Source of the DNA: a virus
Length of the DNA stretch: 37,283 bases
Virus record (IMG/VR): IMGVR_UViG_3300049432_000202
Location: 1-37,283 of that record
Direction: 5' to 3' (one strand)
The first letter of the stretch is position 1. Every line of letters begins with the position of its first letter. The notes under the pieces are model-generated. The model was not told where the DNA came from. It was given only the letters and a program-made list of their open reading frames with translations, and ran no database searches. Positions 1 through 37,283 of this stretch are shown in pieces. The translations under genes were made by a program, and so were the position numbers.

Positions 1-942
1 ATGGGTCTGGACGGGTACTACGTCGCCTACGACGACAAGGGTGAGCCGTGGGGGGTCCTCGACATGAGGAGCGGAACGGTCGCGCCCCTCGACCATGGTG
101 CCGTCGACTCGGTCATCGGAACGCCGGAGCGTAGGGACTTCGCCGCCTACGTCGTGGGGGAGAAGAACCTGACCCCGAGTACCGCGTTCGCCTACGAACA
201 GGGTCTCCAGCGGATCGAGAAGTTCACCGGCACGCAAGCCCATCTCCTCAAGGTCCCCGACGTCCGGCGCTTCCTTCGTGAGTCGCCCTACAACCCGTCG
301 ACCAAGAGCGGGACCCTCGTCGCGGTCAAGGCCCTGCACCGATGGGGGAGGCTCGAAGGGAAGGCGTGGGCGAACCCCGACATCGACGCTGTCCCCGGAC
401 CGAAGCAGGTCATCAACCCGAAGGACGCGCTCGAGCCCGAGCAGGCGGCGCTGTTGCTCAACACCTGCCGGCGTCCGAACGAGTTCCGGGTCATCGGTCT
501 CGGGTTACTCGGAGGTCTGCGGGTCGCGGAGTCGGCGTCGATCGGTGAGGTCGAGTGGGTCGGCGACAAGCTGAAGTTCATGGGCAAGGGTCGCAAGGTC
601 AGACAGATCCCCGTCCACGCCGACCTCGCGGAGATGCGGAACGTCATCATGCGGAACCCGTCGACGAGTCCCGGCACCCTCAAGCACGTCTGTCGATCGC
701 TCTCCTACGTGACCGACATCCCTTTTACGAGTCACATGCTCCGGCACACCTTCGCCCGGATGCTCCGACGCGCGGGAGTTCCCCGGGAGGTCATCGGTGC
801 GCTGCTCGGACACGCCCCGCTCGGGGTCACCGACGGTCGCTACGCCCCGGTTGAGATGGACGAGATGCTCGATGCGATCGGCAGGCTCACCTATCCGACG
901 CGGCCGGTTCTGGTCGAAGAACCCGTCACGGGAGCTGACTAG
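1..942 (+). CDS. int: Tyrosine recombinase (phage integrase)
   Basis: Site-specific recombinase expected to integrate and excise the phage by strand exchange between attP and attB. The 313-residue length is slightly short for the family. A SAM-like core-binding region lies at about residues 45-115 and a catalytic domain at 140-295. Catalytic signature: Arg174 in GLLGGLRVAE, a basic hairpin MGKGRKVRQ that probably holds the Lys, His245-x-x-Arg248 in HMLRHTF, His271 in ALLGHA, and the nucleophile Tyr281 in RYAPV. The ATG is the first base of the window, so an upstream start or the ribosome site cannot be seen. It is on the + strand, opposite to nearly all other phage genes, and is followed after one base by the next + gene. 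The assignment is firm; the attachment site is unknown. Confidence 0.95.
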   Translation: MGLDGYYVAYDDKGEPWGVLDMRSGTVAPLDHGAVDSVIGTPERRDFAAYVVGEKNLTPSTAFAYEQGLQRIEKFTGTQAHLLKVPDVRRFLRESPYNPSTKSGTLVAVKALHRWGRLEGKAWANPDIDAVPGPKQVINPKDALEPEQAALLLNTCRRPNEFRVIGLGLLGGLRVAESASIGEVEWVGDKLKFMGKGRKVRQIPVHADLAEMRNVIMRNPSTSPGTLKHVCRSLSYVTDIPFTSHMLRHTFARMLRRAGVPREVIGALLGHAPLGVTDGRYAPVEMDEMLDAIGRLTYPTRPVLVEEPVTGAD

Positions 943-943
943 C

Positions 944-1330
944 GTGGGACCCATGCAGCAAGAGATCGACCTCCTCGAGCTCGGCGTCGCCCCGGCTCGA
1001 TGCCTGAAGGGGGAGAACAGCGAGCGGGGTGAGGCGATCATCATCGGGCGCTACCACCGGGCGCTGCGCGAACGCCGGGCCGAGGAGCTGCGCCGGCGCT
1101 ACGGGAAGAAACTCCCTTGGGCCGAGGTCGCCGAGCGTCAGACGAAGGAAGAGATCGAGCTGCGAATCCGCAAGCTCGAGCGTGAGAAGGAGGCCGCGAT
1201 CCACTCCCTGCGGGAGTACCACGATCGGCGGGAGTCGGAACGCGAGCGCTTGGTCCGGCGTCTCGTCGCGATGGAGAAGGAAAAAGGTCACCTGGAAGCG
1301 ACCATCCGGATCCTGGTCTCCGACGACTAG
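944..1330 (+). CDS. Charged, predicted helical/coiled-coil protein of unknown function
   Basis: I do not recognise a family. The product is about 128 residues, very rich in Glu, Arg and Lys, and from about residue 40 onward has long helix- and coiled-coil-like runs (for example RIRKLEREKEAA). It has no membrane segment or signal peptide. The GTG start at 944 is chosen because GGGAG ends 9 bases upstream. An ATG at 953 is the alternative and would put that site 18 bases away. The gene starts one base after the integrase stop, so the two are probably co-transcribed and coupled. A role as an integration accessory or DNA-binding factor is only a guess from position; it does not show an excisionase-type helix-turn-helix. 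Confidence 0.7.
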   Translation: MGPMQQEIDLLELGVAPARCLKGENSERGEAIIIGRYHRALRERRAEELRRRYGKKLPWAEVAERQTKEEIELRIRKLEREKEAAIHSLREYHDRRESERERLVRRLVAMEKEKGHLEATIRILVSDD

Positions 1331-1362
1331 GGTGTCACCGGAGCGCTCACCGGGGGGTACGC

Positions 1363-1908
1363 ATGCCGATCGAACATGAAGGCTTGCTTTGGGATCGTGA
1401 CGCCAAAGGCGTCATCGTCTGGAAGGACGAGTACTCAAACAGTTGGTTTCCGTGGGACCCGGACATCGACGACACGATGCCACCGAAGCAGCTAATCCAA
1501 CAGGAAGCGCCGATCGCTCCGGCCGATCGCAAGACTCCTGAAGGGAAAACGAGCCTGGTCGGAGTCGTCGTGTTCCTCGTCATCGGTTGGTTCCTCTTTC
1601 AGACGTGCGGGTCAGACGGCGGTGACGGTGGTGGAGGCGAGTCCGGCTCTTTCTCGGGAAAGGTCGTCGACTACGACGCTATCAACCCGGCGACCTTGCG
1701 CGTCTATGCCGAGACGACCAACACCGGGACCGAGAGCGCGACAGCGACCTGCACCGTGCGGGGTGAGGACCCGGGCGGAAGCTATTCGGGTTTCGACTTC
1801 GTCGAGGTCGGCCCGATCAAGCCAGGTCAAACCGAGACCTGGAGTGCGAACCTCACGATCACCGATGAGGGAGCCGGCTTCGTTACCGATGTTTCTGTCA
1901 AGTGCTGA
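1363..1908 (+). CDS. Single-pass membrane protein with tryptophan-rich cytosolic part and small extracellular beta domain
   Basis: The product has 181 residues. Residues 1-50 are Trp-rich and acidic (WDRDAKG, WFPWDPD). One membrane helix lies at about 64-80 (SLVGVVVFLVIGWFLF). A Gly-rich linker (85-95) leads to a C-terminal domain (97-181) with alternating hydrophobic and Thr/Ser residues and two Cys near its middle and end that could pair. This resembles small secreted beta-sandwich domains of the FxLYD/DUF4352 kind, by pattern only. The ATG at 1363 follows GGGGGG by 5 bases. It is the last gene of the + block, so expression during lysogeny and a role in surface change or superinfection exclusion are possible but unproven. 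The hairpin at 1942-1975 follows it. Confidence 0.8.
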   Translation: MPIEHEGLLWDRDAKGVIVWKDEYSNSWFPWDPDIDDTMPPKQLIQQEAPIAPADRKTPEGKTSLVGVVVFLVIGWFLFQTCGSDGGDGGGGESGSFSGKVVDYDAINPATLRVYAETTNTGTESATATCTVRGEDPGGSYSGFDFVEVGPIKPGQTETWSANLTITDEGAGFVTDVSVKC

Positions 1909-1941
1909 GACCCGTTCGTCTCACGTCACCACGGACGCGAA

Positions 1942-1975
1942 AGACCCCGCTGGCTTCCTGCTACCAACGGGGTCT
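1942..1975. terminator. Bidirectional intrinsic-type terminator between convergent genes
   Basis: Arms AGACCCCG and CGGGGTCT form an 8-bp perfect stem, extended inside by TGG/CCA, with a loop of about ten bases. It sits between the + membrane-protein gene and the end of the leftward operon (holin candidate), where a two-way terminator is expected. T-runs are weak: on the minus strand the stem is followed by TTTCGCGTCC. The hairpin at 19652-19681 shares arm and flank sequence. Confidence 0.75.
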
Positions 1976-2005
1976 CGATGGCTCTGAGAAACGAGGGGGT
2001 AGGTC

Positions 2006-2236
2006 CTAGTTGCCGTTCTGCGCGGTGGCGACCGCCTCCTGAATCTTCTCGGCCTGCCTCTCGGCCGATTTCTGTGCTCCCTGCTGAAGCCACCGCGCGC
2101 CGACGAGAGTGACGACCGCCATCGCGATGTTGTCCGCGGTAGCGCCGGGGACGGACGTGACGAGGTACGCCGCGAACGCGATCAACGCCAACGAAATGAG
2201 CAGCGTCGAGATGGTGTCCAAGATCTCCTTATCCAC
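2006..2236 (-). CDS. Small membrane protein, holin candidate
   Basis: The product has 76 residues. A clear hydrophobic helix lies at about 9-28 (TISTLLISLALIAFAAYLV) and a weaker one at about 35-50 (NIAMAVVTLVGARWL), followed by a charged Lys/Glu/Gln tail. That is the usual layout of small phage holins with two membrane segments. The GTG start lies 4 bases after GGAGG and overlaps the endolysin stop region by 8 bases, so it is coupled to endolysin translation. As the last gene of the late operon, next to an M15 peptidase, it would make the membrane lesion that releases the enzyme. The family is not identified by motif; the call rests on size, topology and position. Confidence 0.7.
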   Translation of the reverse strand: MDKEILDTISTLLISLALIAFAAYLVTSVPGATADNIAMAVVTLVGARWLQQGAQKSAERQAEKIQEAVATAQNGN

Positions 2237-2777
2237 GTTTCCTCCCCTTCGGTCGTCGCTCTCTCTTTCGTTCCTTGACCTTCAGAGCCTTGACACGCCG
2301 GGCGGCGTCTTCACGAGATCCGACGAACTCGAAGTGCATCGGGTCCGGCTTGGAGTCGTAGTCGCCTCCCCATCGGAAGCCCCACTTCGCCGCGATGGCA
2401 CCCGCGTTCTTCGGCATCGTCGATCGGAGCAGCTTGCCGTTGTCGAACCTCTTACGGAGCGGGTGCGGATCGTCGTGGGCGGAAGCGCTCATGTATGGGT
2501 TCTGTGGAGCATCGAGGTCCGACGCGAGCCACCAACTGTGGTTACTCGGCGAGCTCGTACCGGAGATCGCCCGACACGCGCCGCCCCAGCACCAGCCTTT
2601 CTTGAACCACTCCTCGCGCGCCTTCTCGAGGTCGCGGATGAGACCCACGAGCAGCGGAGCGATCTGCTTGCGGACCGGGATCCGGATCTCGTTGTCGGTG
2701 TCCTCGTGGATGATGACCGTGATGACGTCGCCGGTCTGACAGTTGGGCCAGCCTGAGCCCCACGATGGATGCGCCAT
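2229..2777 (-). CDS. Endolysin, M15-type zinc peptidase (D-Ala-D-Ala / L-Ala-D-Glu peptidase-like)
   Basis: The product has 182 residues and is predicted to cut peptide cross-links of host peptidoglycan at lysis. Zinc-site motifs fit peptidase M15: His80 and Asp87 in SNHSWWLASDLDA, and His148 in PMHFEF. The two conserved blocks lie 60 residues apart. No signal peptide is visible, so it would need the neighbouring holin. The C-terminus (about 163-182) is strongly basic, rich in Lys and Arg, and may bind the acidic cell wall. There is no separate wall-binding domain. Its ATG overlaps the stop of the acidic 40-residue gene as TGATG. The fold call is good; the exact bond cleaved is not determined by sequence. 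Confidence 0.9.
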   Translation of the reverse strand: MAHPSWGSGWPNCQTGDVITVIIHEDTDNEIRIPVRKQIAPLLVGLIRDLEKAREEWFKKGWCWGGACRAISGTSSPSNHSWWLASDLDAPQNPYMSASAHDDPHPLRKRFDNGKLLRSTMPKNAGAIAAKWGFRWGGDYDSKPDPMHFEFVGSREDAARRVKALKVKERKRERRPKGRKRG

Positions 2778-2899
2778 CAGTCGCCGTCCTCGCCGGCGCA
2801 GTCGCCCTCTTCGTGGTCACCGGTCAGGTTGCCCGGCGGTGCGTCGTCTTCCGGGTCGTAGTCCTCGAAGACGACCTCGATCTCTTCGGGCTTTGTCAT
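2777..2899 (-). CDS. Very acidic 40-residue protein of the lysis region
   Basis: The gene has 40 codons plus stop. About 16 of the 40 residues are Asp or Glu, with few basic residues and one Cys near the end. It begins with ATG in an ATGA overlap with the upstream coiled-coil gene and ends in a TGATG overlap with the endolysin. Coupling at both ends argues that it is a real gene although it is short. No family is recognised. The strong charge contrast with the very basic endolysin tail suggests, as inference only, that it could bind or restrain the endolysin before lysis, or that it mainly serves translation coupling. Confidence 0.65.
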   Translation of the reverse strand: MTKPEEIEVVFEDYDPEDDAPPGNLTGDHEEGDCAGEDGD

Positions 2900-3330
2900 A
2901 CGGCAAGTCCTCTCTCTCGCAGCTCCTTTTCGAGTTCCTGAAGTTCCATCTCCAGCTCAGTCGTGTGGGCTTTCTGGCGCGCAAGCACCGACTCTTTGAT
3001 GTCGTCGGGGACCTCGGGATGAGAGAGGAACTGCATGGTCATGACCTCGTTGCGAAGCGCATGGTTAGAGACCCGGCACTTCATTCCCTCGAACCGACGA
3101 ATCAGCTTCTCGTCACTGAGCGACTGCTCAAGCTGGGGGACCTTGTGATCTTCGAGATACTTGAGGCGGCGTTCTAGCTTCTGTCGGTACTCACGCTGCT
3201 CGTCCCAAAGTTGTTCCGCATCGGTGCCCTCCACCCGTCCTGAGAACCGCCGCCGCGTGACGAGGTACGTGAAGAACTGTCCCGCCACGATTAGCGCAAG
3301 GGCGAGCGGCCACGGCAAGGCGATGTCCAC
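2896..3330 (-). CDS. Membrane-anchored coiled-coil protein of the lysis region
   Basis: The product has 144 residues. An N-terminal membrane helix (about 3-20, ALPWPLALALIVAGQFFTYL) is followed by basic residues (TRRR), then a long charged coiled coil (about 35-65 and 95-140, rich in Glu, Leu, Lys and Gln). The GTG start at 3330 is chosen because it forms a TAGTG overlap with the stop of the metallopeptidase gene; an open frame continues upstream but only as shadow. It ends in an ATGA overlap. The topology recalls i-spanin-like or single-helix holin/antiholin proteins. A spanin would be unexpected in a Gram-positive host, so an antiholin or second holin is the simpler idea. Function not shown. 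Confidence 0.75.
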   Translation of the reverse strand: MDIALPWPLALALIVAGQFFTYLVTRRRFSGRVEGTDAEQLWDEQREYRQKLERRLKYLEDHKVPQLEQSLSDEKLIRRFEGMKCRVSNHALRNEVMTMQFLSHPEVPDDIKESVLARQKAHTTELEMELQELEKELRERGLAV

Positions 3331-4010
3331 TACTGGACCCACACGGAATCGGTGGCGATGTTGAAGTGCGTGTCGAGGTAGGAGCCGGGTTCCGGATCGG
3401 GGTTGAAGTAGTCGTCGCGCCTGCAGTCGAACGTGATGGTCCTGCATGGTCCCGGCGCCCACCAACACAAGACATCGCGCCCGTCGGTGCAGTGACGATG
3501 GTCATCCTCATGCGGGGCGTCGTGTTGGACTGCGCCCCATGAATGAGCCAGCTCGTGAAGCACGACCTTCCGGGTCCACTCGACGACGAGAGATGTTCGG
3601 GGCCCGACGTTGTTCGGATTCGACAGGCCCGGGGTCGAGTCGTTGTCGATGCGAGAGACGCTTCCGTGCGTATCCCGGGGATCCCCGTCGTAGAGGAGGA
3701 CGAGGTTGATGTCCTCCCCGTCGAGGTCCGCTCGCGCCTGATCGGTCTCCGCGTCCTCACGCGAGTACCGGCCGTCTTCGGTCTCCGAGATGGGTGTCAG
3801 CGGTATCCGTCTTGGGCCCCCGCACGCCCACCGGATGCCGTAGCCCGACAGACGAGAGAAGAGGTCTTCAGTTTCGTTCCGTAGCCTCTTCGCCTTCCGC
3901 ATCGGACGGGCGAATCGCGACTCGCGATCGGGAGGCGTGCCGACGACCAAGACGACGCGCGGCCCGGTGTCGACGCAGTAGATCGGAGGGGGAGGGGCCG
4001 CGTCGATCAA
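3330..4010 (-). CDS. Zinc metallopeptidase (HExxH, actinobacterial HCTD type)
   Basis: The product has 226 residues. The zinc motif is His152-Glu153-Leu-Ala-His156 followed by SWGAVQ, with a downstream block HCTDGRDVLC at 173-182. The pairing of HELxHxxGxVQ, APH and HCTD/VxC blocks is one I recognise from secreted actinobacterial metallopeptidase-like proteins. His163 or His173 is the likely third zinc ligand. Cys174 and Cys182 may form a disulphide. No signal peptide is seen. The TTG start at 4010 overlaps the stop of a 9-codon leader as TTGA; no ATG or GTG exists in frame near a ribosome site. It lies between baseplate and lysis genes. It may act on a host surface protein during entry or lysis, but the substrate is unknown. 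Confidence 0.85.
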   Translation of the reverse strand: MIDAAPPPPIYCVDTGPRVVLVVGTPPDRESRFARPMRKAKRLRNETEDLFSRLSGYGIRWACGGPRRIPLTPISETEDGRYSREDAETDQARADLDGEDINLVLLYDGDPRDTHGSVSRIDNDSTPGLSNPNNVGPRTSLVVEWTRKVVLHELAHSWGAVQHDAPHEDDHRHCTDGRDVLCWWAPGPCRTITFDCRRDDYFNPDPEPGSYLDTHFNIATDSVWVQ

Positions 4011-4036
4011 GCGAGCCCCACACGGTTGCGTTCCAC
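4007..4036 (-). CDS. Nine-codon leader peptide coupled to the metallopeptidase
   Basis: GTG at 4036 follows a strong AGGAG with a 6-base spacer and is read for nine sense codons (MERNRVGLA) to TGA at 4009-4007. The TGA overlaps the TTG of the metallopeptidase as TTGA. The metallopeptidase has no good ribosome site of its own; the same AGGAG would be over 25 bases away. The leader therefore looks like the translation entry point for it. The alternative is a frameshift that fuses the two frames. Confidence 0.5.
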   Translation of the reverse strand: MERNRVGLA

Positions 4037-4104
4037 TCGGTTCTCCTTTCGAACCCGAGGGAACGCTCCTCGACTAACTGCTGGCTGCTATTGAACGTTG
4101 TATG

Positions 4105-4356
4105 TCACGTCTTTGCATGAGGCCAGTGCCACGACCCCGGCTTGTGCGTCTTCGAGTAGGGCACCGCGTCCGCCATCCACAGGAACGGCGCCTCCGCGTG
4201 GTTCGGCGCCTTGCCCGGTGCGGGATCGCCGCGGTCGAGGAAGACCCGGAGGTTGACCCTCTCTTCGAGTGCCTTCACGACGATCGCCGCGCGACACCCA
4301 ACGTCATCGACAACGAAGTGGACGATGTCGGCGACTTCCACCTGCTTCTCGCTCAC
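4105..4356 (-). CDS. Small tail-region protein of the CRAAIV / WHWP actinophage type
   Basis: The product has 83 residues. It begins VSEKQVEVADIVHFVVDD, has the central block CRAAIVVKA, then a hydrophobic VNLRVFL strand, and ends with PGSWHWPHAKT. I recognise this arrangement (DIVHxV, CRAAIVxxV, WHWP) from small proteins of unknown function common in actinobacterial phages and prophages. It looks like a compact beta barrel. GTG at 4356 is chosen for its GTGA overlap with the preceding baseplate gene, rather than an in-frame ATG 24 bases upstream inside that gene. About 70 bases without a gene separate it from the 9-codon leader. Its role is not known; the position suggests a tail-tip or entry function. 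Confidence 0.8.
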   Translation of the reverse strand: MSEKQVEVADIVHFVVDDVGCRAAIVVKALEERVNLRVFLDRGDPAPGKAPNHAEAPFLWMADAVPYSKTHKPGSWHWPHAKT

Positions 4357-4595
4357 ACGACCCTCCCGATGATGAGCCACGTCGCGCCCGCGCGGATGAG
4401 CGCCACCCGATGACCGATCGTCGGCGCGTACGACGCTAGGTAGGGATACGTCTTGATCGAGGCGCTCGTCTCGCCGTCGAAGAGCACCGCCGGCCGCCCG
4501 CTGACGTAGGTCGCCGGGATGGTGCCGAAGCGAACGATCCGCTCGGACTTCTGCGTTGCCTCGAGGAGACGAAGGACCTCGGCCGCGATGTTCAT
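4353..4595 (-). CDS. Small beta-rich baseplate/tail-tip protein (OB-fold-like)
   Basis: The product has 80 residues with a short N-terminal helix (MNIAAEVLRLLE), then alternating beta strands: IVRFGTIPATY, PAVLFDGE, YPYLASYAPTIGHRVALI and ATWLIIGRVV. The G-x-x-V-x-L-I...WLIIGRV pattern is typical of small OB-fold domains found in tail hub or baseplate proteins. The ATG at 4595 overlaps the stop of the hub protein as ATGA, and the gene ends in a GTGA overlap. Its placement right behind the hub-like protein supports a structural role at the tail tip. There is no enzyme motif. Confidence 0.7.
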   Translation of the reverse strand: MNIAAEVLRLLEATQKSERIVRFGTIPATYVSGRPAVLFDGETSASIKTYPYLASYAPTIGHRVALIRAGATWLIIGRVV

Positions 4596-5713
4596 ACCGA
4601 GACCACCCTTCGAACGTCGTGCCTCATCTGACCCCCGACCTCCAGGGGCAAGCTCCATGTGTGCTCGACGTACTTCGCGCCGACACCGAGAGGCTCGAAG
4701 TAGACCTCGATGACGTCGGAGTCGCCGTGCATCGGCATGGTCGCGGTCCGGAACTCCACCGACGCATAGACCTGCGACGCCTCGAACGCGAGCCGTTGTG
4801 CGAGCGCGTCGAGCGTGGCTTGGTCGACGGCGTCAACGGACTCACGGAAGTCGACGATGGTCCGGCCCCGGCTCACGGTCGACGTCGGCGACGAAGCGTT
4901 CGCGTTCGTGTAGGTCGACGAGATCGGCGTGCGATCCGGCTCGGAGACGACGAGGACCCACTTGTTCGCGACATCGAAGAGGTCGAGCGTCTCGGTTGCC
5001 TCCGGAGACAGCACGCTCAGACCGTCGTCTTGATAGACGTACTCGACCGGTGACGCGGTCGGCACGATGTACGGCTTCGCCACCGCGCGGCCGACCTCGT
5101 CGAACGACAGCGAACGGTAGTTGATCGCGAGGAGCAGGTCGTTGACGATCTTGAGCTTCGAGGTCCCGGGGGGCCAGTCGACCGCGACGGGAGTCGTCTT
5201 CGTCGTCGGCGTGAGGTTCTGCATCGCGATGCCCGCCGAGTCCAGCAACGCCTTCACGCCGTTGGTTCCCGAGATGTAGTTCACGGCGGCGGCGATCGTG
5301 TACCGATCGGCGACCCTGTCGTCTCGAAGGATGACGAGCTGGTCGTAAGCCTCGACGTCACGGATGACGGAGCCATCGTCCTCGGCCCGTCGACTCGGCG
5401 TCGACAGCAGGAAAACACCCTGCGGCCACTCGGCCCACCCGCCATCGGGCATCCGCAGTCGGAAGTAGGGCTTGATGCGGTCCGAGAGCCAGTTGACCGA
5501 GTCGAGCCCGTCACGAAGAGAGAAGCGAGCGGTTCGCTTGATGTCGGCGAGCGCGTTGTTCGAGACCTCCGCCTGTTCCATGCCGACGATCTCCGCCTTG
5601 AAGACGTTGCTCGCGTCGAGCAACTCGAATCGGAAGTCGACGGTCCGCCCCGCGCGGTGAAGCTCGGCGATGACCTGCTCGGCTGTGTAGCCGTTGACCG
5701 CGAGACCCTGCAC
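4592..5713 (-). CDS. Minor tail protein, baseplate hub-like
   Basis: The product has 373 residues with no enzyme motif and a largely beta composition with many aromatic/Asp strands. The N-terminal part (about 10-110) has the look of siphovirus hub or tail-tip proteins of actinophages: RTVDFRFELLDASNVFKAEI, then PYFRLRMPDGGWAEWPQGVF, which resembles a segment seen in minor tail proteins of this type. The GTG at 5713 forms a TAGTG overlap with the preceding receptor-type protein and is preferred to the long non-coding-looking extension upstream. The order LamG minor tail, hub, small OB-fold is consistent with a tail-tip complex. Homology to a named family was not confirmed. Confidence 0.75.
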   Translation of the reverse strand: MQGLAVNGYTAEQVIAELHRAGRTVDFRFELLDASNVFKAEIVGMEQAEVSNNALADIKRTARFSLRDGLDSVNWLSDRIKPYFRLRMPDGGWAEWPQGVFLLSTPSRRAEDDGSVIRDVEAYDQLVILRDDRVADRYTIAAAVNYISGTNGVKALLDSAGIAMQNLTPTTKTTPVAVDWPPGTSKLKIVNDLLLAINYRSLSFDEVGRAVAKPYIVPTASPVEYVYQDDGLSVLSPEATETLDLFDVANKWVLVVSEPDRTPISSTYTNANASSPTSTVSRGRTIVDFRESVDAVDQATLDALAQRLAFEASQVYASVEFRTATMPMHGDSDVIEVYFEPLGVGAKYVEHTWSLPLEVGGQMRHDVRRVVSV

Positions 5714-7557
5714 TAGACGGCCTCGTCGAAATCCGTCGCTTCGACCTTGAGCGCGATGGCAGTGCCGATCTCGACATCGGTCTCGGGCATCGACGCGATG
5801 ACCCCGAACACCTTGCGACCGGCGCTGTCGCGGTAGCAGAGGACCGCCCGGCGTTCGTGCATCTCCCGCAACGCGGCGACGTCGACCGGGTCGATCAAGA
5901 CGACGGTCGCTTCGACCTCTTCCTCGGTCCGTGTGCCGAACTCCGGAACGGGTCGAGCGCGCCCGGCATAGACGTGCGTTGCGACCTGGACCCGCTTGGT
6001 TGCTCCCCGCGCCATGCGTCGTTGCCGGAACCCGCGCGCCGTCCCCGACGCATCCTCCGGGTCGTGCAGCCACACGCCGACGAGTGAGACGTGGATCGGA
6101 GCCGAGACTAAGCTCTCGCGCGTCGTGTTGTTCGCGCCGATCGCCTTGACCTTGTATTCGTAGTCCTGCTCCGACGCGACCGCGTAGTCGTCGTAGGTGG
6201 TGACGTGCGTCGCCTCGAGGCCCCCGTCGAAGGGATGCTTATAGGTCGTGTCGTCTTCGACCGGGAGCGGTCCACCGAGCGCGTAGTCGGCGGCGATCTT
6301 GGCGGCCGAGTGCGCTGTGTTGGAGATGCGGAGATCGTCGAGAAGACCGTTGATCTGATCGACGCCACCGAGCCCAACCCCCAGCTCGGCGACGGCCGCC
6401 GCGAGCGTGGGGACGGCTCCCGACGAATCACTCCCGACAAGGACACCGTTCTTGTAGAGGCGGAAGTCGTTCGACTTCCACACCGCGGCGATCTTTGTGA
6501 CGGTGTCGAGTGGCAGGTTGACGGAATCGGTGATGTTGCACGAGAGGGCGCCGCCCGAGAAGACTTCCCATCGAAGTTTGCCCGCCCCGTTCTCCCCCAG
6601 CAAAAGCCCGTTCGTCGTGTCCCCGGCGCTGACGATGCGCCGAGGTCGGCCCAGAACGAGAGTCGGGTTGAAGAGTTTCAGTGAGACCTCGATGGTGCCT
6701 TCGTTGTTGTTGAAGACCCCAGCGCGCGGGATCGACAGGGTCTCGGCGGCCCTCGCCGTTCCGGGTGCTTGGTAGGACGTGGGGTAGCTCTTGTTCTCGA
6801 ATTGAGGACGACAGATGTCGATGTCGGCACCGTTGGGCAGGTCGCCGATGAGCCACACGTCGCACGTCACGGCCCCCGCCGGAGCAACCGCTCCCAGGTA
6901 GGCGCGTCGCCAGGTGCCGTCGAGCACGGCACTGCCCCATGCTCCTCCTGGGGGCCCGCCGTTGAAGTTCATCGTGTCGAACCGGATCGTCGTGCCGCCC
7001 GAGTTCTTCCACTGCAACCCAACGAATCCCCCGGCGCTCCCGGCGGCGAGTCGTTCCCACACGGACATCGTGTACGACTGAAGAGCTGTGACGGGACGGT
7101 TCTGGAGTAAGTAAACGTTGCCGACGCCGATCGAGCGATAACGTCGCGCGCTCACACCACTGAATGGACTGGCGACGTTGCCTTGATCGGTGAGGTTCGC
7201 GCCCTTGTTCCACGGAGGCACGACCGGCGCGTCCCCGGTGTCGAGGAGGTTCGTCGTTCCCTCTTCGATCGTGATCCCGTTACCGAAGCCAGCTAGCTCC
7301 GCACGCGGGACGCCCGTCGCGACCTGTGAGCCGTCCTGCTTGACGGCGGTCGATGCTCGGGCAAACGTGGCCGGGTTAGCTTCGACCTCTTCGACGGCGA
7401 TACGCGTCCAGTCGGTCTCGCCGACCTTGCGACGGTGAATCTCGTTTGAGACGACCACCGGCTCGCTTACACCGGGCCCCGGGTTCTCTGCCGTGACGCG
7501 GATGAACCCGTCCTCGGTGGGGACCTCGGTGTAGTCGGTGACGATCAGGTCGGTCAT
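5713..7557 (-). CDS. Minor tail protein with LamG/concanavalin-like modules (likely receptor binding)
   Basis: The product has 614 residues. From about residue 14 it starts an fn3-like segment that stops at about 58. There follows FARASTAVKQDG and IEEGTTNLL (60-105), a lead-in common before phage carbohydrate-binding modules. A first jelly-roll spans about 120-260 (SYTMSVWERL to IDICRPQFEN) and a LamG domain 285-425 (GTIEVSLKLF, FRLYKNGVLVG, GLLDDLRISNTAHS). An fn3-like second half follows at about 434-492 (DYEYKVKAIG), then a C-terminal tail-attachment-like domain (495-614). The lectin-type modules therefore seem to be inserted in one fn3 domain. It would sit at the tail tip and bind host glycans. 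The ATG at 7557 forms an ATGA overlap. Confidence 0.8.
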   Translation of the reverse strand: MTDLIVTDYTEVPTEDGFIRVTAENPGPGVSEPVVVSNEIHRRKVGETDWTRIAVEEVEANPATFARASTAVKQDGSQVATGVPRAELAGFGNGITIEEGTTNLLDTGDAPVVPPWNKGANLTDQGNVASPFSGVSARRYRSIGVGNVYLLQNRPVTALQSYTMSVWERLAAGSAGGFVGLQWKNSGGTTIRFDTMNFNGGPPGGAWGSAVLDGTWRRAYLGAVAPAGAVTCDVWLIGDLPNGADIDICRPQFENKSYPTSYQAPGTARAAETLSIPRAGVFNNNEGTIEVSLKLFNPTLVLGRPRRIVSAGDTTNGLLLGENGAGKLRWEVFSGGALSCNITDSVNLPLDTVTKIAAVWKSNDFRLYKNGVLVGSDSSGAVPTLAAAVAELGVGLGGVDQINGLLDDLRISNTAHSAAKIAADYALGGPLPVEDDTTYKHPFDGGLEATHVTTYDDYAVASEQDYEYKVKAIGANNTTRESLVSAPIHVSLVGVWLHDPEDASGTARGFRQRRMARGATKRVQVATHVYAGRARPVPEFGTRTEEEVEATVVLIDPVDVAALREMHERRAVLCYRDSAGRKVFGVIASMPETDVEIGTAIALKVEATDFDEAV

Positions 7558-8597
7558 AGGTCCCTCTCCGCCAGCGTGGCAAAGACGTTTACGAGGGGCG
7601 AGTCGGTGGTCTCGACATTCGCCCGCCACTCCTCGCCGTCCCTAACGCCCAGGATCGCGGGTCCGGCATTGGAGAGGGTGCCGATGGCGTTCCTGGCGAT
7701 TGTGGAGGTAACCCCGGCTCGTTTGGCCTTTATGAGGACGTTGCGGGTCGCCGCCTCGCCGTTGAATACCCTGGACGTTGCCTGGATGAGGCCACCGAAG
7801 GCCACCGAGGCGAAGGACGGGATGGTCGCGTATTTCCCGGCCGGGGCCGTATAGATGACCTGCTCGGCGACGGTGAGGCCCGACTTCCGGACGCTAACGA
7901 AATCGAACTCGGGATACTCGTCGGTGTCGATGGTGACGAAAACCGCGTGGACGTCGAGAGCGCCCGCCGTCACGATCCGCCAGGTCTCGCCCTCGGTTAG
8001 AAGGTCGAAGATGGCGAGGCTGGTCTGAGCGTTGGCCCCCGCGCTGACCCGACCGTACCGATTCGCCGCCGTGTGGACCTCTCCCTCTCTGAGCTTGTAG
8101 ATGTCGACGACGATGGCCCCGCCGGTGCTGTTGTAGACAATCGGAGCCTGGATGTACGCGATCTTGCCGTCGGGACAGGTGAAGAGGTCGCCGACCCCGT
8201 TGAGAGCTGGAAGTCTCGTAACCGTCATCTCGGTCGACAGAGCCTCCAGCTTCGTCCGAGCGGTGAGAAGCTCCGGCGCTGGCATGAACTCCCCGACCTC
8301 GGTGAACGAACCAAACTCGATCATCGGCGTCGGAGCGCCGACGAAGTGCGCGGTGCCATCGTTGTCCGAGCATTCGAGGGTCACGGTCTGCGGCGTGTCG
8401 GACCACAGCTCATATTCGCCCTGGTCGTTAGTCGTAACGATGATGGGCGCTGTCAGAGCGACCCCGCCGGTGCGCGCGGTATAGACGCTCCCGAGCGGCG
8501 CGGAAGTGCTTCCGACCTGCGTCACGAGGACCTCGGCGTTTTGGACCGGGCGACCGTTGGGCCCGACTCTGACAGTCCCTCTCAAGTGTGCTCTCAA
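7554..8597 (-). CDS. Minor tail protein with N-terminal Ig-like/Cna-B-type domain
   Basis: The product has 347 residues. Residues 1-85 form a repeat-rich beta domain (RGTVRVGPNGRPVQNAEV, then TNDQGEYELW) like carboxypeptidase-regulatory or Cna-B folds, which often link tail proteins. A central helix-like stretch (about 105-130) and a C-terminal beta-rich region of unknown family follow; the latter contains two similar units with VYNSTGGAIVVDIYK and VFNGEAATRNVLIKA. The start is TTG at 8597, supported by AGGAGG 5 bases upstream; a second TTG lies four codons in. It ends in an ATGA overlap with the LamG protein. It is probably a structural tail-fibre or tip component. Confidence 0.75.
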   Translation of the reverse strand: MRAHLRGTVRVGPNGRPVQNAEVLVTQVGSTSAPLGSVYTARTGGVALTAPIIVTTNDQGEYELWSDTPQTVTLECSDNDGTAHFVGAPTPMIEFGSFTEVGEFMPAPELLTARTKLEALSTEMTVTRLPALNGVGDLFTCPDGKIAYIQAPIVYNSTGGAIVVDIYKLREGEVHTAANRYGRVSAGANAQTSLAIFDLLTEGETWRIVTAGALDVHAVFVTIDTDEYPEFDFVSVRKSGLTVAEQVIYTAPAGKYATIPSFASVAFGGLIQATSRVFNGEAATRNVLIKAKRAGVTSTIARNAIGTLSNAGPAILGVRDGEEWRANVETTDSPLVNVFATLAERDL

Positions 8598-8606
8598 GTC
8601 GGCCTC

Positions 8607-9833
8607 CTACATCGCTTCCACGGTGATGACTGGTTGGGGCGGCGGTGTGTAGAGCACGGTGAAGGTCCGCACCGCCACGTTCGACGCGACATCGAGCGCG
8701 TCCCAGGTCGTGACCTCGACCGAGTAGTTGCCGACCACGAGGCCGGTGAGCGTGTACGACCGCGCGGCCGAGTCCATGACCTTGCCGGTGGTCGAGATGA
8801 CAGCTCCGAGACTGTCTTTCAGCACCACCCGGTAAGCGGTCTGGATGCCCGCCTCTGGATCGGTGAAGGTCCACGTCACGAGATGACTCGCGAAGATGAC
8901 GACCTCGCCGTTGGTCGCCGGGCTCGTGATAGCCGTGGTGGGTTGCTGCGACGTGTTGAACGCGCCGAGCGCCGAATAGGGACCGGCGAGATCGCCTTGG
9001 TCCCACGTCTTGACTTCCCATTGGTACGCGACCCCGTTCGTCAGCGTCCCACCGGGAACCGTGCGACTGCTGACCGCGCTCGCGACTTTCCCGGTGTCGT
9101 GAACCATGACGCCGTCCGAGACCCGGTAGATGCGGAGCTGGAAAGCGCTCTGTGTGTCACCGGCGTCGTCGTTGAAGGTCCACGCGAACTGCGCCGCCTG
9201 TGTCGCGTCGAACGATTCCTTCGTCGTGAGCGTCGGGGCCAGTGGCGGGGCCGAGTAGGTGATGACGAGTTTCGGGTCATCCGCGGTCCCCGTCGTGTCG
9301 ACAGCCTTGACCCCCACTTGCTCCAACCCCGTCGGCGCGTTGTTGTTGCGATGCCGCGACGAGCACAGGAGGAGGTAGGTCGTGCCGTCGACGGCGATCG
9401 CCGCGGCAAGGGCGTCATCGGTGAAGACGTTGTAGTCGCTCGACCACCCGGCCGACGTGTCGAAGTGAGCCCGCAGAGTGAGCGCCGCGAGGTCTGCTCC
9501 GGCGACCCAATCCGCTGCGTCCACGCTCGCGCCGAAGTCCTTCGTCCGGGCCTCGATCGTGAAGTCGGTGACCGACTCGTCTGGAGATACGCCGCCGCCC
9601 TTGATCGAGAGCACCGCGGAGGTAACGACCGCGCCGGGCGGAAGGACCGTCGTGTCGAACGACACGAGGTACTCCTTCACGACGTAGAGGCCCCCCGAGA
9701 GGTACTGACCGATCTGATGCACCGTTCCCGTCGACACGAAGAACCCGCTCCCAGCTCGTGCCGTCGCATAGACCGCGTTCGACGACTCGATCTGAGCGTC
9801 GTTCACGTTCCCGTAAACAGTGAGGACCGCCAT
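8607..9833 (-). CDS. Minor tail protein with CBM-like N-terminus and two fn3-like repeats
   Basis: The product has 408 residues. Residues 1-195 resemble the DNRLRE/CBM96-type beta-sandwich found on phage tail and secreted proteins (YLVSFDTTVLPPGAVVTSA followed by FTIEARTKDFG and LLLCSSRHRNNN). Two fn3-like repeats follow at about 200-300 and 303-398; each holds F-x-W-T-F-x-D, a central MVHDTGKV or VISTTGKV strand, and a final strand ending in AFNT or FTVLY. The ATG at 9833 overlaps the stop of the 38-residue gene as TAATG. It is likely a tail-tip adhesion protein and the first of three large modular minor tail proteins after the tape measure. Confidence 0.75.
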   Translation of the reverse strand: MAVLTVYGNVNDAQIESSNAVYATARAGSGFFVSTGTVHQIGQYLSGGLYVVKEYLVSFDTTVLPPGAVVTSAVLSIKGGGVSPDESVTDFTIEARTKDFGASVDAADWVAGADLAALTLRAHFDTSAGWSSDYNVFTDDALAAAIAVDGTTYLLLCSSRHRNNNAPTGLEQVGVKAVDTTGTADDPKLVITYSAPPLAPTLTTKESFDATQAAQFAWTFNDDAGDTQSAFQLRIYRVSDGVMVHDTGKVASAVSSRTVPGGTLTNGVAYQWEVKTWDQGDLAGPYSALGAFNTSQQPTTAITSPATNGEVVIFASHLVTWTFTDPEAGIQTAYRVVLKDSLGAVISTTGKVMDSAARSYTLTGLVVGNYSVEVTTWDALDVASNVAVRTFTVLYTPPPQPVITVEAM

Positions 9834-9949
9834 TAGCTAGCCCTCCTGCCGGTTCGTTGCTTGTCACAGACGGGTCGGTACACGTCCGGGGCGGAATGGG
9901 AGCGGGACGGGTTGCACGACTGCGAGAGACAAGACGGTAGGCGGCTCAT
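9833..9949 (-). CDS. 38-residue basic, Cys-containing protein between tape measure and minor tail genes
   Basis: The gene has 38 codons plus stop and fills what would otherwise be a 112-base gap. ATG at 9949 overlaps the tape-measure stop as ATGA, and its TAA overlaps the next ATG as TAATG. Coupling at both ends is the main evidence that it is real. The product is Ser/Arg-rich with three Cys (CLSQSC and one more near residue 28). It has no membrane segment and no recognised family. It could be a tail-assembly microprotein or only a bridge that carries ribosomes into the minor tail genes. Confidence 0.5.
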   Translation of the reverse strand: MSRLPSCLSQSCNPSRSHSAPDVYRPVCDKQRTGRRAS

Positions 9950-12900
9950 CGCGCCCCCTGCTTCGCTACCTGTCGGATGGTGTCGAAGAACTCCTCGGCC
10001 TGGCGCGCACCTTTGATGTTGGACAGCTCAACCGTCTGAATGTTGAACGTGTCTCCGGTCGCGATGACCTTGCTCGACTTCGTCCCTCCACCCTGTGCGG
10101 CCGCCGCCGCTGCAGCCGCCGCCTGCTCGGCCTGCGACCCCATCGAGCCACCGCTCGGAGCGCTCGTCGTTACGACGGAAGAGGCTGCCGTGTGGATCCC
10201 GGCGATGACGGCGTTCAGCCGGTCGCGGAAGTCACCAGCGATGCCCGAGATGTTTTCGGCGAACCCGCGCAAGGCGTTGGCGAGCGCATCGAAGTTCAGC
10301 TTCTCGGCCTCGCGCGCCATGTGGTCGACGAACCTCTCGACCTCACGAGCGAACTCGGCCATCTCTCGGGTGACCGCTGCCATCTCCTGCCCGAAGAAGA
10401 GATCGGTGAGCCGGTCCGAGATGCGCTCGACGGTGTCGTTGATCGTCTTGGCCGTCTGATTCGCCATGATGATGAGCTGACCGGACGCGTCTTCGAGCAA
10501 CGCTTCGGCCATCGGCAACGCTTCCTCGCCTGCGGCTGCGATCTGACGTATCAGCTCTTCGCCGAGCCCGGCCGCGGCCAGTCGATCGAGCACGTCGGCG
10601 AAGTGCTTCGCCCGGCTCTGCAGCGACGGGAGCAGGTTGCGAAGGACGCTCGTCGCCTTCGACTCCTGCATCGTCGTCGCGAGCGCCGCCTTCGCCTGGT
10701 CCTCTTGGGCGATCGCGGCGGCGAGCTGCGCGATGGCCGCCTTCTGTGCCGTCTCGGCCGCGGCGACGGTCTCCTCGGTGCGCTCCGGGTCGGAGTAAGC
10801 GGCGTTGAGAGCCGTGACGGCATCATCGCTCGCGGTGCGCGCGTCTGCGACGGCCTGCGCGGCCGCGACTGCAGCTTCCTCGGCGGCCCGGAGCTTGTCG
10901 GCGGCCGTGTCGGCTTCGTCGTTGAACGCGCTGACGAGGTCGCGCATACCGGAGAAGCCACCGGAGACTTCGTCGCGGAAGTTAGCGATCCGCTCGTTGA
11001 GTGCGTCGAAGCGGGTCTGCAACGCCTCCCCGCGCCGGAGCAGTGCGCGGCCCTCGGTCTCGAACCTTCGAGCGAGTTCCTTCATCGCTTGGATCTGCTC
11101 TTTCGCATGTTCCTTGAGCGCCTCGATCTGTTTCTTCGTGGCGTTCTTCAGCGATGCGATCGCGGCGTCGGACAGCTTGTCGTTTTCGAGCGCCTTCTCC
11201 AGCTTGCTCGTGAGGCCATCGATCTGCTTCTCGAGCTTGTTCTTCAGTTTGTCGATGGCGTTGTCGATCTGCGACGTGAAGCGATCGAGGAAGTGCTCGG
11301 TCTTGTTTAGCCCCCGCATGAGACCGGCGACGATGTCCTTACCGATCTTCTCGAAGACCCGAGACGGCGAGTGTGCGTCGACCTGTTGACGAGCTGCGGC
11401 GATGACCTGCGACATCATCCCGGCGACCGCATTGACGACGTCTCCCGGTTGGATCCCGGCGATTACGCCCTGACTGATCGCATTACCTAGCGAGATGGCG
11501 GCGCTTCGAGTCGGACCGACCTGACTACGAACGTGCCCCGGGATTCCCTGCACCGCGGTCTTCGCACCGAGCGAGCCCCGGATCGCGCTCGCCTTCAACG
11601 ACTCGAGGGCGCCGGCGAGGATGTCCGATTGCTTCTTCGACAGGCCCGCCTCACGACCGAGCTTCTGAAGAGCCTCGGCCGCGTTCGGAACATCGCCGGT
11701 GAGCTCGTTGACCTTCTTCCGATTCAGACCCCACGTCTCGGCCAGCTCGAGGAAGGCGTTCTTGTTGACCCGACCCTTCACGGTTGCCGCGGCGAGGTTG
11801 TCAGCGAGATCCTTGGTCGAGACGGCCAGGCTGCGCTGCGACTCCCGAACGTTGATCTGAGCGCGCTCGACTGCGTCGAGGGCCTCCTGATACTTCCGCC
11901 CCGAAGTAACTCCCTCGTCCTTCAGTCGGTTCAGCTCGCGTTGGGCATCGGCGAGAGTGCGCTGCGCGTCGCGGAGGTTGAGCTCGGCGGAGCGAACCGT
12001 GTCGGTGATACCGGCCAGTCGACGACGGGTGTCGGCGAGGGACTCGGTCGACATCTCGACCTCGGCGGTCGCCTGACCAGACAGCCGGAGCGCCGCGGCA
12101 AGTCTCTTCTCGGCCGCATCGAGTCGCTCGGTGAAGAACGCGGCTTCTTGGCTCCCGGCCCCGAACGCGGCGAGCGCCTCGGTCTGGTGGAGGACGGCTT
12201 GCGCGTAGGACGCCTGCGCTTCGGCGATTTTGCGGGTCGCCCCGTCCATCTGCTCCGCTTCCCTGCGAGCTTCGAAGATCGCCTGCTGGAGACCGTGAAG
12301 CTCGTTGGTCGCGCTCGGGCCCTTGCCGATGAACTCTTCGAGGGCGTCGGACATCTGCGTGCCGAGATTCGAGGCCGCGCGCGCGGTGCTCTCGAACTGC
12401 GACCGCAGGTCGGTCATCGCGCCGATGTCCGTGAGTCCCTCGATCAACCCCCTCGACGCTGCTGTGGCTCGGTTCTCCGCAGTGATGAGGTTGTAGATGC
12501 CGAAAGCGAGTCCGGCCACGGCCGCCGTCGCGAGACCGGTTGGGGAGGTCAACGCCGAGAACGCCGTGCCGAGGCGCTTGACCGATTGCATCGCCTGGCC
12601 TGCGACCCACGCGAATGGACCTATCGCTGCGACGATCGCCATCACCGCGACGACCATCTCCTGCATCGGTTTAGGCAGGGAGACGAACCCTTCCAGCACC
12701 GTCTGGATGACGTCGCCGACCTTCATGAGCGTCGGTGCCAGTCGGTTACCGAGCGTCAGCAGTGCCGTCTCCGCTGCGCCGCGAAGATGCTCGAGCGCCC
12801 CCGGCAGGCCCTTCATGCGAGCGGCTGCGACCTCGGCCGCGGTGCCCGACTCCGACGTCGCCTTGATGTACTTGCTCAACCCCTCGGCCCCGGAGTCCAT

Positions 12901-13788
12901 GACGATGCGCGCGGCCCGGTAGGCGTCGGTGCCGAACATGACCTTCAGGGCTGCTTGTTGCTGCGCCTGGGTGAGACCGCCGAGACGCGACTGCAGGACG
13001 TTCGCGACCTCGGACATCGACTTGATCTCGCCGTTCGCGTTGACGAAGTTGACGCCGAGCTCCCGCATCGTCTCCTTCGCTTTGACCGATGTCGGGACGA
13101 GATTCAGGAGCATCGTCTTCAGCGAAGTCCCGGCGTCGGAGCCACGGATCCCCTGATCGGCGAGCATCGCGAGGACGCCCGTCGTCTCTTGGATGGTGAG
13201 TCCGGCTGCCGCGGCCGCGTTGCCGCCCATCTGCAGGGCGAGCGCGAGGTCGTCGACGTCTGCTGACGATGCGTTCGCGGCACCGGCGAGAGCATCGACG
13301 GCTTCTTTCGAGCGCTTCCCCGACAGGCCGAAGATGTTCATCGCGTTCGACGTGATCGTCGCCGCCTGCGCGAGATCGATGTTTCCGGCGGTCGCAAGGT
13401 CGAGGGTGTTCTTCAGACCCCCGCCCATGATGTTCGAGGTCGAGACGCCTGCCTTCGACAGCTCCAACATCGCGGCCGCTGCCTCGTTCGCCGAGAAGGC
13501 AGTGTCAGCTCCGAGCTTGATCGCGAGCTTGCGGAGCTTGTCGAGTTGCGGACCCGGGACCCCGGCGACCGCGCCCATCGCGTTCATCGACTCCTCGAAG
13601 TCGGCGGCCGTCTTGATGGCCTTCGCTCCCAACGCGAGGAGAGGCAACGTCACGAACATCGTGGCGCTGCGACCGAATCCCGACAGCTTCTTCCCCGCCG
13701 AGTTGAGCGACGAGGACGCGCGCGCCATCCCCGCGTCGAAGCTCGACGAGTTCAGGTCGAGGATGGCTGTAAGGCGTCCGACGATCAT
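9946..13788 (-). CDS. Tail tape measure protein (TP901 type)
   Basis: The product has 1280 residues and sets tail length, around which the tail tube assembles. Residues about 55-350 are a TP901-type tape-measure core (AADFEESMNAMGAVAGV, FSANEAAAAMLELSKAG, LADQGIRGSDAGTSLKTML). Hydrophobic stretches lie near 44-60 and 375-400 (VVAVMAIVAAIG). Long Ala/Glu/Gln/Lys coiled coils fill about 480-680 and 850-1080. The C-terminal 60 residues are Ala- and Gly-rich. Using the usual relation of about 0.15 nm per residue the tail would be near 190 nm, an estimate. It lies directly after the frameshifted tail chaperones, the conserved order in siphoviruses. No lysozyme or peptidase insert is visible. Confidence 0.95.
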   Translation of the reverse strand: MIVGRLTAILDLNSSSFDAGMARASSSLNSAGKKLSGFGRSATMFVTLPLLALGAKAIKTAADFEESMNAMGAVAGVPGPQLDKLRKLAIKLGADTAFSANEAAAAMLELSKAGVSTSNIMGGGLKNTLDLATAGNIDLAQAATITSNAMNIFGLSGKRSKEAVDALAGAANASSADVDDLALALQMGGNAAAAAGLTIQETTGVLAMLADQGIRGSDAGTSLKTMLLNLVPTSVKAKETMRELGVNFVNANGEIKSMSEVANVLQSRLGGLTQAQQQAALKVMFGTDAYRAARIVMDSGAEGLSKYIKATSESGTAAEVAAARMKGLPGALEHLRGAAETALLTLGNRLAPTLMKVGDVIQTVLEGFVSLPKPMQEMVVAVMAIVAAIGPFAWVAGQAMQSVKRLGTAFSALTSPTGLATAAVAGLAFGIYNLITAENRATAASRGLIEGLTDIGAMTDLRSQFESTARAASNLGTQMSDALEEFIGKGPSATNELHGLQQAIFEARREAEQMDGATRKIAEAQASYAQAVLHQTEALAAFGAGSQEAAFFTERLDAAEKRLAAALRLSGQATAEVEMSTESLADTRRRLAGITDTVRSAELNLRDAQRTLADAQRELNRLKDEGVTSGRKYQEALDAVERAQINVRESQRSLAVSTKDLADNLAAATVKGRVNKNAFLELAETWGLNRKKVNELTGDVPNAAEALQKLGREAGLSKKQSDILAGALESLKASAIRGSLGAKTAVQGIPGHVRSQVGPTRSAAISLGNAISQGVIAGIQPGDVVNAVAGMMSQVIAAARQQVDAHSPSRVFEKIGKDIVAGLMRGLNKTEHFLDRFTSQIDNAIDKLKNKLEKQIDGLTSKLEKALENDKLSDAAIASLKNATKKQIEALKEHAKEQIQAMKELARRFETEGRALLRRGEALQTRFDALNERIANFRDEVSGGFSGMRDLVSAFNDEADTAADKLRAAEEAAVAAAQAVADARTASDDAVTALNAAYSDPERTEETVAAAETAQKAAIAQLAAAIAQEDQAKAALATTMQESKATSVLRNLLPSLQSRAKHFADVLDRLAAAGLGEELIRQIAAAGEEALPMAEALLEDASGQLIIMANQTAKTINDTVERISDRLTDLFFGQEMAAVTREMAEFAREVERFVDHMAREAEKLNFDALANALRGFAENISGIAGDFRDRLNAVIAGIHTAASSVVTTSAPSGGSMGSQAEQAAAAAAAAAQGGGTKSSKVIATGDTFNIQTVELSNIKGARQAEEFFDTIRQVAKQGAR

Positions 13789-13792
13789 GCGG

Positions 13793-14391
13793 CTACTTCA
13801 TCCCTGCTATCGAGAAAAGGTGGCGAGCCCCTTCAACGGGGTCATCGATGACGCGCGCTCCCGTCGATGGGTCGAAGTGCGACTGCACCCATCCAGACTT
13901 CGGGGACAGCCCCGATAGGAGGACCAAGAACTCGCGCCACGAAAGTTGTTTCAGGTCGTCGGTGAGACGGACTCCGTACTCCCGTTTGAAGTCGGCTTCG
14001 ATGACGGCCCACCGTTCGAGGACGGAGTCGAAGTTGTTTCCTCCGGGGCGACCGTTTCCCCCTCGGCGTCCTCGCCGGTGCCGCCGTACTGAGACAGCGC
14101 CCATTCGAGGACGTGAGTGAGTTGTTCGATCCCGATGCCCTTATCGACCCACGACTGGTAAACGGCTTTCCCGAAGAGCTCCGCTGCGATCGCCTCGAGC
14201 TCCTCGACAGCGACCTGCTCGGTCTCTTGGCGCTTGCCGAGCTTGACCTCCATGTTCATCCGGACGAGCCGGAGCGAGAGCGCCGCCGGCATCTCCGAGG
14301 GGAGCTTGTACTCCTCCCCGAAGACCTTCGCGACTAGCGGCTCCCGCCCTTGCTCGGCCCAGAAGGCATCGAAGTCCTTCACGTTGCTCAC
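13793..14391 (-). CDS. Tail assembly chaperone, long form by -1 programmed frameshift
   Basis: Same start as the short chaperone (GTG at 14391). After codon 111 (GGG at 14061-14059) ribosomes can slip back one base at G|GGG|GAA and read 88 further codons to TAG at 13795-13793, giving about 199 residues. The second frame has its own protein-like content (LERWAVIEADFKREYGVRL, SWREFLVLLSGL) but no good start or ribosome site. It lies exactly where the GT-type product of lambda and other siphoviruses lies, just before the tape measure (4-base gap). The listed span crosses the frame change. The long product is expected at a minor ratio and to load the tape measure for tail assembly. Confidence 0.85.
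13951..14391 (-). CDS. Tail assembly chaperone, short form
   Basis: The product has 146 residues and is expected to bind the tape measure and prevent aggregation during tail building (gpG analogue). It is a helical protein: KDFDAFWAEQGREPLVAKVF, then LPSEMPAALSLRLVRM, and a low-complexity Ser/Thr/Pro tail after residue 115, which is the stretch read only if no frameshift occurs. GTG at 14391 forms a GTGA overlap with the tail-tube gene. The frameshift site lies at codons 110-112. Position between tail tube and tape measure and the slippery sequence make the call secure, although sequence is poorly conserved in this family. Confidence 0.88.
   Translation of the reverse strand: MSNVKDFDAFWAEQGREPLVAKVFGEEYKLPSEMPAALSLRLVRMNMEVKLGKRQETEQVAVEELEAIAAELFGKAVYQSWVDKGIGIEQLTHVLEWALSQYGGTGEDAEGETVAPEETTSTPSSNGGPSSKPTSNGSTESVSPTT
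14056..14062 (-). promoter_or_regulatory. -1 programmed ribosomal frameshift heptamer
   Basis: The minus strand reads GGGGGAA in phase G|GGG|GAA of the chaperone frame. A one-base backward slip keeps pairing at both positions and opens the downstream frame that runs to 13793. I did not resolve a stimulatory structure, but the following bases are very GC-rich. Confidence 0.85.
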
Positions 14392-14837
14392 GCTGCGGTG
14401 CCGATCTCCGGCTGACCGTTGAACACGACTTCGGCAGACCACGACGCGGCGTCGTTGTTCCCGCCACCGGGCCCGCCGTAGTTGAAGGACGCCTCGCCGC
14501 TGATCTGGTTGTTCCCAGCGGATGCCGGGGACGTGATGCGGAACCCGGTGAGTCCGGCATGACCAACTATCTGCGCCATCGCCTCGACCCGGGCCTGACC
14601 CGCGTCGCGCACTCCGGCGTCGTCCTCGAGGAAGAAGCCGTCGAGCGTGACCGACAGACCGCGGTTCGCAGGCAGGTGCTCGGACCAGCCACCGGAGTCG
14701 AAGTCCGTGGTGTCGGCGTCGTCCTTCGACCGGTCCGGGGTGAAGCTGTTGATCCCGCCGATCTCGACCCACGTATCCGCAACCGCGGTCTCGATCTCGA
14801 ACGTGAACTCCCTCGCAAGGATCTTGTGTGGGGGCAT
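14388..14837 (-). CDS. Major tail protein (tail tube)
   Basis: The product has 149 residues that would stack as rings into the tail tube. The pattern fits phage tail tube proteins of the TP901-1-like group: EFTFEIETAVADTWVEIGGI, then DADTTDFDSGGWSEHLPANR, then GLSVTLDGFFLED, and a C-terminal strand SAEVVFNGQPEIGTA. The ATG at 14837 lies 7 bases after GGAGG. Its position right after the tail terminator and before the chaperones is the standard order. It ends in a GTGA overlap with the chaperone. Confidence 0.9.
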   Translation of the reverse strand: MPPHKILAREFTFEIETAVADTWVEIGGINSFTPDRSKDDADTTDFDSGGWSEHLPANRGLSVTLDGFFLEDDAGVRDAGQARVEAMAQIVGHAGLTGFRITSPASAGNNQISGEASFNYGGPGGGNNDAASWSAEVVFNGQPEIGTAA

Positions 14838-14849
14838 CTCTGTTTCCTC

Positions 14850-15275
14850 CTACTCTCTGTTGGCCGTGAGCGCGCGCGTCTCACAGTCGAAGTTCAGGCT
14901 GTACTCGTAGTTGCCGTTGGCGTCCGAGGCCATCGGGACCGGCCCGGACTGTCGTGCGTTACAGCCGACGACGAAGGTGTCGTCGGGGAGCGTTGTCCTG
15001 TGGAGTCCGTGCAGCTCGCCGTAGATGCGGCGAGCCTTGTCGTACGCGACCCGAGGGTCATCGCCTTCGGCTCGGACGATGATGTGGAAGCCCGAGTAGT
15101 CGTAGCCGAGCTTTACGTCGGGCTCGCCACCGGGAGACTCGAAGATCCCGATCGCATCGATCGGTTCCGCCGGCATCCCTCCGATGAACACGTTCGCGTT
15201 CGTCGACTCCTCGTCGTAGTTGAACTCGACCTCGTCGATCGTCCGTAGGTACCTCGCGATCCCGACGGCGATCAC
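14850..15275 (-). CDS. Tail terminator (minor capsid protein 3-like)
   Basis: The product has 141 residues and would cap the tail tube and join it to the head. The central block KLGYDYSGFHIIVRAEGDDP, then ARRIYGELHGL, and the closing strands NYEYSLNFDCETRAL follow the pattern of the minor capsid 3 / tail terminator families. GTG at 15275 forms a GTGA overlap with the upstream connector and is preferred to the upstream extension, which is shadow sequence. It sits between the neck proteins and the tail tube as expected. Confidence 0.8.
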   Translation of the reverse strand: MIAVGIARYLRTIDEVEFNYDEESTNANVFIGGMPAEPIDAIGIFESPGGEPDVKLGYDYSGFHIIVRAEGDDPRVAYDKARRIYGELHGLHRTTLPDDTFVVGCNARQSGPVPMASDANGNYEYSLNFDCETRALTANRE

Positions 15276-15619
15276 AGGACTTCCCCGATGTCGCTGCCGA
15301 TCATCTCGATGAGGTCGCTGCCACGCTCCTGCAGTGACCGCTCGAGCCACTTCGCTCGGCGCCCTGCGTCGTGACTGAGGCGTTCGTCCTCGTGCTGACG
15401 GACCGCGTACGGCGTGTCGTAGGACACGGCCGCCTCGCCCGCACCGGCATCGACCGAGACACCGCCGGAACGCATGAGCGTCCCCTCCTCGATCGGGACC
15501 GTCCGGTTCGCATCCTCGAGGAGAGCGAGGCCGGCCTTCGCGAGCGCCATGCCCCGCTTCGTCTTCACCGCGGCGGTGACCTTGGCGAAGTTGTTTTCGA
15601 CCCTGACTCGCATCGCCAT
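15272..15619 (-). CDS. Head-tail connector, HK97 gp10 / minor capsid 2-like
   Basis: The product has 115 residues. Recognisable features are an N-terminal helix (VTAAVKTKRGMALAKAGLAL), the motif TVPIEEGTLMRSG, the strand AAVSYDTPYAVRQHE, and RRAKWLERSLQE. These are the usual blocks of gp10-like neck proteins (VPxxTGxLxxS, YAxxxHE, GRAKFLE). The ATG at 15619 overlaps the upstream stop as TAATG. It would sit in the neck between head closure and tail terminator. Confidence 0.85.
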   Translation of the reverse strand: MAMRVRVENNFAKVTAAVKTKRGMALAKAGLALLEDANRTVPIEEGTLMRSGGVSVDAGAGEAAVSYDTPYAVRQHEDERLSHDAGRRAKWLERSLQERGSDLIEMIGSDIGEVL

Positions 15620-15939
15620 TACGCGAGCACCGCCTCGACCTGCTCCGGTCCGGTGAGACCGTTGTGCGTGGTGACCTCGACGATCCGCATCACCTTGCCG
15701 TCGACGGTTACCCGCGACTGCAGAGTGAGCTTCTCGGCCTCGTCGGCCGATGCCCACAGGGTGGCCTCGGAGATGATCTCCTCTCGGTCGGCACCGACGC
15801 GCGTCACGACGATCCGCCGGCGCCACTCGACCGAGCAGTTGACCCCCTGCTTGCCATCGAGACGCGTGCCGATCGAGGTCTGACCCCGGAAGGTCTCGAC
15901 CTCGACCCTGTCGATGAGCAGGAACGGTGGCGGCTTCAC
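15619..15939 (-). CDS. Head closure / minor capsid protein 1-like
   Basis: The product has 106 residues, beta rich, with RIVVTRVGADREEIISEATL, then VDGKVMRIVEVTTHNG near the C-terminus; these resemble head-closure proteins of the minor capsid 1 group. GTG at 15939 forms a GTGA overlap with the upstream connector, and the long upstream frame looks non-coding. The stop overlaps the next ATG as TAATG. It is assigned mainly from gene order (connector, head closure, gp10-like, terminator) plus a fitting size. Confidence 0.7.
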   Translation of the reverse strand: MKPPPFLLIDRVEVETFRGQTSIGTRLDGKQGVNCSVEWRRRIVVTRVGADREEIISEATLWASADEAEKLTLQSRVTVDGKVMRIVEVTTHNGLTGPEQVEAVLA

Positions 15940-16289
15940 GAGACTCCGATCCCTCGGTTCAGGAGACCGCCTGTGAAGAGCACGTCCTCGGCTTGGGGGG
16001 CGAGACGTCGCCCGGTCGACTTGACCGAGATCCCCTTGCCCGAGGACGCGAACCGAGCAGACGCTTCGGTCACGTCGCCGGTCTGCAACCACCATTCGAC
16101 CTGCGCGGAGACTGCATCGCGCAGAGCGTTCGAAACGTTGACGTCGATGATCGTCCCGTCCGCTCGTTTCGCGTACGGCGCCACGACGACGGAATCGATC
16201 AGGTTGGAGGCGCGCTGCAGCAACCGCTCCGCGTTCTGCGGTGCCTCGCTTCCCATCCATTCCTGAAGCTCCTCCTTCGTCGCGTGCAT
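15936..16289 (-). CDS. Head-tail connector (neck adaptor)
   Basis: The product has 117 residues and is mostly helical: ATKEELQEWMGSEAPQNAER, LLQRASNLIDSVV, then NALRDAVSAQVEWWLQTGD. This alternation of short helices with a Trp-Trp near the middle is typical of gp6/gp15-type adaptor rings under the portal. The C-terminus (LLNRGIGVS) recalls connector tails that hook the head closure. The ATG at 16289 has no clear Shine-Dalgarno and follows the preceding stop by 3 bases, so reinitiation is likely. The call is supported by order and composition. Confidence 0.8.
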   Translation of the reverse strand: MHATKEELQEWMGSEAPQNAERLLQRASNLIDSVVVAPYAKRADGTIIDVNVSNALRDAVSAQVEWWLQTGDVTEASARFASSGKGISVKSTGRRLAPQAEDVLFTGGLLNRGIGVS

Positions 16290-16292
16290 CTG

Positions 16293-16616
16293 TTACTTGA
16301 AGGCTCGAACCGTCACGCTGGCCGCTGCCGAGTACGTGACGAGGACTCGCCCGTTGGAGTTGTTGAACCTGCCCGTCGGGAACGGACCCATGACCTCTCG
16401 CGCTCCCGCCGCCACCGCGTTGACGATGTCGTGGTCGAAGCCTTGGTCACACGGCTTCTGCGAGTTGATGGTCACGTTGATCGACCCACCCGATGCGTTG
16501 TCGATCTCGAGGTACGTCTCGCCGTCGTTGTAGAACTCGTCGCCACCCGCCGCGGCTGCTGCGAACGCAGGGACGGAACCGGATGCACCGGCAGTGGCGA
16601 CGTTGAGCACGGCCAT
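16293..16616 (-). CDS. Phage structural protein, possible head decoration protein
   Basis: The product has 107 residues. A short Ala/Gly N-terminus leads to a beta domain: FYNDGETYLEIDNASGGSIN, VTINSQKPC, then REVMGPFPTGRFNNSNGRVL and VTYSAAASVTVRAF. I recognise the pattern DGxTYLEVDNxSGGSxxVT...GPFPxxRFN...GRVxVTYSA from small proteins located between capsid and connector genes in many phages, usually left without function. An immunoglobulin-like fold on the capsid surface is plausible. It is separated by 3 bases from both neighbours. Confidence 0.7.
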   Translation of the reverse strand: MAVLNVATAGASGSVPAFAAAAAGGDEFYNDGETYLEIDNASGGSINVTINSQKPCDQGFDHDIVNAVAAGAREVMGPFPTGRFNNSNGRVLVTYSAAASVTVRAFK

Positions 16617-16619
16617 CGG

Positions 16620-16823
16620 TTAGCCCTGCTTCTTTTCGACTGGCTTGGCACCGGCCTTCGCGGTGGTCTGCTCGGGCGGTGCCTGGGGCTCGGACGCGGT
16701 CTTCGCGCCCGTGTCACTCTCGACTTCCCAAGCGTCGGATGCCTTCAGACGCTTTTCGTAGTCGCCGCCGGGGACGGGGATGACCCGCTGTCCCGACTTC
16801 TTGTTCTTGAAGACGGTACTCAA
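16620..16823 (-). CDS. Small capsid-region protein of unknown function
   Basis: The product has 67 residues. Residues 1-35 look folded (FKNKKSGQRVIPVPGGDYEK, then ASDAWEVE), close in pattern to short phage proteins with a beta hairpin that end in W-x-V. The remainder is a Pro/Ala/Lys-rich tail, probably disordered. TTG at 16823 forms a TTGA overlap with the upstream gene, the reason for choosing this start. It lies between capsid and connector genes, so a structural or assembly role is likely but not shown. Confidence 0.65.
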   Translation of the reverse strand: MSTVFKNKKSGQRVIPVPGGDYEKRLKASDAWEVESDTGAKTASEPQAPPEQTTAKAGAKPVEKKQG

Positions 16824-17416
16824 GCGTCGCCTCCGGACTTCGAGCTACCCCCGGCCTTCGAGCCCGACCGGGTCCCCGTGCTCTTGCGAGCCGTGGACTT
16901 GCGCGTCGACTTGGTCGACGTCGACTTACGGGTGGTTTTCGGCGTCGCCAACCCCGCCCGTACTGCGGCGGCGTGGTCTGCCTGGTCACGCGTGAGCCCG
17001 ACCTGCTCGGTGCCGCCCGGGTGCTCGACGATCTCGTTCGGGTCGGACAGCGGACCCGGAGCGATGAACGGAGGGGTGACCCCGTCCTTCTCGAGCATGA
17101 GACCGACCGCCTCGCCGTAAGCCTCCCGGCGCTGCTCCTCGGTCATGCCGCGCGACGCGCTCGCGTCCTCCGACGGAGCGGACAGGTTCTGATGCGCCTG
17201 CCGCACGGTGTTCGGATCCTCGAAGACCGTCGTCGGGTCGGTCTCCGGAGCATCGGGCCCCGTGACCTTGTAACCGTGGCGCGCGCAGTAGTCGATCAAC
17301 ACGGGGTTGTTCGTGTACGCGACGCCATCGGCGAAAGCGAGACCTCCCGGGCCGAGGCCCGTGAAGTTCTTGTTCGGGGCTTCGACCTTGGTCTGCCCCT
17401 CGGTGAAGTCTGACAT
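16820..17416 (-). CDS. Capsid-region protein with histone-like basic tail
   Basis: The product has 198 residues. The N-terminal part carries FTGLGPGGLAFADGVAYTNN and LIDYCARHGYKV, and the centre is acidic and low in structure. The last 45 residues are a Lys/Thr/Ser/Arg repeat tract (KSTRKSTARKSTGTRS) like histone H1 or other DNA-binding tails. ATG at 17416 is preferred to the ATG five codons upstream because GGGAG stands 6 bases before it. No family is recognised with confidence. The basic tail next to capsid genes suggests DNA or capsid-interior binding, as inference. Confidence 0.65.
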   Translation of the reverse strand: MSDFTEGQTKVEAPNKNFTGLGPGGLAFADGVAYTNNPVLIDYCARHGYKVTGPDAPETDPTTVFEDPNTVRQAHQNLSAPSEDASASRGMTEEQRREAYGEAVGLMLEKDGVTPPFIAPGPLSDPNEIVEHPGGTEQVGLTRDQADHAAAVRAGLATPKTTRKSTSTKSTRKSTARKSTGTRSGSKAGGSSKSGGDA

Positions 17417-17447
17417 TGCAGCTCCCTTCATGAGCTGACGATCTGAC

Positions 17448-17469
17448 GCTCGTCGCGTTCTTGACGAGC
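17448..17469 (-). other. Hairpin downstream of the major capsid gene
   Basis: Perfect 7-bp arms GCTCGTC and GACGAGC with an 8-base loop lie in the 71-base gap after the capsid stop. There is no T-run, so it is more likely an mRNA 3' stabiliser or weak attenuator than a full terminator. A capsid transcript kept at a higher level than its downstream genes would fit. Confidence 0.4.
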
Positions 17470-17487
17470 CGAACTTTGAAGCGGTGG

Positions 17488-18699
17488 TTACTGGACCTTG
17501 ATGCGACGAACGACGCCGGCGGCCTTGGTGTGCTTGAGCGCGACGGCTGCGACCATCTCGACCTCGCCGGTCTTGACCGCGCCGGAGGTAGAGAAGTCGG
17601 GGAGCCAGTTCTGCACGAGCGGAGCGCCCGCACGAGAGACGCCGTGGAAACCATCGGCGATGCCGAAGTGAACGGCGTAGATGTCGATCATCCCGGTGAC
17701 GTCCGGGTCCGGTGCCGTGAGCGTGTAAACGGGGATGATCGGGGTCGAGGAACCGGGGCGGTCGCCCAGGTCGACGATCGGGATCCCGTCGTAGCTGTCG
17801 ATCTTGCGACCGAAGGCGTCCTCGCCCTGCGTCTTGTAACCGAGACGCCGAGCCAGAGAGACGAGCAATCCGCGACCCTTCGAGTTCGTCAGGATCGCAT
17901 CGGCGCGCTCGCTTAGTGCGCCGAGCATCTCCTCGAAGAGGTCTACGAACGCGTTGCCGTTCGAGTCCCTCAGTGAGGACGAGGAGAGGTCGATGTACGG
18001 AGGACCTGCCGCGGCTCCGAACTCCGTGGTCGTACCCACGAGAGCCTTGTCGAGACCGTCGAAGCTGTTCGCGTCGACCGCCGAGTCGCCGTTGATGGCG
18101 GCGTGGTGGAAGAGCGAACGAGCTGCCTTGATCTTCTGCTGCGACTGCAGAGCGACTTCACTCGCGGCCGCGGGACCGATGTCGGCCAGCACGCGGTCGA
18201 TCTGGTAGCTCCCGCCGAACGGCTTCAGGTCGACGGTGTACTGCTGACGCGTGACCTCGGCCGGCGTGTACTCCGAGTTGATCGCTCGGAAGCCTGCGGT
18301 CGGCTGCGTGATGAGGCGCTGGTAGCCGTAGGTGAGCGTCGCGCCCCCGCCGGCGGGGTTGACTACGTCATCGAATGGCATCGCATCGAGCAGGAAGCTC
18401 GACTTACGGAACTCGTCGATAACGGCTCGATCGACATCGTCGGCGGCATTGAGCTTCGCTTGCGCGAGCGTCACTGCGCCGGACTCGTCGGCCATCATCC
18501 AGAACGAGCCGAGACCGGGGGACATCGACCGGCGCTGCCACCTGGAAGGGTTGGCCTCGCGGTCGAAGTGGGCTGCGTGAAGCAGGTTCTTTCCGAGCTG
18601 TCGCCACGATCCAGCGCGCAACGCCATAGCGTTCGCGAAGGGGGCGAGGAACGTGAGAACCACGAGCGCGGTTAGCGCGTAGGCGGTTGCCTTGTGCAA
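17488..18699 (-). CDS. Major capsid protein (HK97-like) with signal-peptide-like N-terminus
   Basis: The product has 403 residues and forms the icosahedral shell. Capsid features include ITQPTAGFRAINSEYTPAEV, the helix AARSLFHHAAINGD, AILTNSKGRGLLVSLARRLG, the loop DSYDGIPIVDLGDRPGSSTP and the closing strand LKHTKAAGVVRRIKVQ, as in HK97-fold capsids with a long E-loop. It directly follows the scaffold gene. The start is TTG at 18699, with AGGAGG 5 bases upstream, the best ribosome site around. This gives an odd N-terminus: basic residue, hydrophobic core (6-21) and ANA-M at 22-25, like a type I signal peptide. ATG at codon 25 is the alternative start but has no Shine-Dalgarno. Confidence 0.9.
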   Translation of the reverse strand: MHKATAYALTALVVLTFLAPFANAMALRAGSWRQLGKNLLHAAHFDREANPSRWQRRSMSPGLGSFWMMADESGAVTLAQAKLNAADDVDRAVIDEFRKSSFLLDAMPFDDVVNPAGGGATLTYGYQRLITQPTAGFRAINSEYTPAEVTRQQYTVDLKPFGGSYQIDRVLADIGPAAASEVALQSQQKIKAARSLFHHAAINGDSAVDANSFDGLDKALVGTTTEFGAAAGPPYIDLSSSSLRDSNGNAFVDLFEEMLGALSERADAILTNSKGRGLLVSLARRLGYKTQGEDAFGRKIDSYDGIPIVDLGDRPGSSTPIIPVYTLTAPDPDVTGMIDIYAVHFGIADGFHGVSRAGAPLVQNWLPDFSTSGAVKTGEVEMVAAVALKHTKAAGVVRRIKVQ

Positions 18700-18760
18700 C
18701 GGGACCTCCTAGAGAGTGTGGGGAGATCGCCGGAGCGAAGGTCGTGGTGGGGTCCTGCCC

Positions 18761-19531
18761 CTAGCCCTTCATCTTGGCGGCGATCGCCGATTCAAGATTC
18801 GGTTCGGTGCCCGACCCGGGAGTCCCGCCCCCGTTGAGGTCGCTGCCTGACTTCGAGGGGGCCTGCCCCTTCTTCAGCGCTGGTTCCGACTTGATGGCGT
18901 CCTGCACCATCTTGTCGACCTTCGCCTTGAAGTCGTCGGCGGATGGGTCTAGTTGGGCCAATGTTCCTTCGCCTGTCAAGTAGCCGTAGAGAACTTTGAA
19001 GTTCGCGCTGTGCTTGTCCGACGCGTCGCGAACCTCATCTTTGATGTCGCGCGCCTTGATCTCGGCGTCTCTCTTCTCGACCTCGGCCTTGTGCTGCGCG
19101 GCCGCAACGCTGGTCGCATCCGGGTCGTCATCCTCGAGGTCCTTCGGGATGTCGATGCCGGCTTCTTTGAGCGCGTCGCGCGCTGCTTGCCGAGCCCGCT
19201 TCTGTGCCTCGGTGCGGTACTTGGCCGCGTCGTCACGCGCTCTCTTGAGTTCGGGTTCGGTCTTGTTCTTGAAGGCGCGGAGGTCAGTCAGCTCTTTCTT
19301 GACATCCTCGGGAAGGTTCTTCAGGACATCGTCGGCCGGGTCGGGTTTGGGATCGGGGGCCGGATCGGGCTGCGGGTCAGGTGTGGGATCTGGAGCGGGG
19401 TCGGGGGTCGGATCGGGCTGGGGATCATCGCCCCCCGCATAACGAGGCATGACGCGCTCGAGTCCTCCGGTAGCGTCGAAGACGAGCCACTGCCTGCCGT
19501 TGGGTGCGAGTTCGATACGGGGACCTCTCAA
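18761..19531 (-). CDS. Capsid scaffolding protein
   Basis: The product has about 256 residues and should guide capsid assembly and then be lost. A Pro-Asp repeat (DPxPDPx units, residues about 35-66) leads into a long charged coiled coil (about 70-200: LPEDVKKELTDLRAFKNK, AQKRARQAARDALKEAG) and a Gly/Ser-rich end that closes with ESAIAAKMKG. This layout and the position just before the capsid gene are typical. TTG at 19531 is chosen because AGGAG lies 6 bases upstream; GTG one codon earlier is nearly as good, and the further open frame upstream has no signal. There is no protease domain. Expression may start after the hairpin at 19652-19681. Confidence 0.85.
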   Translation of the reverse strand: MRGPRIELAPNGRQWLVFDATGGLERVMPRYAGGDDPQPDPTPDPAPDPTPDPQPDPAPDPKPDPADDVLKNLPEDVKKELTDLRAFKNKTEPELKRARDDAAKYRTEAQKRARQAARDALKEAGIDIPKDLEDDDPDATSVAAAQHKAEVEKRDAEIKARDIKDEVRDASDKHSANFKVLYGYLTGEGTLAQLDPSADDFKAKVDKMVQDAIKSEPALKKGQAPSKSGSDLNGGGTPGSGTEPNLESAIAAKMKG

Positions 19532-19651
19532 CACACGCTCCTTCCATCGGGCCTGCCGATGACGATGGAGATCACGAACGCGGTGAGTCTCGGAGTGAAC
19601 GTTGTGCAATGTACGACGCGACGCGCGACGCGTCTCGTGTTTCGGACGCGA

Positions 19652-19681
19652 AGAGACCCCGCACCGGGTAGCGGGGTCTCT
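19652..19681. terminator. Terminator-like hairpin upstream of the scaffold gene
   Basis: Arms AGAGACCCCGC and GCGGGGTCTCT make an 11-bp perfect stem with an 8-base loop. The flanking CGGACGCGAA and arm are almost the same as at the operon-end terminator (1942-1975). On the minus strand only a short T/C tail follows. It stands about 120 bases before the scaffold start, so it could stop packaging-module transcripts or act as an attenuator before capsid genes. Confidence 0.65.
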
Positions 19682-19689
19682 CAGTTCCG

Positions 19690-19864
19690 GTCGGGGAACC
19701 GGGGCGGGGCCGGGTGTGCCTCGCTCGGTTAGTTTCCGCGTGGTGTCAACGATCCAAGTTGTCTTGGAGTCGCGCCGATCGGTCCAACTTTTCGGCGAGT
19801 TACTTGCATCGAGTTACTCGGAGCGCGGAATGTGCGGTCGATATTATCGGCGCGAAAGTCACAC
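19690..19864 (-). promoter_or_regulatory. Gene-free control region with palindrome and direct repeats
   Basis: The 255 bases between the scaffold and minor capsid genes include the most AT-containing stretch of the head region. It holds a palindrome TCCAAG-TTGT-CTTGGA (19753-19768), two copies of CGAGTTACT 14 bases apart (19796-19804, 19810-19818), and CGATATTATCG (odd palindrome near 19838). On the minus strand a TTGACA lies at about 19744-19749 but I could not place a good -10. It may hold a late promoter and operator for scaffold and capsid, or be read-through control with the hairpin. Confidence 0.4.
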
Positions 19865-20890
19865 CTACCGGGCGCCGAGACCCTCACGGTAAGGCAACCG
19901 CTTCCCGTCGCCGACGTGCTCCGACAGTCGGTCCCTCCACTCTGCGACGCGCCCGGGTGCGGCCGTGTCACCGACAACCTCTCGACGCTTCCACCGGCGC
20001 ACGCCGCGCTCGAGGTAACGCTGCTCCGACCGAAACGCGGCGCCGGCGGGATCTTCGGTCCGTCCATATGGACGCGTGAACCCCGGTACGTAGAGGCCGA
20101 TGTCGTGGCGGCAGTTGGGATGGAAGAGCCCGCTCGCCGTCGCCTCCGCCACTGAGTAGTACTTCGTCGAACGCCCCGAGATCGACAGGACCTCGCCCTC
20201 CCACTCGCGACAGAGCGGGCATTCCTGCGGGGCGTCCGAGACGATGACGAGGTCCTCACCGATCGACGAGATCGTGTCGAGATGTCCTGCGATCGCCGCT
20301 TGACCCGACGCCGTGCGAACGCCCATCTCGGCGTAGGAGGCCAGCTCCCAATTGCGACCGGCGTCGTCGACGAACCCGGTGATGCCCGAATCCGCGAACG
20401 CGTTCAGCGCACCCTGCGCGGCATCTCGACGCGACTGCGACCCGGCGACGACCTGTGCGGCGGCCGACCGGATGATCCTCGAGTAAGCGGTCTCGATGAA
20501 CCGGACGATGCGTTGGTTGCCACCGTGCAGGCCCCGGACCGTGTCGTCAATCAGTCGGAGGATGGCGCGCGGGGTGGTCACGCCCTTCTCGGCGATCTCC
20601 CGTTCGAGCGCCCGGAGCTCGGCGCGCGCGGCGGCGGTACCGAGTTCGTAGGAGCGGCGAAGGATGTCATCGACCTGCCGCGCCATCTCTCGATCGAGGT
20701 CTCGGACTACCGACAACGTTTCGCGCCGCAGGAGTGTGACCTCGGCGAGCTTCCGTTCCGCCCATCCTGGGTCGGTGATGCCTCGCTTGACCCTGCGCGC
20801 CACAGCGCGCATGAGCACGAGCTCGGCTCGGAGGTAGATGCGGAGGATCTCTCGCGCTACTTGCTCCGATGACGCTGGGGAGACCGGCAT
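19865..20890 (-). CDS. Phage minor capsid protein 2 (MuF/SPP1 gp7-related)
   Basis: The product has 341 residues, attached to the portal inside the head in related phages. Helical N-terminal two thirds (to about residue 180) precede the family signature: ASYAEMGVRTASGQAAIAGH, then DAPQECPLCREWEGEVLSIS with a Cys pair, and GLFHPNCRHDIGLYVPG. The CPLC and HPNCRH blocks are probably a metal or structural site typical of the minor capsid 2 group. A 60-residue basic C-terminus follows. The ATG at 20890 follows directly on the previous stop (TAG-ATG). It lies between portal and scaffold, the usual place. Confidence 0.9.
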   Translation of the reverse strand: MPVSPASSEQVAREILRIYLRAELVLMRAVARRVKRGITDPGWAERKLAEVTLLRRETLSVVRDLDREMARQVDDILRRSYELGTAAARAELRALEREIAEKGVTTPRAILRLIDDTVRGLHGGNQRIVRFIETAYSRIIRSAAAQVVAGSQSRRDAAQGALNAFADSGITGFVDDAGRNWELASYAEMGVRTASGQAAIAGHLDTISSIGEDLVIVSDAPQECPLCREWEGEVLSISGRSTKYYSVAEATASGLFHPNCRHDIGLYVPGFTRPYGRTEDPAGAAFRSEQRYLERGVRRWKRREVVGDTAAPGRVAEWRDRLSEHVGDGKRLPYREGLGAR

Positions 20891-20998
20891 CTAGGCGACC
20901 ATCTCGCGTGCGTCGAACTCCTCGAACCCCGCTTCTATGAGGCTCGTGAACAACTCGTGGAGCCAGATGGCGTGTTCCTTGATCGAAGGCTGCGTCAT
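20891..20998 (-). CDS. 35-residue helical protein between portal and minor capsid genes
   Basis: The product has 35 residues, amphipathic helical, with IKEHAIWLHELFTSLIEAGF followed by acidic residues and an REMVA end. This resembles tiny phage proteins with E-x-Y-x-x-L-x-x-A-G-F followed by a short helix, by eye only. ATG at 20998 overlaps the stop of the zinc-ribbon gene as TGATG, and its TAG is directly followed by the next ATG. The position in the head module suggests an assembly cofactor, unproven. Confidence 0.65.
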   Translation of the reverse strand: MTQPSIKEHAIWLHELFTSLIEAGFEEFDAREMVA

Positions 20999-21189
20999 CA
21001 CCGGCCGTCTCCGTCGTTCGTTTCGTGTTTCTCCGGGGCGAGTTGGATGCGGCCTAGCTCGTGGAAGTCCGTGGTGCAGTCGGGGCACAGGCACACGACG
21101 GTATCCGTGTGAGGGATGGGGAAATCGGTTGCCGGGAAGCGATCGTTGTCGAGGAGGCCGAGGCACCCGCGACAGACGTAAGCGTTCAC
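20998..21189 (-). CDS. Small zinc-ribbon protein
   Basis: The product has 63 residues. Two Cys pairs, Cys6-x-x-Cys9 (CRGC) and CLCPDC at about 33-38, are spaced as in a zinc ribbon, followed by an acidic helix and a polar tail. GTG at 21189 forms a GTGA overlap with the C2H2 gene, which fixes the start. No family is identified. It is the middle one of three tiny genes placed between portal and minor capsid 2. Confidence 0.7.
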   Translation of the reverse strand: MNAYVCRGCLGLLDNDRFPATDFPIPHTDTVVCLCPDCTTDFHELGRIQLAPEKHETNDGDGR

Positions 21190-21323
21190 GCCGAGGGTTT
21201 CGTGGCTCGTGCTTCACGCCGAGTCTTACGGGCCGCGCGTACGGCGTCCTTGTGGCGCTTCGTCTCCTTGTGCGACCACAGCGCGTTGTAGTCCCCTCCG
21301 CACACCGAACATCGAGCCTTCAC
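21186..21323 (-). CDS. 45-residue C2H2-type zinc-finger protein
   Basis: The product has 45 residues. Cys5-x2-Cys8-x9-His18-x5-His24 (CSVCGGDYNALWSHKETKRH) fits a short C2H2 finger of U1-like spacing, and a basic Arg/Lys-rich tail follows. Such a protein is likely to bind nucleic acid. GTG at 21323 begins directly after the portal stop (TAA at 21326-21324) with no gap. It ends in a GTGA overlap. The rarity of real C2H2 fingers in phage head modules makes it worth attention. Confidence 0.7.
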   Translation of the reverse strand: MKARCSVCGGDYNALWSHKETKRHKDAVRAARKTRREARATKPSA

Positions 21324-22928
21324 TTAGTCAAGCTCTTCGTTCGGCAGGAGACTCGCCGGTCGGTCGAGCTTCTCCTCGTCGAGGATGCGGGCGGTCTCCT
21401 CGAGCACCTGCTCCTCCGACCAGTCCGGATGAACCATCTCGACGCCGGTCTGGATCGAGATCGTCCGCGCGGTGCGAAGCACACCGACGGCCTCGGCGAT
21501 CTCTTGCGGGCCTTCACCGGTCGCGTCGGAGAACGCCATGCGGGGGCGCAGGACCGGGGTCGAACGCTCCCACACGGCCTTGTCGAGGAAGAGCAGGATC
21601 TCCAACATCTCGCTGACGGGTTGGCGGATGTATCGCTCTTTCTTCGCCGTCGTCGAGAGGCTCTTTCGTTCCCGCATCCGTCGCGCCGTTCCCGACTCGG
21701 CGGTTCCCTCGAAGTTTGCCCGGAACGTTTGAGGCGAGTAGCCGGCGTCAGAGATCGCCTCTTCGCGCAACGCGTTGCAGGTGTTGAAATGCGCCTCCGT
21801 CCGGATCTCGAACTGGATCTCCTTGATCCCGTCGGTCGCCTTCGCGTCGGCGTGCTGTGGCCCCATATCCATCGGCGTGAACGCCTCGCGGTCGATGTTG
21901 AACCAATGCCCCGAGGCGGAGTCGCCCGGAACCGAATCGAGGTATTGACGCTCGACGAGGATGCGCGCTTTGCCGAGGCGGATGTCCCGCATCCACGACG
22001 TGTAGGTCTCGTCGAGAGCGTCCATGATCGACTCGATCCCCTGGAAGTCGGAGCGGCCCTGATAGCCCTGGAGTCGACGGTTCGGCAGAACATTGGGGAT
22101 GTATCGAACGAAGAGGCCCTTGCTCTCGTCGAACCCCTCGACCCGTATCTCGTCGCCGTCCGTGAGTGAGTCGGCCAGGTCCTGCGTTGCGGGGTGCGCG
22201 GTCAGCGGGATCTTCTGTCCGAGGGCTTCGGGATTCGATGACTCGTAGAGGCCGTGGAGGATGACGCCTTTCTCGTGGCGCTCCAAGTGACGGACCGTCC
22301 GGCTGTCGTTGGTCTCGAGCTCGGTCCAGAACGTGACGGCGGTGAGGATGCCGAACCGAAACTCGGGCACCGCGCGGTCGGCCTGGACCACGGTCAGCAT
22401 CGGGTAGTCGGCTAGCTCCCTGTCCCACGCTGGCCGCAGGTACGCGCCGCCGAGAGCTGCGGACCATTCGGCCATCTCGACGAGGGTGTTCTGCACACCG
22501 GCGACCTCGATCAACTCGTTGAGGCGGTCCTGTGCCGCTATCGCATCGGACGCGGTCTCGGGTGCATCGGAGCCGTCATCCTCCGGGGCGTCGTCGTCGA
22601 TCTCGAAGGTAGGAGGCTCACCGAAGAGGAGGTTGGCGGAGGTCGATGCGATGTCGCCGGCGAGCGGGACGTGCAGCTTCAGGAAGCTCCCGACGTTGAG
22701 CGGATCCTTCGCGCCCTGCCGTCCCCAGAAGAAGTTTCGGATCGACTGACCGATCGAGCGGCGGTTCGCATCGACCCTATCGACGGGTTGGGCTCCGTCG
22801 GAGCCGTGCGCGCGGCCGAGCTCGTCCGCGTCACCACCGAACCATGCGGCGTGCCGCCGTTGCTCCTCGAGATGTTTCCGCACCGACCGCGGCGGCCACG
22901 GAGCGTTCCTGTCCTCGGGCAGACTCAC
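21324..22928 (-). CDS. Portal protein
   Basis: The product has 534 residues, the dodecameric DNA entry ring of the head. Features typical of siphovirus portals: N-terminal RRSIGQSIRNFFWGR, LHVPLAGDIASTSANLLFGE, WSAALGGAYLRPAWD, then TGIKEIQFEIR-like strand IKEIQFEIRTEAHF, NALREEAISDAGYSPQTFRA and the helix TARRMRERKSLSTTAKKERY. The stem/crown region ends in an acidic tail. GTG at 22928 forms a GTGA overlap with the DnaJ-like zinc gene. It lies after the terminase genes and before minor capsid 2. There is an acidic insertion (DDDAPEDDGSDAPE) at about residues 110-125. Confidence 0.93.
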   Translation of the reverse strand: MSLPEDRNAPWPPRSVRKHLEEQRRHAAWFGGDADELGRAHGSDGAQPVDRVDANRRSIGQSIRNFFWGRQGAKDPLNVGSFLKLHVPLAGDIASTSANLLFGEPPTFEIDDDAPEDDGSDAPETASDAIAAQDRLNELIEVAGVQNTLVEMAEWSAALGGAYLRPAWDRELADYPMLTVVQADRAVPEFRFGILTAVTFWTELETNDSRTVRHLERHEKGVILHGLYESSNPEALGQKIPLTAHPATQDLADSLTDGDEIRVEGFDESKGLFVRYIPNVLPNRRLQGYQGRSDFQGIESIMDALDETYTSWMRDIRLGKARILVERQYLDSVPGDSASGHWFNIDREAFTPMDMGPQHADAKATDGIKEIQFEIRTEAHFNTCNALREEAISDAGYSPQTFRANFEGTAESGTARRMRERKSLSTTAKKERYIRQPVSEMLEILLFLDKAVWERSTPVLRPRMAFSDATGEGPQEIAEAVGVLRTARTISIQTGVEMVHPDWSEEQVLEETARILDEEKLDRPASLLPNEELD

Positions 22929-23173
22929 CGCGCCACCGCCATCTCGGGCTCTCGTATGTCTCCGTGACCGTGGCACGTCGGGCACGGGATTACCCGGCCG
23001 TTGATCTCGAGGTCGCCTTCCCCGTCGCAGTCCGCACATTCGAGCTTCGACATCTCTCGCTTCGAACGTGTTGCCGGATTGCTGAAGACCCCCTTGTCGA
23101 GCCTCTCGACCGACGTGAAGTGACGCCGGCGGATCGCGTTGTGCGCTTTGCGACGTCTCTTCTGGACCGTCAT
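22925..23173 (-). CDS. Small DnaJ-type zinc-finger protein
   Basis: The product has 82 residues. Basic N-terminus (QKRRRKAHNAIRRRHF) is followed by Cys-x-x-Cys-x-Gly-x-Gly twice: CADCDGEGD and CPTCHGHGD, separated by a short beta hairpin (LEINGRVIP). This is a single DnaJ central-type zinc module. ATG at 23173 overlaps the upstream stop as ATGA and the stop overlaps the portal start as GTGA. It may be a chaperone-like or nucleic-acid-binding factor in head assembly; the function is not established. Confidence 0.8.
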   Translation of the reverse strand: MTVQKRRRKAHNAIRRRHFTSVERLDKGVFSNPATRSKREMSKLECADCDGEGDLEINGRVIPCPTCHGHGDIREPEMAVAR

Positions 23174-23685
23174 ACCGATCGCAGCCCCGGAACTTCGAGG
23201 CCGGTGCCCAGGCGCGCCGTGCCCGCCAGCTCGGTGATCTTGGTAAGGACCTCGTCGAGCGCCTTCCCCTTCTCGGGCGAGCCGTTGGCGTGGATCGTCC
23301 ACGCGAGGGCGAGGAGTTGGCCGAGCTCCTGAAGCTGCTTGGTCAGGGCGTCGGTCTCGTCGGCCGAGCCGGAAACAAAAGCAGTGTCGAGGGCGAACGG
23401 GAGGATCGGGGCCCCGTAGAAGTGAAGCCAGAACCGTTGATCGAAGTGCAGCGATCGCATATCGATCTCGTCGCACTGGATCAAGACCGAGACGACGTGG
23501 GTCTCTTTCGGGCCTTCGGGGGTATCGAGCGTCGACGTCGAGATGAACGCCTCTTCGATGTTCTCCGCGCCGACATGGTCGCCTTTGATGGGGACCTTCG
23601 TCGCGCCCTCGATGGCGAGGCCGTCGGGAATCCGGACAGGCTTCAGGGTGGCGTCTCCTCGATCAAGGCGATCGGGGGAACGCAC
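23170..23685 (-). CDS. Unknown protein upstream of portal (start uncertain)
   Basis: The product is about 171 residues if begun at GTG 23685. The folded part seems to start at about residue 15 (LKPVRIPDGLAIEG). It is acidic, with beta strands (KETHVVSVLIQCDEIDM, RFWLHFYGAPILPF) and a final helix set (TDALTKQLQELGQLLALAWT). GTG at 23685 has no good ribosome site. A CTG 42 bases inside lies 8 bases after GAGGAG and may be the true start, giving about 157 residues. No family is recognised. It is the first gene of the head run after the opposing + gene. Confidence 0.7.
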   Translation of the reverse strand: MRSPDRLDRGDATLKPVRIPDGLAIEGATKVPIKGDHVGAENIEEAFISTSTLDTPEGPKETHVVSVLIQCDEIDMRSLHFDQRFWLHFYGAPILPFALDTAFVSGSADETDALTKQLQELGQLLALAWTIHANGSPEKGKALDEVLTKITELAGTARLGTGLEVPGLRSV

Positions 23686-23722
23686 CCCGGGAAGTCGCGG
23701 CCATCATCGCATCGAAGGCAAG

Positions 23723-23784
23723 CCTTTCGGGTCGGAGAAAACTGTCACACCCTCCTCCTAGAGTCGGAGCAACCGACCGAAAGG
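23723..23784. promoter_or_regulatory. Imperfect inverted repeat covering a ribosome-binding site
   Basis: CCTTTCGGGTCGG (23723-23735) and CCGACCGAAAGG (23773-23784) are complementary apart from one unpaired base, with about 37 bases between. The right arm includes the start of the AAGGGGG ribosome site of the + gene at 23796, so the folded + transcript would hide it. It also lies between the divergent starts at 23685 and 23796 and could be an operator. Confidence 0.45.
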
Positions 23785-23795
23785 GGGCACACGCG

Positions 23796-23984
23796 GTGCC
23801 AGAAGAGAACGACAACCGGGCCATCGGGAATCTCCTCGATGACACCCGCAAAGCGCTACTGATAGAGATCGAAAAGACGGTGAAGGGCAGAGGCCCGTTT
23901 GCCGCCAACGTCCTGCGGGACTACGCGGAGGCATGGGCCTGGTGCTCGTCCCCGTCACAACATCACGGAGGGTCGGCGGACTAG
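23796..23984 (+). CDS. 62-residue protein encoded against the operon direction
   Basis: The product has 62 residues with a helical centre (DTRKALLIEIEKTVKG) and ANVLRDYAEAWAWCSSPSQH near the end; the AEAWAW...P-x-Q-x-H-G-G end resembles small proteins of unknown function in actinobacteria and their phages. GTG at 23796 follows AAGGGGG by 8 bases. Its TAG (23982-23984) shares CTAG with the stop of the large terminase on the other strand, a perfect tail-to-tail fit. It is the only well-supported + gene inside the leftward run. Codon use is like its neighbours. It could be expressed from the divergent region at 23690-23790; a role in lysogeny or regulation is possible. Confidence 0.75.
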   Translation: MPEENDNRAIGNLLDDTRKALLIEIEKTVKGRGPFAANVLRDYAEAWAWCSSPSQHHGGSAD

Positions 23985-25279
23985 GCCGCTTCTTCTTCGT
24001 CAGCGACCCACGGCTTCCACACCCGCCACGTTCCCTGCACGAGGTAGCGGAGCGTGTCGGGGCCGTGGTCGTCGCGCTTGATCGGAGCGTCTTCGCCCTT
24101 CTTCTGTTTGGTCTCGTCCCACGCGTAACCGGGCATCTCTTCGATGAGGCCGGTGCAACTATCGTGAACGAGGACCCTGCGCGCGGCCAGTAGGGATGAC
24201 GTGTTGCGGATCCCGTCGAGGACCGCGTTGTCGGCCGACCACACACGCTGAAACCCGTCGACGTGCAGTTGCCGGATGAAGCTCGCCGCGCTCGGGTCGA
24301 CGATGATGTTCGACAGCCCCGCCGAGACCACCGTCCCGGGCTTGCCCGATGCCGCCGGCTGCTTGATGAGTTCGGGCATCTCTGCTCGGAGCCACGACAC
24401 GAGGGCGTCGGAGTATTCCTTGTCGGTCTTCTGTCGGTTCCCGGGTGCCTGTGAATCCCATCGCCACTCGCGCGCGACGAGGAGATGGTCAAACGGCTCG
24501 GAGACGTGCAGCATGAGTAGCGCGACGAAGGGCGCCGAGGTCCCGTAGTCGATGCCGAGCCACGCTTGCCGGACCGCGGAGATCGGTGGCAACGCCGGCA
24601 CGACGTGGGTCTCCGACCACATGTCGTAGATCGCACCCTCGGCCAGCACCCACAGCCCGTCGATGTAGCGGCGGTACCACAGGGTGCCGGGCCCGTACTC
24701 GAGCTTCAGGGAATTCTTGTACTGAGCGGTCAGGTGCGGGTTGTCGTCGAGCACGAAGTGGAAGACGTTGAGGTCGAGCTCGTGGGCCCGGTCGATGAAC
24801 TTCTTCTTCAGCCAGTGATACGGCGAGTCGGGGTTGGTCGTGGCGAAGATGCGAGCGCCGGGGACCGAGCACCGCGACAGCATCATGTTCCAGAACGACT
24901 CGGGCGCGAGTGACGCCTCGTCGATGTAGGCGCCGGCGTACGTCCCTCCACGGATCTTCTCTTCGGCTTGCTCCGAGGACGCTCCTCGAACGTGGACGAG
25001 TCGACCGAGGAGGTAGAGCTCGCCCGACCCCTTCACGTAGCGACAGCGCTTCTTCCCGAGCCACGTCTGCAGGACGTCGATGATGTTTGCCTTCACCGTA
25101 CGCTCGGTGCGACCGACGAGGAGCAGCGGTCCGGGTGGCGCGTTGCGGACGAAGACGAGGAACGCTACCAGTGAGGCCACGGTCTTCGACGATCGAACCG
25201 AGCCTTCCCACAGGTTGATGCGGGCGTTCGAGCGCGCGACCGAACGAGCGGCTTTCCCCTTCAGGGGGATGAGGTTCAC
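23981..25279 (-). CDS. terL: Terminase large subunit
   Basis: The product has 432 residues, the ATPase and nuclease motor that packages DNA through the portal. ATPase: Walker A GSVRSSKT (26-33), Walker B AYIDEAS with Asp120-Glu121, and FATTNPDSP as the coupling motif (about 145-153). Nuclease: LGIDYGTS at about 241, IIVDPSAASF (about 323) and DHGPDTLRY at the end, giving three acidic positions as in RNase H-like terminases of the Terminase_3/PBSX type. GTG at 25279 forms a GTGA overlap with the ParB-like gene. Its stop shares CTAG with the opposing gene. Its similarity group suggests headful or cos packaging cannot be told from here. Confidence 0.96.
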   Translation of the reverse strand: MNLIPLKGKAARSVARSNARINLWEGSVRSSKTVASLVAFLVFVRNAPPGPLLLVGRTERTVKANIIDVLQTWLGKKRCRYVKGSGELYLLGRLVHVRGASSEQAEEKIRGGTYAGAYIDEASLAPESFWNMMLSRCSVPGARIFATTNPDSPYHWLKKKFIDRAHELDLNVFHFVLDDNPHLTAQYKNSLKLEYGPGTLWYRRYIDGLWVLAEGAIYDMWSETHVVPALPPISAVRQAWLGIDYGTSAPFVALLMLHVSEPFDHLLVAREWRWDSQAPGNRQKTDKEYSDALVSWLRAEMPELIKQPAASGKPGTVVSAGLSNIIVDPSAASFIRQLHVDGFQRVWSADNAVLDGIRNTSSLLAARRVLVHDSCTGLIEEMPGYAWDETKQKKGEDAPIKRDDHGPDTLRYLVQGTWRVWKPWVADEEEAA

Positions 25280-26121
25280 GCGAGCTTCGAGTGAAGGCGC
25301 TCGTGGGCCCCGCAGTAATCCGAGCTGTTGAGCCGGGACAGGATCGAGATGCAGCCCGGGTGCTTACAGGTCCGCTTCTGCACCCGGATCTCGCCCGTCG
25401 ACTCGGCGTCGCCGGTGAGGGCATTCAGCGCCCGCCGGAGCCGTTCGAGACGCTTCGCAACGTCGTTGTCGTGCAACGGGACGGAGCCACCCTCGAGGAT
25501 GCGGATGAGCTTGTCGGCGTACATGATCGTGAAGCGCGCCTGCGGTGGCCGGCTCGCGCGGTCCTTGCCCCGCTCACGAGCCCGCTCGGCCCTCACGTAC
25601 TCGTTCGCCTCGGCCATCGTCATCTCGCCGCGGTGCAGCTTCTTCTGCATCGCCTTCGACAGCGACAGGTAAGAGATCCGGGTCGAGACGTAGTAGTCGT
25701 TCTTCCCGAGCAGCTCCGCGACCTCGACCTGGGTGAGGCCCTCGTCGACCAGCCGCTGGCACGCGCGGCCTTCTTCGATCGGCGAGAGATGTTCACGGTG
25801 GACGTTCTCCGCGAGCATAGCGGCGAGTCGATCGGCATCGGTCTCGAACTGACGCACCGTACAGGGCACCTTCTTCAGCCCGGCCTCTCGTGAGGCAGCG
25901 AGACGGCGATGGCCGCAGATCAACCGGAACGACGACTTGCCGGCCTGCTCGACGACGAGAGGCTCGAGGAGACCGATGCGGCGGATGGACTCGGCGAGCT
26001 CATCGACCTCGGTCGCCTCGATCCGCATGTTCTCCCCGGACAGGAAGATGGCGGCGATCGGGATGTACCGGAGGGGCACTGCCGATTTCTCGACCTCAGA
26101 TGAGGCGGCGCGGACGGTCAT
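25276..26121 (-). CDS. ParB/Spo0J-like DNA-binding protein next to terminase
   Basis: The product has 281 residues. The ParB N-terminal domain is clear: MRIEATEVDELAESIRRIGL, LEPLVVEQ, FRLICGHRRLAASREAGLKK, then AAMLAENVHREHLSPIEEGR. The helix-turn-helix follows (LTQVEVAELLGKNDYYVSTR). The C-terminus has a Cys/His set (TCKHPGC ... YCGAHERLH) that could bind zinc. CTPase-type ParB motifs (GHRR, ENxxRE) are present, with NVHRE in place of NLQRE. ATG at 26121 lies 6 bases after AAGGAG. No ParA partner is in the window, so plasmid-like partition is not supported. It may bind phage DNA for packaging or regulate transcription. Confidence 0.88.
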   Translation of the reverse strand: MTVRAASSEVEKSAVPLRYIPIAAIFLSGENMRIEATEVDELAESIRRIGLLEPLVVEQAGKSSFRLICGHRRLAASREAGLKKVPCTVRQFETDADRLAAMLAENVHREHLSPIEEGRACQRLVDEGLTQVEVAELLGKNDYYVSTRISYLSLSKAMQKKLHRGEMTMAEANEYVRAERARERGKDRASRPPQARFTIMYADKLIRILEGGSVPLHDNDVAKRLERLRRALNALTGDAESTGEIRVQKRTCKHPGCISILSRLNSSDYCGAHERLHSKLA

Positions 26122-26176
26122 GGCCTGCTCCTTCGCACGGGAGCGGGAACGCACCACTCGGGACTGGTTGAACGGT

Positions 26177-26647
26177 TCACGACGCGCCGCCGGCCATCGA
26201 GTCGAGCCACTCATCAACCCGCGACAGGTCCTCGCCCCCACCTTGGTGCGACTCGATGAGGACGTAGCCGTGGAGACAGCCGTTGGCGCGGAACATGATG
26301 TGGCGCTTGTCGGCGAAGGTCGGCTCGTCCATCTCGTGCTTCGCGAGCTCGCCGTCCGACAGGATCTTGAAGATGTTGGCCCTCTTGTGCAGCTCGTCCA
26401 TCGATGTGTGGAACTCCTCGAGCAGGCGCGCCTTGGCCTCTTCGAGCTTGCGAGCGTTGTCGGCGGCCCGGGCCTCGGTGGCTTTCTTCGTCTGCGACCG
26501 GTCGAACTCGACACCGATGCCGCGCGCGATCTTCGTGATCGTCGAGACGCTTCGAGAGAAGTCCCGGGCGATCTCGTTGCGGGGTTTCCCCGTGCGGATC
26601 TCCGCTTCGATGCGGGCCCGTTCGTCGTCAGATAGACGGGGTGGCGT
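26177..26647 (-). CDS. terS: Terminase small subunit with an apparent ACG start codon
   Basis: The product has 156 residues. The N-terminal helix-turn-helix (RARIEAEIRTGKPRNEIARD, then FSRSVSTITKIARG) is followed by a charged coiled coil and a C-terminal block FADKRHIMFRANGCLHGYVL ... GGGEDLSRVDEWLDSMAGG. I recognise that block from HTH-type small terminases of actinophages. The frame is open from 26671 but has no ATG, GTG or TTG before codon 83. The perfect AGGAGG at 26661-26656 lies 8 bases before ACG at 26647, which would give (M)PPRLSDDERAR. An ATG at 26401 would remove the DNA-binding half. Either ACG is used or one base is in error. It sits directly before the ParB-like and large terminase genes. 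Confidence 0.8.
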   Translation of the reverse strand, partial: TPPRLSDDERARIEAEIRTGKPRNEIARDFSRSVSTITKIARGIGVEFDRSQTKKATEARAADNARKLEEAKARLLEEFHTSMDELHKRANIFKILSDGELAKHEMDEPTFADKRHIMFRANGCLHGYVLIESHQGGGEDLSRVDEWLDSMAGGAS

Positions 26648-26746
26648 GGTTCGGTCCTCCTCCGGTCCTGCCGGTTAAAGGCACCGAACGCGTGTGCCTG
26701 CTACGACGAGGAGGTTACGACGCGCGTCTAGCTTCGAGTCGGAGGG
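26648..26746 (-). promoter_or_regulatory. Short gene-free region before the packaging genes
   Basis: It holds the AGGAGG ribosome site at 26656-26661, an inverted repeat AGGCAC / GTGCCT (26679-26684, 26694-26699, 9-base loop) and a perfect palindrome GACGCGCGTC (26719-26728). No convincing promoter boxes were found. The inverted repeat lies just upstream of the small-terminase ribosome site and may be an operator or a terminase recognition site. Confidence 0.35.
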
Positions 26747-27166
26747 TCAGTGGAAGATTTCCGGAAACTCCGTGTGGACGATGACGTCTTTCATGATCGC
26801 TCCCCGACCGTCGGTCCACCGGAGTCGCGCCCGCACGTCGAGAGCGGCGAGGTTCTCATCCGAGTAGATCGGCCACGACTGACCGGCGTCGAGATGGATC
26901 GGATGTTCGATGAGAGCGAGCGGCTCTCGCGTGACGTCGTCCTCGGTGTAGGTGACCTCGCATTGCACATCGTTCGCCTGGTGCGGGCCACGGTTGTAGA
27001 GGACGAGGAAGAACGCACTGCTTCGGTACTCGGACTCGATCGTCAACTCGGCCGCACGTTCCTGCTTGTCCGAGCGACGGTCTCGCACGATGCCGCGGAT
27101 GAACGTCGCCAGGACGAGAGCAGCCGTTAAGGCGGTAGCCCACGCCGTTACATCGGGAGCGTTCAG
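26747..27166 (-). CDS. Membrane-anchored small protein, CTG start suspected
   Basis: The product has about 139 residues. One N-terminal membrane helix (about 6-24, VTAWATALTAALVLATFIRG) is followed by RDRRSDKQ and a soluble beta-rich domain (about 40-139) ending TEFPEIFH. The longer frame upstream has no gene-like content. The likely start is CTG at 27166, which overlaps the stop of the upstream 53-residue gene as CTGA, in line with the ATGA/GTGA/TTGA habit of this operon. A GTG inside the helix end would lose the membrane part. No family is recognised; the layout (anchor plus beta domain) resembles membrane proteins of unknown function in Gram-positive hosts. Confidence 0.6.
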   Translation of the reverse strand: MNAPDVTAWATALTAALVLATFIRGIVRDRRSDKQERAAELTIESEYRSSAFFLVLYNRGPHQANDVQCEVTYTEDDVTREPLALIEHPIHLDAGQSWPIYSDENLAALDVRARLRWTDGRGAIMKDVIVHTEFPEIFH

Positions 27167-27324
27167 CCGGGAGCGCCGAGGTCGTTCATCGGGTTCGACA
27201 TATCTTCCTTGTCCCAATGGCGGGCCTGACGTCCGGCACCTTCGAGCGCCTCGGCATCCGCCTTGGTAATCTTCCCCGGCCGTCCGGGTTTGCGGTCCCA
27301 CTCGCCGGCGAAGCGACGGATCAT
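27163..27324 (-). CDS. 53-residue hypothetical protein
   Basis: The product has 53 residues, hydrophilic, with a basic first half (MIRRFAGEWDRKPGRPGKIT) and an acidic second half ending in NDLGAPG. There is no family, membrane segment or Cys pattern. ATG at 27324 lacks a Shine-Dalgarno. Its support is the clean CTGA junction with the next gene and a third-position GC near 77 percent. An in-frame extension of about ten residues upstream also looks possible but has no start. About 130 bases without a leftward gene lie before it. Confidence 0.45.
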   Translation of the reverse strand: MIRRFAGEWDRKPGRPGKITKADAEALEGAGRQARHWDKEDMSNPMNDLGAPG

Positions 27325-27453
27325 CGGTTCGAACCATCGGCGGTCTGATCGTCGGCGGGATGGGGATCCAGGAGGCTGAGAAGGTCCAGGCGAACGCCTA
27401 CCTCGCTCAGAAGCGTCGCGAGGAGCAGGGCACGAGCTGGTAGTGACGGTCGG

Positions 27454-27756
27454 TCACCGCAGAGGGGTCAGTTCCCGGTTGTACTCGGCGAGCAACTCAT
27501 CGTCGGCGGGCTTCCCCTGTCGCCGGCGCTTCTCGATCCTCTTCCGGAGGGCCAGACCGTCGTCGGTGATGTGGGCGATCGGGAAGACCTGACGGCAATA
27601 GGGGCACTGCATGTACTGGACGACGCCGACCGGGTCGAGGTCTCCGAAAGTGAGCTTGAGGGTCGGGTTCGCCTGCACGACCACGGTCTTCTTCTCGCGC
27701 ATCTTCGCGACGAAGGTCCGGCCGCATCCGTTGTCGCCGTCACAGGTGACCTTCAC
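27454..27756 (-). CDS. Small zinc-ribbon protein
   Basis: The product has 100 residues. Cys pairs: CDGDNGC near the start (residues about 5-11) and CPYC at about 52-55, with strands between (KTVVVQANPTLKLTF, VGVVQYMQ); this gives a complete zinc ribbon. The last 35 residues form a basic/acidic helix (LRKRIEKRRRQGKPADDELL). GTG at 27756 forms a GTGA overlap with the methyltransferase stop. A nucleic-acid-binding or transcription-related role is plausible; the family is not identified. Confidence 0.75.
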   Translation of the reverse strand: MKVTCDGDNGCGRTFVAKMREKKTVVVQANPTLKLTFGDLDPVGVVQYMQCPYCRQVFPIAHITDDGLALRKRIEKRRRQGKPADDELLAEYNRELTPLR

Positions 27757-29105
27757 AGCGCCATCCTCTCTTGCCGGTCTCGCCACGTGCGCTCGATCGC
27801 CTTGCGGGCGTGACCTGACTCGGCGCATCGCCACCTTGCCAACTTCGAGTAGTCGGCGCTCAGGTCGACCGAGATCCCCGTTCGCCCCAGCGCGTCGGCG
27901 ACCAGAGCTGTCGTCCCGGTCCCGCCGAACGGGTCGACCACGACACCAGGCGAGGAGCTCGGCGGCGTCCATCCGTCGAAGTGGTACTCGCGTCGCGGAC
28001 CGACGCGTTCATATTCGCCAGCTTTGTTCGAGTAAGAGCCTTGCGGCTTGCCGGCACCTATGGGGTCATACGGACGCCGGCGACTCTTCCCGGACGGTGG
28101 GTGATCGGTAAACGGGGTGCACTCGCACACGGCACCGCCGGCAAGGCTTCGGCGACCCTGTCCACAGCTATCGCACACAGCGAGCGGCGACCATCCAAGG
28201 ATCAATCGTCGCGGCCATTCCGTGGGGAACGCTGCGAAGTGATCGATACCGAGATGCTCAGGAACTCGGAGAGGTTCAGTCGCAATCGTCCAGACCGACG
28301 GTGGGAGGGCACCGAGTTCGTGACGCATCTGGTCACGCTCAACCTGTTGGGGGTTCATGCCGTCCGGGTACGCCTCGCGAGATCCCCCGACCGGCGACCG
28401 ATGTGGCTGAGTGCGAACCATCGTTGCGACCGAGTGCTCGACTCGGATGTCATCGGTCGAAGAGAAGTAGTGAGGCTCTTTCGTGAAGTGGAACCACTGC
28501 TCGTGGGATCGGCGGACGCGATCCTTCACGGACTCGGGGAGGCCGTTCGGTTTCGACCAAATCATCTCGGCGCGCAGGATGAGCCCAAGCTCGTCGATGC
28601 AGCCAAGCGCATAACGCCACGGGAGCCCCATCAACGACTTCGTCCGTGCCCCACCGATCGTCGCCTTGTTGTAAGCGTCCGGGGCGTTTCGTCTGGATGC
28701 GTCCCTCTGCGCCGCGCGTCGTCCGGCTCCGCCTCCACCGGCGAAGCTCCGCGCTTCAGAGGAGTGCGAGTACTGCGGGCCCGCTAGCGTTGAGCCGTTC
28801 CGCTTCGAAGACGTCGCCCCGAGGTTCGAGTTGTTGTGCCCTCCACTGCCGGCGTACTTGTCCCCGAGGTTCACGAAGATCGAGCCCGACCTCTTCAACA
28901 CACGCATCATCTCTTCGGTGCAGGTCAGAAGGGCATCTAGGAACTCGCTCGGTGTGAGTTCGGAGCCGATCTGGTCGTCGTAGTGCTCACCGTCGTCTTG
29001 GTAGCTACGGAGAGCGAAGTAGGGCGGGGATGTGACGATGAGATCAACGGACTCGTCGGGAAGCGGAAGGGCTCGAGCGTCCCCTTGGAGAACAACAGCA
29101 GTCAC
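27753..29105 (-). CDS. DNA methyltransferase, beta class (TSPPY)
   Basis: The product has 450 residues and is predicted to methylate adenine N6 or cytosine N4 of phage DNA, probably to escape host restriction. Motif IV TSPPYF lies at residues 25-30, and motif I VVDPFGGTGTTALVAD lies near 395, so the order IV then I marks the beta class. A target-recognition region sits between, with a low-complexity Gly/Arg/Ala patch (FAGGGGAGRRAAQRD) and a Cys cluster (CDSCGQGRR ... CEC) that may bind zinc. GTG at 29105 forms a GTGA overlap. No restriction endonuclease partner is evident; the adjacent HNH protein is the only nuclease nearby. The recognition sequence cannot be inferred. Confidence 0.9.
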   Translation of the reverse strand: MTAVVLQGDARALPLPDESVDLIVTSPPYFALRSYQDDGEHYDDQIGSELTPSEFLDALLTCTEEMMRVLKRSGSIFVNLGDKYAGSGGHNNSNLGATSSKRNGSTLAGPQYSHSSEARSFAGGGGAGRRAAQRDASRRNAPDAYNKATIGGARTKSLMGLPWRYALGCIDELGLILRAEMIWSKPNGLPESVKDRVRRSHEQWFHFTKEPHYFSSTDDIRVEHSVATMVRTQPHRSPVGGSREAYPDGMNPQQVERDQMRHELGALPPSVWTIATEPLRVPEHLGIDHFAAFPTEWPRRLILGWSPLAVCDSCGQGRRSLAGGAVCECTPFTDHPPSGKSRRRPYDPIGAGKPQGSYSNKAGEYERVGPRREYHFDGWTPPSSSPGVVVDPFGGTGTTALVADALGRTGISVDLSADYSKLARWRCAESGHARKAIERTWRDRQERMAL

Positions 29106-29230
29106 CCGGCGCCCTCGTCCCACGTGAACGCCTCGCATCCGCAGCCCTCGACCGAGCAGCGCCACGGTCCCTGACCGATGCGATCGTTGTGATCGTGGTT
29201 CGCATGAGTGCACGTACAGAAGAAGGTCAC
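29102..29230 (-). CDS. 42-residue Cys/His-rich protein
   Basis: The product has 42 residues, with CTCTHANHDHND near the start and CSVEGCGCEAF near the end: five Cys and three His fit one or two zinc sites. GTG at 29230 forms a GTGA overlap with the HNH gene; an upstream in-frame ATG lies inside that gene. The stop overlaps the methyltransferase start as GTGA. No family name is known to me. Its location between nuclease and methyltransferase suggests a linked role, which is inference. Confidence 0.6.
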   Translation of the reverse strand: MTFFCTCTHANHDHNDRIGQGPWRCSVEGCGCEAFTWDEGAG

Positions 29231-29643
29231 GAGGCGCCCGTCCATTCGGGATTCGACTCGAGCTTCCGGTGACACGGCTTGCAGACGAGCTCCAGGTTGC
29301 GCGGGTCGTCGACACCGAAGTTCTTGCCGCCGCGGTAGCCCTTGCCGTGCGACCGCTTGTCTTCGTGGTGCAGATCGAGCCCGGCCCATGCCGAGTCGAA
29401 GGTGGGGAAGACCTTCGGGCACCGCGAGCATCCAACGCCCTCGAGCAGTTCGAGATCCGTTGAGATGCGCTGCGCCTTGATGCCGGCGAGGAACGCTTCA
29501 CGCTTCGCCTGGGTGACCGACTGCGTCTTGATCGGCCTCCGGTGCTTCTTCACTTGATGACGAGGCACCACGGCGCGGTCACGCTTCGGAGTCCGGTTGT
29601 CGTGACCGGCGACGAAGTCGGCCATCATCTCGGGGTTCGCCAT
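29227..29643 (-). CDS. HNH endonuclease
   Basis: The product has 138 residues. The HNH core: CSRCPKVF (first Cys pair), LDLHHEDKRSHGKGYRGGKN with the catalytic His pair, then DDPRNLELVCKPCHRKLES with the Asn/His and second Cys pair. A basic N-terminal half (RAVVPRHQVKKHRRPIK) could bind DNA. HNH proteins of this size often assist large terminase cleavage, but they are then beside terminase. This one is 4 kb upstream and next to a methyltransferase. ATG at 29643 overlaps the upstream stop as TGATG. Alternatives are homing or host-DNA nicking. Confidence 0.9.
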   Translation of the reverse strand: MANPEMMADFVAGHDNRTPKRDRAVVPRHQVKKHRRPIKTQSVTQAKREAFLAGIKAQRISTDLELLEGVGCSRCPKVFPTFDSAWAGLDLHHEDKRSHGKGYRGGKNFGVDDPRNLELVCKPCHRKLESNPEWTGAS

Positions 29644-29912
29644 CACAGACGCTCCGAGCTGACGACGAGGACGGGGCGCGAAGCTATCGGCGCACCGTGG
29701 CCGTGAACGGGGCACCACGCCACGAAGCCGGCGCCACCGCAGTCCTCACACTCCGACCACTCCCCCGGGGCGTACGCGAGCGGATCCTCTTCGTGAAGGT
29801 CTCGGCCGCCCTCACCACCGCACCCGGTGCAGTCCTCGAAATCGAGGTCGCGGTGGCAGTACCCGCAGATCGGGTTGTTGGCGTGAGCCCCAAAGCGGAC
29901 CGGGCTAGACAA
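29643..29912 (-). CDS. DnaJ-like zinc-finger protein
   Basis: The product has 89 residues. Three Cys motifs: CGYCHRDLDFEDCTGCGGEG, CEDCGGAGF and WCPVHGHG. Two CxxCxGxG-type knuckles resemble the DnaJ central domain, with an extra Cys/His end. TTG at 29912 follows GGGG by about 6 bases and overlaps the upstream stop by 8 bases; no ATG exists. It is similar in type to the gene at 22925-23173. The function is not assigned. Confidence 0.75.
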   Translation of the reverse strand: MSSPVRFGAHANNPICGYCHRDLDFEDCTGCGGEGGRDLHEEDPLAYAPGEWSECEDCGGAGFVAWCPVHGHGAPIASRPVLVVSSERL

Positions 29913-30312
29913 TGGTCGCCCCTATACGCCATTCGTTTCGTGTCACACAGGCAACGGAACGCTTCGACCCTCCACGACTACCCGAACGCTTCGGAACCTT
30001 CTTAGAAGCAAGACGGTTTCCGTCTCCATAGGCGCTCTCGGCCTTGACCCACACGATTCCGTCGACACGCTCGATCGGGCGGAATCTCGGTTTGCCGGCG
30101 CGCGTCTTGAGCACGGAAGGGTCGCGACAGACCCCGTCGGCGATGTGAGCCTGAAACGCGGTGTCGCCACCGAAGTGACGACAACACGCGTCGCAGTGTC
30201 CCTCCGCGTGACCGCGCCACGAGCGATGACACTTCTCGCAGTGGCTCTTGTTGCTCGGGTTGTAGCCGAGACGTTCGGTCGTGGCGCAGGTCGCGCAGGG
30301 GACGTGGGTCAT
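29905..30312 (-). CDS. Multi-zinc-finger protein of the FDxHR-like type
   Basis: The product has 135 residues. Three Cys clusters lie in the first half: CATCATTERL, HCEKCHRSWRGH, then HCDACCRHFGGDTAFQAHIA with VCRDPSVL. The last block (C-x-x-C-x-x-x-F-x-x-x-x-A-F-x-x-H...C-x-x-P) closely follows the FDxHR-type zinc-binding unit found in actinophage proteins. The C-terminal half is basic with no clear fold. ATG at 30312 forms an ATGA overlap. It is probably a DNA- or RNA-binding protein of the early operon. Confidence 0.75.
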   Translation of the reverse strand: MTHVPCATCATTERLGYNPSNKSHCEKCHRSWRGHAEGHCDACCRHFGGDTAFQAHIADGVCRDPSVLKTRAGKPRFRPIERVDGIVWVKAESAYGDGNRLASKKVPKRSGSRGGSKRSVACVTRNEWRIGATIV

Positions 30313-30596
30313 CGAGCGGCCACCATCCGCGCGGGCTCCTCCTCGTGGTTCGACTCGAAAATCTCGGCGTCGCACGGGTAGACGTAGCCCTTCGAGTCGA
30401 GCACGACATAAGCCCCGAACGGAACGGCAACATCGTTTCCATCCACGGTTCCGACCGTCAGCTCGGGGACTGACTGCTCGTCGGCGTCAAGGGTCCATTT
30501 CCCCTTACTCCGCATGAGGAGTTCGACAAGGTCACCGAGTTCATCGGCGACCAACTGGACGGCTTCGACCTCGGTGGCCTTTCTGCGGTACTTCAC
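30309..30596 (-). CDS. Small phage protein of the PGDYG-like type
   Basis: The product has 95 residues. It starts KYRRKATEVEAVQLVADEL, and after a mid-region has VAVPFGAYVVLDSKGYVYPC and AEIFESNHEEE at the end. The order Y-R-K-x-x-x-V-E-A...G-x-Y-V-V...Y-P...F matches small proteins widespread in phages and annotated by the PGDYG motif, here changed to PFGAY. GTG at 30596 forms a TAGTG overlap. The function of the family is unknown. Confidence 0.75.
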   Translation of the reverse strand: MKYRRKATEVEAVQLVADELGDLVELLMRSKGKWTLDADEQSVPELTVGTVDGNDVAVPFGAYVVLDSKGYVYPCDAEIFESNHEEEPARMVAAR

Positions 30597-31036
30597 TAGG
30601 CCCGGACCTCTTCCCCGTCTTCCTCGAAGTCGTCGTTGCGGTGCGCGTTCGACATCTCGACGGTCGGCATCGCCTTGCGGAAGATGCCCTCGGCCTCGAA
30701 GTCGTCGACCCGGACGATGTCCTCGACGATCAACGCTTGGTCGCGAACGAGACCGACCTTCGACTTGCGCCGGTGGGCGACCCCGGAGACGTGACCCTTC
30801 ACGAGGAAGTACACGTCGCCGTCTTCGAACGTCACCTTCTCGGCAGCGGTCGGACAGTTGACCGAACCGCTGAAGCTCACGGTCGCGCCCGACGGCTTCA
30901 GACCCTCGAACGTGGGAAGCGCTAGCTGCTCCGCCTCGGCCGCCGGCTCTTCGATCTCGTCGCCTTGCCCGTTGAGCTCGACTTCTGCCTCCGGCGTCTC
31001 GTCGACGGGCCGATCCACTACTGCTTGGTCAGACAA
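30596..31036 (-). CDS. Early-operon protein of unknown function
   Basis: The product has 146 residues. The first 45 are acidic and low in order; the rest is a beta-rich domain (ATVSFSGSVNCPTAAEKVTF, VYFLVKGHVSGVAHRRK, VRDQALIVEDIVRVDDF) with a short acidic C-terminus. It could be a small OB-like domain of the kind found next to recombination genes, perhaps a single-strand DNA-binding-type protein, but no motif proves it. TTG at 31036 lies 6 bases after AGGAGG and overlaps the RusA stop by 8 bases, which supports this start. Confidence 0.65.
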   Translation of the reverse strand: MSDQAVVDRPVDETPEAEVELNGQGDEIEEPAAEAEQLALPTFEGLKPSGATVSFSGSVNCPTAAEKVTFEDGDVYFLVKGHVSGVAHRRKSKVGLVRDQALIVEDIVRVDDFEAEGIFRKAMPTVEMSNAHRNDDFEEDGEEVRA

Positions 31037-31511
31037 CGCTGACCTCCTTTCGTTCGGCGAGGTACGCGATCGCGACCTCGGTGCATGGACTTGGGGAAGC
31101 TGCGATCTCTTCGATGCCGTAGTCGGCGTAGAACTTCTGAGCGACGACGCGGACGACCTGACTGTCGTCTCGGAACGCGATATGCGTGAGCCCATCGAGC
31201 AACGCCCGCACGAGCTTGTCGACGTCGGGCTTGCCGGTCGGATGCTCCGGCGCGGAGGGTCGGAGGGTCTGAGCGTTGCGGCCGGTCCCGAAGTGGGTCT
31301 TCGGTCGAGGGAGCAGGAAGTGAACCGTGATCTCGACCGGGCCGTCTTTCACGCGGATCCCTGCGGAGCGCGCGGCCAACGCGATCCGCGCCCGGTAGTC
31401 GCCGAGTTGCTGCTCGTTGTCGTGGACGACCACGGCGAACTTGCCGCGAGGCACGGCTTTCATCGAGCCCTGTGGCACAGGCTTCCCGGGGACCACAAAT
31501 AGCTGCTTCAT
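31029..31511 (-). CDS. RusA-like Holliday junction resolvase
   Basis: The product has 160 residues and should cut four-way DNA junctions during recombination or before packaging. RusA signature: LFVVPGKPVPQGSMKAV at the N-terminus, VEITVHFLLPRPK, then PTGKPDVDKLVRALLDGLTH with Asp residues at about 97, 99 and 106, and FRDDSQVVRVVAQKFYAD. The Asp set is complete for metal binding. ATG at 31511 forms an ATGA overlap. It belongs with the Gam-like and RecA/Sak4-like genes upstream as a recombination module. Confidence 0.92.
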   Translation of the reverse strand: MKQLFVVPGKPVPQGSMKAVPRGKFAVVVHDNEQQLGDYRARIALAARSAGIRVKDGPVEITVHFLLPRPKTHFGTGRNAQTLRPSAPEHPTGKPDVDKLVRALLDGLTHIAFRDDSQVVRVVAQKFYADYGIEEIAASPSPCTEVAIAYLAERKEVSVV

Positions 31512-31717
31512 GCGGCCGCCTCTTTGCAACGGGTGCAGACCCATCCGACGTCAGTCAGGTGAACGTCTTCGCCGACGACGATCAGCTCACCGCACCCCGG
31601 ACACTTCCCACCGAAGCGCGATGCAATGGTCGTGCCCTCGAACACCGGGACGCGCGCCGGCGTCTTGCGACACGACGCGCACCATTCCTCGTTCAATCCG
31701 TGACGGCACTCGTTCAT
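31508..31717 (-). CDS. Small double zinc-knuckle protein
   Basis: The product has 69 residues. Two Cys sets: CRHGLNEEWCASC (residues 4-16) and CPGCGELI ... VCTRC (about 41-65). The second is a typical zinc ribbon. ATG at 31717 forms an ATGA overlap with the upstream gene, and the stop overlaps the RusA start. The C-terminal ribbon resembles those used to sense or bind nucleic acids. No family is assigned. Confidence 0.75.
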   Translation of the reverse strand: MNECRHGLNEEWCASCRKTPARVPVFEGTTIASRFGGKCPGCGELIVVGEDVHLTDVGWVCTRCKEAAA

Positions 31718-31887
31718 TTCGCCTCCCGCAGTCGCGGCGGTTGGTTGATGAGGCGCACGTATTGGGCCCGGGACATCCGCTCCCACGCCCTCGGCTTGCA
31801 GGGGCCCGGGTGGCCGGCGGCTTCGAGGCACCGGAGTCCGCGCTCGAGGTCCGGGTTGAAGTCGTGGACCGACCGACAGCGCTTCAC
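31714..31887 (-). CDS. 57-residue basic protein
   Basis: The product has 57 residues, basic, with three Cys (KRCRSVH, LRCLEAAGHPGPCKPR) and an Arg-rich C-terminus. The pattern C...H...C-x-x-x-x-x-H-x-x-x-C may form a small zinc site like those in short actinobacterial proteins (C-x-x-x-x-G-H-x-G-x-C). GTG at 31887 forms a GTGA overlap. No function is known. Confidence 0.65.
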   Translation of the reverse strand: MKRCRSVHDFNPDLERGLRCLEAAGHPGPCKPRAWERMSRAQYVRLINQPPRLREAK

Positions 31888-32531
31888 GTAACGGCTCCAG
31901 CGAGATCGCCGATGCGGTTCGTAAGCTCCGAGACACGGCGGCGGTTGCGATCGCACCGGTCGCAGAACGCGGTCTCGCCGTTGCAGGTCGGGACCTCGCA
32001 GTCCTCCATCGCTTCGATCAAGCGCCGACGTTCGTCCTTCCACGCGCGCTGACGCGGGCTGTTGCCTTGCGCTCTTGGGGTTCTTTCGTCGGCCCCCCGC
32101 TCTGCGGGGGGTATGGGGGGTTCTAGTTCGTTAAGGCTCTCGTTCTGTGCGACATCGGCGTCTAGGGGGCCCTCGCCATCTGTGTCCCCGTCCCCCTCGC
32201 CACCTGTGTCTAGGGGGATACCCATCTGGACGGCAGGCTTTTTCGGCGTCTGACGAACGAGGTACTCGTTAGCGGCTTGGCCGTTGTCGTTGTAGTGAGC
32301 GGCGACTTCGATCGCCCCGATCCGCTCCAGATCGTCGAGGGCCCGGTCGACCGTTTTCTCCGAGACCTTCATGCGCTCGGCGAGCTTCTTCCGACGGACG
32401 CGACAGCGACTCGTGTGGTTGCTCGCGTGTCGGTTGAGGACCCCGTAGAGCCTCACGGCCTGAGCGGATATGTCGGCATCGAGCACCCACTCGGGGACGA
32501 TCGCGAAGTTGACCTCGTTGCGGACCTTCAA
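31884..32531 (-). CDS. HTH replication-type protein
   Basis: The product has about 215 residues. N-terminal winged helix domain: FAIVPEWVLDADISAQAVRL, YGVLNRHASN, then RRKKLAERMKVSEKTVDRAL and DDLERIGAIEV. This matches helix-turn-helix domains of phage replication initiators and accessory proteins. After residue about 130 there is an acidic, low-complexity linker and a C-terminal Cys cluster (CEVPTCN ... CDRCDRNRRR). The start is TTG at 32531, with GGAG 7 bases before, as TTGA overlap; ATG at 32561 overlaps the upstream gene by 34 bases and has no ribosome site. It is probably an origin-binding or helicase-loading factor; no origin was found within it. Confidence 0.75.
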   Translation of the reverse strand: MKVRNEVNFAIVPEWVLDADISAQAVRLYGVLNRHASNHTSRCRVRRKKLAERMKVSEKTVDRALDDLERIGAIEVAAHYNDNGQAANEYLVRQTPKKPAVQMGIPLDTGGEGDGDTDGEGPLDADVAQNESLNELEPPIPPAERGADERTPRAQGNSPRQRAWKDERRRLIEAMEDCEVPTCNGETAFCDRCDRNRRRVSELTNRIGDLAGAVT

Positions 32532-32923
32532 GCGCAGACTCCGCCTCTCCAGTGGTGCCATCCGTCGCCGTACTCGCGGCGCGAAGCGGCGTAGATGCGA
32601 TGGGTCGACTCGGCCTGTGCGCGATAGGAGCGGCCCCACCCGAACGCCCGCCGAAGTCCGGAGCTGACCTGGAAGCTGTCGTAATACTCGTCGGCCCGCT
32701 CGATCCGCTCCATCCCGTTCTCACACGAAGACACGACCTGCGCGTCGTGGGCGTGGTCATCGTTGGGCCAGAACCGATGCGTCATGCGAGCCAGGTCCCA
32801 GGCGTCCTCGATCGACGCCGAGAAGTGCGGATGGTTCGTCGCGCGCGGTGACAGGTGGGCGTGCGACACCGACCACGACACGAGCACCATGCCGACAGCG
32901 ATCGCGAACGGCAGGAACCTCAT
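32528..32923 (-). CDS. Small secreted protein with signal peptide
   Basis: The product has 131 residues. Residues 1-22 form a signal peptide (FLPFAIAVGMVLVSWSVSHA, cleavage likely after SHA). The mature part is small, His- and Trp-rich (HRFWPNDDHAHDAQ, GDGWHHWRGG) with two Cys. ATG at 32923 forms an ATGA overlap and the stop overlaps the HTH gene. A secreted protein inside the early/replication run is unusual. It may alter the host envelope, for example to block superinfection; no homologue is recognised. Confidence 0.75.
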   Translation of the reverse strand: MRFLPFAIAVGMVLVSWSVSHAHLSPRATNHPHFSASIEDAWDLARMTHRFWPNDDHAHDAQVVSSCENGMERIERADEYYDSFQVSSGLRRAFGWGRSYRAQAESTHRIYAASRREYGDGWHHWRGGVCA

Positions 32924-33153
32924 GCGGCCCGCCGTCCCGTAAGGAAGAGCGTTTCTCCCCCGAGGTTGTCGACCTCGGTCCACACGAACGAATCGAGATC
33001 GAAGTCGTCGACGACAGCTAGGCCCTCGGCCCAATCCTTCGCGAGGTCGACCGTCCCGAATGCTTCGAAGTCTTCGCCCGGCTTATTGAAGTAGTAGCGC
33101 CCGAGATAGCAAGGGCCAGCTCCGGGGCGGATGAACGCGAGCAGCTCGCTCAT
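32920..33153 (-). CDS. Small hypothetical protein
   Basis: The product has 77 residues, acidic and compact, beginning MSELLAFIRPGAGPCYLGRY and with DFEAFGTVDLAKDWAEGLAV and GGETLFLTGRRAA later. It reads like a folded alpha/beta unit. Start and stop are fixed by ATGA overlaps at both ends. No family or motif is recognised. It is between the signal-peptide protein and a zinc-ribbon protein. Confidence 0.6.
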   Translation of the reverse strand: MSELLAFIRPGAGPCYLGRYYFNKPGEDFEAFGTVDLAKDWAEGLAVVDDFDLDSFVWTEVDNLGGETLFLTGRRAA

Positions 33154-33437
33154 GCGTCCTCCCTCACGAAGACCGGCCGGGGCATCCCGAGCGCGTCGCA
33201 GAGTTCGTCGAGAGAGTTGGTCAGGGCAAGCAGGTAGTCCTCGGTCTTCGCGTGCTCGTCGTGGCTCCGATAGACGGCCATCGCCCGGCGCGCGACGAGG
33301 AGCTGTCGAGCCCGCCGGTCATCGAGAATCTCGGCATCGCACCGGAGGGCCTCGCAGACCGAGCACTCGTTCGACGGGTTCGATCGGGACAGCACCGTCC
33401 CGCAGGCGCAGACACGGACGTCTTCCTGCAGGCTCAC
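33150..33437 (-). CDS. Small zinc-ribbon protein with helical tail
   Basis: The product has 95 residues. N-terminal CACG and CSVC (residues about 10-28, with SRSNPSNE between) form a zinc ribbon, then an Arg-rich helix (RRARQLLVARRAMAVYR) and an acidic C-terminus (LDELCDALGMPRPVFVRED). GTG at 33437 forms a GTGA overlap; the longer frame upstream is shadow. Probably nucleic-acid binding; unassigned. Confidence 0.7.
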   Translation of the reverse strand: MSLQEDVRVCACGTVLSRSNPSNECSVCEALRCDAEILDDRRARQLLVARRAMAVYRSHDEHAKTEDYLLALTNSLDELCDALGMPRPVFVREDA

Positions 33438-33621
33438 GACGCAGCGCCTTGATGGCAGGGGCAGTCGCACAGGACCGACACGGAACGACCGTCGACGTTC
33501 GTACGGGCGAACGAGGGGCAATTCTCGTGTCGGTCCCAATGACCTCGAGCGCGGTCGACAATCGCTACTCGGTCAAGTGCGACGGCGCGCTCGCAGACTT
33601 CGGATAGAAGACCCGTGACCG

Positions 33622-33625
<4 letters not shown>
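33434..33625 (-). CDS. 63-residue protein with Cys-rich C-terminus
   Basis: The product has 63 residues. A helical N-terminus (TGLLSEVCERAVALDRVAIV) is followed by GRSVSVLCDCPCHQG, a Cys-x-Cys-x-Cys-His end seen in short phage proteins. GTG at 33625 forms a GTGA overlap with the stop of the repeat-bearing gene. Function unknown; a metal-bound end is likely. Confidence 0.6.
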
Positions 33626-34622
<997 letters not shown>

Positions 34623-34626
<4 letters not shown>

Positions 34627-35891
34627 GCGCTCACTCCTTCCGCAGGTTGCTCGGACGAGGAGGCTCCGGATGGCGTTCCCGAACCCGGAGGCTCGGCACC
34701 CTCGGCCCCCTCGCCGAGTTCTGTTTGGGCCTTGGCCTTCGACCCGTTCGACCTCTTCTTCGCCGCTTGCTTCGCGCGCGCGGCATCGAGCTTTCGTTGT
34801 GCCTCGGAGGCGGGATCGGGGGACGCCGAAGCGTCCCCGTCTCCGCTTTCCCCACGGCCCTCACTCGCGACGGGTGGGCTCTCCGCCGCGCTTTCATCGG
34901 GCGTGCCAGACCGAGTAACGGCGTCGTCGGTGGACGAAGACCCCGACGCATCTGGACCGTCCGGAGACGGCTCGGCCTCGACAGGATTGGCTTTGTCTTC
35001 GAGGTAGGAGCGCAGGAGCGCGACGCGCTCTTCGGACGTGGCGCGGACCTGGAAGAGCGTCATGATCGGCTCGGCGTTGGCCTGCGCCCGGAACGTGTTG
35101 ATCGCGTCGAGGACTTCGCCTTCGCCGAACGTGTCGCACAGCTCGTCGAGCCACGGCTCGAGCTTCCGTTCCTCGCCCGAGTTCAGCCAGTCGCGGAAGA
35201 CGCGCGCTGCCTTGTATGTCTCTGTCGGGTCGTGGTTGACGTTGCGGATGACCGCATCGGCGAGCTGCTCGCAGCGGGACTTCGATGCGATGAGCATGTG
35301 GTCGAGGTCGACGTCGAGGACGAGATCGAACTCGTACTCCAGGCCCTCGCGCTGGACCGGCTGGAGACCAACCTTGCGGACCTTGTTCTTCCCGTTCTCA
35401 CCCTCTTCGAGGACGTACGCCATCTTCGAGCGCATCGTCCCGATGACGTGGATCGGCGAGTAGACGAGGGCGTTGACGAGCTTCTGATGTTCGGGAGTCG
35501 CGTGTCGCCACGCAGCGAACGAGTTCTTGTCGCGTGACCGCTCGGTCGCCTTGTCCTTGATGTCGAGGACGCCGCCGTCGTCGGCCCACGCGTGGGACAG
35601 GGAGTCGACGACAACGACCTCGTAGCCCTCGGCGTGGGCGGCGTTGATGAGATCGACGTAACGCTGCGGGGAGTAGGGCTTGTCGAGCTCGACGACGTCG
35701 AAGTCGAACTTGTCGGAGTAGGCGCGGGCGCGGCCGTTCTCCGTGTCGATGACTGCGATGCGGCCGCCGGTCTTCTCGACGAGAGCCGTGGCGAACACAA
35801 GAGCCGAGTAGGTCTTGCCTCCCCCGGTCGGGCCGGCGAGCCCGATCCGAGCCTTCAGTTGTTGCTTGGTCGCTTTCTGGAACGTGCTCAT
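34623..35891 (-). CDS. RecA-fold ATPase, Sak4-like recombinase candidate
   Basis: The product has 422 residues. P-loop GLAGPTGGGKTYSAL (Lys26), acidic IAVIDTENGRARAY (45-58), Walker B YEVVVVDSLSHAW (Asp96) and a RecA-like core to about residue 245. Residues 310-422 are disordered, rich in Ser, Ala, Pro and Asp/Glu. This layout fits the phage Sak4/AAA_24-type ATPases that work with single-strand binding proteins in recombination. ATG at 35891 forms an ATGA overlap with the Gam-like gene; upstream frame is shadow. With the Gam-like and RusA-like genes it forms the recombination module. A DNA-repair or ring-loading ATPase is the alternative. Confidence 0.85.
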
Positions 35892-36433
35892 ACGGCGTCG
35901 TCCTTTCCGTTGATGTCGATGGAGAACTTCAGGTCGCCCTTGACCGCGGCGACGTGCGGGATGACCTCGCCGTCTTTGAGGACGGCTTGCTTGATCGCGT
36001 TCTTGTCGGGGGCCGTCGTGATGCGGAGCAGCGTGTGGCGCTCGGCCTCGGCCCATTCGATGAACGCGTCCTCGTCGGTGACCTCGACGTTGTCGGGGAG
36101 CTTGCGCGCCTTCAGGTTCCCGGCGGGGAGCTTCACGGTCTTCCGTCGGTCGTCTTCGGCCAGCAGGCGCCGGTGGTAGTCGGTGAGCAGGAGCTCGAGG
36201 TTGGCGATCTCGTTCTGCAGCGGGCCGTTCGCATCGGTCAGCCACTCACGGATGCGAGCGATCTCGCGCTCGGCGAGTTCCTCGTTCTCCGCGATGAGGC
36301 GTTGTTTCTGAGCGATCTTGCGAAGCGCCCAATCGGCCGCGCCGTTGTCGTCGATGACGAAAGACTTCTGCTCGTCGGTGCCTTGGGTCTCCGGTTCGAG
36401 AGCGTCGAGAAGGTGCTCTTCGAGGGCGCTCAC
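35888..36433 (-). CDS. Mu Gam-like host-nuclease inhibitor
   Basis: The product has 181 residues. A long coiled coil (about 30-95: ADWALRKIAQKQRLIAENEE, ANGPLQNEIANLELLLTDYH) is followed by KTVKLPAGNLKARKLPDNVE and VTDEDAFIEWAE. This is the arrangement of Mu Gam/Ku-like proteins that bind DNA ends and block exonucleases. GTG at 36433 forms a GTGA overlap. It stands directly upstream of the Sak4-like gene, which supports a role in phage recombination and in protecting linear DNA. Confidence 0.88.
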   Translation of the reverse strand: MSALEEHLLDALEPETQGTDEQKSFVIDDNGAADWALRKIAQKQRLIAENEELAEREIARIREWLTDANGPLQNEIANLELLLTDYHRRLLAEDDRRKTVKLPAGNLKARKLPDNVEVTDEDAFIEWAEAERHTLLRITTAPDKNAIKQAVLKDGEVIPHVAAVKGDLKFSIDINGKDDAV

Positions 36434-36735
36434 GACGACACCGCCCGATGTATCTGCTCTTGCTCGTGGCGAGGGTCGTCATCCCAACCGCGCTCGTTGC
36501 CCTCGTAACCGGTGGGAATCGAGCGACCGGGACGGTGCGGAAGGTGCGTCGACTCGGAATGACCGATCGGCTTGCGACAGACGCCCCATCCGTCAACGCC
36601 GCATACGACTCCGCAGATCTCGAAGCCGACCTCGCGGGCGACCTGTGCAACGATGCCTTCGGGTCCGTTGTCGCCTTGATCCTTTGGACGGGAGAGGGGG
36701 GCGGCGGACCTTTGTCGCGGTGGTGCTTTCGCCAT
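36430..36735 (-). CDS. Small protein with Cys/His motif
   Basis: The product has 101 residues. First third basic and polar (APPRQRSAAPLSRPKDQG), then a Cys-rich centre (CGVVCGVDGWGVCRKPIGHS) with His at SESTHLPHRP, and a polar acidic tail. The pattern C-x3-C...C...H...H suggests one zinc site, probably a short finger. ATG at 36735 lies 6 bases after AGGAG, a strong site. It heads the recombination genes and is separated by about 30 bases from the upstream membrane gene. Confidence 0.65.
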   Translation of the reverse strand: MAKAPPRQRSAAPLSRPKDQGDNGPEGIVAQVAREVGFEICGVVCGVDGWGVCRKPIGHSESTHLPHRPGRSIPTGYEGNERGWDDDPRHEQEQIHRAVSS

Positions 36736-36765
36736 ACGTGGCTCCTTTCGGTAGAACGCGTACTT

Positions 36766-36930
36766 CTAGGAGTGGTGCGGGCCGAACAACTTGTCTGCGA
36801 TGCGATCGATGAGGTCCGGGTGACGTTTGTCGACGGCGAGCACGATGGCTCCTCCGACACACAGAGCGAGGGCGAAGAGCCCTATGCCGAGAAGGACCTG
36901 GGCGACGCCGAGCGGGATGAGTTCGGCCAT
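36766..36930 (-). CDS. 54-residue single-pass membrane protein
   Basis: The product has 54 residues. A hydrophobic segment covers about 5-32 (LGVAQVLLGIGLFALALCVG, then AIVLAV), followed by a charged tail DKRHPDLIDRIADKLFG. ATG at 36930 overlaps the winged-helix stop as TGATG, which fixes the start. It could be a small inner-membrane modulator (for example superinfection exclusion) but has no known family. Confidence 0.65.
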   Translation of the reverse strand: MAELIPLGVAQVLLGIGLFALALCVGGAIVLAVDKRHPDLIDRIADKLFGPHHS

Positions 36931-37283
36931 CACGCGACCCGCCATCCGCGCTCGGTCGGAAGCAGGACCACGCCTCCGCCGCGCTCGCGATCGGTCTCAC
37001 GGATGAACCCGCCCTCCTCGAGTGCCTTCACGGCCGAGCACACCGACGGCGAACGGATCCCGTGGACCTCTTCGATCTCTCGGCGCGTGATGCCGTGGAA
37101 GCCGGCGGAACGGATCGCCTCGAAGACCTGACGCCGGACCTTGCCGGAGATGGGTCGGATGGCGACTGCCGCGGCAAGCTCGGTCTGACACGGCTCGCGG
37201 TGCGAGTAGCCGGAGCGGACCTCATCGACGCGAGTGATCGGCCGCGGTGGGGCGAAGAGGGTTTCTTCCTGGAGGGTCTTCAC
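36930..37283 (-). CDS. Winged-helix DNA-binding protein at window edge
   Basis: The product is at least 117 residues; GTG occupies the last three bases of the window, so an upstream start cannot be excluded. The C-terminal two thirds form a winged helix: GKVRRQVFEAIRSAGFHGIT, RREIEEVHGIRSPSVCSAVK and ALEEGGFIRETDRERGGGVV, the last being the wing. It resembles MarR/ArsR-type or replication-linked phage HTH proteins. It is the first gene of the leftward run seen here and diverges from the integrase if the genome is circular. It may regulate the early operon; which genes it controls is unknown. Confidence 0.8.
   Translation of the reverse strand: MKTLQEETLFAPPRPITRVDEVRSGYSHREPCQTELAAAVAIRPISGKVRRQVFEAIRSAGFHGITRREIEEVHGIRSPSVCSAVKALEEGGFIRETDRERGGGVVLLPTERGWRVA

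Follow-up and report, generated by a model that had tools for sequence, protein, structure and literature searches.

A probable small terminase gene with ACG at its family's start position in a probably temperate, actinophage-like virus

The virus record IMGVR_UViG_3300049432_000202, analysed here over its whole length of 37,283 bases (the window), probably comes from a temperate, actinophage-like virus and carries an ordinary packaging gene that adds a member to an established family and is odd only in its start codon. The codon at which this small terminase (TerS) gene should begin is ACG, placed behind a perfect Shine-Dalgarno sequence, and weak but real initiation at this ACG is slightly favoured over a mutation or an error. 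We infer that the base is real, that ACG initiates and that the product functions as TerS, while the identity of the gene and its start site, at 26647 or very near, can be taken as almost certain. If ACG is used, a phage gene would here start naturally at ACG, and standard callers, which recognise no starts but ATG, GTG and TTG, would keep less than half of its length. If it is not used, the case still shows how metagenome annotation can miss the DNA-binding half of a packaging protein because of one start-codon base. Coordinates are collected in Table 1.

Table 1. Features of the TerS region and the adjacent packaging genes in the window
Feature	Position	Strand	Basis or remark
TerS (PHROG 5536) coding region from ACG	26177..26647	-	frame open, matches family, start agrees with relatives
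In-frame TAA closing the TerS frame upstream	26675..26677	-	
Shine-Dalgarno AGGAGG	26656..26661	-	8 nt from ACG
ACG codon at the family's start-codon position	26645..26647	-	alignment with relatives
First canonical in-frame ATG	26399..26401	-	74-aa product without helix-turn-helix
Helix-turn-helix	26519..26629	-	model helices 7-18, 23-30, 34-43; Pfam HTH_38
Hairpin GTTCGGT...ACCGAAC (GTTCGGTGCCTTT...AGGAGGACCGAAC), Shine-Dalgarno in 3' arm	26649..26689	-	prediction, -21.1 kcal/mol
Gene for a ParB-like protein, between TerS and TerL	25276..26121	-	
Large terminase (TerL) gene	23981..25279	-	phrog_2

The minus-strand frame 26671-26177 is open throughout, and translation from ACG yields a product of 156 aa followed by the stop TGA (26179-26177). 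ATG, GTG and TTG are absent from the TerS frame before 26401, and the ATG there lies 82 codons after the ACG. A preliminary description of this DNA had correctly reported an open frame with a gap in canonical starts, but the gap counted from 26671 is 90 codons and not 80. Its placement of AGGAGG 8 nt before the ACG was exact: the motif lies inside GGAGGAGG, which ends at 26656, and is followed by ACCGAACC (8 nt) and then by ACG and the codons CCA CCC CGT CTA TCT GAC GAC GAA CGG. Third-position GC of the frame is 87%, like that of other genes in the window, and the rest of the gene contains no internal stop or frame damage. When every AGGAGG followed by 4-9 nt and an open frame of at least 60 codons in the window was counted, the start slot held ATG four times, TTG three times and ACG once, with one AGG as the only other near-cognate codon; thus, the AGGAGG-ACG arrangement is more than chance. 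Moreover, the spacing of 8 nt recurs at three ATG frames on the same strand (15475, 14837 and 9833), and the major capsid gene (18699, minus strand) and another structural-region gene (8597, minus strand) seem to begin with TTG behind a perfect AGGAGG, so that weak starts with strong ribosome sites do occur in this genome.

An alignment to related small terminases, which the preliminary description had proposed as a check, bore out its start site. The starts of relatives mostly align with the ACG or fall within ~2 codons of it. The N-termini themselves line up (MPPRIPDDKR in locus L046, VPPRIPDTTR in L053 and MPPLHWTPDDE in Gordonia phage TinyDot, against (T)PPRLSDDER in the window). Because the relatives' starts align at this point, and because a start at ATG 26401 would delete the helix-turn-helix, we place the start at 26647 or near it; a gene caller beginning at that ATG does lose the DNA-binding half, as had been foreseen. 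The 5' end could be read in 127 distinct relatives; their start codon is ATG in 84, GTG in 39 and TTG in 4, and a non-canonical start, ACG or other, occurs in none of them. A further relative, locus L114, looked like an exception but has a GTG candidate start slightly further upstream.

The protein matches the PHROG 5536 profile over residues 9-127 (E 2.5e-23), and all 29 aligned members match this profile too. PHROG 5536 has no named function; annotations of its members in Streptomyces and Gordonia phages describe helix-turn-helix proteins whose genes directly precede the terminase. The Pfam HTH_38 match is above the curated cut-off, and the family's invariant residues are kept in the N-terminal helix-turn-helix. 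Of 154 related loci in which TerL could be read, 142 have the TerS gene within -100 to 200 nt of TerL; in the window one ParB-like gene separates the two, an insertion that most relatives do not have (ParB matches were found only in loci L024 and L179). An AlphaFold2 model of the ACG-started protein as a monomer (mean pLDDT 91.9) contains three short helices and a helix of 35 residues, together with a beta hairpin and a second long helix; its architecture is a helix-turn-helix with a long helical hairpin, predicted at high confidence from the ACG onward. In BFVD its best fold matches, with E as low as 4.5e-8, were helix-turn-helix proteins of actinophages, while a search of PDB structures gave no confident full-length match, and the TerS proteins of G20c and P74-26 matched weakly, at Z 6.1-6.3, a level that unrelated helical proteins reached as well. 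Thus gene order and architecture, rather than a direct test, argue strongly that the protein is very probably a small terminase, and the earlier identification agrees with family membership, position before TerL and fold model alike.

The record begins with the ATG of an integrase gene at base 1 and ends with the GTG of a MarR-like gene at its last base (37283). Such ends at gene boundaries would fit a trimmed provirus, suggesting that the record is a temperate prophage. The core genes checked (TerL, portal, major capsid and minor head genes) are all intact, and the record is therefore without general decay. No tRNA or tmRNA was found in the 37,283-base window, and so no phage tRNA that could decode ACG as an initiator; a search of the window for RNA families gave no match. 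A terminator-like hairpin, GACCCCGC...GCGGGGTC followed by TCTT, is present at 19650-19680 on the minus strand, between the minor head gene and the next gene. Elsewhere, the DNA methylase frame 27756-29501 (minus strand) has ~200 residues extra inside its domain compared with the profile, and an overlapping HNH-endonuclease match lies close by at 29230-29718.

In our preferred reading, the codon at 26647 was probably ATG in an ancestor and is now ACG; the strong Shine-Dalgarno 8 nt upstream would set the initiator tRNA on ACG, and the full-length protein fMet-PPRLSDDERAR... would be produced at a low level. That ACG is truly present in the DNA is likely. That it initiates enough protein for packaging is possible but slightly doubtful, and the combined reading, a real ACG still used at low efficiency as the TerS start, is tentative. 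In its favour are the PHROG and Pfam matches, the relatives' starts on or near this codon, the confident model from the ACG onward, the strong, well-placed AGGAGG at the spacing of other ATG frames, the clean frame with its GC-rich third positions and conserved helix-turn-helix residues, the intact core genes, and the TTG starts with strong Shine-Dalgarno sequences elsewhere in the genome. Against it are the uniformly canonical starts of the relatives, the single transition that separates ACG from ATG, as expected of a mutation or an error, and the prophage-like record, in which an inactive late gene would survive. In an E. coli reporter test, initiation at ACG was low but non-zero, in a group at 0.1-1.5% of ATG (PMC6925171). 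In the open-access literature searched, we found no gene of a bacterium or phage for which initiation at ACG had been proven.

The predicted hairpin over the Shine-Dalgarno would lower expression further. Equal stability is reached by 0.44% of the 41-nt stretches of the genome, and a hairpin this stable at the TerS start by 1 of 123 relatives, figures that describe a post-hoc observation on one sequence. With its Shine-Dalgarno sequestered in this stable predicted stem, ACG would drive very little expression. The hairpin could serve regulatory or translational control, or it could be a DNA-level element, for example a packaging or TerS-binding site upstream of terS. That an essential packaging gene naturally starts at ACG while the predicted hairpin holds TerS very low until it is opened seems very unlikely to us. 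The preliminary description had gone further and proposed ACG as a selected low start that sets the TerS/TerL ratio, and this proposal found no support: none of the 127 relatives uses such a start, the TerL start GTG 25279 has no Shine-Dalgarno of its own, and a prophage-like record could simply keep a damaged start. A TerS ring has more subunits than the TerL motor, so that selection for very low TerS is an unattractive idea.

A damaged start is the first alternative to weak initiation. The ATG would have undergone a real T-to-C mutation, in the prophage or in part of the population, so that TerS is not made usefully and the lysogen is packaging-defective or impaired. We consider this somewhat unlikely, yet it has real weight because late genes escape selection in a lysogen and a damaged start would be tolerated there. 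The integrase and MarR-like boundaries, like those of a trimmed provirus, and the absence of ACG from all relatives agree with it, and the predicted burial of the Shine-Dalgarno would weaken initiation at ACG still more. Set against this, the other core genes checked are all intact, and neither stops nor frame damage occur in the rest of TerS.

The base might instead be a consensus error of the metagenome assembly, with ATG as the true codon and an entirely ordinary gene, which is unlikely. One base separates ACG from the codon used by most relatives, and the base is seen in one assembly only: viral contigs searched for near-identical DNA at the start of and inside the TerS gene contained no second copy and no close strain. 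A short-pattern scan of bacterial genome contigs carrying TerS and TerL likewise returned no relatives. On the other side, the core genes are without frame damage, which bounds substitution errors only weakly, and at the error rates usual for a consensus, an error hitting exactly this base would be a priori improbable. A start elsewhere is hardly credible, since ATG 26401, the first canonical in-frame start with AGGAG 12 nt upstream, would cost the protein the helix-turn-helix and half of the long helix, both of which relatives keep, at a position where the closest relative has no Met, and GTG 26683, which would need a frameshift, lacks an evident Shine-Dalgarno, opens a different frame, which runs to TGA at 26629, and does not fit the family; both candidates were rejected.

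Compared with known systems, the gene shares family, start position, similar length and the order TerS then TerL with the PHROG 5536 proteins of Streptomyces phages Eastland, Austintatious and Alderaan and of Gordonia phage TinyDot. These four start with GTG or ATG, whereas the window has ACG together with a ParB-like gene between TerS and TerL. The closest relative found, TerS of IMG/VR contig 3300049432_000211 (L009), is 53% identical over the whole protein and likewise has extra genes between TerS and TerL; its GTG start lies six codons upstream of the aligned codon, at the very first codon of the contig, which therefore offers no upstream region for comparison. The small terminases of G20c and P74-26 have a helix-turn-helix followed by a helical oligomerisation hairpin, as in the window model (VIA-align Z ~6), a match that, with Foldseek E-values of 0.4-0.6 and structural alignments at 10-17% identity, is suggestive only.
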